Source: Christiangramia sabulilitoris (lineage in GTDB: Bacteria > Bacteroidota > Bacteroidia > Flavobacteriales > Flavobacteriaceae). Taken from it: 64,000 nt of DNA. The DNA is taken from contig NZ_VHSF01000001.1 of assembly GCF_007050985.1 (NCBI RefSeq), positions 62,001-126,000 of the forward strand. The letters are read 5' to 3'. Shown here in pieces: positions 1 to 64,000 of the stretch. Numbering within the stretch: the first letter of the stretch is position 1; every line of letters begins with the position of its first letter. The position numbers and the translations under genes were made by a program. Below the pieces are notes generated by a model. It made no database searches and had not been told where the DNA came from. It worked only from the letters and a program-made list of their open reading frames with translations.

Positions 1-769
1 TGTGCAGGCCCGTGAAATGCAGCAACCATTTCAAAAGCTGGCAGCAGACGAGGCTATTCTGCAGGATACTACTCATTTTAAAGTTTTCGATGTTTCAGGA
101 AGTCCTTTTAATACTGGTAGAACTTCTTACTATCACAATGCGATAGGGGGGTATCACGCCGCCAAACCGGGCAGGATCCAGGATCTGTATGATTTCTATA
201 TTTCTACCAATAATATAGAGGTCCTAAGTATGCTTAATGTAAAGTACTTTATCATTCCTACAGAAGATGGAACCCAGGCCCAGCAAAATCCGAATGCTTT
301 TGGTAATGCCTGGTTCGTGGAAAATGTAAAGTGGGTGGAAAATCAGGATGAGGAAATTCTTTCCCTTAAAGAGGTTAATCTTAATAATACGGTCGTGATC
401 AATACCGAATTCAGGGAAAAGGTAAACATGAATTTCAATTTTGATCCTGATGCCAGTATTGATCTGGTTGGTTATAAACCGAATGAATTAAAGTATAAAT
501 ATTCAGCAGATAAGCCTCAATTTGCGGTATTTTCTGAAAATTATTACCAGCCGGGTTGGCAGGCATACCTTGATGGCAAACCTGTATCACATGTTAGGGT
601 TAACTATGTGCTAAGGGGAATGAATCTGCCAGCAGGAGCGCATGACCTGGTTTTTAAATTTGAACCCCAGGTTGTGAAAACAGGAAGTACAGTCGCTTTA
701 GTGAGTTCGATAATAATAGGGTTGGTTCTAATTGGTGGATTAGGTTACGAGCTTAAAAAGAGAAATTGA
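1..769 (+). CDS. YfhO family membrane protein, C-terminal part (cut by window edge)
   Basis: The reading frame is already open at the first base, so only the last ~255 codons are visible. The visible part is an extracytoplasmic domain followed by one membrane helix near the C-terminus (about residues 229-249) and a short basic tail. Stretches such as FSENYYQPGWQAYLDG and a late 'NLPAGAHDLVFKFEP' segment are typical of the C-terminal domain of YfhO-type multi-spanning proteins, which are thought to act in glycosylation of cell-envelope polymers. It lies 20 bp upstream of a glycosyltransferase and a flippase on the same strand, which fits a surface-polysaccharide role. The family is assigned from recognition of this domain; the substrate is unknown. 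Confidence 0.75.
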   Translation, partial: VQAREMQQPFQKLAADEAILQDTTHFKVFDVSGSPFNTGRTSYYHNAIGGYHAAKPGRIQDLYDFYISTNNIEVLSMLNVKYFIIPTEDGTQAQQNPNAFGNAWFVENVKWVENQDEEILSLKEVNLNNTVVINTEFREKVNMNFNFDPDASIDLVGYKPNELKYKYSADKPQFAVFSENYYQPGWQAYLDGKPVSHVRVNYVLRGMNLPAGAHDLVFKFEPQVVKTGSTVALVSSIIIGLVLIGGLGYELKKRN

Positions 770-789
770 TCTCCAGATTAAATAACTGA

Positions 790-2073
790 ATGAAGAAAGT
801 TCTCATTATCACATATTACTGGCCTCCAGCAGGTGGTCCCGGAGTTCAGCGCTGGCTGAATTTTGTAAAATATTTGGGTGATTTTGAGGTAGAGCCGGTA
901 GTTTATGTCCCCGAGAACCCCCATTATCCAATAATAGATAAAAGCTTTGTAGAGGAGATCCCCAAAGGTGTTCGGGTGATCAAAAATAAAATTTTTGAGC
1001 CCTATTCAATTGCGGGAATTTTTTCCAGGAAGGATACAGAAACTATTAGTTCTGGAATAATAAAAGATGAAGAAGAGCAAACTGCTTTGCAGAAAGCCAT
1101 GCTTTACATCAGGGGAAATTACTTTATTCCAGATGCACGTAAATTCTGGATAACTCCATCTGTAAAATTTTTAAAAGAAGAGATTAAAGATGGGAATTAT
1201 GATGCGATCATTACCACAGGGCCACCTCATAGTTTACATTTAATAGCCTTAAACCTTAAAAAAGTTATGGGCCTAAACTGGATCGCAGATTTTCGCGATC
1301 CCTGGACTCAGATTGGTTACCATGACAAACTAAGACTTAATTCTACTGCCAGGAAAAAGCATGAAGATCTGGAAAAAGAAGTTCTAAATACAGCCGATCA
1401 GATCATTACCACCAGTTTTACTACCAGAGAGGAATTTGTAAATAAAACATCAAAGCCAGTTACTGTAATTACAAACGGATATGATGAGGCTGGAGGAAAT
1501 AAAGATGTGAAAAATCCTAAATTCCAGGTGGCACATATCGGTTCTTTATTGGCCGGTAGAAATCCTGAAAATCTTTGGAAGGCTTTTCAGGATTTGCTCG
1601 AGGAGGATAAAAGGTTTCAGGAATATTTTGAATTTAGTCTCGCCGGGAAAGTAAGTGAGACAGTTTTAAAAAGCATTGGATCTTATGGATTAGATAAATT
1701 CCTGGTTAATGAGGGTTATGTAGACCATTCCAGAGCATTAGAAAAGCAAAAGGAAGCGTCTGTTCTACTTCTTATCGAGATAGATTCAATTGAAACGAGA
1801 GGTATCATCCCGGGGAAGCTATTTGAATATATGGCATCTGGGAATCCCATTTTAGCCGTTGGACCTGAACAATGGGATGTTGAAAAGATCATTCAGGAAA
1901 CAAATTCAGGGCACTGCTTCACGTATCAAGATATTTCAGGTATAAAAGATCATTTAAAAACTTTATTTCAGAAATACATGAATGATGAGCAAATGAGTGC
2001 TTCCAAGAATATTGAAAAATATCACCGTAAAACATTAACCGGTGAGCTTGCTCAATTAATTAAGCAGTTCTAA
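790..2073 (+). CDS. Glycosyltransferase, GT4-like (group 1)
   Basis: A 427-residue protein with the two-Rossmann layout of GT-B glycosyltransferases. The N-terminus carries a glycine-rich acceptor-side loop (PPAGGPGVQRW, about residues 12-22), and the C-terminal half has the donor-binding region PGKLFEYMASGNPILAVG (about residues 341-358), which contains the conserved Glu of the EX7E motif. No signal peptide or membrane helix is visible, so it probably works at the cytoplasmic face. It starts 20 bp after the YfhO-like gene and stops 1 bp before the flippase ATG, so the three are likely co-transcribed for a cell-surface glycan. Sugar donor and acceptor cannot be told from sequence. Confidence 0.85.
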   Translation: MKKVLIITYYWPPAGGPGVQRWLNFVKYLGDFEVEPVVYVPENPHYPIIDKSFVEEIPKGVRVIKNKIFEPYSIAGIFSRKDTETISSGIIKDEEEQTALQKAMLYIRGNYFIPDARKFWITPSVKFLKEEIKDGNYDAIITTGPPHSLHLIALNLKKVMGLNWIADFRDPWTQIGYHDKLRLNSTARKKHEDLEKEVLNTADQIITTSFTTREEFVNKTSKPVTVITNGYDEAGGNKDVKNPKFQVAHIGSLLAGRNPENLWKAFQDLLEEDKRFQEYFEFSLAGKVSETVLKSIGSYGLDKFLVNEGYVDHSRALEKQKEASVLLLIEIDSIETRGIIPGKLFEYMASGNPILAVGPEQWDVEKIIQETNSGHCFTYQDISGIKDHLKTLFQKYMNDEQMSASKNIEKYHRKTLTGELAQLIKQF

Positions 2074-2074
2074 A

Positions 2075-3532
2075 ATGGGAATAATAATTAATCAGTCCTT
2101 AAAAAATATGTTGACCACTTATGTTGGTTTCGGGATCGGGGCGGTTAATACCTTATTTCTTTTTACCTATTTTCTTAGTAAGGAGTATTACGGCCTGGTA
2201 AGTTTCCTCCTTTCTGCGGCAAATCTTATCTGGCCATTTCTGGTTTTCGGGGTGCATAGTACCCTAATCAAGTTTTTTACTTCTTATAAAACGAGAGGAG
2301 ATCAGGACAGGTTAATGAACTTTGTTCTGGTTACGCCAGCGATAGTTGGTGGTTTATTGGGAGTTGCAGGGTTGATCTTTTACGAATATTTACTGAATTA
2401 TTTCGAAGGAGAAAATTCCCTGGTTCAGCCATATGTCTGGCTTATATTTATTGTTGCAATGGCTACGGCCTACTTTGAAGTCTTCTTTTCATGGTCTAAG
2501 ATCTATTATAAAAGTGCTTTTGGAAACCTTATGAAAGAGGTTTTTCACCGGTTTTGCATAAGTGTATTACTGCTGGCAGTTTCATTCAATTGGATAAATG
2601 TCCAAACTTTTATATATAGTATTTCTGGGGTATTCGTTTTTCGGACTGTGCTAATGGCTATTTATGCATTTTCTCTACACAGACCCAGATTCAGTTTTAA
2701 ATTTCCAAGGAACCTTTCCCCGGTAATTAAATATTCATCCCTCATTCTCTTAGCAGCTTCTGTGGCCACGGTCTTACTGGATCTTGACAAGGTAATGATA
2801 GAATACTATCTGCCTATTGAAAATGTCGCTATATATGGTATAGCCATTTATATAGCTACGGTAATTTCGGTTCCTCAAAAGGCCATGCACCAAATCACTA
2901 ATCCACTAACTGCCGAGATGCTCAATAAAAAAGACAAGGCCGGCCTCAGGGAACTTTATGAGAAGAGTTCTTTGAATCTTTTGATCGTAAGCGGACTTAT
3001 CTTTATCTGGATAATTTCCAATGTAAATTCATTATATGAATTAATTCCAGATGATTACGAAATAAGTCTGCTCATCATCCTGCTTATCTCTCTGGTCAAA
3101 CTCTATGATAATATTCTTGGCAATAATAACAGTATATTATTTAATTCAGATTATTACCGGATAGTACTCGGGGTAGGGGTAATACTTGTAATCCTGGCGT
3201 TTATTCTGAATATGTTATTCATTCCCGAATTTGGAATTGAAGGAGCAGCACTGGCCAGTTTTATAGCATTTGGAATATATAATACCTCTAAGATCTTTAT
3301 TGTTCTGAAAAAATTTAAAATTCATCCTTTTACTGCAAAAACGAGATGGACTCTTCTGGTAATCCTGATTTTTAGTCTGGGTTTTTATTTTATAAGCCTC
3401 CCGTTTCATCCGGTTTTAAACATTCTTATTAAAGGGATCCTCGCAGGTATTTTATATATATTTATTGTTTATTATTTCCGTTTCTCACGGGATATAAACC
3501 TTTTAATTGATCGGTTTACAGATAGGGCCTAA
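2075..3532 (+). CDS. Polysaccharide biosynthesis protein / Wzx-like flippase (MATE/MVF-like)
   Basis: A 485-residue integral membrane protein with about 12-14 hydrophobic segments spread evenly through its length, the usual form of the polysaccharide transporter (Wzx/RfbX) family that flips undecaprenyl-linked glycan units across the inner membrane. The N-terminal SLKNMLTTYVGFGIGAVNTL region and the alternating helix/loop pattern match this family. The ATG lies one base after the stop of the preceding glycosyltransferase, which indicates translational coupling. A strong hairpin follows the stop. Transported substrate is unknown; a lipid-linked surface glycan is inferred from the neighbours. 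Confidence 0.85.
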   Translation: MGIIINQSLKNMLTTYVGFGIGAVNTLFLFTYFLSKEYYGLVSFLLSAANLIWPFLVFGVHSTLIKFFTSYKTRGDQDRLMNFVLVTPAIVGGLLGVAGLIFYEYLLNYFEGENSLVQPYVWLIFIVAMATAYFEVFFSWSKIYYKSAFGNLMKEVFHRFCISVLLLAVSFNWINVQTFIYSISGVFVFRTVLMAIYAFSLHRPRFSFKFPRNLSPVIKYSSLILLAASVATVLLDLDKVMIEYYLPIENVAIYGIAIYIATVISVPQKAMHQITNPLTAEMLNKKDKAGLRELYEKSSLNLLIVSGLIFIWIISNVNSLYELIPDDYEISLLIILLISLVKLYDNILGNNNSILFNSDYYRIVLGVGVILVILAFILNMLFIPEFGIEGAALASFIAFGIYNTSKIFIVLKKFKIHPFTAKTRWTLLVILIFSLGFYFISLPFHPVLNILIKGILAGILYIFIVYYFRFSRDINLLIDRFTDRA

Positions 3533-3537
3533 AACGA

Positions 3538-3573
3538 GAAAACCCTATCAGCTTGGGAGCTTCAAGGGTTTTC
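3538..3573. terminator. Bidirectional terminator between convergent genes
   Basis: A perfect 9-bp stem, GAAAACCCT (3538-3546) with AGGGTTTTC (3565-3573), closes an 18-nt loop that contains a second small AGCT/AGCT pairing. Runs of A and T in the stem arms work for both strands. It lies just after the flippase stop and before the end of the minus-strand basic protein. Confidence 0.7.
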
Positions 3574-3612
3574 CAACTAACCAACCAAAAAATTAAATTA
3601 TGAACTTGTCAT

Positions 3613-4899
3613 CTATAATCTATTATCCATATTTCGTGCCGAACTTCTCCTGGAAGTAGATTTTTTTGATCTAACCGACTCATTTCTTGTACTTCCTGCA
3701 GAAGTTCTTTTATTAACATGAACATCACTTCGCCTTTTTTGACGATTTACAGTTGAATTCCTTTCAGAATTTCTGGAACTTTTTTCAACCGTTCTGCTTC
3801 TTTGAGCAGGAGCTGTTTTGTTAACCCTGGTATTGCTCCCGGATTGAACAGATCTTTGTCCAGTTCTTGGAGAAGCCTTTTCAAGCCTACTTGATCTTCT
3901 GTTCTCAACGGTAGCAGAAGGTTTTCGCTCACGCCTTTTTTCATACCTGTCGCTATTCGATGTTTGTTTAGTTCTGGTTGAATTGTCAACTCTATTCGCT
4001 CTACCCTTAGAATTAGTACTGCGTTCAGTTCTGTCACTGTAGATACGCTGATTTCTGTCTGAGGTATTTCGTTTTTCAATTCTTCTGCTATCAGTTCTTA
4101 CCTTATTTTTTCGGTCAGAATAAGAACGTTCTCTGGCAACACCTTTCCTGGTAGCAGGCGCATTATACTCATTTCTACTTCTAACATGAGCGATATCCCT
4201 CCTGGAATCGGTCCTTCTTCCATAGTTATAAGATTTTACCCGTTGCGAAGGCCTGTAAAAATTTCTTTGCCTTCTTTCTTTCACATAATAATTATTGTAA
4301 ACCGTCACATATTGATTATAAGATATCCTGCGAGGTTCATAGAATGCTCTGTAAGGCCTTCCAAATACAACACTAACATTTACATGGGGACGCCTGTAGT
4401 AATCATGCCATGGTCTGTAAACATAATGCCTGTTATAATGATTAATAAACCCTGAATAATGCGTAATGCGATGAGCGTGATTATAATGTATGTGTAAATT
4501 TCCTACCCTGGCAAGTCTTCCAAAATTATTATAGTTAAGGAATATATTTCCTGCCTGTATAATTCTACCATAGTAATCGTAGTAGATAGGAACATTTTCA
4601 ATCTGTATAACCGCGCCATAATCGTCATACTGTACATATGGCTCATAGTTATAGCCGGCATTATAACTAATATTCACATTGGGAGTTGAAATATGAACTG
4701 AATTACCTCTCCTGAAATCCGGGTTAAAGTAAAAATCAAATTCACCATTCGGGTAAATCGCGAATTCTACTCCACCCTCAACGAAAATGAAAGAATCGTT
4801 ATAATTATAATAATTAAAAGTGGCAGGTTTAGATATAACAGAGGCCGATACTGACCATCCGATAAAAAAGAGTGCGAAAATAAGGGTCAGGTTTCTCAT
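3613..4899 (-). CDS. Secreted protein with Tyr/Asn-rich N-terminal half and very basic, disordered C-terminal half
   Basis: I place the start at the ATG at 4899 (MRNLTLIFALFFIGWSVSAS), a good signal peptide; an upstream ATG at 4956 would bury it behind 19 residues. The mature N-terminal ~200 residues are rich in Tyr, Asn, His and aromatic repeats such as IYYDYYGRIIQAGNIF, with a periodic N-x-Y-G-R pattern. From about residue 205 on the chain is dominated by Arg, Ser, Lys, Asn and Thr (for example RRSSRLEKASPRTGQRSVQ) and looks unstructured and strongly positively charged. I know similar proteins only as uncharacterised flavobacterial envelope proteins. Location is probably periplasm or cell surface; binding of anionic polymers is a guess. 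The 428-residue length assumes the downstream start. Confidence 0.7.
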   Translation of the reverse strand: MRNLTLIFALFFIGWSVSASVISKPATFNYYNYNDSFIFVEGGVEFAIYPNGEFDFYFNPDFRRGNSVHISTPNVNISYNAGYNYEPYVQYDDYGAVIQIENVPIYYDYYGRIIQAGNIFLNYNNFGRLARVGNLHIHYNHAHRITHYSGFINHYNRHYVYRPWHDYYRRPHVNVSVVFGRPYRAFYEPRRISYNQYVTVYNNYYVKERRQRNFYRPSQRVKSYNYGRRTDSRRDIAHVRSRNEYNAPATRKGVARERSYSDRKNKVRTDSRRIEKRNTSDRNQRIYSDRTERSTNSKGRANRVDNSTRTKQTSNSDRYEKRRERKPSATVENRRSSRLEKASPRTGQRSVQSGSNTRVNKTAPAQRSRTVEKSSRNSERNSTVNRQKRRSDVHVNKRTSAGSTRNESVRSKKSTSRRSSARNMDNRL

Positions 4900-5033
4900 G
4901 GTAGTAGTGTATTTAATTAAGAACATTTTTCTTAAGAAATACAAAGCACGTGCCAAAGTCTGAAAAGCCAGATAATTGGGCAGTTACCAATGATTCTGAA
5001 CAGTATTAAAACATTGAGATACAGTTAATAACG

Positions 5034-7823
5034 TTAATTAAGTTTTTCCTGTAGATATTTTGAAGTATAGGAATCCTTATTTTTTCCAATTTCCTCTGGT
5101 GTACCCTGTGCGACTAAGTATCCGCCATTTTCCCCACCTTCCGGTCCAAGATCTATCACGTAATCTGCACATTTTACAAGGTCCATATTATGCTCAATCA
5201 CTATTACAGTATGCCCTTTAGATATCAATGCATTGAAAGATTTCAGAAGCTTTTTGATATCGTGAAAATGTAAACCTGTGGTAGGCTCATCAAAGATAAA
5301 CAGAGCTTTAGTTTTAGTAATTCCCTTTACCAGGAAAGATGCCAGCTTGATTCTTTGCGCTTCGCCACCAGATAGGGTAGAAGAGCTCTGTCCCAACTGA
5401 ACGTACCCGAGCCCTACATCTTGCAGCGGTTTTAATTTTTTAACTATTTTATGCTCGTTATGGTTCTCGAAAAAGCCGGTAGCATCATCAATGGTCATAT
5501 TTAGAACATCATCAATGTTTTTTTCATGAAATGTAACTTCTAGTACTTCTTTTTTAAATCTTTTCCCGTTACAGGTTTCACACTCCAGATGTACATCGGC
5601 CATAAACTGCATTTCGATGGTAACCTCACCTTCACCCTTACAGGTTTCACATCTACCGCCATCTACATTGAATGAAAAATGTTTTGCTTTAAAACCTCTT
5701 AGTTTAGCCAGGCGCTGCGCTGCAAAAAGATTCCGGATATCATCGTAGGCCTTGATATATGTAACCGGATTTGATCTGGAAGACCTGCCAATTGGATTCT
5801 GATCTACAAATTCTACAGTTCCCAAAGTTTTAAAATCTCCTTCTACACCGCTAAACTGCCCTGCTTTTTCACCATATCCACCTATTTCTTTTTGAACGGC
5901 AGGATATAAAATTTTCCTTACGAGAGTACTTTTTCCACTTCCCGATACTCCGGTAATAGCGGTAAATATTCCCAGCTGGAATTCTATATCAATATTTTTC
6001 AAATTGTTTTCCCGGGCACCCAGTACTTTTATTCTGTGCTTTGAAGTTCTTCTTTTTTTAGGTACTTCAATTTCCATTTTACCATTAAGGTAGCTTGCGG
6101 TTAATGAATCAGATTTTAATATATCCTTCAATGTCCCGGTGGCTACTACATGACCTCCATTGGTTCCTGCCTCAGGACCAATATCGATAATTTCATCTGC
6201 GGCGTTCATGATCTCTTCATCATGCTCCACGACAATTACCGTATTACCCAGATCCCTAAGATTTTTCAACACTCCTATTAACTTTTCTGTGTCTTTGGGA
6301 TGCAGGCCAATAGATGGTTCATCAAGAATATACATAGAGCCAACCAGGCTGCTACCTAACGAAGTAGCGAGGTTTATTCTCTGGGACTCACCGCCAGAAA
6401 GCGTATTGGATTTTCGGTTAAGGGTAAGATAATCCAGACCCACGTTAGAAAGAAAATTAAGTCGATTCCTAATTTCGGTCAATAAGCGTTTTGCGATCTT
6501 TTCGTCATATTCATTCAGTTCAAGATCATGGAAAAAAGCCCTGACTTTATTCAAGGGTTTTTCAACCAAATCTGTAATGCTGTGATCCTTGATCTTTACA
6601 TACTGAGCTTCTGGCCTCAATCTTTTACCCTTGCAGGCAGAACATTTTGTTTTTCCACGATAACGGGAAAGCATGACTCTGTTCTGTATCTTATATGCTT
6701 TACTTTCAAGAAATTCAAAAAACTGATTCAGACCTTCAAAATATTGGTTACCATTCCAGATGAGATCCTTTTGCTCATCACTAAGCTCGAAATAGGGTTT
6801 GTGAATTGGAAAGTCGAATTTATGTGAATTATTAACCAGTTGATCACGGTACCAACTCATACTATCGCCTCGCCATGGAAAAATTGCATTTTCGTAAACA
6901 GAAAGTGCTGTATTTGGAATTACAAGTTCCTCGTCAATACCTATAACATCTCCATAACCTTCGCATTTAGGACAGGCGCCATAGGGGTTATTAAAACTGA
7001 AGAGGTGTACATTCGGTTCAAGGAAACTAATCCCGTCCAGTTCGAATTTATTACTGAAATGCCTTTTGCTGTGGTCAGAAAGTTTTTCAATATACAATTC
7101 GCCTTTTCCCTCAAAAAATGCAGCTTCGACGGCATCTGCCAACCGGTTGTAGAAATCTTCTTCGTCCTTAGTAATAATCCGGTCAACCACCAACCAGGTA
7201 TTGTCATCTTTCGCTTTTTTAAGGTCGGTCTCATCTATTCTAACTACTTCTTCGTCCAGCTTAATTCGGCTATATCCCTGTTGAGCTAAGACGTTGATCT
7301 TTTTTTCCAGCGAGCGACCCTCCTCAACATGTATGGGCGCTAATAAAAGCAGCTTTTCCCTTTCCGGAAAAGACTTTACATAATTTATTACATCTGTAAC
7401 CGTATCTTTTTTAACTTCATTTCCGGAAACCGGGGAATAGGTTCTACCAATCCGGGCGTACAATAGTTTAAGGTAATCATAGATTTCTGTAGAGGTGCCT
7501 ACGGTAGATCTGGGGTTGGTGGAATTTACTTTTTGTTCAATAGCAATAGCAGGAGCAATACCTTTTATATAATCTACTTTCGGTTTATTTAGTCTTCCCA
7601 GGAATTGCCGGGCATATGAACTAAGACTTTCCACATAGCGACGCTGACCTTCAGCATAAAGCGTGTCGAAAGCAAGACTTGACTTACCGGAACCAGATAA
7701 TCCCGTGATCACAACCAGTTTATTCCGGGGAATAATGGCATTGATATTTTTTAAGTTGTGCAGCTTGGCACCTTTAATTATAATATTCTGTTTTGGGTCT
7801 ACTTTACTAAGATCTGTTGTCAT
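5034..7823 (-). CDS. uvrA: Excinuclease ABC subunit A
   Basis: UvrA recognises bulky DNA lesions and loads UvrB in nucleotide excision repair. The 929-residue length is normal. Both ABC ATPase modules are visible: Walker A GLSGSGKSS near residue 41 and GVSGSGKST near residue 632, each with its signature (NTLSGGESQR and STLSGGEAQR). The zinc-binding Cys pairs are present: CPKCEGYGDV, CSACKGKRL, and the C-terminal CETCKGEGEV/CETCNGKRF module. It is a single minus-strand transcription unit with an exact TAnnTTTG promoter box 22 bp upstream. Flavobacteria often carry more than one UvrA; this one has the full canonical set of motifs. Confidence 0.97.
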   Translation of the reverse strand: MTTDLSKVDPKQNIIIKGAKLHNLKNINAIIPRNKLVVITGLSGSGKSSLAFDTLYAEGQRRYVESLSSYARQFLGRLNKPKVDYIKGIAPAIAIEQKVNSTNPRSTVGTSTEIYDYLKLLYARIGRTYSPVSGNEVKKDTVTDVINYVKSFPEREKLLLLAPIHVEEGRSLEKKINVLAQQGYSRIKLDEEVVRIDETDLKKAKDDNTWLVVDRIITKDEEDFYNRLADAVEAAFFEGKGELYIEKLSDHSKRHFSNKFELDGISFLEPNVHLFSFNNPYGACPKCEGYGDVIGIDEELVIPNTALSVYENAIFPWRGDSMSWYRDQLVNNSHKFDFPIHKPYFELSDEQKDLIWNGNQYFEGLNQFFEFLESKAYKIQNRVMLSRYRGKTKCSACKGKRLRPEAQYVKIKDHSITDLVEKPLNKVRAFFHDLELNEYDEKIAKRLLTEIRNRLNFLSNVGLDYLTLNRKSNTLSGGESQRINLATSLGSSLVGSMYILDEPSIGLHPKDTEKLIGVLKNLRDLGNTVIVVEHDEEIMNAADEIIDIGPEAGTNGGHVVATGTLKDILKSDSLTASYLNGKMEIEVPKKRRTSKHRIKVLGARENNLKNIDIEFQLGIFTAITGVSGSGKSTLVRKILYPAVQKEIGGYGEKAGQFSGVEGDFKTLGTVEFVDQNPIGRSSRSNPVTYIKAYDDIRNLFAAQRLAKLRGFKAKHFSFNVDGGRCETCKGEGEVTIEMQFMADVHLECETCNGKRFKKEVLEVTFHEKNIDDVLNMTIDDATGFFENHNEHKIVKKLKPLQDVGLGYVQLGQSSSTLSGGEAQRIKLASFLVKGITKTKALFIFDEPTTGLHFHDIKKLLKSFNALISKGHTVIVIEHNMDLVKCADYVIDLGPEGGENGGYLVAQGTPEEIGKNKDSYTSKYLQEKLN

Positions 7824-7844
7824 GCTATTTTTCTGCTAAAGGCG

Positions 7845-7852
7845 CAAAGTTA
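7845..7852 (-). promoter_or_regulatory. Promoter -7 box of uvrA
   Basis: On the minus strand the bases read TAACTTTG, an exact fit to the Bacteroidetes housekeeping -7 consensus TAnnTTTG, ending 21 bp before the uvrA ATG. No convincing -33 TTTG is seen. Confidence 0.55.
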
Positions 7853-7917
7853 CTCATAATGAAGCGGGAAAGAAAGCTTCTAAAAAGCTATAGTATTGTT
7901 AAAAAATTAAGGTTTTG

Positions 7918-7950
7918 TTTGCATTTGTAGAATTTATCTTACTATATTTG
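7918..7950 (+). promoter_or_regulatory. Promoter of the ECF sigma factor gene
   Basis: TTTG at 7918-7921 and TATATTTG at 7943-7950 with a 21-bp spacer match the Bacteroidetes -33/-7 promoter. A start near 7957 would give a leader of about 100 nt carrying the long hairpin described separately. Confidence 0.65.
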
Positions 7951-7985
7951 GTGCATAACCCGAAAATATAAGTTGCCTATTCAAC

Positions 7986-8056
7986 ACAGTTACTTTTTTT
8001 AAACTAAATAACCTAACCCGCAGGAGTCCTACAATCCTGTATTTTAAAGTAACTGT
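7986..8056 (+). promoter_or_regulatory. Long-range hairpin enclosing the sigma factor leader
   Basis: ACAGTTACTTT (7986-7996) is perfectly complementary to AAAGTAACTGT (8046-8056), an 11-bp stem that ends one base before the ATG at 8058. Inside it, CAGGA (8021-8025) can pair with TCCTG (8035-8039). The pairing is seen directly; a role in limiting translation of the sigma factor is inference. Confidence 0.5.
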
Positions 8057-8057
8057 T

Positions 8058-8642
8058 ATGAATAACACTAAGGTAACTGACGCCTCTCTCGTTCGTAATT
8101 ATCTTGATGGAAAGGAAAGCGCACTTGGCGCACTCATCAATCGACATCAACATCGTATTTACAGTTTTATTTATTCTAAAGTCTTTGACAGGGATATCGC
8201 TGAAGATATTTTTCAGGATACCTTTATCAAAGTAATCAGAACCCTGAAAAGAGGGAAGTATAATGAAGAAGGTAAATTTCTTCCCTGGGTAATGCGAATA
8301 GCACATAATCTCGTAATTGATCATTTCAGGAGAAATAAAAGAATGCCGAAATTTGACAATAGCGGAGATTTTAATATTTTTTCAGTCTTGAGTGACAATA
8401 GTCTGGATGCTGAAAGACAACTTATTAAAGACCAGATTGAGACCGATGTAAGGGAATTGATAAAAGAATTGCCAGAAGATCAACTCGAAGTTCTTACAAT
8501 GAGGATCTACAGGGATATGAGTTTTAAAGAGATATCAGAACGTACCGGAGTAAGTATTAATACGGCTTTAGGTAGAATGCGCTATGCCCTCATTAACTTA
8601 CGTAAGATCATAGAAAAGAGAAATTTAATTTTGACTAATTAG
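8058..8642 (+). CDS. RNA polymerase sigma factor, sigma-70 family (ECF type)
   Basis: A 194-residue extracytoplasmic-function-type sigma factor. Region 2 is clear (YSKVFDRDIAEDIFQDTFIK, then the -10-recognition stretch GKFLPWVMRIAHNLVIDHFR, about residues 45-95), and region 4 is a typical helix-turn-helix (QLEVLTMRIYRDMSFKEISE followed by TGVSINTALGRMRYALINLR, about residues 140-185). No anti-sigma gene follows; instead a 50-codon small gene and a terminator. It has its own promoter and a structured leader. The regulon cannot be inferred. Confidence 0.92.
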   Translation: MNNTKVTDASLVRNYLDGKESALGALINRHQHRIYSFIYSKVFDRDIAEDIFQDTFIKVIRTLKRGKYNEEGKFLPWVMRIAHNLVIDHFRRNKRMPKFDNSGDFNIFSVLSDNSLDAERQLIKDQIETDVRELIKELPEDQLEVLTMRIYRDMSFKEISERTGVSINTALGRMRYALINLRKIIEKRNLILTN

Positions 8643-8703
8643 GCGAAGCAATATTCCTTCATTTGAGACGTTATTTTATAAAACCATCATAAAATAATAG
8701 CAA

Positions 8704-8856
8704 ATGGGGAAAATTTACTTTAAAAATTCTTCAAAAGAGGAAAATACAGAACGTATTAAGCCGAAAAAGGAGACGATTGAATTTCTTTTAAATTATTCAA
8801 AAGCACTTCATATTTCGGAGTATAAGATGACGAAATTTGAAACAATTTTAAATTAA
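8704..8856 (+). CDS. Small hypothetical protein downstream of the sigma factor (50 aa)
   Basis: The 50-codon frame starts at ATG 8704 and ends at TAA 8854-8856. The product is Lys/Glu-rich in the first half (NSSKEENTERIKPKKETIEF) and has an amphipathic helix-like second half (FLLNYSKALHISEYKM). It has no Cys, membrane helix or signal peptide. The KPKKETIEFLLNYSKAL stretch looks like a small protein I associate with flavobacterial genomes, often next to this kind of sigma factor, though this is memory and not a search. It sits 61 bp after the sigma factor gene and just before a strong terminator, so it is probably in the same transcript. Function unknown. Confidence 0.6.
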   Translation: MGKIYFKNSSKEENTERIKPKKETIEFLLNYSKALHISEYKMTKFETILN

Positions 8857-8862
8857 TCAGTT

Positions 8863-8895
8863 AAGACCTGAGAGCTCAGCTCGCAGGTCTTTTTA
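8863..8895 (+). terminator. Rho-independent terminator of the sigma factor unit
   Basis: AAGACCTG (8863-8870) pairs with CAGGTCTT (8884-8891), extended inside by GAGC/GCTC around a TCA loop, followed by T-rich sequence. It ends at the convergent nth gene. Confidence 0.8.
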
Positions 8896-9552
8896 CTTTT
8901 TATACTTTTTCCTGTATTCGCTAAGTACACTTTTTCTGCCTATGGTCCTGGTTATGATATCCTTTTCCAGGTCCCAGCCTCTGGCCGGTGAATATTGCCT
9001 TCCATACCAGATGATCTGAAGATGTAATTTATTCCAGAGATCCCTGGGGAATAATCTTTTAGCATCCTTTTCGGTCTGCACCACATTCTTCCCATTAGTT
9101 AAATTCCACCTGTACATGAGTCTATGGATATGTGTATCTACTGGAAAAGCAGGAATATTAAATGCCTGGGCGACAACAACACTTGCCGTTTTATGACCCA
9201 CGGCAGGTAATTCTTCCAAAGCAGCCAAATCTGCTGGAACTTCACCATTATATTTTTCAAGTAAAATTTTTGATAGGCCATGAATTCCTTTAGACTTCAT
9301 TGGAGACAAGCCTACCGGTTTTATGATCTCACGAATTTCCTCTACGCTGAACCTAACCATTTTCTGGGGAGTATCGGCTATTTCAAATAATTTAGGGGTG
9401 ATTTCATTTACTTTTACATCGGTGCTTTGAGCAGAAAGTAAAACGGCGATCAATAAAGTATAAGGATCCTTATGGTCTAATGGGATCGGTATTTCGGGAT
9501 ATATATCATTTAAAGTATCAATTACAAACTGAACCTTTTCCTGTTTGGTCAT
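8893..9552 (-). CDS. nth: Endonuclease III-like DNA glycosylase/AP lyase, lacking the Fe-S cluster cysteines
   Basis: A 219-residue member of the HhH-GPD superfamily, which removes oxidised pyrimidines and cuts abasic sites in base excision repair. The helix-hairpin-helix and catalytic Lys are visible in LEELPAVGHKTASVVVAQAF (Lys near residue 121) and the catalytic Asp in FPVDTHIHR (near residue 139). The C-terminal four-Cys motif that holds a [4Fe-4S] cluster in Escherichia coli Nth is missing: the region after IIWYGRQYSPARGWDL has no Cys at all. An exact TAnnTTTG box (TACTTTTG, 9570-9577 minus) precedes the start by 17 bp. Fold and chemistry are well supported; substrate range is not. Confidence 0.92.
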   Translation of the reverse strand: MTKQEKVQFVIDTLNDIYPEIPIPLDHKDPYTLLIAVLLSAQSTDVKVNEITPKLFEIADTPQKMVRFSVEEIREIIKPVGLSPMKSKGIHGLSKILLEKYNGEVPADLAALEELPAVGHKTASVVVAQAFNIPAFPVDTHIHRLMYRWNLTNGKNVVQTEKDAKRLFPRDLWNKLHLQIIWYGRQYSPARGWDLEKDIITRTIGRKSVLSEYRKKYKK

Positions 9553-9569
9553 AAAGTTTTAATTTAGGG

Positions 9570-9577
9570 CAAAAGTA
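9570..9577 (-). promoter_or_regulatory. Promoter -7 box of nth
   Basis: Minus-strand TACTTTTG is an exact TAnnTTTG match 17 bp upstream of the nth ATG, inside the 31-bp gap shared with the divergent bcp gene. Confidence 0.45.
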
Positions 9578-9583
9578 ATAATT

Positions 9584-10036
9584 ATGACAACATTGAAGGA
9601 AGGGGATAAGGCTCCCGATTTTAAAGCCGAAGACCAGGATGGAAATGAGATCAAATTATCTGACTATAAAGGAAAGAAGCTGGTTCTTTTTTTCTACCCC
9701 AAGGCAAGCACTCCCGGCTGCACTGCAGAAGCTTGTAATTTAAGCGATAATTATGATGTTATGAAAGCTAAAGGATATGAGATCCTTGGGGTGAGTGCCG
9801 ATTCCAAAAAGAGACAACAAAATTTTAAAAATAAATACGACTTTAAATATCCTTTACTTGCAGATGAAGAGAAAGAGGTAATAAATGCCTATGGCGTATG
9901 GGGTCCAAAAAAGTTCATGGGGAAAGAATATGATGGGATTCATAGAACCACCTTTATCATAAATGAAGAAGGCAAGATAGAAGAAGTTATTAAAAAAGTT
10001 AAGACTAAAGCTCACGCGGAGCAAATTCTTGAATAA
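9584..10036 (+). CDS. bcp: Thioredoxin-dependent peroxiredoxin (Bcp/PrxQ)
   Basis: A 150-residue peroxiredoxin of the Bcp/PrxQ type that reduces hydrogen and organic peroxides using thioredoxin. The active-site segment FYPKASTPGCTAEACNL holds the peroxidatic Cys (near residue 45) and a second Cys five residues later, the resolving Cys spacing typical of PrxQ. The later motif GVSADSKKRQQNF and the conserved Arg in IHRTTFII also fit. No signal peptide, so cytoplasmic. Divergent from nth with only 31 bp between starts, so the two DNA/oxidative-damage genes share a promoter region. Confidence 0.95.
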   Translation: MTTLKEGDKAPDFKAEDQDGNEIKLSDYKGKKLVLFFYPKASTPGCTAEACNLSDNYDVMKAKGYEILGVSADSKKRQQNFKNKYDFKYPLLADEEKEVINAYGVWGPKKFMGKEYDGIHRTTFIINEEGKIEEVIKKVKTKAHAEQILE

Positions 10037-10059
10037 CCTCTTTTTATAAGCTTAAAATT

Positions 10060-10086
10060 AAAAGGCGGGTGTTTTACCCGTCTTTT
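10060..10086. terminator. Terminator between convergent bcp and DUF4258-like gene
   Basis: An 11-bp stem with one G-U pair, AAAAGGCGGGT (10060-10070) with ACCCGTCTTTT (10076-10086), around a GTTTT loop. The right arm overlaps the stop codon of the minus-strand gene. Confidence 0.7.
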
Positions 10087-10454
10087 AATATATATGCCTG
10101 TTTTATCGTAGCGATACTATCACAATTCTCGATCTCCAGTTCTATGGTCTCTGCATTAGAACCACCGGAGATAAAATAAATATTACAAGGTGTAGCCTCT
10201 GTATCACTTTTGTTGAAATCTACATCGCCATTTTTTAATATTTCAGAAACCAGGGAAGTATCGATATTCCGGGTTTTAAAGAATTCCATTGAATTCTCAG
10301 AAAAGTTTCTTTCCTTGATCTTGATATTTTTCAGAACCCTGGCATTAGGAGAGTAATCACAGGAAGTCTTTTTACCTCCTAAAAAAAAGATAAGAATTAC
10401 GATTCCAAAAAAAAGGCCTAATCCATAATAGGCCAGGCGATGAACAAACTTCAT
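10074..10454 (-). CDS. Single-pass membrane protein, DUF4258-like
   Basis: A 126-residue protein with one N-terminal membrane helix (about residues 9-26, YYGLGLFFGIVILIFFLG) and a soluble C-terminal part that contains CDYSPNARVLKNIKIKE soon after the helix. The soluble part resembles the DUF4258 family as I recall it; confidence in that label is moderate. The 3-bp gap to the alanine dehydrogenase gene upstream implies one transcript. Orientation of the soluble domain is not certain; the short N-terminus with few charges would allow either side. Function unknown. Confidence 0.65.
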   Translation of the reverse strand: MKFVHRLAYYGLGLFFGIVILIFFLGGKKTSCDYSPNARVLKNIKIKERNFSENSMEFFKTRNIDTSLVSEILKNGDVDFNKSDTEATPCNIYFISGGSNAETIELEIENCDSIATIKQAYILKDG

Positions 10455-10457
10455 ATT

Positions 10458-11660
10458 TTAAAAGATCAATAGGTTTATATCACGGTAAGAAAGATTAAAC
10501 CAGTCTGCAATAGATTTGCTGGTTAAAATACCGTGGTAAAAATACAAACCATTGCGCAAACCCTTGTCAAATCTCAAAGTATTTTCTAAACCGCCTTCTT
10601 CTGCAATATGCAAAAGGTAAGGAGTAAAGATATTACTTATTGATAGTGAGGAGGTACGCGCGTATCTCGAAGGAATATTCGGTACACAATAATGTATCAC
10701 ATTGTGTTTAGTGAAAATAGGCTGATCATGAGAGGTAATTTCGCTGGTTTCCACACAACCACCCATATCGATGCTCACATCGATTATTACAGCTCCACGT
10801 TTCATGGATTGCACCATCTCTTCGGTTACTAAAATTGGCGAACGATCCTTTCCCCGTACTGCACCTATCACCACATCAGCTCTTTTAAGAGCTTTCAATA
10901 GGTTTTTAGGCTGAATGGTACTGGTGTAGAAAGTATTGCCCAAATTAGCCTGTATGTTTCTTAATTTGGTAAGTGAGCTATCAAACACCTTGACGCTTGC
11001 TCCCAGTCCCAGGGCAGATCGTGTAGCGAATTCCCCCACGGTACCTGCGCCAATAATTACGATTTCTACGGGAGGAACGCCACTTATATTCCCAAACATT
11101 AAACCGTTTCCTTCAGCATGATTGCTCATGATCTCAGATGAGATAAGCACCGACGCGGTACCGGCAATTTCACTTAAAGCTCTTACAATAGGATAGCTAC
11201 CGTCATCATCTTTAATAAATTCAAATCCAAGCGCAGTAATTCTCTTCTCTGCCAGCTTCTGAAAATATTCTTTACATTGAGTTTTGATCTGTAGGGCAGA
11301 TATCAATATAGTTTGCGGATTGATATATTCCAGTTCTTCGGCTGAAGGTGGTTCTATTTTTAGGATAGTAGGGCAGGAGAAGACTTTACGAGTATCTTTC
11401 GTAATCTCGGCCCCGGCATCTGAATAATCCTTATCACTAAACCTGGCCCATTTCCCGGCACCAGACTCGATCATTACCCGGTGACCGTGAGCGGTAATTG
11501 CAGCCACCGCATCTGGACTAAGACAAATTCGCTTTTCCTGGTAAGCTGTTTCTTTAGGTATTCCTATAAAAAGTTCTCCCTTACGTTTGTAGATTTCAAG
11601 GGTTTCTTCCTGTGGTATTAGTTGGTCCTTTGTAAAAGGTGAAACCTGCTGTTTTCCCAT
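10458..11660 (-). CDS. ald: Alanine dehydrogenase / NAD(P) transhydrogenase alpha-like dehydrogenase
   Basis: A 400-residue enzyme of the alanine dehydrogenase/PNT family, which interconverts L-alanine and pyruvate with NAD. The N-terminal catalytic domain starts with FIGIPKETAYQEKRICLSPD, matching the family's substrate-binding region with conserved Lys and Arg, and the NAD-binding Rossmann loop is IVIIGAGTVGEFATRSALGLG (about residues 199-219). The C-terminal part carries the conserved NIPSRYARTSS stretch. It is followed by the DUF4258-like gene at 3 bp. The flavobacterial form is slightly longer at both ends than the ~370-residue classical enzyme, so activity on alanine is probable but not proven. 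Confidence 0.85.
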   Translation of the reverse strand: MGKQQVSPFTKDQLIPQEETLEIYKRKGELFIGIPKETAYQEKRICLSPDAVAAITAHGHRVMIESGAGKWARFSDKDYSDAGAEITKDTRKVFSCPTILKIEPPSAEELEYINPQTILISALQIKTQCKEYFQKLAEKRITALGFEFIKDDDGSYPIVRALSEIAGTASVLISSEIMSNHAEGNGLMFGNISGVPPVEIVIIGAGTVGEFATRSALGLGASVKVFDSSLTKLRNIQANLGNTFYTSTIQPKNLLKALKRADVVIGAVRGKDRSPILVTEEMVQSMKRGAVIIDVSIDMGGCVETSEITSHDQPIFTKHNVIHYCVPNIPSRYARTSSLSISNIFTPYLLHIAEEGGLENTLRFDKGLRNGLYFYHGILTSKSIADWFNLSYRDINLLIF

Positions 11661-11717
11661 TTAAATAAGTTAAAGCAGTTAAATTACAACTAAAATTATT
11701 AACTGAAGAATTCTGGA

Positions 11718-12323
11718 TTATAGTTTACGGTAGTAGTCTTCTATCAGGATATTGGATTGATCGATCCCGTTATCCTCATCTTCTTCCTGGAAACTTCTAA
11801 CTTCCTTCATTTCCTTATCAGATATGTTTGAGAAGACGGAAATTTCTGTTTCGTCTAACTCTGAAAGGTCAATACCGTAAATACGATCGAAAACTTTGAT
11901 TCGAACCAGGTATACGATTGATAGGATAAAAATAAAAAAGGGAGCCATATATATTAAATCTCCGTTATCCATGCCTATAACATGTTGGTAATAATCTTCG
12001 TAAAAGGCAGCAACCAGCTGAAAACCATACATAACTAGAGGAACCAAAATGACATGATACCACCAATGCTTGCAGGTAAAAAACCATATAATTAGTAAAA
12101 GAAGCGGTACTAATTTTGAGGTATATGTCCAGGCAGCGGTAAGGACATCTTGATAGTAGTTACTCTCATATGTAAAAAAAGAAGTTTCCCAAACACGAGT
12201 GCTTGGGAAAATTTCATATAGATAAAATAAATAAGGACTAAAAGCGATACAAATCGCAATTATACTACCCGTGAGTAGGAACCCTGATGAGCCTCCTGTC
12301 GACAGCTTGCTTTTTAATTTCAT
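11718..12323 (-). CDS. Hypothetical multi-spanning membrane protein (201 aa)
   Basis: About four hydrophobic helices are visible (roughly residues 15-37, 66-85, 87-108 and 125-145), followed by an acidic cytoplasmic-type tail (ELDETEISVFSNISDKEMKE). The start at 12323 is the only Met ahead of the first helix. That start lies inside the 3' end of the small exported-peptide gene in another frame, a 59-bp overlap that suggests translational coupling. I do not recognise the family. No enzymatic motifs are seen. Confidence 0.65.
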   Translation of the reverse strand: MKLKSKLSTGGSSGFLLTGSIIAICIAFSPYLFYLYEIFPSTRVWETSFFTYESNYYQDVLTAAWTYTSKLVPLLLLIIWFFTCKHWWYHVILVPLVMYGFQLVAAFYEDYYQHVIGMDNGDLIYMAPFFIFILSIVYLVRIKVFDRIYGIDLSELDETEISVFSNISDKEMKEVRSFQEEDEDNGIDQSNILIEDYYRKL

Positions 12324-12411
12324 CTTTATTAGTATCGTCGTTAGAACTTGAAGTTACAAAAAAACTAGCTCCAAATATTGCTGCTGCGAAAAGTACTGCT
12401 TTAAGTTTCAT
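12265..12411 (-). CDS. Small exported peptide (48 aa)
   Basis: ATG at 12411, stop TAG at 12265-12267. The first ~20 residues (MKLKAVLFAAAIFGASFFVT) are a good signal peptide or membrane anchor, followed by a short polar mature part (SSSNDDTNKDEIKKQAVDRR, then LIRVPTHG). It has an exact TATGTTTG promoter box at 12456-12463 (minus) about 45 bp upstream. It overlaps the start of the membrane protein downstream in a different frame. I cannot name the family; the clean signal peptide, promoter and conserved-looking tail make a real gene likely. Confidence 0.55.
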   Translation of the reverse strand: MKLKAVLFAAAIFGASFFVTSSSNDDTNKDEIKKQAVDRRLIRVPTHG

Positions 12412-12455
12412 AATTATAGGTTTTAAGGTTTGTTATTTCGTTCTGTTTTCTGAAA

Positions 12456-12463
12456 CAAACATA
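12456..12463 (-). promoter_or_regulatory. Promoter -7 box of the small exported peptide gene
   Basis: Minus-strand TATGTTTG matches TAnnTTTG exactly, 45 bp from the ATG at 12411. Confidence 0.45.
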
Positions 12464-12693
12464 TAACAACTTAAAATCCTGTAGGTTAAAACATTAGTCG
12501 TACCTTTGCGCTTTTTTTTTGGCCAAAAAATTGGCTAAAAATCGCGAAATAAACTTTAAATATGTTAGGTTAAATTTATTTATAAATCGTTCAATGAATA
12601 TATTTTTTAAAATTGACTTTATAAAACAATTGTAAAAGTAAAAATTTTCTTACAAGCAAGTTTTGCGGCTAAATTTCTTCAAATTTAACTTTG

Positions 12694-13098
12694 TTAACAA
12701 AACTTTAACGTTCTTCTGTCCTCAGAATCTACCTTAATTGACAATTTTTGGGTGTTTTCCCCCAGTAAATTTTCAATTTTTTCCGGCCATTCTATCAAAT
12801 TCCACGAACCTGAGTCCAGGTAATCTTCAATACCCATATCTAAAGCTTCTGTTTCCTCTTCGATTCTGTAAAAATCGAAATGATAAACAGATCCCTGGTC
12901 TGACTCGTAATGATTAACTAATGAAAATGTTGGACTGGAAGCAATATCAGCTACGCCTAGTGCTTTGACAAGCTCCTTAATAAGAGTCGTCTTGCCGGCA
13001 CCCATTTCGCCGTAGAAAAGCAAAGTTTTGCTTTTGGTATTACTTAGAATGTAATCTACAGCTACATCCAGTTCGTGAAGTTGATAGGTTAACTCCAT
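12694..13098 (-). CDS. tsaE: tRNA threonylcarbamoyladenosine biosynthesis ATPase TsaE
   Basis: TsaE (YjeE) is the small ATPase that works with TsaD and TsaB to make t6A37 on ANN-decoding tRNAs. The 134-residue length is typical. Walker A is GEMGAGKTT (residues 30-38); the family motif SSPTFSLVNHYE and the HFDFYRIE segment (Walker-B-like region) follow, and the late NLIEWPEKI is also characteristic. The unit is minus strand, between porX and the small exported peptide gene. A near-consensus TATCTTTA box lies upstream. Confidence 0.93.
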   Translation of the reverse strand: MELTYQLHELDVAVDYILSNTKSKTLLFYGEMGAGKTTLIKELVKALGVADIASSPTFSLVNHYESDQGSVYHFDFYRIEEETEALDMGIEDYLDSGSWNLIEWPEKIENLLGENTQKLSIKVDSEDRRTLKFC

Positions 13099-13202
13099 AT
13101 GTTCAATAAATCAGATTTGGGATTGTAAAGATATATAAAAATTGGATAAACTACCACACTTGCCTGAAAATCAGAGGGGTATATCTTTTTAAAGTGTCTT
13201 TC

Positions 13203-13228
13203 ACCGATAAAAAATGCCTTTTATCGGT
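13203..13228 (-). terminator. Hairpin at the end of porX
   Basis: ACCGATAAAA (13203-13212) is perfectly complementary to TTTTATCGGT (13219-13228), directly at the porX stop. There is no following T run beyond the stem, so it may be an mRNA-end stabiliser and not a classical terminator. Confidence 0.5.
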
Positions 13229-14778
13229 TATTTAGGATTAAGGACTACAAAGGGTATTACAACTTCTTCCAGGGAAACGCCTCCATGTTGATAGGTATTC
13301 TTATAGTAACCAACGTAGTGATTATAGTTATTAGGATAAGCAAAGAAAAGATCTTCTTTGGCGAATATATAAGAACTACTCATGTTAATAGTGGGAAGAT
13401 ATACCGATTTTGGGTCTTCGATCGCCAGTACATCCTTTTTATCATAGGTAAGGCTCTTGCCTGTCTTATATCTCAGGTTTAAACTTGTATTCTTATCACC
13501 AATCACTTTAGATGGATTCTTTACGTTGATTGTTCCATGATCTGTGGTTATAATCAATTTAAATCCAGATTGCTGTGCTTTTTGTATGATCTCTAATAAT
13601 GGTGAATTCTTAAACCAGCTCTGAGTCAGGCTCCGGTAAGATTTATCATTGGAGGCCAGTTCCTTTATCACCTCCATTTCGGTTTTTGAATGCGAAAGCA
13701 TATCCACGAAGTTGTATACAATTACCGTCAGGTCATTGGCTTTCTGGGTCTTGAAATTGTCAACAAGTTTTCTTCCAGCCTTTAAACTGCTAATCTTATG
13801 GTATTCATATTTAAGATCTTCTCCCAATCTTTTTAATTGCTCCTGGAGAAATTCAGATTCATAAAGGTTCTTTCCGCCTTCTTCGGTATCATTTCTCCAG
13901 TATTTTGAAAAAAGCTTTTCCATTTCGCTGGGCATCAGCCCGGAAAATATGGCGTTTCTCGCATATTGTGTGGCCGTGGGCAGTATACTGTAATAGGTGC
14001 TCTCCTTTTCTTTTTTATAATATGGGTTTATTACCGGTTCCAGTACTTTCCATTGATCATATCTTAAATTATCCACCACAACTAACAAAGTGGGCTGATC
14101 TTTTTTCAGTTCGGGAAGGATCTTCTTTCTGAATAATGTATGGGACATAACCGGTGGTTCAGCATCTTTTTCAAACCAGCTCTGATAATTCTTTGAAATA
14201 AACTTAAAGAATTGATTATTCGCTTCCTGTTTCTGGGATTCAAGGATCTCGACCATACTGGAATCTTCAATATCTTCCAGTTGAATTTCCCAATAAACCA
14301 GCTTCTGGTATAATTCAGCCCATTCCTCATAGGAATTGATTTGAGACATTTCCATAGCGATCTTTCTGAATTCCTGTTGATAATTCGAGGTGGTTTTTTC
14401 AGAAATTAAGCGGGAGTGGTCCAGGTTCTTTTTAAGACTCAGAAGTATCTGATTTGGATTTACAGGTTTGATCAAATAATCAGCGATCTTGGAACCTATG
14501 GCTTCTTCCATAATAAATTCTTCCTCGCTTTTAGTGATCATTACTATAGGTATGGTCTCTCGCTTCTCTTTTATTTCAGCGAGCGTCTCCAAACCTGTGA
14601 GTCCGGGCATATTTTCATCCAGAAAGACTATATCAAAATTTTCACTTTCAATCTGTTCAAGGGCTTCTGTACCACTTTTACAGGTGCTAACATCATAATT
14701 CCGGGATTCTAAAAACATGATATGTGGTTTCAATAAATCTATCTCATCGTCTACCCATAAAATTTTGATGTTGTCCAT
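13228..14778 (-). CDS. porX: Response regulator with PglZ domain, PorX (type IX secretion regulator)
   Basis: A 516-residue protein with an N-terminal receiver domain: acidic pair Asp10/Asp11, phospho-acceptor Asp54 in FLDENMPG, and the conserved Lys in YLIKPVNP. The C-terminal half is a PglZ/alkaline-phosphatase-fold domain with metal-site motifs LLVVVDNLRYDQW, PTATQYARNAIFSGL and ITTDHGTINV. This architecture defines PorX, which with the histidine kinase PorY and sigma factor SigP controls type IX secretion genes in Porphyromonas; in flavobacteria it is linked to T9SS and gliding. No kinase gene is adjacent. Divergent from the HD-domain gene. Confidence 0.93.
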   Translation of the reverse strand: MDNIKILWVDDEIDLLKPHIMFLESRNYDVSTCKSGTEALEQIESENFDIVFLDENMPGLTGLETLAEIKEKRETIPIVMITKSEEEFIMEEAIGSKIADYLIKPVNPNQILLSLKKNLDHSRLISEKTTSNYQQEFRKIAMEMSQINSYEEWAELYQKLVYWEIQLEDIEDSSMVEILESQKQEANNQFFKFISKNYQSWFEKDAEPPVMSHTLFRKKILPELKKDQPTLLVVVDNLRYDQWKVLEPVINPYYKKEKESTYYSILPTATQYARNAIFSGLMPSEMEKLFSKYWRNDTEEGGKNLYESEFLQEQLKRLGEDLKYEYHKISSLKAGRKLVDNFKTQKANDLTVIVYNFVDMLSHSKTEMEVIKELASNDKSYRSLTQSWFKNSPLLEIIQKAQQSGFKLIITTDHGTINVKNPSKVIGDKNTSLNLRYKTGKSLTYDKKDVLAIEDPKSVYLPTINMSSSYIFAKEDLFFAYPNNYNHYVGYYKNTYQHGGVSLEEVVIPFVVLNPK

Positions 14779-14865
14779 ATAGTCTTTTTGAATTGGATTT
14801 TAAATAACTAAGCTTGCGGTCATGCACTAAAAATACTGGGTTTACCACAGCTCGTTACATATATG

Positions 14866-14873
14866 TATATTTG
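14866..14873 (+). promoter_or_regulatory. Promoter -7 box of the HD-domain gene
   Basis: TATATTTG matches TAnnTTTG exactly; a TTTA at 14841-14844 with a 21-bp spacer is a plausible -33. A start near 14880 would give an 18-nt leader to the TTG start at 14898. Confidence 0.5.
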
Positions 14874-14897
14874 TTTTGAATTTTAGAAAAATAAAGC

Positions 14898-16127
14898 TTG
14901 GCTTCACAAACTAAACTCAAAATATTAAACGATCCAATTTACGGTTTTATTACCATCCCGAATGAGCGGATCTTTAAAATAATTGAACATCCTTATTTCC
15001 AAAGATTACGACGCATCTCTCAAATGGGGATGTCATATCTCGTTTATCCAGGTGCTCATCACACCAGGTTTCATCATGCCCTGGGCTGTGTGCATTTAAT
15101 GCAAAAGGCGGTGAGGGTGCTTCGTTATAAAGGAGTTAAGATTTCAGACAAAGAAGAAGAGGCGCTGTTAATTGCGATCCTGATGCATGATATTGGCCAT
15201 GGTCCTTTTAGCCATGCAATGGAACATAGCCTTGTAGAGGGGGTAGATCACGAGACCATATCGTTGCTTTTCATGGAAGAAATGAATGCCAACTTTAACC
15301 AAAGTTTAACTCTTGCCATTCAGATCTTCAAAGGTTCTTATGAGCGCAAATTTATGAATCAGCTTATATCCAGCCAGATGGATATGGACAGACTGGACTA
15401 TTTAAAAAGAGATAGTTTTTATACCGGTTCGGTAGAAGGTAATATTAATAGTGAACGTTTGATCACCATGTTGAATGTGGTGAATGATGAGCTGGTGGTA
15501 GAAGAAAAAGGAATCTATTCTGTAGAGAAATTTTTAATTGGACGCAGGTTAATGTACTGGCAGGTTTATCTTCACAAAACCAGTTTAGTGGCAGAACAGC
15601 TTTTAATTCGGGTCCTTATCAGAGCCAAAGAGTTGATAGGTGAGGGGAAGAGGCTTCATGCCAGTGGCTCGTTGATGTATTTCCTTGAAAATAAAATTAC
15701 CAGGGAGGATTTTGATTCTAAAACCCTGGATATGTTTTCAAGACTAGACGATAATGATGTGCTGTCTGCCATGAAAGAATGGATGTATTCTGATGATTTC
15801 GTGCTAAGCAATCTTTGTGAGATGATCATTAACCGAAACCTCTTAAAGGTAAAAATTAAAAAGAACAAACCCGCTAAAGAGAAACTGGAGAAACGTTCAA
15901 AGGCCCTGCAGAATAAATATGGTATTTCAGAGAAAGAGGCATCTTATTTTGTATTTGAAGGTGAGATTGCAAACCTGGCATACAAAAGAGAAAACGATAA
16001 TATTAACATCCTGCATAAGAACGGTAAGATCAATGATGTAGTTAAGGTATCTGATCAGTTTAATCTGAAAGCGCTTACAAATACCGTCACGAAATACTAT
16101 ATGTGTTATCCAAAAGTTAAAGATTAA
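14898..16127 (+). CDS. HD-domain phosphohydrolase (dGTPase-like)
   Basis: A 409-residue HD superfamily metal-dependent phosphohydrolase. The HD signature residues are in RFHHALGCVHLM, then ILMHDIGHGPFSHAMEHSL (His-Asp pair near residue 98), and QMDMDRLDYLKRDSF; this pattern is shared with SAMHD1/dGTPase-like proteins. The frame needs the TTG start at 14898: an in-frame stop lies one codon upstream, and the first ATG would remove the conserved NDPIYGFITIPNERIFKI segment. The lpxD gene follows after 24 bp on the same strand, but lpxD has its own promoter-like box. Probable cytoplasmic nucleotide hydrolase; substrate unknown. Confidence 0.85.
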   Translation: MASQTKLKILNDPIYGFITIPNERIFKIIEHPYFQRLRRISQMGMSYLVYPGAHHTRFHHALGCVHLMQKAVRVLRYKGVKISDKEEEALLIAILMHDIGHGPFSHAMEHSLVEGVDHETISLLFMEEMNANFNQSLTLAIQIFKGSYERKFMNQLISSQMDMDRLDYLKRDSFYTGSVEGNINSERLITMLNVVNDELVVEEKGIYSVEKFLIGRRLMYWQVYLHKTSLVAEQLLIRVLIRAKELIGEGKRLHASGSLMYFLENKITREDFDSKTLDMFSRLDDNDVLSAMKEWMYSDDFVLSNLCEMIINRNLLKVKIKKNKPAKEKLEKRSKALQNKYGISEKEASYFVFEGEIANLAYKRENDNINILHKNGKINDVVKVSDQFNLKALTNTVTKYYMCYPKVKD

Positions 16128-16138
16128 CGCATTTTTTT

Positions 16139-16146
16139 TACTTTTG
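16139..16146 (+). promoter_or_regulatory. Promoter -7 box abutting lpxD
   Basis: TACTTTTG is an exact TAnnTTTG match ending 5 bp before the lpxD ATG. Transcription from it would begin at about the start codon, so a leaderless mRNA is possible. Confidence 0.4.
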
Positions 16147-16151
16147 CCAGA

Positions 16152-17177
16152 ATGAAGTTTACTGCAGAGCAAATAGCCGAAATATTAGAAGGTAAGGTCG
16201 AAGGCAATCCTGAGACAGAAGTTTCAGAACTAGCCAAGATCGAAGAAGGGTCTGAAGGTTCACTTACTTTTCTAAGTAATCCTAAATATACTTCCTTTCT
16301 ATATACCACCAATGCATCGATCACTATCATCAATGATGATTTTGAAATTGATCAACCGGTAAATACCACCCTGATTAAGGTAAAAGATGCTTATAAGGCG
16401 TTTTCAACCTTGCTGGAATACTACAATCAGATTAAACTAAACAAATCTGGTATTGAAAATCCAAGTCATATATCAGAATCTGCAAAATATGGTGAAGGTC
16501 TTTACCTGGGTTCGTTTTCATATATCGGTGAAAATGTAAAAATAGGAGAGAATGTAAAAATTTATCCTAATGCTTACATTGGAGATAATGTAAAAATAGG
16601 TGATAATGTGACCATCTTTGCTGGAGTGAAAATATATTCTGAAAGTCTTATAGGTAATCACGTGACCATTCATAGCGGGGCGGTAATAGGCGCCGACGGA
16701 TTTGGATTTAGTCCCGGTGAAACTGGTGAATACAGTAAAGTGCCGCAAATAGGAAATGTGGTCATAGAAGATCATGTGGATATTGGTGCTTCAACTTCTA
16801 TAGACCGGGCTACTTTAGGCTCGACTATCATCAGGAAAGGTGTAAAACTGGATAATCATATACAAATCGCCCATAATGTTGAAATTGGCGAGAATACAGC
16901 AATTGCTGCTCAAACAGGTATAGCTGGTTCTACCAAGATTGGTAAAAATTGTCTTATAGGAGGACAGGTGGGTATTGCCGGGCATCTTAATATAGGGAAC
17001 CGTGTAAAGATCCAGGCCCAGTCTGGAATAGGACGTGACATAAAAGATGACGAAATGTTGCAGGGTTCTCCTGCCATAGGCTATAGTGATTATAATAAGT
17101 CCTATATACATTTTAAAAATCTTCCCAAAACCATGAACATAATTAACCAATTAGAAAAAAAGATTAATAATGGCTGA
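16152..17177 (+). CDS. lpxD: UDP-3-O-acylglucosamine N-acyltransferase
   Basis: LpxD adds the N-linked hydroxyacyl chain to UDP-3-O-acyl-glucosamine, the third step of lipid A synthesis. The 341-residue protein has the uridine-binding N-terminal domain and then a long left-handed beta-helix of hexapeptide repeats (for example YIGENVKIGENVKIYPNAYI and GAVIGADGFGF). The catalytic His lies in the DNHIQIAHNVEIGEN stretch (near residue 240). It overlaps lpxC/fabZ by 8 bp, so the two are translationally coupled. A second, shorter LpxD-like gene lies 2.8 kb downstream. Confidence 0.95.
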   Translation: MKFTAEQIAEILEGKVEGNPETEVSELAKIEEGSEGSLTFLSNPKYTSFLYTTNASITIINDDFEIDQPVNTTLIKVKDAYKAFSTLLEYYNQIKLNKSGIENPSHISESAKYGEGLYLGSFSYIGENVKIGENVKIYPNAYIGDNVKIGDNVTIFAGVKIYSESLIGNHVTIHSGAVIGADGFGFSPGETGEYSKVPQIGNVVIEDHVDIGASTSIDRATLGSTIIRKGVKLDNHIQIAHNVEIGENTAIAAQTGIAGSTKIGKNCLIGGQVGIAGHLNIGNRVKIQAQSGIGRDIKDDEMLQGSPAIGYSDYNKSYIHFKNLPKTMNIINQLEKKINNG

Positions 17178-18567
17178 TAATATTTCGAAACAAAGAACCA
17201 TTCGAGAGGCGGTATCTCTTGAGGGTGTTGGCCTGCATACGGGTAAAGAGGTTAAACTAACCTTTAAACCCGCTCCGGAAAATACAGGTTACGTGTTTAG
17301 GAGGATAGATCTGGAAGGAAATCCAGAGGTAGAAGCAGATGTAACTTATGTAGTTAATACACAAAGAGGGACTAATCTGGATAAGAATGGTGTGACTATT
17401 CAAACTTCAGAACATGTTCTTGCAGCCTGTGTAGGACTGGAAATAGATAATCTGTATATTGAATTGAATGCCTCAGAACCACCTATTATGGATGGTTCAT
17501 CCAAATTTTTTGTGGAAGCCCTTGAAAAGGCGGGAACAGTGGAGCAGGAAGCTGACAGGGAAGAATATGTGGTAAGTGAAGTGATTTGTTACCGTGATGA
17601 TAATGGTAGTGAAATTATAGCCATGCCTGCAGATGAATATCAGGTTACTACTATGGTGGATTTTGGTACCAAAGTACTCGGAACTCAAAATGCCTCGATT
17701 GAGCATCTTTCAGAATTTAAAACAGAAATTGCAGATTCCAGAACTTTTAGTTTTTTACACGAGATCGAAACTTTACTGGAACATGGCCTTATTAAAGGCG
17801 GTGATCTAAATAATGCCATTGTTTACGTAGATAAGGAAATAAGTGAAGAAACCTTAAAGAAACTCAGGGTTGCATTTAATCGTGAGGAGATTGCCGTAAA
17901 ACCTAATGGTATCCTTGATAATTTGAACCTGCATTATCCTAACGAAGCGGCCAGGCATAAATTACTGGACGTTTTAGGTGATCTGGCGCTGATTGGTACC
18001 AGAATTAAAGGTAAAATTATTGCTACCAAACCGGGACATCACGTAAATACAGAGTTTGCCAAAAAGCTTTCGAAGATTATCAAGGCAGAAAAAAGAAATA
18101 ATGTACCTAAGATCGACCTTTCACAGCCGCCACTTATGGATGTGAATGATATTATGGATACATTGCCGCACAGATCTCCATTTTTATTGGTAGATAAGAT
18201 CTATGAGTTAACAGATTCGCATGTGATTGGAATGAAGAATGTGACGATGAATGAGCCGTTCTTCGTGGGGCATTTTCCGGGCAAACCGGTTATGCCTGGA
18301 GTGTTGCAGGTAGAAGCGATGGCGCAGACAGGTGGTATACTTGCGTTGAAATCTGTACCAGATCCTGAAAACTATCTTACATTTTTTATGAAGATCGATA
18401 ATGTGAGGTTTAAGAGACAGGTAGTACCAGGAGATACGTTAATATTCAAATTAGAATTACTGGCCCCGATTAGGAGAGGTATTTGCCAGATGCAGGGATA
18501 TGCCTATGTAAATGGTCAACTGGCCACAGAAGCCGTTTTAATGGCACAAATAGTTAAATCAAAATAA
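17170..18567 (+). CDS. lpxC/fabZ: Bifunctional UDP-3-O-acyl-GlcNAc deacetylase / 3-hydroxyacyl-ACP dehydratase
   Basis: A 465-residue fusion. Residues ~1-310 are LpxC, the zinc deacetylase that commits the cell to lipid A synthesis: start TIREAVSLEGVGLHTGKEV, zinc ligands in SEHVLAA and LNLHYPNEAARHKLLDVLGD (HxxxD). Residues ~320-465 are FabZ, which dehydrates 3-hydroxyacyl-ACP: PHRSPFLLVDKI, then GHFPGKPVMPGVLQVEAMAQ with the catalytic His and Glu. Fusion puts the two enzymes competing for 3-hydroxyacyl-ACP flux on one chain; this fusion is known in Bacteroidetes. It lies between lpxD and lpxA. Confidence 0.97.
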   Translation: MADNISKQRTIREAVSLEGVGLHTGKEVKLTFKPAPENTGYVFRRIDLEGNPEVEADVTYVVNTQRGTNLDKNGVTIQTSEHVLAACVGLEIDNLYIELNASEPPIMDGSSKFFVEALEKAGTVEQEADREEYVVSEVICYRDDNGSEIIAMPADEYQVTTMVDFGTKVLGTQNASIEHLSEFKTEIADSRTFSFLHEIETLLEHGLIKGGDLNNAIVYVDKEISEETLKKLRVAFNREEIAVKPNGILDNLNLHYPNEAARHKLLDVLGDLALIGTRIKGKIIATKPGHHVNTEFAKKLSKIIKAEKRNNVPKIDLSQPPLMDVNDIMDTLPHRSPFLLVDKIYELTDSHVIGMKNVTMNEPFFVGHFPGKPVMPGVLQVEAMAQTGGILALKSVPDPENYLTFFMKIDNVRFKRQVVPGDTLIFKLELLAPIRRGICQMQGYAYVNGQLATEAVLMAQIVKSK

Positions 18568-18572
18568 ATAAA

Positions 18573-19358
18573 ATGAACCAACCCTTAGCATATGTACATC
18601 CGGGAGCGAAAATTGCCAAAAATGTGGTGATCGAACCTTTCGCGACGATACATAATAACGTAGTGATTGGAGAAGGTACCTGGATTGGTTCCAATGTTTG
18701 TATAATGGAAGGTGCCCGTATCGGTAAGAACTGTAGCATCTTTCCGGGCGCAGTGATATCTGCGGTTCCGCAGGATAAAAAATTTAATGATGAAGATACG
18801 CTTACCGTGATTGGTGATAATACCACCATCAGGGAGTGTGTGACTATCAACAGAGGAACTACAGATAGAATGAAAACGGTAATTGGGAACAATTGCTGGA
18901 TCATGGCTTATTGCCACATCGCTCATGATTGTATTGTAGGGGATAATTGTATTTTTTCAAATAACAGTACTCTTGCGGGTCATATTAATGTAGGAGATCA
19001 TGTGATCCTTGCAGGTATGGCCGCAATTCAACAGTTTTGCAGTATTGGTAATCATGCTTTTGTCACCGGGGGATCTCTGGTGAGAAAAGATGTTCCTCCG
19101 TTTGTAAAAGCAGGACGTGAACCTTTAAGTTATGTGGGTATTAATTCCATTGGTTTACGTAGAAGAGGTTTTACAACCGAAAAGATCAGGGAGATTCAGG
19201 ATATTTACAGAATATTGTACCAGAAAAATTATAACAACTCCCAGGCAGTAGCTATTATTGAAGCTGAAATGCAGGCTACCGCAGAAAGAGATGAAATATT
19301 AGAATTTATTAAAAACTCACAAAGAGGTATCATGAAAGGATACTTCAGTTCAAATTAA
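18573..19358 (+). CDS. lpxA: Acyl-ACP:UDP-N-acetylglucosamine O-acyltransferase
   Basis: LpxA performs the first, reversible acylation in lipid A synthesis. The 261-residue length is normal. The hexapeptide-repeat beta-helix begins at AYVHPGAKIAKNVVIEPFAT; the catalytic His lies in NCWIMAYCHIAHDCIVGDNC (near residue 121). The C-terminal helical domain (from GLRRRGFTTEKIREIQDIYR) is the family's typical cap. Five bp separate it from lpxC/fabZ and 8 bp from efp, so it is within one operon. Confidence 0.96.
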   Translation: MNQPLAYVHPGAKIAKNVVIEPFATIHNNVVIGEGTWIGSNVCIMEGARIGKNCSIFPGAVISAVPQDKKFNDEDTLTVIGDNTTIRECVTINRGTTDRMKTVIGNNCWIMAYCHIAHDCIVGDNCIFSNNSTLAGHINVGDHVILAGMAAIQQFCSIGNHAFVTGGSLVRKDVPPFVKAGREPLSYVGINSIGLRRRGFTTEKIREIQDIYRILYQKNYNNSQAVAIIEAEMQATAERDEILEFIKNSQRGIMKGYFSSN

Positions 19359-19366
19359 AAAATAGA

Positions 19367-19933
19367 ATGGCATCAACTAGCGATATTAGAAACGGACTTT
19401 GCATTAGGTATAATCATGATATTTATAAGATCGTGGAATTCCTTCATGTTAAACCGGGTAAAGGTCCTGCATTTGTAAGAACTAAATTAAAAAGTGTTAC
19501 GACAGGAAAAGTTCTTGACAATACTTTTTCGGCTGGTCATAAGATCGAAGATATTAGGGTGGAAACTCACAAGTTTCAGTTCCTTTATGAAGATGGTGAA
19601 TTCTGGCACTTCATGAATGTAGAGGATTATACGCAAATAAGACTTACTGAAAGTGCCCTGGATATGCCTAAGCTTTTAAAAGAGGGGGAAGTAGTTACAA
19701 TCCTTATCAATACCGAGGATAATATGCCACTTTCTGTAGATATGCCTGCCAGTGTAGTTCTTGAAGTTACTCATACCGAGCCGGGGGTAAAGGGAAACAC
19801 GGCTACCAACGCCACGAAACCTGCTACTGTTGAAACAGGTTACGAGGTAAATGTTCCCCTGTTTATAAACGAGGGAGATAAGATCAGGATCGAAACTGAT
19901 AAGGGAACTTATAAGGAAAGAATTAAAGAATAA
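19367..19933 (+). CDS. efp: Elongation factor P
   Basis: EF-P rescues ribosomes paused at consecutive prolines. The 188 residues form the three beta-barrel domains; the tip of domain I holds HVKPGKGPAFVRTKLK, with the Lys that is modified in some bacteria. The C-terminal motif IRIETDKGTYKERI ends the protein. Embedded in the lipid A operon, 8 bp after lpxA and 10 bp before the second lpxD-like gene, which would link its synthesis to envelope growth. No epmA/epmB-type modification gene is seen nearby. Confidence 0.96.
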   Translation: MASTSDIRNGLCIRYNHDIYKIVEFLHVKPGKGPAFVRTKLKSVTTGKVLDNTFSAGHKIEDIRVETHKFQFLYEDGEFWHFMNVEDYTQIRLTESALDMPKLLKEGEVVTILINTEDNMPLSVDMPASVVLEVTHTEPGVKGNTATNATKPATVETGYEVNVPLFINEGDKIRIETDKGTYKERIKE

Positions 19934-19943
19934 TCTGCCTTAA

Positions 19944-20876
19944 ATGAAATTTCCCCGCCAATATTCTTTAAAGGAGATTGCCAGCCTGGTCGACTGTAAA
20001 TTTGTAGGAGATCAAGATTTTCCTGTCCAGGGAATGAATGAAATACATGTGGTAACTCCCGGAGATATAGTGTTTGTAGATCATCCTAAATACTATGAGA
20101 AGGCATTAGGGTCTGCTGCGACGATCATTTTAATTAATAAAGAAGTAGCATGTCCTGATGGTAAGGCGTTATTGATTTCAGATGATCCTTTCCGTGATTT
20201 TAATAAACTCACCAGGCATTTTAAACCTTTTCAGGTGACGCTGAAATCTATTTCTGAATCTGCAGAAATAGGGGAGGGTACGGTCATCCAGCCAAACGCG
20301 GTGATAGGGAATAATGTGAAGATCGGAAAGAACTGCCTTATACATGCCAATGTGAATATTGGAGACGATTGTATTATTGGAGATAATGTAATAATCCATG
20401 CAGGAACTGTTCTCGGGGCAGATGCTTTTTACTATAAAAAGCGGGAAGAAGGTTTTGATAAATTGCTTTCCGGAGGTAGGGTAGTCATAAAAGATAATGT
20501 TGAAATTGGCTCTAATTGTTCGATAGACCGCGGGGTAACCGGCGATACGACCATTGGAAAAGGCTCAAAACTTGACAATCTTATTCAGATAGGACATGAT
20601 ACTGTGATAGGTGAAAAATGTTTAATAGCTTCGCAAGTAGGTATTGCAGGTTGTGTAGTTGTGGAAAACGAGGTAACTATATGGGGACAGGTAGGAATTA
20701 GAAGCGATGTGACCATTGCTACCGGAACGGTATTGATGGCTCAATGTGGAGTATCCAAAGATACCAGTCCAAATACCACTTATTGGGGAACACCGTTTGG
20801 TGAGGTTAGAACTAAGTTGAAAGAGTACGCGGCAGTCAAGCAACTGCCCGGGATTATAAAAAATATAAATAAGTAA
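19944..20876 (+). CDS. LpxD-like acyltransferase (second copy)
   Basis: A 310-residue protein with an LpxD-like N-terminal domain ([20 protein letters not shown]) and hexapeptide repeats ([20 protein letters not shown]), and a His in [20 protein letters not shown] at the position of the LpxD catalytic His. It is about 30 residues shorter than the first copy, mostly at the C-terminal helical part. It could use a different acyl chain or a different UDP-sugar, or take part in another pathway; the sequence alone does not decide. Co-operonic with efp and the SnoaL-like gene (3-bp gap). Confidence 0.85.
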
Positions 20877-20879
20877 GAT

Positions 20880-21275
20880 ATGGGTTTAAGAACAAAGGAA
20901 ATTGTTAGAAAATTCTATGAATCCAATTTCTATAAGGATGAAAGTGTTTTGAGAAGTTATTTGCATCCTGATGTTGAACTTTCCTGGTATGGTACTACCG
21001 GTCTTAGAAAACTTGACCTGGAGGGTATCGCTCAAATTAGTGAAAAACTTGCTGAGTCCTACGAATCTCTTCGCGCAGCGGTAGATAAAGTTATCGCAAA
21101 AAGCGGTAATGCAGCTATTCATTTTACTTATTATGTTAGAACTATTGAAAATCCTGATGAAGAAATGCCCCTTGGACATTTTATTGCCATGTGGGAATTG
21201 AAGGATGGGAAACTTTATAAAGGAGTTCAAATAAGTCAGCTGGGTGAGGAAATTGACGATAATCCCTGGTCTTAA
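20880..21275 (+). CDS. SnoaL/NTF2-like protein
   Basis: A 131-residue protein with the cone-shaped NTF2/SnoaL-like fold: an N-terminal helix (RTKEIVRKFYESNFYKDESV), a strand with LHPDVELSWYGTTG, and the late strand AMWELKDGKLYKGVQISQ. These domains form ligand pockets in polyketide cyclases, isomerases and many proteins with no enzymatic role. It starts 3 bp after the LpxD-like gene and is followed by a strong terminator, so it is the last gene of the lipid A operon. Function unknown. Confidence 0.75.
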   Translation: MGLRTKEIVRKFYESNFYKDESVLRSYLHPDVELSWYGTTGLRKLDLEGIAQISEKLAESYESLRAAVDKVIAKSGNAAIHFTYYVRTIENPDEEMPLGHFIAMWELKDGKLYKGVQISQLGEEIDDNPWS

Positions 21276-21293
21276 TAAAAAATAATCAATGCG

Positions 21294-21323
21294 CCCTTAA
21301 CTTAGTTGTTAAGGGTTTTTTTA
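21294..21323 (+). terminator. Terminator of the lipid A operon
   Basis: CCCTTAAC (21294-21301) pairs with GTTAAGGG (21308-21315), loop TTAGTT, followed by a run of seven T and more T-rich sequence. Confidence 0.85.
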
Positions 21324-21333
21324 TTTTTTTTGC

Positions 21334-21351
21334 ATTCTACATTTGTAGAAT
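21334..21351 (+). promoter_or_regulatory. BlaI-type operator box 1
   Basis: ATTCTACATTTGTAGAAT, a near-perfect dyad with the TACA/TGTA core known for BlaI/MecI operators. It lies 41-58 bp before the repressor ATG. Confidence 0.75.
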
Positions 21352-21361
21352 AAATATTTTA

Positions 21362-21379
21362 ATTCTACATTTGTAGAGT
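21362..21379 (+). promoter_or_regulatory. BlaI-type operator box 2
   Basis: ATTCTACATTTGTAGAGT, 17 of 18 bases the same as box 1. The centres are 28 bp apart, near three helical turns, so two dimers could bind the same face. It ends 12 bp before the ATG and would overlap the promoter. Confidence 0.75.
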
Positions 21380-21391
21380 AAAACAGAATTG

Positions 21392-21757
21392 ATGGAATTA
21401 TCTAATGCAGAAGAACAGTTAATGCAGATTCTTTGGAGAAAGGAAACGGCTTATATGAAGGAGCTGCTGGAGGCATACCCTGACCCCAAGCCGGCCCTTA
21501 CCACGGTTGCAACTTTATTGAAGCGTATGCAGGATAAAAACTTTGTGGATTATATTCAAAAAGGCAGGTCACGGGAATATTTCCCGAAAGTTTCGAAAAA
21601 GAAATATTTTTCCAAACAAATGAATGGAATGATTAAAAATTTCTTCAACGATTCTACGGCACAATTTGCTTCATTTTTCACCACTGAATCAGACCTGAGT
21701 GAGAAGGAATTAAGAGAGCTTAGAGAGCTAATAGATAGGCAATTAAAGAACAAATAA
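21392..21757 (+). CDS. BlaI/MecI/CopY family transcriptional repressor
   Basis: A 121-residue winged-helix repressor. The N-terminal DNA-binding domain is clear (LSNAEEQLMQILWRKETAYM, then PALTTVATLLKRMQDKNFVD), and the C-terminal helix is the dimerisation part cut by the BlaR1 protease in this family. I use ATG 21392; a TTG one codon upstream gives no benefit. Two operator dyads lie in its own promoter region, so it is autoregulated. It is followed after 1 bp by the M56 peptidase gene, the standard BlaI-BlaR1 pair. No beta-lactamase gene is nearby, so the regulated targets are unknown. Confidence 0.92.
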   Translation: MELSNAEEQLMQILWRKETAYMKELLEAYPDPKPALTTVATLLKRMQDKNFVDYIQKGRSREYFPKVSKKKYFSKQMNGMIKNFFNDSTAQFASFFTTESDLSEKELRELRELIDRQLKNK

Positions 21758-21758
21758 G

Positions 21759-23297
21759 ATGTGGGAATATATTATAAAATCGGGATTGTGTCTATTTGTT
21801 TTGTACAGCTTTTACAGATTTTTCCTGGAAGATGAGCAATTCAATTTTTTCAAAAGGTTTTATTTGCTCGCAATCCTTTTAATTTCCTTCATTTTACCTC
21901 TTATAAGTTTTAGCTACACCGTGGAAGTTTACCAGGAGTCTTTACCTTTTTCAGAGAATTTTGCATTATCTCCTGATAACCTTACCAATTCTGCTGAAAA
22001 GAACATTTCTTATAACTGGATCCTGTTGGCCTATTTGCTGGGATTAATAATTTTTGCAGGTAGGTTTATCAGTAATTTAAAATCCATGTTTCAGGAGATC
22101 AATGAAAATGATAAGTATGACCAGGGACATTATATTCTGGTTTTAATGAAGAAGAAGTTAAGTCCCTATTCATTCCTTAAATATATCTTTCTGAATAAAA
22201 AAGAATTTCAAAATAAGGAAATTTCAAATGCGATAATAGAACATGAGAAGATTCACGTAGACCAGAAACATTCCCTGGACCTATTATTCATTGAATTTCT
22301 CCAGATTATCTTCTGGTTCAATCCTGTATTCATCTGGATAAAACGATCCATAAAATTAAACCATGAATATCTGGCAGACCATGCAGTGATAAAAAACAAC
22401 ATGAGTGCGCTGCAATACTCGAAAATCTTATGCAATTATAGTTCGGGACACTATCATAATACCTTATCAAGTCCCATGAGTCAATCATTAATCAAAAAAC
22501 GAATACTTATGATTTCAAAAACGTTCTCTTTCAAAAAAATGCTTCTTAAGTTAAGCATGTTAATTCCTGTACTTGCAATTTGTGTGTATTTCTTCAATAA
22601 TGAAATAAAAGCAAATACAGTTTTGGTAACAGATACTCAAAATGCTCACTTTAGAGAAGCATTTATTCAGGATAATAATACATTATCGGTAAAGATTGAA
22701 GAAAGTTCACTGTATATAAATGGTAAGGAAATAAAGGTGGCAGGACTTCAGGAGCACTTAGATAATTTGATGGACAAAAAGAGCGATGACGAAGTTCGGG
22801 AAATGGGTTTAAAAGTAAAAATGATCAATCCTGAAGAAGGATTTGTCGAAAAAGTCAATAAAGCCTTCGGTAATAGTAGAATTGCGAAGATCTCGGGCAT
22901 TGCAATATTACCTCCGCCACCTCCGATGCCGGCAGAACCTGGATCAGCTCCAAAACCTCCAAAGGCTCCGAAGGCACCTAAAGCAGGTAAGACAGCAAAA
23001 GGTTCCGCTAATGTAGATTCAGAAAGAGTCATGGAAATTGAAGTGATTGAGGAAGATGGAGAGAAAAAGACCGTTAAAAAGGAAATAATAAAAGTCAAAG
23101 GTGATTCTCCGGCTCCACCACCGAATCCATCCGAGGAAATAGATAAGATTCAGTCAGCAGGAGGAAGCTTCTACTATAATGACAAGAAGATCAGCGCTGC
23201 TAAGGCCAAAGAAATATTAGAAAGTAAAAATGATATAAACATTGAAGTGAAGATGATTGATGGCGGAACTCAGAAAATGAGTATTAGCGATAATTAA
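21759..23297 (+). CDS. BlaR1-like M56 family membrane metallopeptidase
   Basis: A 512-residue membrane protease and sensor. Hydrophobic helices lie at about residues 2-19, 34-54, 86-105 and 263-283. The zinc site is HEKIH (residues 162-166), with the further Glu in KLNHEYLADHAV. Unlike staphylococcal BlaR1 there is no C-terminal penicillin-binding sensor domain. The extracytoplasmic part holds a Pro-rich linker (ILPPPPPMPAEPGSAPKPPK) and two short segments sharing a 'Y-x-N-x-K-x-I' pattern (YINGKEIKVAG and YYNDKKISAAK). Predicted role is to sense an envelope signal and cleave the BlaI-like repressor; the signal is unknown. Confidence 0.88.
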   Translation: MWEYIIKSGLCLFVLYSFYRFFLEDEQFNFFKRFYLLAILLISFILPLISFSYTVEVYQESLPFSENFALSPDNLTNSAEKNISYNWILLAYLLGLIIFAGRFISNLKSMFQEINENDKYDQGHYILVLMKKKLSPYSFLKYIFLNKKEFQNKEISNAIIEHEKIHVDQKHSLDLLFIEFLQIIFWFNPVFIWIKRSIKLNHEYLADHAVIKNNMSALQYSKILCNYSSGHYHNTLSSPMSQSLIKKRILMISKTFSFKKMLLKLSMLIPVLAICVYFFNNEIKANTVLVTDTQNAHFREAFIQDNNTLSVKIEESSLYINGKEIKVAGLQEHLDNLMDKKSDDEVREMGLKVKMINPEEGFVEKVNKAFGNSRIAKISGIAILPPPPPMPAEPGSAPKPPKAPKAPKAGKTAKGSANVDSERVMEIEVIEEDGEKKTVKKEIIKVKGDSPAPPPNPSEEIDKIQSAGGSFYYNDKKISAAKAKEILESKNDINIEVKMIDGGTQKMSISDN

Positions 23298-23314
23298 TCC
23301 TTTCAAACAATTAG

Positions 23315-23346
23315 AAGATCCCGTTCCTTAAGGTTCGGGATTTTTG
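23315..23346 (+). terminator. Terminator of the BlaI/BlaR1 unit
   Basis: ATCCCG (23318-23323) pairs with CGGGAT (23336-23341), with an inner CCTTAAGG palindrome in the loop, followed by TTTTTG. Confidence 0.7.
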
Positions 23347-23429
23347 TTTTCTTGTCGAATTTATAGGAATTTTAAGGTTTTTTACAGCAATAATCTACAA
23401 AATGACTTTAGGGTTTATATTTAAAAACA

Positions 23430-23437
23430 TACTTTTG
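23430..23437 (+). promoter_or_regulatory. Promoter -7 box of sucD
   Basis: TACTTTTG is an exact TAnnTTTG match 24 bp upstream of the sucD ATG; a TTTA at 23407-23410 with a 19-bp spacer is a possible -33. Confidence 0.55.
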
Positions 23438-23461
23438 TAATCCAAAATTCAAAAGACACTT

Positions 23462-24337
23462 ATGAGCGTTTTAGTCAATAAAGATTCTAAAGTTATCGTG
23501 CAGGGTTTTACCGGTAGTGAAGGTACATTCCATGCGGAACAAATGATAGAATATGGTACAAATGTAGTTGGTGGGGTTACTCCGGGCAAAGGAGGACAAA
23601 AGCACCTTGATAAACCTGTGTTTAATACTGTATCTGATGCAGTTGAGCAAACCGGGGCAGATGTATCCATCATTTTCGTGCCGCCGGCTTTTGCTGCAGA
23701 TGCGATCATGGAAGCTGCAGATGCAGGTATAAAAGTGATTATTACTATTACCGAAGGAATTCCTGTTGCCGATATGGTGAAGGCTTCAGATTATATTAAA
23801 GACCGCGACTGTAGATTAATAGGTCCTAACTGTCCTGGTGTTATTACTCCGGGTGAAGCTAAAGTTGGGATTATGCCAGGTTTTGTATTCAAAAAAGGTA
23901 AAGTAGGTATCGTTTCTAAATCCGGGACTCTTACCTATGAAGCTGCAGACCAGGTTGTAAAGCAAGGTCTTGGTATAACTACAGCTATTGGAATTGGTGG
24001 AGATCCAATTATTGGGACCACTACTAAGGAAGCTGTTGAACTGCTTATGAACGATGATGAAACTGAATGTATTGTAATGATTGGTGAGATAGGTGGTCAG
24101 TTAGAGGCTGATGCTGCTCAGTGGATCAAGGCGAATGGTAATAAGAAACCTGTTGTAGGTTTTATTGCTGGTGAGACTGCTCCTGCAGGACGTACTATGG
24201 GTCATGCCGGTGCGATCGTTGGAGGTAGCGAAGATACAGCTCAGGCTAAAAAGAAGATTCTTAAGGAAAATGGCATTCATGTTGTTGATTCTCCTGCAGA
24301 AATAGGAATGAAAGTAGCAGAAGTACTTAACTCTTAA
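23462..24337 (+). CDS. sucD: Succinyl-CoA synthetase subunit alpha
   Basis: SucD with SucC converts succinyl-CoA, ADP (or GDP) and phosphate to succinate and ATP/GTP in the citric acid cycle. The 291-residue length is normal. The CoA-binding Rossmann motif is [18 protein letters not shown], the middle motif [20 protein letters not shown], and the phosphorylated active-site His lies in [16 protein letters not shown] (near residue 247). sucC is not adjacent, so the two subunits are encoded at separate loci. It has its own promoter and terminator. Confidence 0.97.
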
Positions 24338-24357
24338 GAGTAGAAATTTAATATTAG

Positions 24358-24393
24358 GATCCCTCTTTTCTTTACTGAAAGGAGGGATCTTTT
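24358..24393. terminator. Terminator between convergent sucD and GDPD gene
   Basis: A 13-bp stem with one G-U pair: GATCCCTCTTTTC (24358-24370) with GAAAGGAGGGATC (24377-24389), loop TTTACT, then TTTT. Confidence 0.85.
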
Positions 24394-24405
24394 ATGTTAT
24401 GGATT

Positions 24406-25263
24406 TCAGGAATGCAGGTTTTCTATCTTAAGGAATTCCAGTAATTCTTCAGGATGGTCTGTCTGAATTATATCTACTTTTTTTCTTTTGATTAATTGTC
24501 TGAAACCGGTCTTGTCTTTTTCCTGTAGCCGGTCATATTTATTGAGAGCGTTTACCCATATTTTTATTCCTTGTTCCTGAAATCCCTTTCTTAATGAGGA
24601 AGTATAAGGTTTGGGTCGAACCTGAATGATATCTATATAATTATACTTCATCACCTTTCTTATTTTCTTTTTAGTACTCACCACAGGCATTAATTTTATT
24701 GCAGGATTATACTTGTGGATCTTTGGAATAAGCTGAATATTTCTGATGCTAATTATGACAGAATCTTCCATATGATATTTCTCAATCATATCTGCCAATT
24801 TTTTAATCACGTTGAAATCCTGGATTTTAAGATCCAGATTGAGTATGATCCTGTCTTTAGATAATTTTAATACTTGCTCTAATGTTGGAATTTTTTCTGT
24901 TGTAAGCTTTCTCTGGAACAAAAGATTAAAATTTTCTATTTCCCCGAGAGAATATTCATTCACTGCGCCTTTACCGTTAGTAGTTCTGTTCAAAGTTTCG
25001 TCGTGAATCAGGACGAAAACACTGTCCCGGGTTAAGCGCAGATCAGTTTCGATAATGTCTATTCCGTTTTCAATACTAGCTTCAAAAGCACTGAGTGAAT
25101 TCTCCGGATGAAAGGAATGTGAACCGCGATGGGCAACCACCAGGATAGTATCTGAGGTTGAATACAGCTCGGCAATTGTATCTTTTTCATTTGAATTAAA
25201 ACAACTATAAATAGTCATTAGCATCAAAAAACCTAAAAGATGATGTAAGGTTAAATCTCTCAC
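24406..25263 (-). CDS. Glycerophosphodiester phosphodiesterase, lipoprotein
   Basis: A 285-residue GDPD family enzyme that splits glycerophosphodiesters into glycerol-3-phosphate and an alcohol. The active-site region is VVAHRGSHSFHPENSLSAFE (catalytic His near residue 44), followed by IDIIETDLRLTRD with the metal-binding Glu and Asp and VLIHDETLNRTTNG with the second His. The N-terminus is a lipoprotein signal ending in TIYSC, so the enzyme is probably membrane-anchored in the periplasm. It is a single minus-strand gene. Phospholipid head-group recycling is the likely role. Confidence 0.92.
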   Translation of the reverse strand: MRDLTLHHLLGFLMLMTIYSCFNSNEKDTIAELYSTSDTILVVAHRGSHSFHPENSLSAFEASIENGIDIIETDLRLTRDSVFVLIHDETLNRTTNGKGAVNEYSLGEIENFNLLFQRKLTTEKIPTLEQVLKLSKDRIILNLDLKIQDFNVIKKLADMIEKYHMEDSVIISIRNIQLIPKIHKYNPAIKLMPVVSTKKKIRKVMKYNYIDIIQVRPKPYTSSLRKGFQEQGIKIWVNALNKYDRLQEKDKTGFRQLIKRKKVDIIQTDHPEELLEFLKIENLHS

Positions 25264-25416
25264 GGCGGTTAATTCACTTATTAATTAAACTGTATAGGCT
25301 AATGGTCTCTACAATTTACAAGTAATATGTTAAGCGCAGGAATTAAATTGCATTGCCTGGAAAAATGATAAAAGCAAGTTGGGTCTAAAATTTATTTAAT
25401 GCCTTTCAGGTTTTGT

Positions 25417-25424
25417 TATATTTG
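25417..25424 (+). promoter_or_regulatory. Promoter -7 box of fabG
   Basis: TATATTTG is an exact TAnnTTTG match 28 bp upstream of the fabG ATG. Confidence 0.5.
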
Positions 25425-25452
25425 GGTCGTCAATTAACCAAGATCATTTGAT

Positions 25453-26199
25453 ATGAAATTATTAGAAGGAAAAAATGCTATAATCACCGGGGGTAGCCGC
25501 GGGATAGGAAAAGGGATAGCCCAGGTATTTGCTAAGCATGGAGCCAACGTGGCTTTTACATATAATTCATCTTCACAATCTGCAGAGGAACTAGCAAAGG
25601 AACTGGAAGAGCAGGGTGTAAAAGCAAAAGCTTATCAATCTAACGCTGCGAGTTTTGAGGAAGCTCAGGAACTCATTAATAGTGTCGCTAGCGAATTTGG
25701 ATCTATAGATATTGTTGTGAACAATGCCGGTATTACTAAAGATAACCTGCTTATGAGAATGAGCGAAGAGGATTTTGACCGGGTGATCGAAGTAAATCTA
25801 AAATCGATCTTTAATATGACCAAAGCGGTTCAGCGCACTATGCTGAAACAACGCAGCGGTAGCATCATTAATATGAGTTCTGTAGTTGGTGTAACCGGAA
25901 ATGCCGGGCAGGCGAATTATGCAGCTTCCAAAGCCGGAATTATAGGTTTTTCGAAATCTATGGCTCAGGAGCTCGGTTCACGGAATATTCGAACAAATGT
26001 GATCGCTCCGGGATTCATTGAAACTGAAATGACTGCGAAGCTGGATGAGAAAACTGTGCAGGGATGGAGAGATTCAATTCCATTAAAAAGAGGAGGAAGT
26101 CCTGAAGATATTGCCAATGCTTGCGTCTACCTGGGGAGTGATCTAAGTTCTTACGTTACCGGGCAGGTAATCCATGTAGATGGAGGTATGCATACTTAA
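25453..26199 (+). CDS. fabG: 3-oxoacyl-ACP reductase
   Basis: FabG reduces 3-oxoacyl-ACP with NADPH in fatty acid elongation. The 248-residue SDR protein has the cofactor loop [12 protein letters not shown], the NNAGI motif, the catalytic Ser ([12 protein letters not shown]), and YAASK with Tyr and Lys (near residues 156 and 160). The C-terminal [10 protein letters not shown] is typical. It is monocistronic by spacing, and away from the lipid A block, but functionally tied to it through acyl-ACP supply. Some SDRs of this type act on other substrates, but every FabG-specific feature I can see is present. Confidence 0.93.
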
Positions 26200-26270
26200 A
26201 ACCTGTGTTTGATCTAAGATTGTGAATTAATTCTTTTTAATTGTTAACTTCACAATTCTAACAGATCTCG

Positions 26271-28304
26271 ATGGAAATAAGCACAATTTTATATATAACC
26301 CTGGCACTTTTTGTAGCGCTGGGGTTTGCTTTTTTTCAGTATTTGTTCAAAAATGAGAATAAGCGAAAAAAGGATTATATATTTTTTGCTCTCAGGGCGG
26401 CCTCCGTGTTTTTAGTTTTACTGCTCCTTATAAACCCTGAAATTCGCTCGGTGGAATATGAGATCGATAAACCAGAATTAATATTACTGGCAGATAATTC
26501 CCAGTCGATTTCTTTTTTAGGGGAAGCCGAGAGACTGAAGGAAATCCCCGCTTTATTCTATGATAATGATCGCCTTCAGCAAAACTTCAATACTAAAACC
26601 ATGTTTTTTGGAGAACGATTATCCCTGGATGATTCTCTGAACTTCGAGGACAGGCAAACAGATATTTATACTGCACTTACAGAAACCTCAGATCTTAACT
26701 CTCATGAAAATTCTGTAGTGGTTTTATTAACCGATGGTAACCAAAGCCAGGGTCGGGATTTTCGATATTTCAATAAAAGATCTGGCAGTGAAATTTTACC
26801 GGTTATTGTAGGAGATACCACCAGGTACAAGGATTTGAGCATTGATAAAATCAATGCCAATAAGTATGCTTTTTTGAATAACAGGTTTCCCGTAGAAATT
26901 TTCTTTAATTATTCCGGAAAAGATAATATTGAGGCTGAAGTGACTATCAAATCTGGAGAGACTATTATCTATCAGGAAAAGCTAGAGTTATCTCCCGACG
27001 TTTCCTCAGGAATAATTAGAACAGATCTGCCTGCCAGTTCCCTTGGAGTAAAAACCTATGAAGTTGAGATTCAACCTGGGAAAAGTGAAAAGAATCTTAT
27101 AAATAATATTCGAAAATTTGCTGTCGAAGTTATTGATGAACGTACGTCAGTTCTAATTCTAAGCGATATTTCACATCCAGATCTGGGTGCGTTGCAGAAG
27201 TCTGTACAAAGCAATCAGCAACGATCTGCAACAATTAAATATCTTGGCGATTCAAATTTTGAAATTTCAGATTATCAATTAGTTATATTGTATCAGGTTA
27301 ACAGCAAGTTTAATTCTGTGATCACAGATATTCTTGAAAATAACTACAACTTTCTCATCATTACAGGATCTAAAACAGACTGGAATTTTTTGAACAATCT
27401 GGATCTGGGCTTTAGCAAAGCTTATACCAATCAACCCCAGGAAATTTTTCCTGTATATAATCCAACCTTTAGTTCTTTTGCTTTCGAGGATATTGGCTTT
27501 GATGATTTTCCACCTTTAATAGACAAATTCGGATCGGTAAAATTTGATTCAAAAGTCTACAATGTTTTGCTTACTCAGGAATTACAAGGGGTGCAAACCG
27601 GTGAACCATTAATGGCCGTTAGCCAGCAAAATCCGAAATCTGGTTTTCTGCTTGGAGAAAATCTATGGAGATGGCGGGCGAAATCCTACCTGGATCAAAA
27701 TTCCTTTAGTGAGTTTGACGATTTTTTGGGGAAGCTGATACAGAATTTAAGCGCTATAAACCGCCAGCAGCGATTAACTATTGATGCTGAGAATTTTTAC
27801 TATGCAAATCAAAATGTTGTGATATCTGCCCAGTATTTTGATGAAAATTATCAGTTTGATGCCGGCAGAAATTTAAAAATCAATGTAAGAAATAACGGTA
27901 CCGGAGCAGATTTCAACTCAGATTTATTATTAAAAAATAATTTTTACCAGTTCGATGGTGGTGATCTGCCGCCGGGGAATTACTCCTACAACATATCAGT
28001 TCAGGGAGAGAACCTCTCAAAATCAGGAAATTTTGAGGTGATCGATTATAACAGTGAACAGCAATTCGTTTCCTCTAATCTGTCTGGTATGCAGTCATTT
28101 GCGAGTAACAATGATACAAGGCTCTATTTCCAGGATCAGGTAGATGACTTAATTAATAGCCTGCTGGCCGATGATAAGTTTAAACCCGTTCAAAAAAGCC
28201 GTCAAAAAACAGTACCTTTGATAGACTGGTATTACCTGTTGTTTATATTGATTTCTATTCTTGCCGTTGAATGGTTTTACCGAAAATATTTAGGACTAAT
28301 TTAA
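26271..28304 (+). CDS. vWA-like membrane protein
   Basis: A 677-residue protein with two N-terminal membrane helices (about residues 6-24 and 38-58) and one at the C-terminus (about 649-666). Just after the second helix comes LILLADNSQSI, a DxSxS metal-ion adhesion site, and later VVVLLTDGNQSQGRDF, the usual von Willebrand A fold. The long central part is mostly beta-rich and extracytoplasmic, including IVAVEVIDE-type strands. Similar proteins are annotated as vWA/BatA-like in Bacteroidetes. It lies 71 bp after fabG and 16 bp before the SPFH gene. Function unknown. Confidence 0.75.
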   Translation: MEISTILYITLALFVALGFAFFQYLFKNENKRKKDYIFFALRAASVFLVLLLLINPEIRSVEYEIDKPELILLADNSQSISFLGEAERLKEIPALFYDNDRLQQNFNTKTMFFGERLSLDDSLNFEDRQTDIYTALTETSDLNSHENSVVVLLTDGNQSQGRDFRYFNKRSGSEILPVIVGDTTRYKDLSIDKINANKYAFLNNRFPVEIFFNYSGKDNIEAEVTIKSGETIIYQEKLELSPDVSSGIIRTDLPASSLGVKTYEVEIQPGKSEKNLINNIRKFAVEVIDERTSVLILSDISHPDLGALQKSVQSNQQRSATIKYLGDSNFEISDYQLVILYQVNSKFNSVITDILENNYNFLIITGSKTDWNFLNNLDLGFSKAYTNQPQEIFPVYNPTFSSFAFEDIGFDDFPPLIDKFGSVKFDSKVYNVLLTQELQGVQTGEPLMAVSQQNPKSGFLLGENLWRWRAKSYLDQNSFSEFDDFLGKLIQNLSAINRQQRLTIDAENFYYANQNVVISAQYFDENYQFDAGRNLKINVRNNGTGADFNSDLLLKNNFYQFDGGDLPPGNYSYNISVQGENLSKSGNFEVIDYNSEQQFVSSNLSGMQSFASNNDTRLYFQDQVDDLINSLLADDKFKPVQKSRQKTVPLIDWYYLLFILISILAVEWFYRKYLGLI

Positions 28305-28320
28305 ATTTCAATTATTATAT

Positions 28321-29136
28321 ATGGAAAGATTACCCAAGATTGGCATACCATTATTTATTGGTGTTGTCATATTAATTATTATTATCGCTAAATCTACAGT
28401 TACTATTGATTCCGGTGAGGCCGGAGTTTTATACCGAACCTTTGGTGGTGGTGTGGTTACAGATCAACCGCCATTATCTGAAGGATTTCATTTTGTGGCT
28501 CCATGGAACAAAGTATTTGTTTATGAAGTTCGTCAACAGTCTATTGATGAAGAAATGCGTGTACTTTCTTCCAATGGACTTGAGATCAGCCTGGATGCTT
28601 CAGTTTGGTTTCAACCGGAATATGATGCATTAGGAAAGCTACACCAGGAAAAAGGAGAGGCTTATATACAGCGTCTGCTTCAACCTGCGATCCGTTCGGC
28701 AACCAGAGCTGTGGTAGGTAGGTATAATCCCGAGCAACTTTATGCTAGTAAAAGAGAAGCAATACAAAAGGAGATTTTTGACGAAACAAACCTTTTACTG
28801 GAAGATCAGTATGTTCAGGTAAATGAGGTTCTTGTTAGGGATGTGTCTCTACCTTCTACCATTAAGGAAGCGATCGAAAGAAAGCTAAGACAGGAGCAGG
28901 AATCCCTGGAATATGAATTTAGATTGACCAAGGCTGAGCAGGAAGCTGAACGTCAGCGTATCGATGCTGAAGGTAAGGCAACTGCCAACCGTATTCTTAG
29001 TGAGTCCTTAACAGATAAAGTACTTAAGGAAAAAGGTATTCAGGCCACAGTAGAACTGGCTAAATCACCAAATGCAAAAGTGGTCGTTATTGGTTCTGGA
29101 GATGACGGAATGCCGATAATTTTAGGTAATAACTAA
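28321..29136 (+). CDS. Prohibitin family protein (SPFH/Band 7)
   Basis: A 271-residue protein with one N-terminal membrane helix (about residues 8-25, GIPLFIGVVILIIIIAK) followed by an SPFH domain (VDSGEAGVLYRTFGG-like start, IRSATRAVVGRYNPEQL core) and a coiled-coil segment (about residues 190-230, ERKLRQEQESLEYEFRLTKA). Proteins of this type assemble into rings in the membrane and guard proteases or organise microdomains. It follows the vWA protein after 16 bp, so the two are likely co-transcribed; the his operon leader begins just downstream. Confidence 0.88.
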   Translation: MERLPKIGIPLFIGVVILIIIIAKSTVTIDSGEAGVLYRTFGGGVVTDQPPLSEGFHFVAPWNKVFVYEVRQQSIDEEMRVLSSNGLEISLDASVWFQPEYDALGKLHQEKGEAYIQRLLQPAIRSATRAVVGRYNPEQLYASKREAIQKEIFDETNLLLEDQYVQVNEVLVRDVSLPSTIKEAIERKLRQEQESLEYEFRLTKAEQEAERQRIDAEGKATANRILSESLTDKVLKEKGIQATVELAKSPNAKVVVIGSGDDGMPIILGNN

Positions 29137-29187
29137 TAAACAATTCTTAAAAATTAAGTTTCAGGTTTTATTTCTGATAATTTTATT

Positions 29188-29195
29188 TAGATTTG
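29188..29195 (+). promoter_or_regulatory. Promoter -7 box of the histidine operon
   Basis: TAGATTTG is an exact TAnnTTTG match 8 bp before the leader peptide ATG, so the leader transcript would have almost no 5' UTR. The -33 region (TTTT at 29166-29169) is a weak fit. Confidence 0.5.
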
Positions 29196-29203
29196 AACTC
29201 ACA

Positions 29204-29260
29204 ATGAGAAACTATACAGTACATCATCATCATTTTTCTTTCCACGCTCAGGCGAGGTGA
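29204..29260 (+). CDS. hisL: Histidine operon leader peptide
   Basis: An 18-codon ORF, MRNYTVHHHHFSFHAQAR, with four consecutive His codons (29222-29233) and a fifth at 29243-29245, followed by TGA. It precedes a terminator hairpin and hisG. Ribosomes slow at these codons when charged tRNA-His is scarce and thereby choose between the terminator and antiterminator, the classical histidine attenuation. A chance ORF with this His run directly before hisG is very unlikely. Confidence 0.85.
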   Translation: MRNYTVHHHHFSFHAQAR

Positions 29261-29307
29261 TTGTGATATGTTGTAACTTTAACTAAAATATCATAACCCG
29301 TTTGAGC
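29246..29307 (+). promoter_or_regulatory. Antiterminator pairing of the his leader
   Basis: GCTCAGGCG (29246-29254), inside the last codons of the leader peptide, can pair over nine positions (two G-U) with CGTTTGAGC (29299-29307), which is the left arm and loop of the terminator. The two structures exclude each other. The pairing is directly seen; the switch is inferred from histidine attenuators. Confidence 0.65.
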
Positions 29308-29326
29308 AATCAAGCGGGTTTTTTTA
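29295..29326 (+). terminator. His operon attenuator terminator
   Basis: AACCCGTTTGA (29295-29305) pairs with TCAAGCGGGTT (29310-29320), an 11-bp stem with one G-U pair and a GCAA (GNRA) tetraloop, then TTTTT. It lies between hisL and hisG. Confidence 0.85.
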
Positions 29327-29350
29327 TTTCTAATACTACCAAACAAAATC

Positions 29351-30214
29351 ATGAGTAAAGAAAAGTTAAGAATAGCAGTTCAGAAATCGGGTCGATTATT
29401 CGAAGACTCCATTGGAATCCTGAAAGACGCCGGGATATCTATAGATAATGGAAAAGAACAGCTTAAAGCATCTTCAAGAAATTTCCCGCTAGAAGTAATG
29501 TATCTTAGAAATGGGGACATCCCGCAGTATCTTAGAGATGGAGTGGTAGATGTTGCTATTATCGGCGAAAATGTTTTGATCGAAAAAGGTCAGGATATCA
29601 TACGCGGAGAAAAGCTGGGTTTTTCAAAATGTCGCGTTTCCCTGGCGGTACCAAAATCTTTCAACTACAATAGCATTAAGGATCTGGATGGTCTAAAGAT
29701 CGCTACTTCTTATCCTAATACGGTAAATGAGTTTTTAAAAGAGAAGGGGATTTCTGCCGATCTGCATATTATTAATGGATCTGTTGAGATCGCTCCAAAT
29801 ATTGGCCTTGCCGATGCTATTTGTGATATTGTGTCCAGCGGAAGTACCTTATTCAAGAATGGCCTGAAAGAAGTAGAAGTAATGCTGAAAAGTGAAGCAG
29901 TATTGGCTATTTCTCCTGAAATTTCTGAAGAAAGAAAGAAGATCCTGGAGAAGCTGCAATTCAGAATGAAGTCTGTGTTGAATGCAAGGACTTCTAAATA
30001 CATTCTCATGAACGTTCCTAATGAGAAGCTGGAGGATGTAATAAAATTATTGCCTGGAATGAGAAGCCCAACGGTTTTACCTTTAGCGGAAGAAGGCTGG
30101 AGTTCTGTTCATACTGTAATAAATGAAGAGCGTTTTTGGGAAGTCCTTGATGAGCTTAGGGATTTTGGAGCTGAAGGAATCCTGGTTGCACCAATTGAAA
30201 AAATGGTAATTTAA
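29351..30214 (+). CDS. hisG: ATP phosphoribosyltransferase, long form
   Basis: HisG joins ATP and PRPP, the first and feedback-controlled step of histidine synthesis. At 287 residues it is the long form with a C-terminal ACT-like regulatory domain (from about residue 210), so it needs no HisZ partner. The N-terminal RIAVQKSGRLFEDSI and the PRPP-binding region EIAPNIGLADAICDIVSSGSTL (as AICDIVSSGSTL, near residue 155) are visible. It is the first gene of the operon after the attenuator. Confidence 0.97.
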   Translation: MSKEKLRIAVQKSGRLFEDSIGILKDAGISIDNGKEQLKASSRNFPLEVMYLRNGDIPQYLRDGVVDVAIIGENVLIEKGQDIIRGEKLGFSKCRVSLAVPKSFNYNSIKDLDGLKIATSYPNTVNEFLKEKGISADLHIINGSVEIAPNIGLADAICDIVSSGSTLFKNGLKEVEVMLKSEAVLAISPEISEERKKILEKLQFRMKSVLNARTSKYILMNVPNEKLEDVIKLLPGMRSPTVLPLAEEGWSSVHTVINEERFWEVLDELRDFGAEGILVAPIEKMVI

Positions 30215-30235
30215 TAACTGCTGAATATTAAGAGT

Positions 30236-31519
30236 ATGAATAAGATATTAAATCCGTCAAGAGCAGACTGGCCTGAGATCCTGAAAAGACCTACTCAGAC
30301 GGTTGCCGATATTGAGCAAACTGTGAATCAGATCTTTGATGAGATTAGGGTTAAAGGAAATGCTGCAGTTGCAAAATATACCGAGCTGTTTGACGGTATT
30401 AAATTAGAAGATCTGAAGGTTTCAGAAGCCGAGGTTCAGAATGCTGATAAGGAAATTTCAGAAGAATTGAAGTCGGCTATTAAACTGGCGAAATCCAATA
30501 TTGAAAAATTCCATGCTGCACAGAGAACCGATAAGGTAAGTGTTGAAACTACGAACGGAGTTAAATGCTGGCAGGAAAAGAAAGCGATCCAGAAAGTTGG
30601 GCTTTATATTCCCGGTGGAACCGCTCCTTTGTTCTCTTCTATATTAATGCTGGCTATTCCGGCAAGACTTGCTGGTTGTAAGGAGATCATTTTATGCACA
30701 CCACCAGATAAGAATGGAAATGTGAATCCGGCAATCCTTTATGCCGCTGAACTTTGTGGGGTAACTCAAATATTCAAAATAGGAGGTATACAGGCCATTG
30801 GCGCGATGACCTTCGGAACAGTAGATGTTCCGCAAGTTTATAAGATATTCGGACCTGGAAATCAGTTTGTGACTGTTGCTAAACAACTCGCGACGAAATA
30901 CCAGGTAGCTATTGATATGCCGGCAGGACCTTCAGAATTACTGGTATTTGCAGATGACTCGGCAAATGCGGCTTACGTCGCTTCAGATCTGCTAAGTCAG
31001 GCAGAACATGGTGTAGATAGCCAGGTGATCATGGTTTCGACTTCAGAAAAGCTGATAAATGCAGTTTCAGATGAGATCGAGTCGCAGGTACAGGAGTTAC
31101 CCAGAAAAGCCATAGCAGATAAGGCTATAGAGAATTCCAGGTTGATCCTGGTAAGTTCAAAAGAAGAAGCCTTGGAACTCATCAATGAATATGGCCCAGA
31201 GCATTTCATTATCTGTTCTGAAGATGAAGATTATTTCGTGAAGGGTGTTGTGAATGCGGGCTCTGTATTCATAGGGAACTACACCCCTGAAAGTGCTGGA
31301 GATTACGCTTCCGGAACCAATCATACCTTGCCTACCAATGGCTACGCCAAGCAGTATAGCGGTGTAAACCTGGACAGTTTTATGAAGACCATTACCTTTC
31401 AAAAGATCACCGAAGAGGGTATTAGAGAAATTGGACCATCCATAGAATTACTAGCCGAAGCTGAAGGTTTACAGGCCCATAAGAATGCAGTAAGTCTAAG
31501 ATTAAAAGACCTTAAATAA
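30236..31519 (+). CDS. hisD: Histidinol dehydrogenase
   Basis: HisD oxidises L-histidinol to L-histidine in two NAD-dependent steps. The 427-residue length is normal. Visible motifs are GLYIPGGTAPLFSSILMLA, the catalytic region DMPAGPSELLVFAD, LLSQAEHGVDSQV (zinc and base residues) and GPEHF with the catalytic Glu-His pair near residue 318. It starts 21 bp after hisG, and hisC follows after 1 bp. Confidence 0.97.
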   Translation: MNKILNPSRADWPEILKRPTQTVADIEQTVNQIFDEIRVKGNAAVAKYTELFDGIKLEDLKVSEAEVQNADKEISEELKSAIKLAKSNIEKFHAAQRTDKVSVETTNGVKCWQEKKAIQKVGLYIPGGTAPLFSSILMLAIPARLAGCKEIILCTPPDKNGNVNPAILYAAELCGVTQIFKIGGIQAIGAMTFGTVDVPQVYKIFGPGNQFVTVAKQLATKYQVAIDMPAGPSELLVFADDSANAAYVASDLLSQAEHGVDSQVIMVSTSEKLINAVSDEIESQVQELPRKAIADKAIENSRLILVSSKEEALELINEYGPEHFIICSEDEDYFVKGVVNAGSVFIGNYTPESAGDYASGTNHTLPTNGYAKQYSGVNLDSFMKTITFQKITEEGIREIGPSIELLAEAEGLQAHKNAVSLRLKDLK

Positions 31520-31520
31520 A

Positions 31521-32573
31521 ATGCGGAATTTCGATTTAAATACACTGGTTCGGCCTAATGTTGCAGGTCTGAAGCCATATTCTTCAGCCAGGGATGAGTT
31601 TAAAACTCAGGGCGCAGAAATGATCTTTCTGGACGCTAATGAGAATCCGAATGATAATGGGTTTAACCGATACCCAGATCCGCAACAAGCTCAGGTTAAG
31701 GAAAAGCTTTCTGAAATTAAGAATGTCGCTCCGTCCAATATCTTATTAGGTAATGGGAGTGATGAAGTTCTTGATCTTATTTTCAGGGCTTTCTGTGAGC
31801 CTGGAAGAGATAATATTATATCACTTCCACCAACCTACGGCATGTATAAGGTTCTTGCAGATATCAATGATATTGAAAACAGAGAGGTTTTATTAAACCA
31901 CGATTTTGAACCAGATGTTACTGCGATCTTTGAACAGGTAAGTTCCAGAACCAAGATCATTTTTCTATGTTCACCGAATAATCCTTCCGGGAATTCATTT
32001 GAAGAGAATACGATAGAAGCAATTCTTAAAAGATTTGATGGGTTAGTGGTGATCGATGAGGCTTATATAGATTTTTCAGAAAAAGATAGCTGGATAAACA
32101 GGCTGGAAGATTTTCCTAATCTAATCGTTACGCAAACTTTTTCAAAGGCTTTCGGTAAGGCAGGGATCAGGCTGGGGGTATTATATGCTTCAGAAGAAAT
32201 TATCTCTGTTCTGAATAAGATCAAACCTCCTTATAATGTAAATCAACTAACTCAGAGTGAGTCTCTTGAAACTTTATTCGATCTGGATAAAATAAAATCA
32301 CAAGTATTTGATATTAAGAATGAAAGAAAGCTTTTATTTAAACAATTACTTGAAGTTAATTTTGTTTCTAAAATTTACAGGTCAGACGCTAATTTTCTGT
32401 TATTGGAAGTGGATGATGCGAATAAACGCTACGATCAATTTCTTGAAAAAGGAATCGTGTTAAGGAACAGAAGCAGCCAGCCTTTGTGTGAGAATTGCCT
32501 GAGGATAACCATTGGGACCAAAGAAGAAAACAAAAAACTAATTGAAGTATTTAAAGAATTAGATAATGAATAA
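31521..32573 (+). CDS. hisC: Histidinol-phosphate aminotransferase
   Basis: HisC is a PLP-dependent transaminase that makes histidinol phosphate from imidazole-acetol phosphate. The 350-residue protein of fold type I has [16 protein letters not shown], the PLP-binding [18 protein letters not shown] (Asp-Ala-Tyr) and the Schiff-base Lys in [15 protein letters not shown] (near residue 214), with the late Arg of the substrate carboxylate site. Overlaps hisB by 8 bp, which suggests coupling. Confidence 0.96.
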
Positions 32574-33705
32574 AGTATTATTTGTAGATCGTGACGGGAC
32601 ATTGATCCATGAACCTGAAGATTATCAAATCGACAGTCTGGATAAATTAGAGTTTTATCCCGATGTTTTTACCTACCTGGGTAAGATCGCCAAAGAGCTG
32701 GATTATGAGATCGTAATGGTGACCAATCAGGACGGATTGGGAACTGATAGTTTTCCGGAAAGCGATTTCTGGCCAATTCAGAATTTCATTATCAAAACTT
32801 TTAAGAATGAAGGCATTGAGTTTAGTGATGTTTTGATAGACAGAACCTTTGCGAAAGAAAATGCTCCTACCAGGAAACCTAATACCGGTTTGCTGGAAAG
32901 AAAATTTATGGATAACGCAGATTATGACCTTAAGAATTCTTTTATGGTAGGCGACCGACTAACAGATATTGAATTCGCCATGAACTTTGGTGGTCAGGGA
33001 ATTTTCATTGATAATCATGAAGGCCTTGGTGCAGATGAAGTGGAAAATGATAAATCTGAAGTTGAGGATAGAATTGCTTTAAAAACCGATTCCTGGAAAG
33101 AGATCTATGAATTTCTGAAACTACAGGATAGAACGGCATCTATCGAGAGAAAGACCAACGAAACAGATATTAAGATCGAATTGAACCTCGATGGAACCGG
33201 AAAAAGCGATATAAGCACCGGTATCGACTTTTTTGACCATATGCTTGATCAGTTAGCCCGTCATGGACAGATGGACCTTAAAATCGCTGTAAAAGGTGAT
33301 CTGGAGGTAGATGAGCATCATACTATCGAAGATACCGCGATTGCGTTGGGAGAAGTCTTTAGTAAAGCGCTAGGAAATAAGCTGGGTATTGAGCGATATG
33401 GATTCTGTTTACCTATGGACGATTGTCTTTCACAGGTCGCCATTGATTTTGGCGGAAGGAACTGGCTGGTTTGGGAAGCAGATTTCAACAGGGAAATGAT
33501 TGGTAAGATGCCTACAGAAATGTTCTATCATTTCTTTAAATCCTTTACCGATGGCGCTAAAGCAAATTTGAATATTAAAGCGGAAGGTAAAAATGAGCAC
33601 CATAAGATAGAAGCTATTTTTAAAGCCTTTGCGAAAGCTATAAAAATGGCGGTTAAAAGAGACACCGAAAAAATGATCTTACCATCTACAAAAGGAATGC
33701 TTTAA
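32566..33705 (+). CDS. hisB: Bifunctional histidinol-phosphatase / imidazoleglycerol-phosphate dehydratase
   Basis: A 379-residue fusion. The N-terminal HAD-type phosphatase begins [12 protein letters not shown] with the nucleophile Asp8 and general acid Asp10, and [12 protein letters not shown] near residue 126. The C-terminal dehydratase (from about residue 190) has the di-manganese motifs [28 protein letters not shown] and [17 protein letters not shown]. Both halves are complete, so this chain does steps 6 and 8 of histidine synthesis. Overlaps hisC by 8 bp and hisH by 1 bp. Confidence 0.97.
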
Positions 33706-34313
33706 TGAAAATAGTAATTATAGATTACGGAGCCGGGAATATCCAAAGTATCAAATTCGCAATAAAACGACTTGGATACGAGGCGGATCTTAGCAGCGAT
33801 GCTGAGGAAATCCGGAATGCCGATAAAGTTATATTTCCGGGAGTAGGCGAAGCTGGAAGTGCCATGAGAATGCTACGATCAACTGGCCTGGATAAGGTAA
33901 TACCAACGTTGAAACATCCTGTTCTGGGTATCTGTTTGGGAATGCAGTTAATGTGCAACTATTCCGAAGAAGGGGATACAAAAGGGCTGGGGATTTTTGA
34001 TGCTGATGTAAAACGTTTTGATAATTCGGTAAAAGTCCCACAGATTGGATGGAACCAGATCACAAATCTTGATTCACATCTTTTCGATCATGTTGAAAAC
34101 GGCGAATACGTTTACCTTGTACATAGCTATTACGTTCCTGAGTGTGCAGATGAAATTGCCAGAACTGAGTATGGTGTAAACTATTCTACGGCATTACATC
34201 GGGGTAATTTCTACGGAGTCCAGTTTCACCCTGAAAAAAGCAGCAAAACAGGCGAGCAGATACTAAAGAATTTCTTGAAATTGGAGCTGCGAACGAAGAG
34301 CGACGAAGTTTGA
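33705..34313 (+). CDS. hisH: Imidazole glycerol phosphate synthase, glutaminase subunit
   Basis: HisH hydrolyses glutamine and feeds ammonia to HisF. The 202-residue class I glutamine amidotransferase has the nucleophile Cys in GICLGMQLM (near residue 79) and the His-x-Glu pair in VQFHPEKSSK (near residue 180). The last codons, coding RTKSDEV, are made of the heptamer CGAMGAR (CGAAGAG CGACGAA, 34294-34307) that recurs around the four-helix-bundle gene, so the C-terminus may be lengthened by repeat DNA. A 239-bp repeat-rich gap follows before hisA. Confidence 0.96.
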   Translation: MKIVIIDYGAGNIQSIKFAIKRLGYEADLSSDAEEIRNADKVIFPGVGEAGSAMRMLRSTGLDKVIPTLKHPVLGICLGMQLMCNYSEEGDTKGLGIFDADVKRFDNSVKVPQIGWNQITNLDSHLFDHVENGEYVYLVHSYYVPECADEIARTEYGVNYSTALHRGNFYGVQFHPEKSSKTGEQILKNFLKLELRTKSDEV

Positions 34314-34368
34314 AATATGAATTATTGAAAATGAAATTTAGTGTAGTTAAAATATACTAAATATAGCA

Positions 34369-34398
34369 CGTCATTTTGAACTTGTTTCAGAATCTCAG
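34369..34398 (+). repeat. REP-like hairpin 3 (hisH-hisA gap)
   Basis: CGTCATTTTGAACTTGTTTC continuing to 34398 forms a hairpin ATTTTGAA/TTCAGAAT (one G-U) around CTTGT. It is the same element as the left arms of the two copies in the hisF-hisI gap, with other stem bases. Confidence 0.65.
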
Positions 34399-34552
34399 AA
34401 TTCCGTAAATCATTATAGTAAAAAAAGTCCTGAATTAAATTCAGGGATTTGAAATAGATTTAAAAAAAATAGATTAAAATGAAATTTTTACTTCAAACCT
34501 TGTACCTCGTATTTCAGAATTCGTACTTCCCACTTCTAAATTCTAACTTCAT
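34399..34552 (+). repeat. Purine-tract, repeat-like filler before hisA
   Basis: There is no ORF here. It holds a hairpin, TCCTGAAT/ATTCAGGGA near 34430-34450 with one bulged C, and from about 34490 a degenerate pattern with repeated GTAC(C/T)TCG and TTCTAA-type units just before the hisA ATG. This looks like decayed simple repeats, not a gene. Confidence 0.35.
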
Positions 34553-35278
34553 ATGCGAATAATACCGGCAATAGATATCATCGAAGGTAAATGCGTAAGG
34601 CTTTCAAAAGGTGATTACAATACCAAGAAAATTTATAATGAGAATCCTCTGGAGGTAGCCAAATCCTTTCAGGACCACGGAATTGAGTATTTACACCTCG
34701 TAGACCTTGATGGCGCAAAGTCTAAACATATAGTGAATCATAAGATCCTGGAACAGATCGCTTCAAAAACCGACCTTAAAGTTGATTTTGGAGGTGGATT
34801 AAAATCTGATAAAGATCTTGAGATCGCTTTCGAAAGTGGAGCTAACCAGATAACCGGTGGTAGTATTGCCGTTAAAGATCCTGAAATATTTCAAAACTGG
34901 ATCCAAAAGTATGGTAGTGATAAGATCATTCTGGGAGCCGATGCAAAGAATAGAAAGATAGCGGTTTCGGGCTGGCTGGAAGATTCAGATAAGGAGATCA
35001 TTCCTTTTATTCAGAACTATGAAGAGAAAGGTGCGAAATATGTGATCTGTACAGATATTTCTAAGGATGGAATGCTGGAAGGCCCGTCATTTGATCTTTA
35101 TGAAGAGATCCTGTCTGAAACTAAAAATATCAATCTTATCGCATCCGGTGGAATCTCAGAATTTGATGAATTACCAAAACTTGCAGAACTGGGTTGTGAA
35201 GGAGTGATCATAGGAAAAGCGATATATGAGAATAGGATTAGTTTGAAACAATTGGAAAATTATATTTTGAAGTTTTGA
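34553..35278 (+). CDS. hisA: Phosphoribosyl-formimino-AICAR ribotide isomerase
   Basis: HisA opens the ribose ring of ProFAR by an Amadori rearrangement. The 241-residue (beta/alpha)8 barrel has the catalytic Asp8 in [20 protein letters not shown] and the second Asp in [16 protein letters not shown] (near residue 130), plus paired phosphate-binding loops, VDFGGGLKS and LIASGGISE. It is a gene duplicate of the hisF barrel, as in other bacteria. It sits in its place in the operon, but repeat-containing DNA separates it on both sides. Confidence 0.97.
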
Positions 35279-35281
35279 ATT

Positions 35282-35314
35282 ACGAACGACGAACGATGAA
35301 CGATGAACGATGAA
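35282..35314 (+). repeat. Heptamer repeat, left side of the four-helix-bundle gene
   Basis: One CGACGAA (35287-35293) and three CGATGAA units (35294-35314) in tandem, after a partial unit, starting 4 bp after the hisA stop. Related inverted units lie on the far side of the next gene. Confidence 0.75.
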
Positions 35315-35356
35315 AAATAGAAGAAAAAGCGAACAGTAAAGTTTTAAAAAGAAATA

Positions 35357-35704
35357 ATGCAGGATTTAAAAAAACGAACCAAAACCTTTGCTTTGGAATG
35401 CTGGAATTTATGCCGACTCATTCCAAAGACCAGGGAATGTGATGCTATAGTTAGACAGTTAATAAGGTCATCAAGTTCAGTTGCGGCAAATTATAGAGCT
35501 GCTAATCGTGCTAAATCTGACAGAGATTTTATAAATAAATTGAAAATTGTAGAAGAAGAAGCAGATGAAAGTCAGTTCTGGCTTGAATTTTTATTTGAAA
35601 CTTTTGAGAATAATCATGAAGAAATTCAGCGTCTCATAAAAGAGTCGGATGAGTTAATTGCTATTAGCGTTGCTTCGATAAAAAAAGTAAAAGCAAGAAT
35701 ATGA
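35357..35704 (+). CDS. Four-helix-bundle protein (S23/23S rRNA intervening-sequence type) inside the his operon
   Basis: A 115-residue all-helical protein with the motifs of the four-helix-bundle/S23 family: CWNLCRLIPKTRECDAIVRQ, then IRSSSSVAANYRAANRAKSD and a late KIVEEEADESQFWLEFLFE. In other bacteria these are encoded in 23S rRNA intervening sequences, or act as accessory (Avd) proteins of diversity-generating retroelements; standalone copies have no known function. Neither an rRNA nor a reverse transcriptase is in the window. It lies between hisA and hisF, with heptamer repeats on both sides in opposite orientation, which suggests it arrived as a cassette. It has no role in histidine synthesis that I can see. 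Confidence 0.85.
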   Translation: MQDLKKRTKTFALECWNLCRLIPKTRECDAIVRQLIRSSSSVAANYRAANRAKSDRDFINKLKIVEEEADESQFWLEFLFETFENNHEEIQRLIKESDELIAISVASIKKVKARI

Positions 35705-35734
35705 AAAATTCAGATTATCAAATAAAAAGATTCA

Positions 35735-35748
35735 CTCGTCGCTCGTCG
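35735..35748 (-). repeat. Inverted heptamer units, right side of the four-helix-bundle gene
   Basis: CTCGTCG twice in tandem; on the minus strand this is CGACGAG twice, the same CGAYGAR heptamer as on the left side but inverted. It lies 23 bp before hisF. Confidence 0.65.
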
Positions 35749-35770
35749 ATCCAACTTCAAAATTCATAAG

Positions 35771-36526
35771 ATGCTAACGAAACGAATTATACCCTGTCTT
35801 GATATCAAAAATGGAAGGACAGTTAAAGGAGTCAATTTTATTGACCTTAGAGATGCGGGAGATCCGGTGGAACTCGCCGCGGCGTATGCCGAGAAGGGAG
35901 CGGATGAACTGGTTTTCCTTGATATTTCGGCTACCGAAGAAAAACGAAAAACCCTGGCTAAGCTTGTTCTGGACGTCGCTGAGCAACTCAATATCCCATT
36001 TACCGTGGGTGGCGGAATCTCTTCAGTAGAAGATGTTGATATATTGCTTAAGAATGGAGCAGATAAGGTTTCTATTAATTCTTCCGCAGTCAAAAATCCT
36101 GACCTAATTAACCAGCTTTCCGATAAATTTGGAAGTCAGTGTGTAGTGGTGGCCATAGACGCAAAGAATATCGATGGAAAATGGAAAGTTCACCTTGTAG
36201 GGGGGAAAGTTCCTACCGATCTTGATCTTTTTGAATGGGCTAAAGAAGTTGAGCTTCGCGGAGCAGGAGAAATTCTCTTTACTTCAATGGATCATGATGG
36301 TACCAAAAATGGCTTTGCCAATGAAGCTCTGGCCAGACTGTCTGAGGAACTGAATATTCCTATTATTGCTTCTGGAGGAGCAGGAAATATTCAGCATTTC
36401 CAGGATACATTCCAGAAAGGTAAAGCAGATGCGGCTTTAGCTGCCAGTGTTTTCCATTTTAAAGAAATAGAGATCTCAGATCTCAAGAACCAACTAAAAA
36501 CAGCCGGAATACCGGTGAGAATATAA
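35771..36526 (+). CDS. hisF: Imidazole glycerol phosphate synthase, cyclase subunit
   Basis: HisF makes imidazole glycerol phosphate and AICAR from PRFAR and ammonia supplied by HisH. The 251-residue barrel has catalytic Asp11 in [19 protein letters not shown] and Asp130 in the region of [13 protein letters not shown], and phosphate-binding loops FTVGGGISS and IIASGGAGN. The spacing to hisH is unusual (more than 1.4 kb, with hisA and the four-helix-bundle gene between), though the subunits form a heterodimer. Confidence 0.97.
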
Positions 36527-36531
36527 TTTAA

Positions 36532-36606
36532 CGTCATGCTGAATTTATTTCAGCATCTCAGAAAGCAAAAGATCCTGAAACTCCCGAAGCTTCGAGACAG
36601 GATGAC
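36532..36606 (+). repeat. REP-like element 1
   Basis: A 75-bp element made of two hairpins. The left arm is ATGCTGAA/TTCAGCAT (from 36535), the right arm ATCCTG/CAGGAT (36572-36603) with an inner CGAAGCTTCG. It begins CGTCA and ends ATGAC, so its ends are inverted. Confidence 0.75.
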
Positions 36607-36624
36607 ATAAAGAATAAATTTAAG

Positions 36625-36649
36625 ATGAATATAGATTTCAATAAGAATA
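36625..36649 (+). repeat. Duplicated first 25 bp of hisI
   Basis: These 25 bases are the same as the first 25 bases of hisI at 36785-36809 (from the ATG on). Here they lead into a dead-end frame that enters REP-like element 2 and stops at 36702. The copies are 160 bp apart. Confidence 0.85.
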
Positions 36650-36660
36650 ATCTTTTAAGC

Positions 36661-36747
36661 CGTCACCCTGAACTTGTTTCAGGGTCTCAAAATTATATAT
36701 GAATTCAACAGATGCTGAAACTCCCGAAGCTTCGGGACAGCATGACG
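36661..36747 (+). repeat. REP-like element 2
   Basis: An 87-bp element. The left arm is ACCCTGAA/TTCAGGGT (from 36665), the right arm ATGCTG/CAGCAT (36711-36744) with the perfect palindrome TCCCGAAGCTTCGGGA (36722-36737). In frame it would code the peptide RHPELVSGS, known as a translation of this repeat type in many bacteria. Confidence 0.8.
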
Positions 36748-36784
36748 CAATTAAAAATAGCTTTTCGAATAAGAATCAAAAATT

Positions 36785-37405
36785 ATGAATATAGATTTCA
36801 ATAAGAATAGTGATGGTTTAGTCCCGGCAATAATTCAGGATTCAAATACCAGAAAGGTATTGATGTTAGGCTACATGAATGAGGAAGCCTTCCTGAAAAC
36901 CAATCAAACAAAGAAAGTTACTTTCTATAGCCGGACTAAAGAGCGATTATGGACCAAAGGCGAGGAAAGTGGTAATTTTCTAAACCTGGTTAATATAAAG
37001 CTGGATTGCGATAATGATACACTTCTGGTGGAAGTAGATCCTGAAGGTACTGTTTGTCATAAAGGCACTGATACCTGCTGGGCTGAAGAAAATACCGCTA
37101 ACTATGGTTTTCTTTCAAAACTGGAAGGTATTATTGCCAACCGACAGAAATTAAGTGAAACAGAGCCTCAATTGCGTAAGGAAAATGAGAACAGTTATGT
37201 AACATCACTTTTTGATAAAGGCATTAATAAGATCGCTCAGAAAGTAGGGGAGGAAGCTGTAGAAACTGTGATCGAAGCAAAGGATGATAATGATGATCTC
37301 TTTTTAAATGAGAGTGCCGACCTTCTTTTTCACTATTTGATCCTTCTGAAAGCTAAAGGATTTGGTTTAAAGGACATTGTTAAGGTTTTAGAAAACAGAC
37401 ATTAA
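36785..37405 (+). CDS. hisIE: Bifunctional phosphoribosyl-AMP cyclohydrolase / phosphoribosyl-ATP pyrophosphatase
   Basis: A 206-residue fusion. The N-terminal HisI half has VLMLGYMNEEAFLKT, FYSRTKERLWTKGEESGN and the zinc site with DCDNDTLL and GTVCHKGTDTCW. The HisE half begins near residue 115 (LEGIIANRQ) and has GINKIAQKVGEEAVETVIEA with the conserved Glu residues. It does steps 2 and 3 of the pathway. Its first 25 bp are repeated 160 bp upstream, on the other side of REP-like element 2. It is the last gene of the operon and is followed by a terminator. Confidence 0.96.
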   Translation: MNIDFNKNSDGLVPAIIQDSNTRKVLMLGYMNEEAFLKTNQTKKVTFYSRTKERLWTKGEESGNFLNLVNIKLDCDNDTLLVEVDPEGTVCHKGTDTCWAEENTANYGFLSKLEGIIANRQKLSETEPQLRKENENSYVTSLFDKGINKIAQKVGEEAVETVIEAKDDNDDLFLNESADLLFHYLILLKAKGFGLKDIVKVLENRH

Positions 37406-37409
37406 GAAA

Positions 37410-37436
37410 AAACTCCCGAATCCCGGGAGTTTTACT
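37410..37436 (+). terminator. Terminator of the his operon
   Basis: AAACTCCCG (37410-37418) pairs with CGGGAGTTT (37424-37432), loop AATCC, then a T-rich tract; it also serves the convergent pirin gene poorly. Confidence 0.8.
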
Positions 37437-37491
37437 TTTTTATTCAAAATTGAAATGGTTTCCGAACAGTTCGTAATAATCTGTTTTAAAA

Positions 37492-38346
37492 TCATTCTTC
37501 CCAGCTTCCCATTTTACCAGATCTGTAATCTTCATACGCCTGCCTGATTTCCTCCTCAGAATTCATCACGAAGGGTCCTCCAAAGACCACTTTCTCATTA
37601 AAAGGTTCTGCGTGACCAAGTAGTAGAATACTTTTTTCTTTAGCTATTATATTCAGCTTTTCATCATTTCTGGAAAATTCTGCAAGGTGTAATTCTGGAA
37701 CATTGATCTCGTTCACTTCCAGTTCGCCCTTAATAACATAAAAGAAAATATTATGGGATTTTGGGATCTCCAGCTGGATTTTGGAATCCTTTTCAAAATG
37801 TACCAGGGAAAGGTCTACCGAGGTTGGAGTATCAAAAGCTCCTCTTATTCCTTTAAAATTCCCGGAAACTACCTGGACCTTAATAGTTTCTTCCTCGTTC
37901 TGCCAGATCGAAATCTTGTCTTCCTGTAATCCGCGGTAATGCGGTTGCATCATTTTTAGCCTCCTGGGGAGATTAACCCATAATTGCAGGATCTCCAGTG
38001 GACCTCCTTCTTTTTTGAAATCATCTGAAGAAATCTCAGAATGTAAAAGGCCGCGACCAGCAGTCATCCACTGCACTCCGCCACTTTCTATCACACTGTA
38101 ATGCCCATCACTATCCTTATGGGCTATATCGCCGTCAAGGATAAAAGTGACCGTTTCTATACCACGATGCGGATGTGGTCCAAAGGGAAGCCCGTTATTA
38201 TTTGGGGGATAGACCTGTGGGCCATGATGGTTTAGAAATATAAAAGGATCTATCATTTGCAGATTACCAGTGGGTAAGGGAGACCAGGTCTCAAGATCAC
38301 CCATCGGCCTGTATTCTGCTTTATGTAGTTTCTTTATATTCCTCAT
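37492..38346 (-). CDS. Pirin family protein
   Basis: A 284-residue bicupin. The metal-binding region is LPFGPHPHRGIETVTFILDG (two His near residues 57-59) with LLHSE near residue 100, matching pirins that bind iron and in some bacteria have quercetin dioxygenase activity. The C-terminal half carries the second, degenerate cupin (NIFFYVIKGELEVNE). Minus strand, 9 bp after the NYN-domain gene. Function in this organism is not known. Confidence 0.92.
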   Translation of the reverse strand: MRNIKKLHKAEYRPMGDLETWSPLPTGNLQMIDPFIFLNHHGPQVYPPNNNGLPFGPHPHRGIETVTFILDGDIAHKDSDGHYSVIESGGVQWMTAGRGLLHSEISSDDFKKEGGPLEILQLWVNLPRRLKMMQPHYRGLQEDKISIWQNEEETIKVQVVSGNFKGIRGAFDTPTSVDLSLVHFEKDSKIQLEIPKSHNIFFYVIKGELEVNEINVPELHLAEFSRNDEKLNIIAKEKSILLLGHAEPFNEKVVFGGPFVMNSEEEIRQAYEDYRSGKMGSWEE

Positions 38347-38355
38347 TGGTATATC

Positions 38356-39090
38356 TTACTTATTTCTCACGTAAATAAGCTTGAATTTTGAATTGGAGTT
38401 CTCCCTTGATTCTATCTCGAATTTATCTATAGAATTGATCATGGGAGTCAGCTTTTGAAATCCGTAGTTCCTGGAATCAAAATTAGGTTGCTTTTTCTGA
38501 AGCAAACTTCCCACATCGCCCAAAAATGCCCATCCATCCTCGTCGGCGACATCAGAAATCGTTTGTGAGATAAGCCTAACCACACTAGGTGTGATCTTAT
38601 CCAGATTTTGTTTTCTATTATCCTTCTCCCTGCTTTTTCCGTTCTCAGATTCCTTGGTATTATGCTTTAAGATTTCAATATATATGAACTTATCGCAGGC
38701 AACAATAAATGGATCCGGAGTTTTTTTCTCTCCTATCCCGATCACTTTTTTTCCGGCTTCTCTAAGCCTGGTAGCTAAACGGGTGAAATCTGAATCGCTG
38801 GATACAAGGCAGAACCCGTCAACCTTGTTTGAATAAAGAATATCCATGGCATCGATGATCATTGCAGAATCTGTCGCATTTTTTCCCTGGGTATAGCCAT
38901 ATTGCTGAATGGGATGTATGGCATTCTCCAAAAGGACATTTTTCCATTTGTTTAGATGCGGTTTGGTCCAGTCTCCATAAATTCTTTTAATTGTTGGGTT
39001 GCCATATTTGGCAATTTCCTCCATCATCTCCTTTACGTGGGCAGAAGGTATATTATCGCCGTCTATAAGTACAGCTAAATTAGTTTCCAT
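38356..39090 (-). CDS. NYN-domain protein with C-terminal OST-HTH/LOTUS domain
   Basis: A 244-residue protein. The N-terminal NYN/LabA (PIN-like nuclease) domain has AVLIDGDNIPS and later SDSDFTRLATRLREAGK, with Asp residues at the usual metal site. The C-terminal 75 residues (ITPSVVRLISQTISDVADED onward to about 230) look like an OST-HTH/LOTUS domain, which binds RNA. This combination suggests an RNA-cleaving or RNA-sensing protein. It is cytoplasmic and lies upstream of pirin with a 9-bp gap. Substrate unknown. Confidence 0.88.
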   Translation of the reverse strand: METNLAVLIDGDNIPSAHVKEMMEEIAKYGNPTIKRIYGDWTKPHLNKWKNVLLENAIHPIQQYGYTQGKNATDSAMIIDAMDILYSNKVDGFCLVSSDSDFTRLATRLREAGKKVIGIGEKKTPDPFIVACDKFIYIEILKHNTKESENGKSREKDNRKQNLDKITPSVVRLISQTISDVADEDGWAFLGDVGSLLQKKQPNFDSRNYGFQKLTPMINSIDKFEIESRENSNSKFKLIYVRNK

Positions 39091-39163
39091 TAATTATGTT
39101 TTATTTGGGCGACTAATGTAAAGATTAAAATATTAGTCCCTTCTTTTCGAGAATAAAATATCT

Positions 39164-39194
39164 TAAAAAGGGCCTGTAAGTTAGTTACAGGCCC
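39164..39194 (-). terminator. Terminator of the release-factor-like gene
   Basis: A perfect 10-bp stem, GGGCCTGTAA (39170-39179) with TTACAGGCCC (39185-39194), loop GTTAG, followed on the minus strand by TTTTT. Confidence 0.85.
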
Positions 39195-39203
39195 GGTTTC
39201 ATG

Positions 39204-40358
39204 CTAGAATCTCAATAATGCGTTCATTTTAGATTTTTTCTGCGGCATGAATTCATGCTCTACCAGATAGACTTTTCCACCCATCTCAATGGTTTTCTTG
39301 GCGGCAAGATTTAATAATGAAGTACTTCCATTTTCATTATTTTCGGCAAACTCCACTTTCATATTTTCTTCATTATAATCGCCCCAGACTTCGGCTCTGT
39401 TTTCAATAAAAAGAGTATCAACTTTTCCCTGATGCACCGCAGCAATTATATCGCTGATGGCTGAAGTGGTATTTTCTGTAGAACTGAGCTCCTTGTATTT
39501 TTCAATTTTTTCGTCCCGCGTATCATTTAAAAATGGCTCCATTACCTCAATTGCTTTCTGATGTATTCCCATAAGATCTGAATCGTTTGGATTACCGGGA
39601 ATCACGGCATCAACCAAATGATTATAAGTATTAGCGTCTTTATAAATAGGGAACATATAATCCTGGCAATAAACTACCAGTGGCAATTTTTCCCTGTTCA
39701 GATATTCTTTTAATCCCTGATCTACAGCTCTGAAGAATTGTTTTATCTCTGTTTTTTCATCTCTTTCACTTCCTCCATGGCCATGAAATTGAGTCTTTTC
39801 ACCTCCTTCTCCCTGAGTCCTGAACTGAAGGGCTTTTTCCTTATAATCAAAACCAACCCTTTCTTCCAGTCTGGAAGGAGTTAGATCTTCTATTTCTACG
39901 GGAGCAATGCTGTACTTTGATGCTTCAAATAATTTTACATCTTCCAGCTGGATCGCCAGAATATTGAATTTACCATCTCCTGTCATGGCATGTACCAGAG
40001 GTTTCACATAAAATTCTTCAGATATATAATGATAATCATCGAAATTTACAGGGAGAGTATAATTTTGAAAATAGTCTTCTGAGGCAAAGATCGCCAGACC
40101 ATCTGACTGATGACGCCAGAAATCCCGGTTTTCCAGTAGATTTTCTATAGGCTTTGCTATGTTGTTTATGACATTTTCCTGAACATTCTGTTCTTTTAAT
40201 TCTTTTCTAATCTGCACCCATTTAGAATGTAAATGCTTTTTGTTTTTGCCTTCTAAAACTTCTTTTCCAGCTCTTTGGGTAGGAATAAAAATGGATACGC
40301 AAATCTCGTTTTTATAATTTGCCAGTTCCTTAAAATCTTTTTCATTGATCATCGACAT
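39204..40358 (-). CDS. Bacterial archaeo-eukaryotic release factor-like protein (baeRF)
   Basis: A 384-residue soluble protein. Motifs such as ICVSIFIPTQRAGKE near the start, FRAVDQGLKEYLNREKLPLV in the middle and AAKKTIEMGGKVYLVEHEFM near the end, plus the two-domain layout, fit the baeRF family, bacterial relatives of eRF1/Pelota that lack the canonical GGQ loop of release factors. A short His/Gly-rich loop (HGHGGSERDEKTE, about residues 201-213) sits in the middle. The family is linked by comparative genomics to stalled-ribosome handling but its function is not established. It is in one unit by itself; a 137-bp gap separates it from the CDF transporter. Confidence 0.75.
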   Translation of the reverse strand: MSMINEKDFKELANYKNEICVSIFIPTQRAGKEVLEGKNKKHLHSKWVQIRKELKEQNVQENVINNIAKPIENLLENRDFWRHQSDGLAIFASEDYFQNYTLPVNFDDYHYISEEFYVKPLVHAMTGDGKFNILAIQLEDVKLFEASKYSIAPVEIEDLTPSRLEERVGFDYKEKALQFRTQGEGGEKTQFHGHGGSERDEKTEIKQFFRAVDQGLKEYLNREKLPLVVYCQDYMFPIYKDANTYNHLVDAVIPGNPNDSDLMGIHQKAIEVMEPFLNDTRDEKIEKYKELSSTENTTSAISDIIAAVHQGKVDTLFIENRAEVWGDYNEENMKVEFAENNENGSTSLLNLAAKKTIEMGGKVYLVEHEFMPQKKSKMNALLRF

Positions 40359-40495
40359 AACTTTATTTATTTCGGTTAATTATACAGATTAATATACGCT
40401 TAAACCGCGCGACATCAAAGCCGGCAGCCGCTCGTTTGTGCTAAATGTTTCTTAATTAATCTGAAAGAAAATCAAAAGTGAACCGGGAATCCTTT

Positions 40496-41374
40496 CTAAA
40501 GTTCATCATCAGGTTCCACATGGATAAGGACATCTGCGATTTGCGGAATATTTTCAAGGATCTCATCTTTGACCCGGTGAGCAATATCATGGCCGGTTTT
40601 TACGCTGATGTCTGATTTTACTGCGATATGAAGGTCTACATGGTAAGTCATCCCGGTCTTCCGGATAAAACACTTTTCGGTGTCTATAACCCCTGGATGC
40701 GCTATTGAAATTTTTCTTATTTGCATTTCAATATCCATATATCTGTGTTCATCCATTACCTCACCCAATGCAGGTCTGAAAATGAGATAGGCATTGAAAA
40801 AGATAAAACCTGAAGCAAACAAAGCTGCCCAGTCATCTGCATTTTCGTAACCTTTTCCCATAACCAGGGCAACAGTAATGCCAATAAAAGCCATTAATGA
40901 GGTAATCGCATCACTGCGATGGTGCCAGGCATCGGCCTTTAGGGCCGTGCTATCTGTTTCTGTGCCTTTTTTAGAAATAAAACGATAAAAGATCTCTTTC
41001 ACCACTATGATTACAGCCAGTACTATGAGCGTATAAGGTTCAGGGACTTCATGTGGAGTCTGGATATTCTCTATACTGGCGTAAGCGATAATAGTTGCTG
41101 AGACGATAAGAAAACCAACTATCATGAAAGTAATAAGGGGTTCTGCCTTGCCATGACCATACGGGTGATTTTTATCGGCAGGTTTGGTGGCATATCTTAA
41201 GCCTAAAAGTACCAGCAGGGAGCTAAAAACATCTGTAGTTGATTCAATTGCATCGGCAATCAGGGCATAAGAATTTCCGAAAATTCCAGTAATCGCTTTC
41301 ACGATTGCCAGGAATGCATTTCCGAAAATACTGAAATAGGAGGCTTTAATGGCTTCCCTGAAAGCGGGTTGCAT
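40496..41374 (-). CDS. Cation diffusion facilitator family transporter
   Basis: A 292-residue protein with six membrane helices in the first ~205 residues and a cytoplasmic C-terminal domain (from about residue 210) with the fold of the family. Metal-site residues are seen in helix 2, LIADAIESTTDVFSS (DxxxD form) and helix 5, KADAWHHRSDAITS (HxxxD). The DxxxD/HxxxD mix allows Zn, Fe or Mn; the metal cannot be fixed from sequence. Minus strand, 32 bp after the TauE/SafE gene, so possibly co-transcribed. Confidence 0.92.
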   Translation of the reverse strand: MQPAFREAIKASYFSIFGNAFLAIVKAITGIFGNSYALIADAIESTTDVFSSLLVLLGLRYATKPADKNHPYGHGKAEPLITFMIVGFLIVSATIIAYASIENIQTPHEVPEPYTLIVLAVIIVVKEIFYRFISKKGTETDSTALKADAWHHRSDAITSLMAFIGITVALVMGKGYENADDWAALFASGFIFFNAYLIFRPALGEVMDEHRYMDIEMQIRKISIAHPGVIDTEKCFIRKTGMTYHVDLHIAVKSDISVKTGHDIAHRVKDEILENIPQIADVLIHVEPDDEL

Positions 41375-41406
41375 ATTTTTATTTTGTTATGATCATTAAA
41401 TTTAAA

Positions 41407-42162
41407 TTATTTCAGCTGGTTATAGATCATCAAAATTCCGCTCAATACCATAAAGAATATCAGAAGCTTCCTAAAGTTGCTGTTCTTCATTTTTGAAAGG
41501 AATTTTTTTCCGATGATATTACCAATAATAGTTCCCAGGCCCAAAGCGATTCCGTAGATCCATAATTCGTTATGTAATAAACCAAAGAAAGCATAACTAC
41601 CTATCTGCGAGATTCCCAGGAAAAAAGAATTTACCGTCTTGGTAGCGATCAATTCTTCTTTGTCCAGTCCAAGATTCAAATAGAAAGGATTAAGCACAGG
41701 ACCAAGACCTCCCACGATAGTTCCCAGGATGGAGACTATAAACCCCAGGGGTATAAAAAACCATAGTTTTACCGGGAATGATCTTTCCTTTTTTCCAAAC
41801 CTGTATTGAAAAACGGTACTTATTAAAAAGATCCCAACCAGGATCTGCAGCCAGGAAGATTCGGCTTTAGTGAAAAACCATCCCGCCACCCAGGCTCCAG
41901 CCATAGCCGCCGGAACATAGTATAAGAAAACGCTCCAGTTTATATATTTCCAGAACAGGATCAATCTCGCCGGTCGCCCTATGAAAGTACCAAGGTTGAT
42001 GATGGGCGCTGTTTTAATGGTTCCCAGCATAAAATTTACAAGTGGTACCAGGATCAAAGCTCCGCCGCCGCCAGATACCGTAGAGATCGTAAATGAAATA
42101 ATACCCGCAAAAAAAAGAATGACCAGATAAAGAAGATTAATATCCTGTAATAATTCCTGCAT
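41407..42162 (-). CDS. Sulfite exporter TauE/SafE family protein
   Basis: A 251-residue integral membrane protein with about eight helices and the two internally related halves of the TauE/SafE fold (GGGGALILVPLVNFMLGTIK and later ILGTIVGGLGPVLNPFYLNL, each with a Gly-rich re-entrant stretch). Members export organosulfonates or sulfite, but many are uncharacterised. Upstream of the CDF gene on the same strand. Substrate unknown. Confidence 0.85.
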   Translation of the reverse strand: MQELLQDINLLYLVILFFAGIISFTISTVSGGGGALILVPLVNFMLGTIKTAPIINLGTFIGRPARLILFWKYINWSVFLYYVPAAMAGAWVAGWFFTKAESSWLQILVGIFLISTVFQYRFGKKERSFPVKLWFFIPLGFIVSILGTIVGGLGPVLNPFYLNLGLDKEELIATKTVNSFFLGISQIGSYAFFGLLHNELWIYGIALGLGTIIGNIIGKKFLSKMKNSNFRKLLIFFMVLSGILMIYNQLK

Positions 42163-42194
42163 ATATTATTCGTTGTTTATCATTCAAAGATCAA

Positions 42195-43145
42195 TTACCA
42201 CCAAACAATAAAATATCTATGATATCCGGTTTGGGTTTTCATCCAGACCATGGGTGATCTTTTATCCGCCAGCATTGATTGAATGTTATCCATCAACTCA
42301 GGATAAGAGTACCAGTTTTGGTTTTTTTCAGGGCTGCAGCTCCATTCTTTCTTTTTCGGACTATAAAACAAATGGTCTTTCCATGGCATATTTTGAAAAT
42401 CTGTAAGATTGTAATAATTCCCCATCACTCCAATAGCATTTTTTGTCCTGGAATTTTGCGGAAGGTATAAATGAGCCTTAAAACAGAGTTGTTGTTCAAT
42501 TTCATTGACCTCAATACCCAGGTCGTCTAAATATTCTGAAGTTTCTGGTTTGAATATTAATGGAAATTGCCTCGTTTTTAGTTTTTCCAGTTTTTCATAA
42601 AAACTATCCCGGCGGTTGGGTCCAATCCACCGTTTAATTTCAGTTTCAAAAGAAGGGTCATAGATATAAAGTTTATAAACCAGCTCTACATGTATCGTTT
42701 TTGATCTTTCGTGGTCGAAGATAAGAAAGTCCAGTTCTCCCAGAGTCTGCTTCCGGTCGATTATCTGTATATTAGAAGCTGTTAGGTCATAGCGCTTGCT
42801 ATGGCGAATTGCGATCTCAAAGAAACTCTCCATCCTTTTTCCCAGGACAGAATTCCTGGGATGTTCCAACTCTTCTAGCTCTGCAATGATCTCTTTTGTT
42901 ATTTCAATTTCTGGAAATTCAAAAGTCTTATAGTTACATGAAAACCTATCCTGAAAAATATCAGGAGTATTAAGAAAGCCTTCAAATTGATCTGGAACGC
43001 TAATAGCTTTTAAATTTAGGTTATGGGTGTTTAAAGGCTTTTTTGAATTAGTCTTCCTTAATGGGAATCCAGATCTTTTCCTTAGATTCAGGATTGTCAG
43101 GACCTTTATAATCCTTACCCAGAACTTCAAAATGGGGGCGGTCAT
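42195..43145 (-). CDS. DUF1853-like protein, start codon uncertain
   Basis: From about 43040 down, the frame codes a protein-like chain of ~280 residues: FEGFLNTPDIFQDRFSCNYK, then a core with TLGELDFLIFDHERSKTIHVEL (restriction-fold-like: Glu-Leu-Asp and His-Val-Glu) and IDRKQT. It matches my memory of DUF1853, a family with a PD-(D/E)XK-like core. No ATG, GTG or TTG exists between the stop of the GyrI-like gene (43048) and the start of the protein-like part. The ATG at 43145 or the TTG at 43130 would require 98 or 83 bp of overlap with the upstream gene, which adds a strange basic N-terminus. A 5'-truncated or unusual start is possible. Confidence 0.6.
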   Translation of the reverse strand: MTAPILKFWVRIIKVLTILNLRKRSGFPLRKTNSKKPLNTHNLNLKAISVPDQFEGFLNTPDIFQDRFSCNYKTFEFPEIEITKEIIAELEELEHPRNSVLGKRMESFFEIAIRHSKRYDLTASNIQIIDRKQTLGELDFLIFDHERSKTIHVELVYKLYIYDPSFETEIKRWIGPNRRDSFYEKLEKLKTRQFPLIFKPETSEYLDDLGIEVNEIEQQLCFKAHLYLPQNSRTKNAIGVMGNYYNLTDFQNMPWKDHLFYSPKKKEWSCSPEKNQNWYSYPELMDNIQSMLADKRSPMVWMKTQTGYHRYFIVWW

Positions 43146-43539
43146 CCAGGCTGTACTTTGAGGATGGTATCCAGTCTTCGAAAATAAATTTAGCGGTGTC
43201 TGAAAATTGCCTGGAAGTGCCTTCATGAGTGAACACCGCATACAGGCCGGCAGGTAATTTTAATCCTTTAAGGCCTTCATCGATTGTGGAATAATCTTCA
43301 ACCTCTACAGCGGCCCATTTTTCAAATACAGACTGGGAATTAAAATGTCCCGAAATAAAACCATCGTCGTAAACCTGTACAGAAAATAGATCCTGACTTT
43401 TGGTATTATCAATACTATCTTTCTTGTCCATAAATCTTTTCCATAAAACCGCAGTTTTATCATCGGCCAAACTAGTGTGAAGACTAACACCCACCAGTTT
43501 TTTTGCTTTCATCTCGATAATATCAGGTTCTTTCATCAT
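43048..43539 (-). CDS. GyrI-like small-molecule-binding domain protein
   Basis: A 163-residue single-domain protein. The two-repeat fold of the AraC effector-binding (GyrI-like/SOUL-related) domain is suggested by IEMKAKKLVGVSLHTSLA, KWAAVEVEDYSTIDEGLKGL, LPAGLYAVFTHEGTS and FIFEDWIPSSKYSLDDRPHF with the acidic residue of the pocket. It is standalone and has no DNA-binding domain. It lies upstream of the DUF1853-like gene and 10 bp downstream of the S9 peptidase gene. Ligand unknown. Two Met codons are adjacent at the start; either is possible. Confidence 0.8.
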   Translation of the reverse strand: MMKEPDIIEMKAKKLVGVSLHTSLADDKTAVLWKRFMDKKDSIDNTKSQDLFSVQVYDDGFISGHFNSQSVFEKWAAVEVEDYSTIDEGLKGLKLPAGLYAVFTHEGTSRQFSDTAKFIFEDWIPSSKYSLDDRPHFEVLGKDYKGPDNPESKEKIWIPIKED

Positions 43540-43549
43540 CTTATTTTAT

Positions 43550-45730
43550 TTATTCCTTGATCAGGTCAATTTTATAATTAGCTGGAGGGGTGGCGCCCTG
43601 TAAATGTTCAACAAAATAATCCCATCTTCTGCGCATCATATAGTAAAAATCATCGCCGAAACTATGTCGTGCATGCGGGAAAATAATGAGGTCAAAATCT
43701 TTATTTGCTTTAATTAAGGCATCAACCACCAGATAAGTATTGTAGGGAGGGACATTGTCATCCATAGCACCGTGGGCTAGCATCAACTTACCCTTGAGAT
43801 TTTGTGCATATTGAGCATTAGCATCCTTGATATAAGCAGAAGCACTGTCAGGGGTTTTCCCCATTAACCCAATATATCTTTCTCCCCAGTCATCTTCATA
43901 ATTCCGGTTGTCATGATTTCCTGATTCGGCAATTCCCACCTTGTAAAATTCCGGATATTTAAACATGGCGGCAACACTGGCTGAACCACCACCGGAATGA
44001 CCCCAGACACCAACCCTTGTTGTGTCTAAATAAGGGTATTTTTCTGACAGTTGCTTTATTCCGCTAATCTGATCTGGTAAAGTATTTTCCGAAAGACTGC
44101 CATAACAGGCATCATGGAAAGATTTTGAACGGCCCGGATTACAGGTTCCTTCAATTGCAACCACAATAAAACCCAATTCTGCTAAAGCCTGGTGATCTCT
44201 GCGGGAAGAATCAAATGACCAGGTTTTAATACTTCCACCCTGCGGTCCGGGGTATATATAGTTTACTACCGGATATTTTTTAGTGCTATCAAGACTAGTT
44301 GGGGTAAACATTAAACCATACAGGTCCCATTGTTTGTTGGCAGATATCACTTCAAACTCCTGGGGTGCCTTCCAACCGGCCGCTAATAAAGCGGAAATAT
44401 CAGCTTCTTCAAGTTTAGCGATTATTTTTCCATTTTTCATTTTTAAAACTGCCGTATTAGGCAGGGTGGGCGTCGAATAATTATCAATAAAATATTCTTT
44501 TTGCGGAGACCAGGTGATGCTGTGATTGGCAATTTCGGGAGTTAATTCCTTTAAATTACGGCCATTGAGATCAATCGAATATAGATGACTGAAATATGGA
44601 TTTTCGTTTTTATTCTTTCCATTGGCAAGAAAATAAATTCGCCTTTTTTTTTCATCAATATAAGAAACCTCGGTAACAACGAATTCACCTTTAGTAATCC
44701 TGTTTTTGAGTTTACCTGTGGATGCATCATACAAATACAGGTGACCATAATCATCCCTTTCTGAATACCAAATGATTTCATCCTTATCATCCAGATAACT
44801 CCAATTGATCTTTTCCTGTCCTGATTCATATTGGGTAGGCACTATTTCTTCGAATATTTCGCGCACCTCACCGGTGATGGAATTTGCCACCCGAACCTTT
44901 GCTATTTTATGGTCCCGGGATGTTGAAACAAAATATAATCTTGAGGAATCGTTACTCCACTCATTATCATCAAAAGAACCTGAACAATTAATGTTATCGC
45001 AGAGAGTTCCCCGCCGTGGATCTGATGGTATTTTCAATTTAATTACCTCATTATTTTCTGTATCGATGATGACCCGCTCAATTTGAATAGCCTTTTCATC
45101 TTCAGGCAGGGGATATTTCCATTTTTGGAGCTTTGGAGCCCCGATATTGGTTGTAACGAGGTACATGTCGCTTACATGTCTTTGATCCTGTCTATAGGTG
45201 GCGATCTTCTTAGAATCTGGAGACCATAAAAGTACGGGTTTATCGCTTTTTTTCCAGCCGGCGTTATCTGTCGCGTAACCATAATTTTCAATACCATCTG
45301 TGGTAAGCTGAGTTTCCCTGCCGGTTGTGAGATCCCTCATCCACAGGTTCCATGCTTTGATATAGGCAACCTTGTTACCGTCTGGTGAAACCATTTCGGT
45401 ATTCGGAATATATGTCCGGCTTTTTTCGTTGGGAAGATCTTTAACATCCAGTAAAACTTCAAGATCTTTTGATTCTCTTTTTTCTCCGTTTTCTACATTA
45501 ACCAGGACATACAATGGCCCTGCCTGAGTGGAGACCTGGTACCAGAAATACTTTTCATTCAGCCAGGTAGGATTTACAGATTTTCTATAAATAAGATCAT
45601 CTGTATTCCCTTCCAGAAACTTCACAGCCCGGTCATACTCTTCTGAAGTCAGCTTTTCCTTTTCTGTTTGAGAATTTAATTGAAAACAGAAAATCTGCAA
45701 AAGGAATATTAGAAGTAGGGCTCTGTTCAT
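43550..45730 (-). CDS. S9 family peptidase, dipeptidyl peptidase IV type
   Basis: A 726-residue secreted serine peptidase. A signal peptide occupies the first ~20 residues (MNRALLLIFLLQIFCFQLNS). Residues ~90-460 are the eight-bladed DPP-IV N-terminal beta-propeller; the C-terminal alpha/beta hydrolase has the nucleophile Ser579 in GVWGHSGGGSASV, with Asp in AHGAMDDNVPP and His in IIFPHARHSFGD. It removes X-Pro/X-Ala dipeptides in related proteins; in marine flavobacteria it fits protein feeding. It is probably periplasmic or surface bound. No T9SS sorting domain follows. Confidence 0.92.
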   Translation of the reverse strand: MNRALLLIFLLQIFCFQLNSQTEKEKLTSEEYDRAVKFLEGNTDDLIYRKSVNPTWLNEKYFWYQVSTQAGPLYVLVNVENGEKRESKDLEVLLDVKDLPNEKSRTYIPNTEMVSPDGNKVAYIKAWNLWMRDLTTGRETQLTTDGIENYGYATDNAGWKKSDKPVLLWSPDSKKIATYRQDQRHVSDMYLVTTNIGAPKLQKWKYPLPEDEKAIQIERVIIDTENNEVIKLKIPSDPRRGTLCDNINCSGSFDDNEWSNDSSRLYFVSTSRDHKIAKVRVANSITGEVREIFEEIVPTQYESGQEKINWSYLDDKDEIIWYSERDDYGHLYLYDASTGKLKNRITKGEFVVTEVSYIDEKKRRIYFLANGKNKNENPYFSHLYSIDLNGRNLKELTPEIANHSITWSPQKEYFIDNYSTPTLPNTAVLKMKNGKIIAKLEEADISALLAAGWKAPQEFEVISANKQWDLYGLMFTPTSLDSTKKYPVVNYIYPGPQGGSIKTWSFDSSRRDHQALAELGFIVVAIEGTCNPGRSKSFHDACYGSLSENTLPDQISGIKQLSEKYPYLDTTRVGVWGHSGGGSASVAAMFKYPEFYKVGIAESGNHDNRNYEDDWGERYIGLMGKTPDSASAYIKDANAQYAQNLKGKLMLAHGAMDDNVPPYNTYLVVDALIKANKDFDLIIFPHARHSFGDDFYYMMRRRWDYFVEHLQGATPPANYKIDLIKE

Positions 45731-45851
45731 TTTTATGAGATTTGAAACAGCAATATAAAAAATAAATCAGGCATAAATTTCTAATAGATCACTTTTCAGA
45801 TAAGGTCCTGCAGTTAGTTCTGGATCAGAATTCATTCTACTTATTAATCAA

Positions 45852-45859
45852 TATATTTG
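45852..45859 (+). promoter_or_regulatory. Promoter -7 box overlapping the putative truA start
   Basis: TATATTTG matches TAnnTTTG exactly and contains the TTG at 45857 in its last bases. A promoter here would start transcription after that TTG, arguing for a downstream start codon. Confidence 0.4.
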
Positions 45860-45874
45860 GCCAAAATTCAAGAT

Positions 45875-46663
45875 TTGTTCAGGAAAAGATTTTACTATTT
45901 AGTAAAGATCCAGTATTTAGGATATCGATTACACGGGTGGCAGAAACAGCCAGACGTAAAAACTGTGGAAGGACTAATCACCAAAACCCTGGGTTGGGTA
46001 ATGCCTCACGCTAAATGTAAAATTCTTGGTACCAGTAGGACAGATGCCATGGTATCTGCCGAGGAATCTGCTTTTGAACTCTTCCTTGATCATGAACCCT
46101 TGAAAGATCTGGAAGAATTTCTAGTTGAGTTTAACAAGAATTTGCCTCAGGATATACGAGCTCTAAGCATTGAAACGGTGGATGAAAAATTCAACATCAT
46201 CCAGCATTCCAAAACCAAGGAATACTCCTATTTATTTAGCGTAGGGGATAAATTCCATCCTTTCTGCGCTCCCTTTATGGCAAATTTTCAGGAGGATCTG
46301 GATATAGTAAAGATGAAGAAAGCAGCTAAATTATTCCAGGGAAAACATAATTTTAAAAATTATTGCGTCAGAGTTTCAGAAAACAGCACCTTCGAAAGGG
46401 AGATGTTAAAATCTGAATTGGTGGAAAATACCGAGTATACCGCCAATTTTTTTCCGGAACAATCCTATATTTTTCATATTCATGCTGCCGGATTCCTTAG
46501 ACATCAAGTACGTCTCATGATGGGTAGCCTCGTTTTAGCAGGCCGGGGAGAATTAAGTCTTGAAGACATTGAGAATAGCCTTAAACCCGAGACACCTGAA
46601 TTACAAATGGATTATATCGCCCCGGCATCCGGATTAATTTTAAATAAAATTGAATTTGAATAA
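45875..46663 (+). CDS. TruA-like tRNA pseudouridine synthase (divergent)
   Basis: TruA makes pseudouridine at tRNA positions 38-40. The fold's markers are present: an opening YYLVKIQYLGYRLHGWQKQ, and the catalytic Asp region KILGTSRTDAMVSA, near residue 65. This departs from the usual GxGRTDxGVHA: the Gly after Asp is Ala, and His is Ser. The late AAGFLRHQVRLMMGSLVLAG is well conserved. I choose TTG 45875, 6 codons inside a longer frame whose TTG at 45857 lies within a promoter box. Flavobacteria commonly carry two TruA-like genes; this may be the less canonical one. Convergent with recQ. Confidence 0.75.
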   Translation: MFRKRFYYLVKIQYLGYRLHGWQKQPDVKTVEGLITKTLGWVMPHAKCKILGTSRTDAMVSAEESAFELFLDHEPLKDLEEFLVEFNKNLPQDIRALSIETVDEKFNIIQHSKTKEYSYLFSVGDKFHPFCAPFMANFQEDLDIVKMKKAAKLFQGKHNFKNYCVRVSENSTFEREMLKSELVENTEYTANFFPEQSYIFHIHAAGFLRHQVRLMMGSLVLAGRGELSLEDIENSLKPETPELQMDYIAPASGLILNKIEFE

Positions 46664-46674
46664 TTGCTCTAAGC

Positions 46675-48786
46675 TTAATTCAGATTTTCTTTCTCCAATA
46701 TCTTCAGTGATATTTTGATGGTTTCATAAGGGATGGCCTCTTCAAAATGTTCGTAATAACTTTTCAATGAATTGGGATTATCCAATTCTTTTTGAGCATT
46801 TCTAATGGATTTCAGTTCAGAGTTGGGAACGAATTGATGCAGATTGATCTCCTCACCTTCATCATATAATTTCATAAGATGAGTGAAGATAGTATTTTTA
46901 GCAACCTCACGCTCCCGGGCGATCTCCTCAACGCTCATTCCCCGCTTATACATGTTAAGTGTCTCCTTCAAAGTATTACCTTTTTTTGTTTTTTTACGAG
47001 GTTTGGTTTCTCTTTTTTCCTTGCTAAAAGCTATGATCTCTTTAATAAACCTAAAGCCATAATCTTCCATCTTTTTTCTTCCCACTCCATTAATAAGCAT
47101 AAATTCTGAATCTGACATGGGACGTTGTTTTTCCATATCCTTTAAGGTCGCATCGTTGAATATAAGGTATGCGGGAATATCTTCTTCACGGGCAATTTCC
47201 AGGCGCACTTTTCGCAATCTTTCAAATAAAGAATTTTCAGTGATCGCGGCTGTATCCTTTTGCGCCTTTACTTTTCTTTCTTTTACATCTGCGAGGTAAA
47301 CTTGTTCTTTTTCAAAAAGTACCTTTTTTGCTTGTTCTGTTAGTTTAAGATGGTTGTTTTGATCGAAAGCGATCTCTACATAACCCAGGTTGATAAGCTG
47401 TATAATGTATTGCTGCCAGTGATTCCAGGAAATATCCTTTCCAATTCCATATGTACTGAGCTCCTGGTAATTATTTCGCCTTACCACTTCATTTTGGGAA
47501 CCACGCAATACATCGATAATTGCTGAAATTGGCTCACTGCCTTTCAACCGAAATATGCAGGAAAGAGCTTTTTGAGCTATGATCGTACCTTCAAAGAATT
47601 CCGGGGGATTTCTGCAGATATCGCAATTTCCACAATCTTCCTGCAGGTATTCCCCAAAATAACTCAAAAGAATCTTTCGTCTGCAGCTAAGAGCTTCAGA
47701 ATATTGTTTCATACGATCCAGCTTGGCCAGCTGAACTTCTTCATTTTTTGCATTTGAAGCAAATTTCTGAAGCTGGATCACATCGGCATAACTATGGAAT
47801 AAAAGCGTGTCTGAAGCTAAGCCATCTCTTCCAGCCCTTCCAATTTCCTGGTAATATCCTTCGAGATTCTTAGGCATATTATAATGTATTACCCACCTGA
47901 TATTCGATTTGTCGATCCCCATACCAAAGGCGATAGTAGCACAAATGATCTGCTTTTCATCATTTATGAAATCATCCTGGATCTGTGATCGCTCCAGGTG
48001 GTCCAGACCGGCATGATAAGCTTCAGCCTTAAATCCTTTGGCTTTAAGTTTTGAAGCCAGTTCTTCTGTCGTTTTACGGCTTAGACAGTAGATGATTCCA
48101 CTTTCATTTTTGCGATTCTTTAGAAAATCTGAGATCTGTTCAAATCTTTTAATGCCAGGTTTAACCTCGAGGCTTAGATTCTTCCGGTCAAAAGAAGCCA
48201 CATGTTTTTTGGCGTTGGGAATATTCAGCTGTTTGCAAATATCGTTTCTTGTAGCTTTATCTGCCGTGGCCGTAAGGGCCAGAACCGGGGTAGAGGGAAA
48301 GCGGTTCTTTAAATATCCCAGTTGGGTATAGGCAGGACGAAAATCGTGTCCCCAGCTGGAGATACAGTGTGCCTCGTCTATGGCAATAAGGCTAACCCTA
48401 CCGTCTGTTAGAAATCTATCCACGAACTGAAGACTTTCCGGAGCTACATAAAGTAATTTTATCTCCTTTTTATCTATTCTTTGAAATATAGCCTGTTTAT
48501 CTGCTTCTTCCTGGCTACTGTTTAAAAATGCCGCGGGAACACCATTGGCGTTTATTCCATCCACCTGATCTTTCATTAAAGCGATCAAAGGTGAAATTAC
48601 CAAAGTGATCTCGGGAAGTAAGATTGCCGGTAACTGGTAGCAAATGGATTTTCCACCACCAGTTGGCATAATTACCAGATTGTCTTTTCCCTTAAAAACA
48701 GACTCAATTATTTTCTTTTGTAAAGGTCTAAAACTTTCATATCCAAAGTACTCCTTCAGGGTATCTAACAGCACGGTTTCTTTCAT
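46675..48786 (-). CDS. recQ: ATP-dependent DNA helicase RecQ
   Basis: RecQ unwinds DNA 3'-5' in recombination and replication repair. The 703-residue protein has Walker A PTGGGKSICYQLPA, DEAH box IDEAHCISSWGHDFRP, helicase motif IVVI-type IGRAGRDG, and the zinc site C-x16-CGNCDIC in the RQC domain near residue 370-395. A HRDC-like domain (LFERLRKVRLEIAREEDIPA) sits near residue 530-600, and a C-terminal helix-turn-helix (SVEEIAREREVAKNTIFTHL) follows. An exact TAnnTTTG box lies 5 bp before the ATG. Confidence 0.95.
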   Translation of the reverse strand: MKETVLLDTLKEYFGYESFRPLQKKIIESVFKGKDNLVIMPTGGGKSICYQLPAILLPEITLVISPLIALMKDQVDGINANGVPAAFLNSSQEEADKQAIFQRIDKKEIKLLYVAPESLQFVDRFLTDGRVSLIAIDEAHCISSWGHDFRPAYTQLGYLKNRFPSTPVLALTATADKATRNDICKQLNIPNAKKHVASFDRKNLSLEVKPGIKRFEQISDFLKNRKNESGIIYCLSRKTTEELASKLKAKGFKAEAYHAGLDHLERSQIQDDFINDEKQIICATIAFGMGIDKSNIRWVIHYNMPKNLEGYYQEIGRAGRDGLASDTLLFHSYADVIQLQKFASNAKNEEVQLAKLDRMKQYSEALSCRRKILLSYFGEYLQEDCGNCDICRNPPEFFEGTIIAQKALSCIFRLKGSEPISAIIDVLRGSQNEVVRRNNYQELSTYGIGKDISWNHWQQYIIQLINLGYVEIAFDQNNHLKLTEQAKKVLFEKEQVYLADVKERKVKAQKDTAAITENSLFERLRKVRLEIAREEDIPAYLIFNDATLKDMEKQRPMSDSEFMLINGVGRKKMEDYGFRFIKEIIAFSKEKRETKPRKKTKKGNTLKETLNMYKRGMSVEEIAREREVAKNTIFTHLMKLYDEGEEINLHQFVPNSELKSIRNAQKELDNPNSLKSYYEHFEEAIPYETIKISLKILEKENLN

Positions 48787-48791
48787 AGCTA

Positions 48792-48799
48792 CAAAGGTA
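48792..48799 (-). promoter_or_regulatory. Promoter -7 box abutting recQ
   Basis: Minus-strand TACCTTTG matches TAnnTTTG and lies 5 bp before the recQ ATG, so a transcript would start at about the start codon. Confidence 0.45.
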
Positions 48800-48886
48800 A
48801 AATTAAGCGCAGATTAATGGCCAAACTTTACGCTGTTTTCCGCCTGAAATTTTTAGAAAAGGATGAGCGAATTGCACCTATTGCTA

Positions 48887-48914
48887 TTGTGTTAGCGGAT
48901 TATTCTTACATTTA
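48887..48914 (+). promoter_or_regulatory. Promoter of corA
   Basis: TTG (48887-48889), a 17-bp spacer and TACATTTA (48907-48914, one mismatch to TAnnTTTG). It lies inside the upstream extension of the corA frame and supports the downstream ATG at 48934. Confidence 0.4.
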
Positions 48915-48933
48915 TAAAAATATAAGACTGTCC

Positions 48934-50013
48934 ATGGCCAAAAGGAGAAAATTAATGTTAAGGCGTCCCAAGACTACAAAATCTGCCAACCAGATTCCGG
49001 GAACCATGACCTACGTGGGGAACAAGGAAACGGTAGAAACGAAACTCGATGTTATAGACTATAATGCCGACCGCTATGAAAGATTTAGTTCTACAACCCC
49101 CGAAGATGCTTTTAAGTATACAGACGAAAAGAGTATTACCTGGTTCAATATAGATGGATTAAGCAATGTAGAGGAGATCGAGAAATTGGGTGATTATTAT
49201 GAGCTTCATCCCTTAGTTATGGAAGATATCGTAAACACAGGCCAGCGTCCCAAAATAGAGGAATATCAGGACTACCTGTTTATAGTGGCCAAAATGCTTT
49301 ACTATAAGAATGGAGAAATAGAGAATGAACATTTAAGTATGATCGTGGGTAAAAACTATGTACTCACTTTTCAGGAGGCAGATGGAGATGTCTTTGAGCC
49401 TATCAGGGAGCGAATAGAAACTGCCAAAGGAAGGATAAGAAGCCGAAGCGCAGATTACCTCATGTTTGCACTGCTGGATTCTATCATCGATAATTATTTT
49501 CTGGTGATAGATGATATGAGCGATCGAATCGAAGCCCTGGAAGAAAGTCTCTTTACATCAAGACCCAGTGATGATATAACTTTTGAAATTCAGGATCTTA
49601 AGCGTAATATTCTAAGGATTAGAAGGGCAGTTTTCCCATTGAGAGAGGTGGTAAGTCGCCTGGAAAAGATGGATTCTGAACTAATTGACGCAAACACCGG
49701 AAATTTTATCAGGGATCTGTATGACCATATTATTCAAATTTCTGAAAATATAGATATATACAGGGAAATGATCTGGGGTTTAATGGATATGTATATGACT
49801 ACCATTAGTAATAAAATGAACGAAGTGATGAAGGTGCTAACTATCATGGCGAGTATTTTTATCCCTTTAACTTTTATAGCCGGTATCTACGGAATGAATT
49901 TCGAATATATGCCAGAACTTCAATGGAGGTATAGTTATTATGTACTTTGGGGAGTCATGATCGTGGTGTTCTTGCTGATGCTGTGGTACTTTAAAAGGAA
50001 GAAGTGGTTGTGA
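48934..50013 (+). CDS. corA: Magnesium/cobalt transporter CorA
   Basis: CorA is a pentameric Mg2+ channel in the inner membrane. I set the start at ATG 48934 (MAKRRKLMLRRPKTT) because a promoter-like site lies within the upstream 39-codon extension and that extension has no CorA character. The resulting 359-residue protein has the large cytoplasmic funnel, two C-terminal helices (about residues 300-318 and 332-351), and the GIYGMNF selectivity motif between them, with the basic end KRKKWL. The lactonase gene follows immediately. Confidence 0.93.
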   Translation: MAKRRKLMLRRPKTTKSANQIPGTMTYVGNKETVETKLDVIDYNADRYERFSSTTPEDAFKYTDEKSITWFNIDGLSNVEEIEKLGDYYELHPLVMEDIVNTGQRPKIEEYQDYLFIVAKMLYYKNGEIENEHLSMIVGKNYVLTFQEADGDVFEPIRERIETAKGRIRSRSADYLMFALLDSIIDNYFLVIDDMSDRIEALEESLFTSRPSDDITFEIQDLKRNILRIRRAVFPLREVVSRLEKMDSELIDANTGNFIRDLYDHIIQISENIDIYREMIWGLMDMYMTTISNKMNEVMKVLTIMASIFIPLTFIAGIYGMNFEYMPELQWRYSYYVLWGVMIVVFLLMLWYFKRKKWL

Positions 50014-50030
50014 ATTTTAAATCTGAAATT

Positions 50031-51173
50031 ATGGGAAGATATTTAATTATTTGTTTGTTAGGTTTGTGCCTGATTAATCCTTCTCATGCCCAGGGTGATC
50101 TCATGCAAAAAAAGGATTCGTTAAATAAGATTTACGTAGGCACCTATACTAAAAAGGAAGGCCACGTGGATGGTAAGGGTCTGGGAATTTATCTTTTGGA
50201 TCAAAATTCTGATACCGGTCATTTAACTTTCGTTTGTACCGCGGCAGAATTAATCAACCCATCTTTTGTCAAAGCAGGCAAAATGGGAAAGTATGTATAT
50301 GCAGTGAGTGAGCTTGGCCCGGCAGACGCGAATTCAGGTTTTGTATATTCTTTCGAAATACAGGATGATGGATCGCTAAAAAACATTGGAAAACTAAGTA
50401 CCGGTGGTTTGGCACCATGTCATATAGCTCTAGACAGATCTGGGAAATTTGCCTTTGTAAGTAATTACCTTGGAGGAATTGTGATGGTTTACAAGGTTAC
50501 TTCTAATGGTTCGCTAATCAAAAGCCAGGAATTGAAACTTGAGAACTCAGGATCTGCGCATGCCCATTCTGTAAAAGTGAGTGGTGACAATCGTTATGCC
50601 TACATCGCCGATCTGGGGAATAACATGGTCTGGATCTACAATTTCAATAATATGAATGGTACCCTCGAGCCACATCGCCAGAAATTTATAAAACTTAAGG
50701 ATGGTGCAGGCCCTCGTCATATAAGTTTCTCCAGGAACGGTAGTTTTGTATATACGGTCAATGAATTGAACAGTACGGTAAGTGCATTCCGGGTAAAAAA
50801 TGATGGAAGCCTAGAGCACCTTAATGATATTTCAACCTTGCCGGAAAGTTACAGGCATTCAAATTCGGCAGCAGATATACATATACATCCTTCAGGTAAA
50901 TACCTTTATACTTCCAACCGGGGCCATGACAGTATCGCCATTTTTGAGATCAATCAGGATTCTGGTGAACTCTCACATGTAGACTATGTACCGGTGGCCG
51001 GAAAGACACCCAGAAATTTTGCTATTTCACCTTATGGCAAATATTTATATGCAGCCAGCCAGGATACCGGAAATATCACTACCTATAAGATCAATGAAAA
51101 TACCGGCAAGCTCAAGCCTCAGGAACCTGTATTTCAGATCAAAACTCCGGTTTGTCTTGAGTTTGTTAAGTGA
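50031..51173 (+). CDS. Lactonase family protein (YbhE/6-phosphogluconolactonase-like), secreted
   Basis: A 380-residue seven-bladed beta-propeller of the lactonase family. I choose ATG 50031, which begins a clear signal peptide (MGRYLIICLLGLCLINPSHA), over a GTG at 50004. Blade repeats such as GAGPRHISFSRNGSFVYTVN, IHPSGKYLYTSNRGHDSIAI and FAISPYGKYLYAASQ are plain. The signal peptide argues against the cytosolic pentose-phosphate role of Escherichia coli Pgl; a periplasmic sugar-lactone substrate is more likely. It starts 17 bp after corA. Confidence 0.85.
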   Translation: MGRYLIICLLGLCLINPSHAQGDLMQKKDSLNKIYVGTYTKKEGHVDGKGLGIYLLDQNSDTGHLTFVCTAAELINPSFVKAGKMGKYVYAVSELGPADANSGFVYSFEIQDDGSLKNIGKLSTGGLAPCHIALDRSGKFAFVSNYLGGIVMVYKVTSNGSLIKSQELKLENSGSAHAHSVKVSGDNRYAYIADLGNNMVWIYNFNNMNGTLEPHRQKFIKLKDGAGPRHISFSRNGSFVYTVNELNSTVSAFRVKNDGSLEHLNDISTLPESYRHSNSAADIHIHPSGKYLYTSNRGHDSIAIFEINQDSGELSHVDYVPVAGKTPRNFAISPYGKYLYAASQDTGNITTYKINENTGKLKPQEPVFQIKTPVCLEFVK

Positions 51174-51241
51174 TTGTGCCGGGTAAGGGGCATCACTAAA
51201 TACAATTGAAATTTTAATTAATTTCTGATGTAACTGAATCC

Positions 51242-52111
51242 CTAATCCCGGAGACGAAATGCCATGCCCACCTGTAAGCTAAGGTTATCGATAAGATTTG
51301 AGTCGAGGCTGGAATTCGGAATCAGATTATTCTGAAGATCATAAGCTTCAAAATCATTCAGCTGATAGTTCCCTATTTTTCCAAAAATTACTATGCTTTT
51401 AGAAAATTGTTTTTCTATAAAAACAGAGGTATTAAGTGTTTCTTTCCGGAAATAGTAAATCCCCGGATTTTTATGAACCCGGTAGGAGTTCAACGTCCAG
51501 TCGCTTTCAATACCGGTGTACCAACATTCTTTTTTCAGGATATATTCAAATCTGATATTGGAGGGGATGAGAACATAAAGATTCCATTTGTTATTAGGTA
51601 TCCAGTGTAGTCCACCTATGGGAAATATCAGAGTTTTTTCAACTTCCTGGTTAAAATACATCCCGGCGAAAAAGTTCAGTTTTTCACTTCTTTTATTAGT
51701 AAGCAGAAACCAGCCTCCCGTTTGGGCATATTTGATGAGTGGATTGAATTCATCTGAATTGAATTTAAATCGCACCTGAGTCAACAGGCTCCATTTTTTA
51801 TTTTTCCAGAAATGAAGATAACCGGCTCCTATAAAATTGGCGTAAAGATCTAAGTCGTCTCCGGCTATACTAATGTCCTGAAATTTAAAGATCTCGCCGG
51901 AATAGAATACAAGCAGGTAATCTTCATTCTTTATTTGATGACCGTAGTTGAGCCTGGCCGAAAACTTAACAACATTATAATTCTGCTCGCTGCCTGGCCT
52001 ATAGTTGACATTTTCATACGACAGATTTCCAACATCAAAAAATGACTGCCCCAAGCTATGCATGGAAAATGCAGTCATTGTAATTATTAGAAATAAGGTA
52101 CTGAATTTCAT
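51242..52111 (-). CDS. Outer-membrane beta-barrel type protein, DUF6268-like
   Basis: A 289-residue protein when started at ATG 52111 (MKFSTLFLIITMTAFSMHSL), a clean signal peptide; a Met eight codons upstream is less fitting. The mature chain has many alternating aromatic/hydrophobic short strands (WSLLTQVRFKF, YYFRKETLNTSVFIEKQFS), and ends in LQVGMAFRLRD, with a Phe near but not at the end. This suggests a barrel in the outer membrane. DUF6268 is my recollection of the family and is not certain. Ligand unknown. Confidence 0.65.
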   Translation of the reverse strand: MKFSTLFLIITMTAFSMHSLGQSFFDVGNLSYENVNYRPGSEQNYNVVKFSARLNYGHQIKNEDYLLVFYSGEIFKFQDISIAGDDLDLYANFIGAGYLHFWKNKKWSLLTQVRFKFNSDEFNPLIKYAQTGGWFLLTNKRSEKLNFFAGMYFNQEVEKTLIFPIGGLHWIPNNKWNLYVLIPSNIRFEYILKKECWYTGIESDWTLNSYRVHKNPGIYYFRKETLNTSVFIEKQFSKSIVIFGKIGNYQLNDFEAYDLQNNLIPNSSLDSNLIDNLSLQVGMAFRLRD

Positions 52112-52163
52112 AAGAAAAGCGATTAGTAATTTCAATGGTCTTTTAAAGTTAAATAGGAATGGC

Positions 52164-52304
52164 TTAAGTACTTAACTCATTCGTCCTTTTTTCACCAAAT
52201 CTATCCAGAGCTTTTAAGCTTTTCCATTCATTTTGAATGCTTTTTCTTCGATTGTTGTGTTTGCAATTTTTGCATTTACAACTTGAATTTTTTAGACTAC
52301 ACAT
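52164..52304 (-). CDS. Small Cys-rich ORF (46 aa)
   Basis: ATG at 52304, TAA at 52164-52166. The N-terminal third is MCSLKNSSCKCKNCKHNNRR, with Cys at positions 2, 9, 11 and 14 and His at 16, followed by a basic/acidic helix (SIQNEWKSLKALDRFGEKRT). Cys clustering resembles a zinc-binding or metal-binding knuckle. It sits between the sterol desaturase gene (29 bp upstream) and the barrel protein gene, same strand. It is too short for ordinary gene callers and I do not know a family. Confidence 0.4.
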   Translation of the reverse strand: MCSLKNSSCKCKNCKHNNRRKSIQNEWKSLKALDRFGEKRTNELST

Positions 52305-52332
52305 ATCTTATTATTTAAGTATTATTTGATTT

Positions 52333-53241
52333 TCAATTTTTTGAGAACTCAGACTTAGCTTGTCTTAAATAGGTTCCATTCTTTACCTCACCCGGAGATT
52401 TAAAAAGAATATCCCAGCGTTCCCCGAAAGATCGTACGGAAGCCATTTTTTTGAAAATATCTATCCAAACATGGAAAACTAAATAGATTGGATTGAAGGT
52501 TTTAGGCTGATCTAATATTCCAAATTCTGGTTTTTCATTTTCGTCTAATTCCTGAAACGTGTTGAATATTCTGTCCCAGATAATTAATGCCGATCCGTAA
52601 TTTTTATCCAGGTACTTATAATTTCTGGCATGATGTACCTTGTGATGGGATGGTGTTACAAATATATAGCTATACCATTTTGGTAACTTTTTGATGGTCT
52701 GGGTATGCACTGAAAAACTGTATAAAAGTGCTAGCTGATGAACGATATAGAATATCACCGGATGAAACCCTAATAGGCTTACAGGGAGATAGAATACTAT
52801 TTTAATTCCTTGGGTCCAGGATTGCCTGAAGGCCGTAGATAAATTAAATTGTGTAGAATTATGATGAGTAACATGAGTCGCCCATAAAAAGTTTATCTCA
52901 TGAGATAGCCTATGCGACCAGTATCTTAAGAAGTCTAGTACTATGAAACACAAAATGGATGTGGCAAGGTTCACAGGAATACTCCATGGGACTATATTAT
53001 ATAACCATATGATTAGTATAAAAAATGCCGTTTTGGTAAAAATGCCTTCTACCAAATGTACCAGGCCAATGAATAGAGAAGTTAGGAAATCTTTACCTTC
53101 ATACCTGTTCTTATTATGCCTTATGCCAAGAATTACCTCAAATAATGCCAGGCCAATTAATATTGGTGCAACATATAGCAATAAATTCGGGGAGTTCTGT
53201 AAAACTTCGTCTAGTTCGATTTGCGTTTTCATGAGTGACAA
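52333..53241 (-). CDS. Sterol desaturase / fatty acid hydroxylase family protein
   Basis: A 302-residue membrane protein with four to five helices and the three diiron His clusters: HRLSHE (HxxxH), HVTHHNS (HxxHH) and HHKVHH (HxxHH) near residues 109-203. These enzymes hydroxylate or desaturate sterols, carotenoids, fatty acids and ornithine lipids. A second Met lies three codons inside the start. It is minus strand, 48 bp downstream of the DUF6134-like gene. Substrate is not fixed; carotenoid hydroxylation would be one guess. Confidence 0.9.
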   Translation of the reverse strand: MSLMKTQIELDEVLQNSPNLLLYVAPILIGLALFEVILGIRHNKNRYEGKDFLTSLFIGLVHLVEGIFTKTAFFILIIWLYNIVPWSIPVNLATSILCFIVLDFLRYWSHRLSHEINFLWATHVTHHNSTQFNLSTAFRQSWTQGIKIVFYLPVSLLGFHPVIFYIVHQLALLYSFSVHTQTIKKLPKWYSYIFVTPSHHKVHHARNYKYLDKNYGSALIIWDRIFNTFQELDENEKPEFGILDQPKTFNPIYLVFHVWIDIFKKMASVRSFGERWDILFKSPGEVKNGTYLRQAKSEFSKN

Positions 53242-53288
53242 TTTTTGAAAATTGGAAATTAGAATTAATCCTTATGATGATTCGGCAT

Positions 53289-53894
53289 CTATTCTCTTAG
53301 CAACTTAACCTGGAAAAAACTACCTGCTACGTCTACCTTTACACACTTTCCTGCTTTGTAATGAAAAATGTTTGATACACCATTCGGGAAATCAATCCTA
53401 TATCGATTCTCACCTAGATTTTTAATGTCCAGCATTCTTTGCTGGTTATCACAATAAACCCTGTCGATCTTTAAAGGTTCTGTAAAATATAGGCGTACCA
53501 GGTTATTATTTATTTCAGGTTCATCCAAAATGGTGCTTTTATCACCATTTTGCAGGATATATTTATTCACCTTTAATTTTAGAAGTTTTGAATCTTTTAT
53601 ATTATCGTTTATAGACCTTTTTAATTCGGAATAGACAAGTAAATCATCCTTATACCTATAACTTTCAGAAGCTTTAATCTTAAATTTTTTTATAATAGAA
53701 ACTTCGACATTGCTGGTGACCTGGTAATCTGTAAAAGGTGAAGATTCAGATTTATAAATTTTCAGAACACCTATGTTCTTATCTTTTTTCAGAATATTAA
53801 ATTTTAACTCGCTCGATTGAGCTGAAGTTACCTGGATCAAAGCAAGACTTAAGATGAATATCGTCAGCCATATTTTTGATATATTTAAAACCAT
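53289..53894 (-). CDS. Secreted protein, DUF6134-like
   Basis: A 201-residue protein with a signal peptide (MVLNISKIWLTIFILSLALI, cleaved near the SAQ at residue 26) and a mostly beta-strand mature part: ELKFNILKKDKNIGVLKIYK, SESYRYKDDLLVYSELKRS and FHYKAGKCVKVDVAGSFF. It matches my memory of DUF6134. It lies upstream of the sterol desaturase family gene and the pair may form a small operon. Function unknown. Confidence 0.7.
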   Translation of the reverse strand: MVLNISKIWLTIFILSLALIQVTSAQSSELKFNILKKDKNIGVLKIYKSESSPFTDYQVTSNVEVSIIKKFKIKASESYRYKDDLLVYSELKRSINDNIKDSKLLKLKVNKYILQNGDKSTILDEPEINNNLVRLYFTEPLKIDRVYCDNQQRMLDIKNLGENRYRIDFPNGVSNIFHYKAGKCVKVDVAGSFFQVKLLRE

Positions 53895-54004
53895 GATTTT
53901 CCTATTTATGATGAAGGTGGGGAGGACATCTCACATCGATTATTAACCCAAATTTATAATGAGATGCACAGGGTCATATCCCGATTTTTAGAGATTTGTA
54001 AGAT

Positions 54005-54018
54005 TCTGGACGTCCAGA
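54005..54018. repeat. 14-bp perfect palindrome
   Basis: TCTGGACGTCCAGA, next to the 3' end of the first AraC gene. GTCC/GGAC and GACGTC motifs nearby (54026-54049) repeat its core. It could be part of a terminator or a binding site; the sequence does not tell. Confidence 0.35.
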
Positions 54019-54032
54019 AAAAAATCCGGACA

Positions 54033-55175
54033 CTAACAGACGTCCCTGTATTCTGAAGGGGTCTGGGAAGTGAACCTTTTGAAAGCAGAGTAAAATGTGG
54101 ATCTGGAATTGAATCCGCACTCGAGACCTATGGCGACGATGGTATACTTACAGAATTCCTTATCCTTAAGCAATTTTTTAGCCTGTTCTATCCTCAGGGA
54201 ATTGATATAGTCTGAAAAGTTGTATTCGCTGTGATTATTAATGATCTTGGACAGATGAGTGCTGCTCATTTCAATTTCTTCAGCGAGATCCTCCAGGCCC
54301 AGGTTGGGGTCAAGGAAACGTTGTTTTTCGATTAAATACCGATCTACCTTTTCAAAATCTGCCTGGTGTTTTAAGGAAAGTTCATTTTTAGATTCTATGT
54401 TTGTTATAGATCTGCTTTTGTCAATTTGTATGGCTTTATTCGCTGAAATAGACTTTCTAATGGAGATGCGGTCATTAGCCTTATGATACCTGAAAAAGCC
54501 CTGATAACCAATCCAATAAATAACGCCGGAAAGTCCGAGCCTGAGAACCTGATAACCGGTGACATTTCCTGTAAAATTGAATAGACTTATGGCAATGATC
54601 CAGAGAAGGAACATACATATCCCCACCTTCCACATTCTCCGCAACCAGCTTATATCATCGAATTTCTGGATATAGGTATAAGAATGTTGTTTTGTAAATA
54701 AGAGCTGGTAACACTTAATAAAGATGAACAAACTAAAACCAGCGATAAATATCTCCTCCAGATTGGTATAGTGAAGGAGTATTTCATTAGCATCTCCAGG
54801 CCAGAACTGTTTAGATATTGCAATATTTATCATTCTTGAGGCCAGGAGGAAAAGGAATAGAAAAATGCTTAACCTTACGTAGATCCTGATTCTGTCTTCA
54901 ATTCTAAGGTAATAGACAAGAAAGGCGTGAAAAAAAGGTAAAATGAGTAAATCCCAGGAAAAAAGAATATTCCTGAGGATGAAATTATCGGGTTGATGAT
55001 CGCTAAAGAACCAGGCTTGTAAAATATTAAGAGATAGAGCCAGGACGGTAAGGTTCAAGTAAATGACGGCGGTGGTCACCTTTCTCCGGGAAATATGGAT
55101 AGTAAAGATATTAAAAGCAATGCCCTGCAAGGCAGCTATAATTAAAATATAATTCAAGATCGAGGTAAGATCCAT
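54033..55175 (-). CDS. Membrane-tethered AraC family regulator, copy 1
   Basis: A 380-residue protein. About six to seven helices span residues 1-220, followed by a soluble linker and a C-terminal AraC/XylS DNA-binding domain with two helix-turn-helix motifs (GLEDLAEEIEMSSTHLSKII and IVAIGLECGFNSRSTFYSAF then KRFTSQTPSEYRD). The membrane half may sense an envelope or extracellular signal. It is a tandem duplicate of the next gene (55215-56360), with 39 bp between, and conserved spacing of residues such as the GYQGF(Y/F)RYHK at the end of the last helix. Targets unknown. Confidence 0.88.
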   Translation of the reverse strand: MDLTSILNYILIIAALQGIAFNIFTIHISRRKVTTAVIYLNLTVLALSLNILQAWFFSDHQPDNFILRNILFSWDLLILPFFHAFLVYYLRIEDRIRIYVRLSIFLFLFLLASRMINIAISKQFWPGDANEILLHYTNLEEIFIAGFSLFIFIKCYQLLFTKQHSYTYIQKFDDISWLRRMWKVGICMFLLWIIAISLFNFTGNVTGYQVLRLGLSGVIYWIGYQGFFRYHKANDRISIRKSISANKAIQIDKSRSITNIESKNELSLKHQADFEKVDRYLIEKQRFLDPNLGLEDLAEEIEMSSTHLSKIINNHSEYNFSDYINSLRIEQAKKLLKDKEFCKYTIVAIGLECGFNSRSTFYSAFKRFTSQTPSEYRDVC

Positions 55176-55214
55176 TTTGGCCGGTTGTACTACCTAATTT
55201 AGTGAAAATAAATA

Positions 55215-56360
55215 TCAGGTAGATTCTCTATATTCAGTAGGAGTAGTGGAGGTAAATTTTTTAAATGCAGAATAAAAGGTAGATCTGGAATTAAACCCGC
55301 ATTCTAAACCTATCGAAACAACTGTATACATGCAAAAATCATCATCCCTCAAAAGTTTTTTGGCCTGTTCAATCCTAAGTGAATTAATATAATCTGGAAA
55401 ACCATGTCCGCTAAAGGAATTTACAATCCGGGAAAGATTACTCGGACTCAGATCCATTTCTTCTGCCAGTTTATCCAGGCTTAGCGAAGGATCCAGATAG
55501 CTTTGATTGTCGATTAGATATTTGTCAATTTTCAGGAATTCCTCATTCATTTTAGAATTCACTTCAGTTGATAATTCCTCTAAAGCCCTGCTTTTCTCAT
55601 CATTTAATTTTAAAGCTGAATTTTCCTCAAGCGATCTTCGTATGGAGATACGGTCTTTCACTTTGTGATAACGGTAAAAACCCTGGTAACCAATCCAGTA
55701 AATAAGGATGGAAGTTCCCAGTCTAAGCGGATAATTGAGTATTTGATTTCCTGTAATATTATGTCCTATGATGGCTACGATCCAGAGTATGAAAACGAAT
55801 CCGCCCAGCCTTAGGAAAATTCGGAGCCAGGAAATTTTATCGAATTTCAGTATGTAGGAGTAGAGTTCCTGGCCCTTAAAAACTATCTGTACACATTTAA
55901 AAAAAATATAAAGGCTGAACAAGGCGTTGAAAATTTCTTCAAATATGGTATAATTTGTAATCAGGCTAATATCCTGGTAGGGACCCCGGAAATAAACATA
56001 AGCTATGCATATAGATCTTATAAGGATCTCGGCAGTGAATATATTAAAAGCCAACCGCATAAAACTTTTTACGCGATCCTTAATTCTTAGATAGTTGATA
56101 AGGAAAGCGTGAAAGGTAGGGAGAATAAACAAATACCATGGAACCAATAAATGTTCGAAATAGAAGTTATTAGAGGAGAAACTAATTTCAATTAACCAGG
56201 CCTGTAGATTGTTAAGGGAAAGTGCCAGCACTGTAAGGTTAAGGTAAATTACTGCCCAGCCAGGCTTTTTACGACTAATATAAATCGTATAAATATTGAA
56301 CACGAAGCCCTGAACCACCCCGGCGATTAGAATAAGGTTTATGATACGTATTATATCCAT
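55215..56360 (-). CDS. Membrane-tethered AraC family regulator, copy 2
   Basis: A 381-residue paralogue of the downstream gene with the same layout: N-terminal helices in residues 1-220, then a linker, and an AraC domain with LDKLAEEMDLSPSNLSRIVN and VVSIGLECGFNSRSTFYSAF then KKFTSTTPTEYRE. The two proteins share long identical runs in the DNA-binding half (GLECGFNSRSTFYSAFK), and diverge in the membrane half, so they may read related sites but different signals. Upstream gene of the pair. Confidence 0.88.
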   Translation of the reverse strand: MDIIRIINLILIAGVVQGFVFNIYTIYISRKKPGWAVIYLNLTVLALSLNNLQAWLIEISFSSNNFYFEHLLVPWYLFILPTFHAFLINYLRIKDRVKSFMRLAFNIFTAEILIRSICIAYVYFRGPYQDISLITNYTIFEEIFNALFSLYIFFKCVQIVFKGQELYSYILKFDKISWLRIFLRLGGFVFILWIVAIIGHNITGNQILNYPLRLGTSILIYWIGYQGFYRYHKVKDRISIRRSLEENSALKLNDEKSRALEELSTEVNSKMNEEFLKIDKYLIDNQSYLDPSLSLDKLAEEMDLSPSNLSRIVNSFSGHGFPDYINSLRIEQAKKLLRDDDFCMYTVVSIGLECGFNSRSTFYSAFKKFTSTTPTEYREST

Positions 56361-56730
56361 ATCTTATGCGGTAATCAAGAATGGGGTGATGAAACGCCTA
56401 ATAAAATCAGTTGGGGAGAATTCCTGTAAGAAGGTTATTTAAAATTAATAAAAAAGACAGCTTGTTAGGCTGTCTGTTATAAAATGATTTTCATAAATGA
56501 GCAATTAAACTTCTTTCACGACAAAAAAACCATCATTTCCCTGAGTTTGATATAATGAAATTTAAATTTTTTATTCACTCAACCCACGAATCTGATAAAC
56601 TACTTTGATAAAGAATTCTTTCTACAGGTTAGATGAAGAGAAGATAATGGTTTTAAAAATTGCTTTATTTTCCTTTGAGCTTTATATCAATTGCAAAATC
56701 ATTAAAATTCCAGACCGGTAAATTAAAGTT
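56361..56730. other. 370-bp intergenic region with a minus-strand terminator and a possible gene remnant
   Basis: No intact gene. On the minus strand a C-terminal-like string, ISLYQTQGNDGFFVVKEV, ends at a TAA near 56508, but an in-frame stop precedes it and there is no start. It is followed by the terminator at 56446-56475. The rest is A/T-rich with no clear signal. Confidence 0.35.
56446..56475 (-). terminator. Minus-strand terminator in the long intergenic gap
   Basis: AGACAGC (56455-56461) pairs with GCTGTCT (56469-56475), loop TTGTTAG, followed on the minus strand by TTTTTT. It would end transcripts coming from the epimerase gene or a lost gene. Confidence 0.75.
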
Positions 56731-57666
56731 TCAAATTCCTTTAAACCATTCAGTCTGTTTTTGTAAACCTTCATAGAACGTGGTTTTAGGATCGTAGCCT
56801 AAAAGCTTTCTAGCCTTTTCTATGTTGGCACTAGTGCGTAGCTGATCTCCTGGACGTTTGGGTAGATGTTCAAATTTGATCTTCTTCCCGGTGATCTTTT
56901 CTATATTTTCAATTCCCTCCTGGGTAGTATGTTCATTTTCAGAACCAATATTAAAGATCTGGCCATTGCAAATATTTTCTTTCCCTATTACGCTAAGGAT
57001 ACCATCTACGATGTCTCCTACAAAGGTAAAACTTCTTATATGCGCGGTACTGCCCTCAAAAAGCGGGAATTTTTTATCGTTGATCGCACAATCAATAAGC
57101 TTGGTAAATAATTTATCGGGTCTTTCCCTGGGGCCGTAAACCGAGAATAACCTTAAAGAACATGCTTTTAAGAGATTTGAACGGGATTTGGATAATACCA
57201 GTTGTTCTGCGGCCAACTTGGTCACTCCGTAATCTGAAACCGGTTTGGTTTCATCGTCTTCAGCCAGGGTGGCGTATTTACCATATACAGAAGAAGTGCT
57301 TAAATTTACAAATAACTTTAAATCCTTCTGTTCTAAAGCAAAATTCAGAAGGTTATTTGTGGCGATGAAGTTATTTTGAAAATAAGATTCAAAAGTCGAT
57401 TTTGAAGAGATACCCGGTTGCCCGGCAAAATGAAATATATAATGGATCTCATCCTGAATGATATTACCTAAACCTTCATCACACAGGTCGAACCTGATAA
57501 CCTTTATACCTTTGGACTTTAAATCGCGGGCATTTTTCTCTTTCAGATCCTTGCTATAATAGTCTGAAAAATTATCAAGACCAATGACTTTAAAACCATG
57601 TTCAGAGATCTTTTCGGCAAAATGAGAACCAATAAAACCTGCTGCCCCGGTTACCAATACGTTCAT
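56731..57666 (-). CDS. NAD-dependent nucleotide-sugar epimerase/dehydratase
   Basis: A 311-residue extended SDR. The NAD-binding motif is TGAAGFIGSHFA (residues 7-18); the catalytic Tyr and Lys are in DYGVTKLAAEQ (near residue 145-150), with Ser-Thr in LSTSSVYG, and the sugar-side motif is LRLFSVYGPRERPD. The similarity to UDP-glucose/UDP-glucuronate 4-epimerases is clear, while the exact reaction (epimerase, decarboxylase, dehydratase) is not. Divergent from the GT2 gene, so likely tied to glycan synthesis. Confidence 0.9.
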   Translation of the reverse strand: MNVLVTGAAGFIGSHFAEKISEHGFKVIGLDNFSDYYSKDLKEKNARDLKSKGIKVIRFDLCDEGLGNIIQDEIHYIFHFAGQPGISSKSTFESYFQNNFIATNNLLNFALEQKDLKLFVNLSTSSVYGKYATLAEDDETKPVSDYGVTKLAAEQLVLSKSRSNLLKACSLRLFSVYGPRERPDKLFTKLIDCAINDKKFPLFEGSTAHIRSFTFVGDIVDGILSVIGKENICNGQIFNIGSENEHTTQEGIENIEKITGKKIKFEHLPKRPGDQLRTSANIEKARKLLGYDPKTTFYEGLQKQTEWFKGI

Positions 57667-57776
57667 AAATTCGATTATAGTTTAAAAGACAGGTAAAATA
57701 ACCGAATAGTTCGCAGAAAACATAGTATTCCATAAAATTTCAATTGTTTATGGGTTTCAGGTTTGTATTAGCATCA

Positions 57777-57806
57777 TTGCCAGTTTACTTTAAACTTCTA
57801 TTTTTG
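57777..57806 (+). promoter_or_regulatory. Promoter of the GT2 gene
   Basis: TTG (57777-57779), 19-bp spacer, then TATTTTTG (57799-57806), an exact TAnnTTTG. It ends 16 bp before the ATG. Confidence 0.65.
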
Positions 57807-57822
57807 GCTAAATTTCAGAAGA

Positions 57823-58536
57823 ATGGATAATAGCCTGACCATCATAGTTCCAGTTTATAACGAGGAAGAGAATTTGCTTAGAGTAGAGGAGAAGCTGAAT
57901 GAATATATCTTAAGTTGTCGCATTAATTGTAAAATATTAATGGTGAACGATGGTTCAAGCGATAATTCTGAAAAACTAATGGAAGATATCTGTAAAAGAA
58001 ATTCTAATTTTAGTTTTATAAGCTTTGAGAAAAATTGTGGTTTGAGTGCAGCAATCAAAGCTGGCTTTGATCATTCCACTACTAATTTAACCGGCTATAT
58101 AGATTCAGATCTGCAAACAGATCCTTTTGATTTTGACCTTTTGCTGGAAGAGATCGATACCTGCGACCTTGTAAATGGTTACCGGCATGAACGTAAAGAT
58201 TCGGGAATAAAGAATTTATCTTCGTTGATTGCCAATACGGTAAGAAACTGGTTTACCCATGATGGTATGGATGATACAGGTTGCCCATTAAAGATTATCC
58301 GAACAGATTATGCAAAAAGGATCCCGATGTTTAAAGGATTACATCGTTTTCTTCCTGCAATGATATTATTGCAGGGAGGGCGGATAAAACAAGTACCTAT
58401 AAGACATTATCCAAGGCTAGCCGGTACTGCAAAATTTGGTTTGAGGAACAGGTTGGTAAAACCACTAATGGATTGTTTTGGTTATTTATGGATGAAGAAG
58501 AACTATATCAACTATAGGGTCTATAAAAAGTCTTAA
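57823..58536 (+). CDS. Glycosyltransferase family 2 (dolichyl-phosphate mannose synthase-like)
   Basis: A 237-residue GT-A glycosyltransferase. The nucleotide-binding start TIIVPVYNEEENLLRVEEKL, the metal-site GYIDSDLQTDPFDF (DxD-like DSD) and the acceptor-loop QVPIRHYPRLAGTAKFGLRN (with the G-x-S/T-K-Y/F-like motif) match DPM1/ArnC-type enzymes that load undecaprenyl phosphate with a sugar. No membrane helix at the C-terminus, unlike ArnC. Together with the ArnT-like gene downstream (1.5 kb) it could form an undecaprenyl-phosphate-sugar system for lipid A or glycan modification; this is inference. Confidence 0.88.
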   Translation: MDNSLTIIVPVYNEEENLLRVEEKLNEYILSCRINCKILMVNDGSSDNSEKLMEDICKRNSNFSFISFEKNCGLSAAIKAGFDHSTTNLTGYIDSDLQTDPFDFDLLLEEIDTCDLVNGYRHERKDSGIKNLSSLIANTVRNWFTHDGMDDTGCPLKIIRTDYAKRIPMFKGLHRFLPAMILLQGGRIKQVPIRHYPRLAGTAKFGLRNRLVKPLMDCFGYLWMKKNYINYRVYKKS

Positions 58537-58649
58537 ACACATTTCTAAATTCTGAACTATCGTTTTCTCATACAACCAATTAGGTTGGATAAGAATTAAT
58601 AGCCTTTTATTGTTGAGGATTTTCTAATCACCCAGAAAGTATTAAAACA

Positions 58650-58677
58650 AAAAAGCCTTTCATAAAGAAAGGCTTTT
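58650..58677 (-). terminator. Terminator of the tRNA-Arg gene
   Basis: An 11-bp stem, AAAAGCCTTTC (58651-58661) with GAAAGGCTTTT (58667-58677), loop ATAAA, directly 2 bp after the tRNA 3' end on the minus strand. Confidence 0.85.
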
Positions 58678-58679
58678 CG

Positions 58680-58753
<74 letters not shown>

Positions 58754-58824
58754 GTTTTGCGGTTGCAAATATAAGCCACTTTATAGATTATGCAATGTTT
58801 TTTTATTGAAAAAATTCAAGGTTT

Positions 58825-58858
58825 TTAAAAAAAGAAAGACTTCCTAAGGGAAGTCTTT
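58825..58858 (-). terminator. Terminator of the 84-aa hypothetical gene
   Basis: AAAGACTTCC (58835-58844) pairs with GGAAGTCTTT (58849-58858), loop TAAG, with a T run on the minus strand. Confidence 0.8.
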
Positions 58859-58887
58859 GATTCTTAATATACTAAGTTTTTTGTTGC

Positions 58888-59142
58888 TTAACTCTGTCTC
58901 ACTAAATCTGTTTCCAGGCTTCTTGCCGTGATAAATAATTGATTAATTATACTAGCAGATGTTTCCTTGTTTTCAAAAACCTCGGTATATAAATTATTGA
59001 ACCTGCGAATTAACTCAAGGGTTCTTAAAGGCAACTGAAAGAAATTACCGGAATCATGAATATTTTCGATCCAGTCTTTTACACTACAGATCTGCTTAAA
59101 TTCATCTTCGGTATCAAGATTATAATCCTGGATTGTTAGCAT
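58888..59142 (-). CDS. Hypothetical protein (84 aa)
   Basis: A small acidic, mostly helical protein (QDYNLDTEDEFKQICSVKDW, LPLRTLELIRRFNNLYTEVF). It has no signal peptide or membrane helix and one Cys at residue 19. It is separated from its neighbours, with a terminator 30 bp after its stop. I do not recognise a family. Confidence 0.55.
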   Translation of the reverse strand: MLTIQDYNLDTEDEFKQICSVKDWIENIHDSGNFFQLPLRTLELIRRFNNLYTEVFENKETSASIINQLFITARSLETDLVRQS

Positions 59143-59394
59143 AACTTCAATTTTATAGTTAGCTAAGCAGGGAAATAAAATAGATTGGGCAGATCAAATA
59201 TAGAATGAATTTTGAGTTGCATGGAACTTCGGATCTTTTTTTCTTTGATATGCTATTTTTAATCGATGAAAGACCTAAATCGGGTTAAGTAAATAGTATT
59301 ATTTTAGCCAAAACTTGCTGATGGAATATGATTTTATTGAATCTATTTGCGAGCATCTAATACATAATTCAAATATCAATACTCTTTAAGTATA
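59143..59394. other. Intergenic region before LAB_N gene
   Basis: 252 bp, A/T-rich. Two short plus-strand frames (27 codons from 59205, 22 codons from 59321) have no coding character. No promoter box of the exact TAnnTTTG form was found on the plus strand. Confidence 0.3.
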
Positions 59395-60021
59395 ATGAAT
59401 AACTGGTTGGTTTATTCTTTGGGATTCATAGCCCAGTTACTTTTTTCAGGTCGAATGATCCTGCAGTGGTTTCTTTCAGAAAAAAGTAGGAGGATCATTA
59501 CCCCCATCATGTTTTGGCATGTAAGTTTATTGGCTTCTTTCCTACTTTTCGTATATGGTTATTTAAGAGATGATTTTGCAATTATGATGGGGCAGACCCT
59601 CACTTATTTCATATATATCCGTAACCTTCAGCTACAGGGAGAATGGCAGAAATTTCCCAAATCCCTAAGAATATTTTTATGGATATTTCCGTTGCTAATA
59701 GTGGTTTATGGTTTTAATAACAATCAATATGATGCAGCGAGATTATTCAGAAATGAAGAAATCCCATTCTGGCTGCTGGTTTTGGGATCTATTGGACAGA
59801 TAATTTTTACTTTAAGATTTTTATACCAATGGTTATATTCCGAAAGAAGGAAAACCTCTAGTCTGCCAATTGGTTTCTGGTTATTAAGCTTATTAGGGTC
59901 TGGGGTAATTATTGCCTATGCGATAATCAGGGAAGACCCGGTATTACTTGCGGGGCATGGCTTTGGAATGATCATGTATATTAGAAATATTTATATCCAT
60001 AAAAATGAAATTAAAGGATAA
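59395..60021 (+). CDS. LAB_N domain membrane protein (two LAB_N units)
   Basis: A 208-residue membrane protein with about six helices. It carries two related units: LGFIAQLLFSGRMILQWFLS (residues 6-25) and LGSIGQIIFTLRFLYQWLYS (residues 127-146), each followed by a basic stretch and later a YIRN (residues 75-78 and 197-200). This is the 'lipid-A-disaccharide synthase N-terminal' domain, present without the LpxB catalytic part. Related proteins elsewhere adjoin ArnT/GT genes. It overlaps the GT39 gene by 17 bp. Probable partner in lipid A or undecaprenyl-sugar handling; direct function unknown. Confidence 0.85.
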   Translation: MNNWLVYSLGFIAQLLFSGRMILQWFLSEKSRRIITPIMFWHVSLLASFLLFVYGYLRDDFAIMMGQTLTYFIYIRNLQLQGEWQKFPKSLRIFLWIFPLLIVVYGFNNNQYDAARLFRNEEIPFWLLVLGSIGQIIFTLRFLYQWLYSERRKTSSLPIGFWLLSLLGSGVIIAYAIIREDPVLLAGHGFGMIMYIRNIYIHKNEIKG

Positions 60022-61621
60022 TTACCTTCTTTTGTTATTTCTGGTTTGTATTGCCATTTTTTTTGTAAACCTGGACGCATTGCCGGTGAATATTATGGAA
60101 GCCAGAAATTTCGCTACCGCGCGGGAAATGATCAATCTTGATCATTGGATATTTACCACACTTAATAATGAGCCCAGGTATGAGAAACCACCTTTGCCTA
60201 CATGGCTAACGGCGTTTAGCATGTTTTTATTCGGGTTAAAAAGTTTATTTGCCTTACGCCTTCCCGCAGCCATTATGGGGACTCTAACAGTTATCTTTAT
60301 TTATAAACTTGGTTTGAGAATCAGTTCACACCGGAAATTTGCATTTATAGCAGGATTAATTGGAGCAACTTCCTTTTATATACTTTTTTCTGGCAGGGAC
60401 GGGCAGTGGGACATTCATACGCATGCCTGGATGATCATGGCTATTTACTGCATTTATAATATCCTGAACCAGACGGGTTCCTTGTATAAAAATGCCATAC
60501 TTGCGGGTGTTTGTATAGGATGCTCCTTTCTTAGTAAAGGTCCTGTTTCCATGTATGCATTACTGCTTCCTTTTCTTATCGCGTATGGAGTGGTTTACAA
60601 TTACAGCAATTTTTATAAATACTGGAAAGCTTTATTGATTGCACTTTTAATTGCAATAGTGCTTTCAGCTTCATGGAGCCTTTATGTATATTATTTTGAT
60701 ACCCAGGCTGTCGCTAAAATTACCGATAGGGAAACTGGAAGGTGGCTCGATTATAATGTTAGACCGTTCTACTATTACTGGAGTTTTGTAATACAAAGTG
60801 GTATCTGGACGATTCCTGCTTTTGTGGGATTATTGTACCCATATTTAAAAAACAGGGTTTTCAATAAATCCGGATATAAATTCACTTTATTCTGGACACT
60901 GGGAGCTCTTATCCTTTTATCTGTTATTCCGGAAAAAAAATCCAGATACCTGTTGCCGGTACTTATTCCTTTAGCTCTAAATACCGCTTTTTATATTGAA
61001 TATCTTTTCAGGCGTTTTGATATGATCCCAATTAAAGAAAGATGGGTGGTAAATTTCAATTTCGGACTGATCGCCTTTATTGGTCTTTTTGTTCCGGTTG
61101 CCGGTTTATTTTATTTAAACGAGCAATTTGCATTAATATGGCCATGGTATATAATGGCCTCTTTTTGCCTGGCCGGTATTGCAGTCTTAATGCTTTATTA
61201 TTTAAAACTGAAAAGAATTAAACCTGTTTTCTATCTGAGTGTTTGGTTTATAATCAGCATAATTTTCTTTGGTTTGCCGGTATTGAAAAAAATGGAATTG
61301 AATCCATCTTATAAAAGTATACTGGTAGTAGATTATTTTAGAGAAGATATAGATAAACCGGTATACGAATTCAGATCTTTTAGTCCGGAGATGGTTTGGG
61401 AATATGGCCAGCCCATCAAGGTGCTCTGGGATGGAAAAAAATACCTGAAGCCTGAAACAGATGAATTTCTATTACTAAATTTACCGGCAGATTTCGATAC
61501 TATGCAAAAAGTGTTTTCAGATTATAGAATCGAAAAAATTGAGGAGATTAATATGAATCCCATAGGTACCACTCATCGTGACCGTCTTTATAGAGATTTA
61601 TATTTATTAAATAAGAAATAA
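60005..61621 (+). CDS. Glycosyltransferase family 39 (ArnT-like)
   Basis: A 538-residue inner-membrane protein with about 12 helices. The first periplasmic loop has the acidic residues MEARNFATAREMINL and the catalytic-type NNEPRYEKPPLPTWL, typical of GT39/PMT/ArnT enzymes that take sugar from a polyprenyl phosphate donor. The C-terminal ~90 residues are a soluble domain. It overlaps the LAB_N gene by 17 bp, so the two are coupled. Acceptor (lipid A, glycan or protein) cannot be fixed. Confidence 0.88.
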   Translation: MKLKDNYLLLLFLVCIAIFFVNLDALPVNIMEARNFATAREMINLDHWIFTTLNNEPRYEKPPLPTWLTAFSMFLFGLKSLFALRLPAAIMGTLTVIFIYKLGLRISSHRKFAFIAGLIGATSFYILFSGRDGQWDIHTHAWMIMAIYCIYNILNQTGSLYKNAILAGVCIGCSFLSKGPVSMYALLLPFLIAYGVVYNYSNFYKYWKALLIALLIAIVLSASWSLYVYYFDTQAVAKITDRETGRWLDYNVRPFYYYWSFVIQSGIWTIPAFVGLLYPYLKNRVFNKSGYKFTLFWTLGALILLSVIPEKKSRYLLPVLIPLALNTAFYIEYLFRRFDMIPIKERWVVNFNFGLIAFIGLFVPVAGLFYLNEQFALIWPWYIMASFCLAGIAVLMLYYLKLKRIKPVFYLSVWFIISIIFFGLPVLKKMELNPSYKSILVVDYFREDIDKPVYEFRSFSPEMVWEYGQPIKVLWDGKKYLKPETDEFLLLNLPADFDTMQKVFSDYRIEKIEEINMNPIGTTHRDRLYRDLYLLNKK

Positions 61622-61634
61622 TAACTTTTAAAAG

Positions 61635-62606
61635 ATGATCATATATCCCATCAAATTCAAACCAATTTTACAGGAAAAAATCTGGGGAGGAAATAAACTC
61701 AGGGAAATACTTTCTAAAGAAACCGATAAAACAAATATTGGCGAGAGCTGGGAAATTTCTGGTGTTCAGGGAAATATTTCGGTCGTAGAAAATGGTGCAG
61801 AAAATGGTAAAACGCTGGTCGACCTTATTAAAGAGTATAAGGGACTATTGATGGGGAATAAAATTTATAGTGATTTCGGAAATGATTTTCCACTATTGAT
61901 AAAATTCATAGATGCTAAAACAGATCTTTCTGTCCAGTTACATCCAGATGATGAACTTGCCGAAAAGCGCCATAATTCTTTTGGAAAGACCGAAATGTGG
62001 TACGTTATGCAGGCCGATAAAGGCTCTAAGTTAAATATTGGTTTCAAAAGGAATGTAAGCCAGGAAGAATATCTTGAATATCTGGAGAAGGGTAAGATCG
62101 TTGAATTACTGAATTTCGAAGAAGTACAAAAAGGGGATTCCGTTTTTATTAATACCGGTAAGGTTCACGCTATTGGAGGAGGTGTTTTGTTAGCTGAAAT
62201 TCAGCAAACCTCAGATATTACCTATAGGATCTATGATTGGGACAGAGTGAATGAAAATGGACAGGGCAGGGAGCTACATACATCTCTTGCTCTGGATGCC
62301 ATTGATTTTGAAAAGAAAGATGATTATCAACTCAATTATGAGAATAATACCAATTCTTCTGCAGAGATCGCTTCGTGTGAATACTTTACTACAAACTTTT
62401 TACCAGTCCAGGGAAGTCTGACCAAAGACTATTCCAGCCTGGATTCTTTCGTGATCTATATGTGTGTTGATGGCGGTGCTAAAATTTCTATTGGAAATTA
62501 TTCTGAAACGATCGAAAAAGGCCAGACGCTTTTAATCCCGGCTGCGGCAGAATATGTTCAAATAGAGGCTATAAAAGCGGAATTACTCGAGGTTTATATA
62601 AAATAG
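61635..62606 (+). CDS. manA: Mannose-6-phosphate isomerase, class I (Bacillus-type)
   Basis: ManA interconverts mannose-6-phosphate and fructose-6-phosphate for GDP-mannose synthesis or sugar use. The 323-residue cupin enzyme has KPILQEKIWGGNKLREIL at the start, zinc ligands in VQLHPDDELAEKRHN and FGKTEMWYVMQ, and VHAIGGGVLLAEIQQTSDIT for the active site. It is 13 bp after the GT39 gene on the same strand, which fits sugar supply to glycan synthesis. Convergent with the aldo/keto reductase. Confidence 0.93.
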   Translation: MIIYPIKFKPILQEKIWGGNKLREILSKETDKTNIGESWEISGVQGNISVVENGAENGKTLVDLIKEYKGLLMGNKIYSDFGNDFPLLIKFIDAKTDLSVQLHPDDELAEKRHNSFGKTEMWYVMQADKGSKLNIGFKRNVSQEEYLEYLEKGKIVELLNFEEVQKGDSVFINTGKVHAIGGGVLLAEIQQTSDITYRIYDWDRVNENGQGRELHTSLALDAIDFEKKDDYQLNYENNTNSSAEIASCEYFTTNFLPVQGSLTKDYSSLDSFVIYMCVDGGAKISIGNYSETIEKGQTLLIPAAAEYVQIEAIKAELLEVYIK

Positions 62607-62609
62607 GCT

Positions 62610-63605
62610 TTAATAGTTTAAAATAGAATCGATTTTATTCAATTCTTCTGTAGAGAATTCAATAATCTTTAAAGCATCAAGGTTGTCTTTAAGTTGAGAA
62701 ACTTTGCTTACACCTACGAGAACCGAGGTAACCCGGGAATCCTTTAAAAGCCAGGCTACGGCCATTTGTGCCAGACTCTGGTCCCTGGAAATTGCTATTT
62801 CATTCAATTCCTTTATCTGTTGCACTACCTCATTTGTAATCTGGGTTCTGTCCAGATAACTTCCCTGCCTGGACGCCCTGGAACCTTCTGGAATTCCATG
62901 AAGGTATTTTGAAGTAAGTATACCTTGTTCCAAAGGAGAAAAAGCTATGCTTCCCACACCTGTTTCCTCAATTGTATCCAGTAAACCATTCTCTACCCAG
63001 CGGTCCATTAAATTATATCTTGGCTGATGAATAAGCAGAGGCGTTCCCAGTTCTTTGAGTATTTTGGCGGCTTTTGCCGTATCTTCTGCATTATATTGTG
63101 ATATTCCTACATAAAGTGCCTTTCCCTGCCGCACAATATGATCTAAAGCTCCCATTGTCTCTTCTAAAGGTGTGTTTGGATCGGGACGATGATGATAAAA
63201 TATATCCACATAATCTAATCCCATTCTTTTCAGGGATTGGTCAAGACTGGCAATGAGATATTTTCTTGATCCAAAATTACCGTAAGGCCCGGGCCACATA
63301 TCCCAACCGGCTTTCGTAGAAATTATCAACTCATCCCGGTAATTTTTAAAATCCTGCTGAAAAATTTTGCCAAAATTTGTTTCAGCTGAACCATAGGGCG
63401 GTCCATAATTATTCGCTAGGTCAAAATGGGTGATCCCGTTATTGAATGCAGTTTGAAGAATTTCTCTGGCATTGTCAAAATCGTCATGATCTCCAAAATT
63501 GTGCCATAGACCTAAAGAAAGAAGTGGCAATAAAATGCCGCTTTTTCCACATCGGCGATACTGCATTAGATCATAACGATCTTCTTTTGCATGATATAAT
63601 CCCAT
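62610..63605 (-). CDS. Aldo/keto reductase (YghZ/Mgr-like)
   Basis: A 331-residue (beta/alpha)8 NADPH-dependent reductase. The catalytic Asp and Tyr are in ITHFDLANNYGPPYGSAETN, the Lys in ISTKAGWDMWPGPYGNFGSR, and the His in DIFYHHRPDPNTP; the WPGPYGNFGS stretch fits YghZ-type enzymes reducing methylglyoxal and other aldehydes. Length matches the family. Its stop lies 3 bp from the manA stop. Confidence 0.9.
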   Translation of the reverse strand: MGLYHAKEDRYDLMQYRRCGKSGILLPLLSLGLWHNFGDHDDFDNAREILQTAFNNGITHFDLANNYGPPYGSAETNFGKIFQQDFKNYRDELIISTKAGWDMWPGPYGNFGSRKYLIASLDQSLKRMGLDYVDIFYHHRPDPNTPLEETMGALDHIVRQGKALYVGISQYNAEDTAKAAKILKELGTPLLIHQPRYNLMDRWVENGLLDTIEETGVGSIAFSPLEQGILTSKYLHGIPEGSRASRQGSYLDRTQITNEVVQQIKELNEIAISRDQSLAQMAVAWLLKDSRVTSVLVGVSKVSQLKDNLDALKIIEFSTEELNKIDSILNY

Positions 63606-63668
63606 TGAATTCTAATTGAATCACGAATTTAAGGAAAACGCGACAGAGAAAATTATAAAAGAAGTGAG

Positions 63669-64000
63669 TTAATTCTTAATCAAAACGAGATTGGCCGTTG
63701 TACCGGTGGTATTGGCACCAAGGTTCAACCGAATTTCATCCCTGGTGGCAGAAATTACATCATAATTGTTGGTAAGCTCACCAAGTTTTCCTGCCGAACT
63801 GAAAAATATTTGAAAATCCACATCATTATAAGAGTCGAATTCATCTCCGGAATCATTATTAATTCTCCAGGTTCCGGCAACTTCCTCTGCTGCAGAAATG
63901 GCAAGTAGACTATTTTCATCCTCAAAATGAAAAACATAATCCACATAATTAGCAGTAATATCGGCACTGTTTAAGGTGTAATTGCTAATTTTCCACTCTC
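63669..64000 (-). CDS. Hypothetical secreted/lipoprotein-like protein, C-terminal end (cut by window edge)
   Basis: The frame stays open upstream of the GTG at 63944 and runs off the window end (EWKISNYTLNSADITANYVD), so 63944 is not the true start. The visible ~110 residues are a beta-rich sandwich (NYVDYVFHFEDENSLLAISA, TWRINNDSGDE, DFQIFFSSAGKLGELTNNYD) ending LVLIKN. The style is like short lipocalin-type or calycin-type lipoproteins common in Bacteroidetes, but I cannot name it. Confidence 0.6.
   Translation of the reverse strand, partial: EWKISNYTLNSADITANYVDYVFHFEDENSLLAISAAEEVAGTWRINNDSGDEFDSYNDVDFQIFFSSAGKLGELTNNYDVISATRDEIRLNLGANTTGTTANLVLIKN

Follow-up and report, generated by a model that had tools for sequence, protein, structure and literature searches.

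An S23 gene bracketed by seven-base arrays in a his operon: a probable member of a common but unrecognised type of small selfish cassette

In the window analysed here (the whole 64-kb stretch of DNA, from genome G000) a small gene of the S23 type is located between hisA and hisF and is flanked by short tandem repeats, and the question arises what kind of unit this is and how it came to stand inside an operon. The preliminary description regarded the gene and its repeats as one unit, which was borne out, similar units being found elsewhere in the same genome and far beyond it.

The S23 unit of the his operon

The S23 identity of the gene between hisA and hisF was confirmed by two profiles, since its product matches PF05635 (E 4.1e-15, 56.3 bits against a curated cut-off of 33.8) and TIGR02436 (E 6.7e-23, 81 bits against a cut-off of 24). 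In the search that returned PF05635 this family was the sole match above cut-off, with no match to a site-specific endonuclease or a reverse transcriptase. The AlphaFold model of the protein (pLDDT 95.4, pTM 0.88) consists of four helices arranged as a four-helix bundle of the 2rld/2gsc type; Foldseek placed 2rld and 2gsc best, followed by Avd (4dwl) and a DGR ribonucleoprotein. The predicted fold appears to be that of Avd, the DGR accessory protein (4dwl, 8ub7; TM 0.75, Foldseek E only 0.04). The crystal entries 2gsc and 2rld, both S23 relatives, contain five chains each, which is a further likeness to Avd, and the title of the Xcc0516 structure paper, as given in the reference list of PMC3936711, speaks of five four-helix bundles. 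By analogy with the five-chain relatives we infer that the window protein is probably a homopentamer.

The S23 gene has the same orientation as hisA and hisF, and its co-transcription with the his operon would be expected; nothing suggests that it serves histidine synthesis. The attenuation control formerly proposed for the operon found no support, as Rfam at gathering thresholds returned one tRNA and no his leader in the 64-kb window. Inside the S23 unit the ORF list of the window contains no further open reading frame of 60 aa or more. The coordinates of the unit and its surroundings are collected in Table 1.

Table 1. Features of the hisH-hisF region in window coordinates.
Feature	Position	Strand	Remarks
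Left arm of gene-less hisH-hisA bracket	34288-34318	+	last codons of hisH; delimited by eye
Right arm of gene-less hisH-hisA bracket	34497-34550	-	just 5' of hisA start codon; lag-7 score 17 (C1:96497-96550)
hisA, upstream neighbour	34553-35278	+	name from the preliminary description; served as query for relatives
TTTTGAAGTT, left half of exact 10-base inverted pair	35265-35274	+	last codons of hisA; by eye
Left heptad array, 7-base period	35266-35314	+	begins in hisA 3' end; lag-7 score 26
S23 / 23S_rRNA_IVP four-helix-bundle gene, 115 aa	35357-35704	+	ORF list, profile search, structure model
Right heptad array, inverted	35732-35769	-	stops just 5' of hisF start codon; lag-7 score 11 (C1:97732-97769)
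AACTTCAAAA, right half of exact 10-base inverted pair	35753-35762	-	partner of TTTTGAAGTT
hisF, downstream neighbour	35771-36526	+	ORF list; presumed hisF, as in the preliminary description

The repeats are arranged as originally reported, with four tandem CGAYGAA units on the left (CGACGAA and then three copies of CGATGAA, 35287-35314, plus strand) and two inverted CGAYGAG units on the right (both CGACGAG, 35735-35748, minus strand). The left array (C1:97266-97314) has the top lag-7 score in the 864 kb of its genome that were scanned. Three or more tandem CGAYGAR units occur once in the window and in 0/200 Markov-random windows, and CGAYGAR alone is not enriched (20 occurrences vs 16.6 expected, matched by 23/100 shuffles). 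The left flank compared with the reverse complement of the right flank gave a score of 19, which was equalled by none of 2000 shuffles and by a single one of the 153 right flanks taken from S23 loci elsewhere. Seeding of the arms from the coding end of the upstream gene was considered and rejected, being striking at his and weak elsewhere (p 0.015 when the stop codon is counted, 0.066 when it is left out). By eye, two palindromic REP-like repeats were also noticed in the interval that separates hisF from the gene after it (36530-36610 and 36664-36750), and a palindrome like this pair occupies the hisA-hisF gap of many relatives in place of the S23 gene.

A second bracket, which lacks a gene, is located between hisH and hisA. 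The end of hisH at 34294-34307, previously read as two heptamers of the same type, is CGAAGAG CGACGAA; the second unit fits CGAYGAR and the first does not, and CGACGAA proved to be part of the left arm of this bracket. An S23 gene is present at the same junction in 6 of 24 genus genomes; the copies of G019, G003, and G010 are intact and those of G004, G008, and G021 broken. In G018 the junction measures 7 bp and HisH terminates earlier. Beyond its own junction the nearest rows to the window S23 protein in alignment A2 are these hisH-hisA copies, with 60-63% identity (next best 50%).

The intervening sequence (IVS) of Coxiella burnetii is one of the nearest described systems. According to PMC4990558 it is a unit of about 430 nt in 23S rRNA with an S23p ORF, a 28-bp stem of inverted ends, and 2-3 tandem GACAGAT heptamers beside the ORF, whose copy number varies among strains; its occurrence is sporadic, horizontal acquisition was inferred, one strain has a large deletion in the ORF, and the authors think that S23p is not produced in vivo. 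The proposed link to rRNA intervening sequences holds to the extent that the same parts, namely an S23 ORF, complementary inverted ends, and tandem heptamers by the ORF, are all present in the his unit, tandem heptamers being known as an IVS trait from the Coxiella case only. The IVS, however, lies inside rRNA and is cut by RNase III, whereas the his unit stands between hisA and hisF and not in 23S rRNA, units of its type lie between protein-coding genes, and their arms have no G-U bias; unlike GACAGAT, a distinct 7-mer is found at nearly every locus.

Seven-base arrays beside S23 genes

PF05635 was matched in 232/296 sampled genomes of the window's phylum (220 above the curated cut-off), often in several copies. 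Most of the sampled S23 genes, in Bacteroidota and in several other phyla, adjoin 7-bp and sometimes 8-bp arrays, usually as inverted pairs. In the pooled count, which left the plasmid loci aside and drew on the 228 loci with usable flanks among 232 distinct ones, a 7- or 8-base array with a score of 9 or more was found on at least one side of the gene at 204/228 loci and on both sides at 95, and 24 loci had no array beside the S23 gene; control lags at the same 228 loci gave 8 (lags 10/11) and 13 (lags 5/13).

The self-match at lag 7 in the genus was 0.436 on the left and 0.417 on the right within 70 bp of the gene, compared with 0.282 and 0.264 further out and 0.286 inside the gene (98 rows from 96 loci, with 96 distinct proteins in the arm-inversion comparison; L007, L025, L072, and L126, which have short or interrupted genes, gave no row, and L069, L091, L092, L103, and L119 contributed more than one each). 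It was 0.40-0.44 in the family/phylum set (58 rows from 59 loci, L137 being without a row), 0.400 and 0.411 in named Bacteroidota (62 rows), and 0.420 and 0.434 in other phyla (16 loci), the last two groups being drawn from one set of 79 rows from 80 loci, which also included L251 and in which L233 and L285 gave no row. The figures for other phyla were computed without L251, whose masked left flank had inflated earlier values; at these loci an array of score 9 or more was present in 14/16 at lags 7/8 and in 0/16 at lags 10/11. Strong inverted pairs were found in a Clostridia MAG (L283) and in Ignavibacteriota (L245), and no inverted array pair was seen at the S23 gene of L242 (Nitrospirota).

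One S23 protein matched 19 plasmid records, mostly cyanobacterial by their listed genera. The eight cyanobacterial plasmid loci examined among them had a lag-7 self-match of 0.51, one of them very strong, and in seven of them the array at lag 7 or 8 scored at least 12, L377 having none; by eye the arms are inverted in L379-L382 and direct in L376, L378, and L383. Carriage of S23 units by phages was dropped as a candidate, the phage collection giving no match to the one S23 protein queried. On these plasmids an S23 gene with clean inverted GGGAGTA arrays stands between two ribonucleotide reductase genes, on the opposite strand to both (L379:983-1351), another lies between cas10 and a Cmr3-family gene (L382:980-1336), and a third lies between cas6 and cas4 and is preceded on the left by roughly twelve AAAAGCT units in tandem (L378:989-1348). 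Eighteen 23S_rRNA_IVP genes in cas loci were reported earlier and taken as having a CRISPR-Cas-associated function (PMC3936711); they represent the same family placed among operon genes as the his S23 and as the cas10-Cmr3 and cas6-cas4 copies here, and repeats go unmentioned in the accessible part of that report.

The rule is a 7-base period and not the word CGAYGAR, the 7-mer being nearly private to each locus. From the 193 strong arrays 134 unit consensuses were obtained, sharing a weak NNNNAGT core (information 2.16, against up to 1.73 in 12 permuted controls); this rules out one universal heptamer and with it the original definition of the unit by CGAYGAR. The other S23 genes of the window's genome carry, by eye, arrays of different 7-mers, so that a count of CGAYGAR near them would miss the pattern; the enrichment anticipated there was absent by eye for that heptamer and present by measurement for the 7-base periodicity. 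At 22 of 154 loci the best period is 8 in place of 7, and these are clustered on the S23 tree (11 changes vs at least 20 in 200 shuffles).

Heptameric arrays as such have been described: TAACTGA arrays are known from Beggiatoaceae, Cyanobacteria, and five members of the Bacteroidetes (MacGregor 2015, PMC4679880), among them Gramella forsetii, in which other heptamers occur nearby, and a relative with shorter intergenic regions has no obvious repeats. Like the arrays of S23 genes they are heptameric, intergenic, and adjoining start codons, but they concern one fixed 7-mer, and in the accessible text of PMC4679880 no inverted pairs around a gene are described and the terms S23 and four helix are absent. 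PMC11270868 gave no match for S23 or repeat terms, and among the matches listed for the open literature no paper described 7-base arrays flanking S23 genes in pairs as a general feature, and the Coxiella IVS paper was the one to connect S23 genes with such arrays.

Arrays were also located away from S23 genes. In the 864 kb of the window's genome four of the five arrays with a score of 14 or more lie at S23 or former S23 junctions, and gene-less brackets or scars are marked by two weaker ones, at a junction presumed to be atpA-atpG and at another where six relatives have an S23 gene. Three lag-7 arrays with a score of 14 or more are present in two genomes without S23 (400 kb), and the expectation that such genomes lack 7-base arrays failed; in the S23-rich and AT-rich genome G154 only one of the 17 arrays at lags 7/8 has an S23 gene within 100 bp and most stand alone (4, 3, and 4 arrays at control lags 5, 11, and 13). 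Thus the S23 gene predicts arrays well, and the reverse is true in some genomes only. A gene-less inverted TATTGAG bracket of about 100 bp was noted in the window's genome (G000:C1:1214793-1214814), at this presumed atpA-atpG junction. Gene-less palindromes of two abutting 7-base arrays in G154 (C1:1899340-1899398 and 621708-621778) are possibly scars or an independent class of hairpin repeat.

Occupancy and inheritance of the junctions

Among species of one genus the S23 copy at a junction may be intact, broken, reduced to its arms, or absent. The hisA-hisF junction was indeed found both with and without S23 among relatives: within 24 genus genomes it holds an intact gene in G000, G019, and G003, a broken one in G021, a remnant in G002, and an arm-only scar in G016, the remaining 18 being without an S23-sized insert. 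At fadB-fadA the S23 gene is present in 13 of the 22 genomes with a recovered junction.

S23 proteins cluster by insertion site, with 21 label changes for 19 labels in 121 rows against at least 84 changes in 100 shuffles (in this tree the his copies from the 24-genome junction comparison took the place of L006 and L118-L120). Such grouping by junction indicates that free transposition is rare or old; the tree gives it no support, and there is little sign of the spread around the genome that was at first supposed. Junction s13, with two distant S23 subfamilies, is the exception; from the second S23 gene of L069, L091, and L103 one junction was seen to carry, depending on the species, a gene from either of two distant S23 subfamilies, and it was probably hit more than once. 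Median dN/dS was 0.07-0.25 in 10 of 12 groups with usable pairs and 0.41 and 0.59 in the other two, many dS values being near saturation; S23 genes are mostly under purifying selection, which a cellular function could also explain.

Relatedness of S23 copies was compared with that of their hosts. In the fad-site S23 tree two groups are supported (SH-aLRT 93 and 90) and the remaining copies stay unresolved, and arm types assigned by eye fit these three sets in 12/12, with G021 as an outlier. The types do not fit the host tree (8 changes, shuffled mean 6.83, 500/500 shuffles as low or lower), and the presence of the gene retains some fit to it (5 changes, shuffled mean 7.21, 34/500 as low). In 289 same-junction genome pairs, which are not independent and in some groups mix subfamilies, S23 identity was uncoupled from hisA identity (rho 0.08) and that of the flanking genes tracked it (rho 0.42). 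By junction group the S23 value was at most 0.12 in groups 0, 3, 7, and 9, 0.26-0.32 in groups 1, 2, and 6, and 0.81, 0.76, and 0.66 in groups 4, 5, and 10, where S23 similarity tracks hisA.

The S23 gene normally evolves faster than its neighbours (median identity 0.661 vs 0.786 and 0.799 for the flanks), and several S23 pairs exceed their own flanks, as in G022/G023 (0.915 vs 0.796 and 0.712), where the left flank is elevated in the alignment. One shared tract in G011/G003 extends roughly 50-100 bp into both flanking genes, and in G019/G007 the tract covers a part of the S23 gene and excludes the arms, which is fitted better by recombination inside the gene than by transfer of the whole unit. 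The his copies of G000 and G019 (S23 identity 0.887, HisA 0.946) look vertically inherited, their pace of divergence being compatible with it. As regards homing, site fidelity is evident and uncoupling from hosts is seen at some junctions and absent at others, and homologous recombination is also possible.

Behaviour of the arms and possible explanations

Within a locus the left and right arms tend to change jointly, and the mismatches between them are strand-symmetric. Scored as inverted repeats, own arms reached a mean of 15.66, compared with 10.10 for swapped arms, 10.92 for own arms in direct orientation, and 9.09 for control segments, and 58/96 own scores were above the 99th percentile of controls. 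In 18 junction groups (116 loci) own pairing remained better than swapped pairing within the same junction (15.48 vs 13.29; own higher in 83/116), the Wilcoxon p of 2.6e-7 being merely indicative because the loci are related. G exceeded C in the left flank of 137/154 loci and C exceeded G in the right flank of 124/154. Mismatches between arms at 109 loci comprised 103 of G-U and 127 of A-C types (p 0.24, expected G-U share 0.488); without a G-U excess, pairing of the sense RNA is probably not what maintains the likeness of the arms.

According to these data the his unit, consisting of a left 7-bp array, the S23 gene, and an inverted right array, is probably an IVS-like selfish cassette residing at a gene junction of an operon; this degree of belief is meant for the reading as a whole, of which the movement step and the pentamer's role are inferred. 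Cassettes would spread between species mainly into the same junction and not by free transposition, by means of homologous recombination or a homing-like process using the flanks. The arms may be rewritten in place at the DNA level through 7-base slippage and copying between arms, and such rewriting, as proposed, would let them remain inverted copies despite sequence drift. The S23 protein, an Avd-like pentamer to judge by its relatives, probably binds nucleic acid at the arms and may set the 7-base step. The his copy would then be an old resident cassette, and its hisH-hisA neighbour would have lost its gene.

A bolder version, which is rather unlikely, makes S23 the pentameric organiser of unrecognised minimal mobile cassettes with about five 7-base units per arm in a TRAP-like manner, each cassette writing its own private inverted repeat and the rRNA IVSs being a special case. 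One 7-base unit would be held per subunit around the weak NNNNAGT core, and this geometry would drive the rewriting of both arms at the DNA level. If it is true, these cassettes are perhaps among the commonest mobile ones in Bacteroidota, and the IVSs of 23S rRNA are cassettes that landed in rRNA.

Unlikely, and a little more so, is an RNA-hairpin cassette, where the arms would be kept because they pair in the mRNA and loop out the S23 ORF, which would lead to an RNase III cut, as in the 23S rRNA IVSs, or to translational coupling of the neighbours. Own arms do pair best in predicted folds (19.2 bp vs 10.2 for swapped arms and 8.5 for control segments, 154 loci), 145/154 S23 genes have an open frame of the same strand upstream within 170 bp, with a further one downstream in 124, and the stem of the Coxiella IVS is cleaved by RNase III in vitro (PMC4990558). 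However, such pairing predicts an excess of G-U over A-C mismatches, and a slight, non-significant deficit was observed at the 109 loci, by which RNA pairing was rejected as the force behind the arms; the direct 7-base periodicity is also left unexplained.

It is quite improbable that S23 is an ordinary operon member, i.e., a vertically inherited host gene with a regulatory function at each operon and the arms as its operator. Purifying selection in 10 of 12 groups, the grouping of S23 by junction, its agreement with hisA relatedness in groups 4, 5, and 10, and the order fadB-S23-fadA also outside the family (L158 and L176, which belong to a 27-locus junction group) would fit, but absence, decay, and gene-less arms occur within one genus, S23 and host relatedness have no overall correlation, and the host operons are unrelated (presumably his, fad, folD, def, and hemN, and cas by annotation). 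Chance or generic simple repeats, generated by slippage in AT-rich intergenic regions with S23 being incidental, are hardly credible. It is true that 7- and 8-base arrays do occur away from S23 and in S23-free genomes and that repeat-rich bacteria commonly have repeats of 7 bases (Mrazek 2007, quoted in PMC4679880), but control periods, control distances, and swapped arms fail to reproduce the pattern, and the inverted orientation and concerted change of the arms also stand against it.

In summary, the S23 gene of the his operon, its brackets, and the like layout around most of its sampled relatives point to a common but unrecognised type of small selfish cassette. We know of no established function of PF05635, and the architecture shared by most of its sampled copies would turn this orphan family into a tractable class of elements. 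Such a class of cassettes would link the rRNA IVSs, the heptamer arrays of several phyla, and the S23 genes in cas loci, and it raises the question of what produces 7-base arrays that are private to a locus, mostly inverted, and altered in concert.
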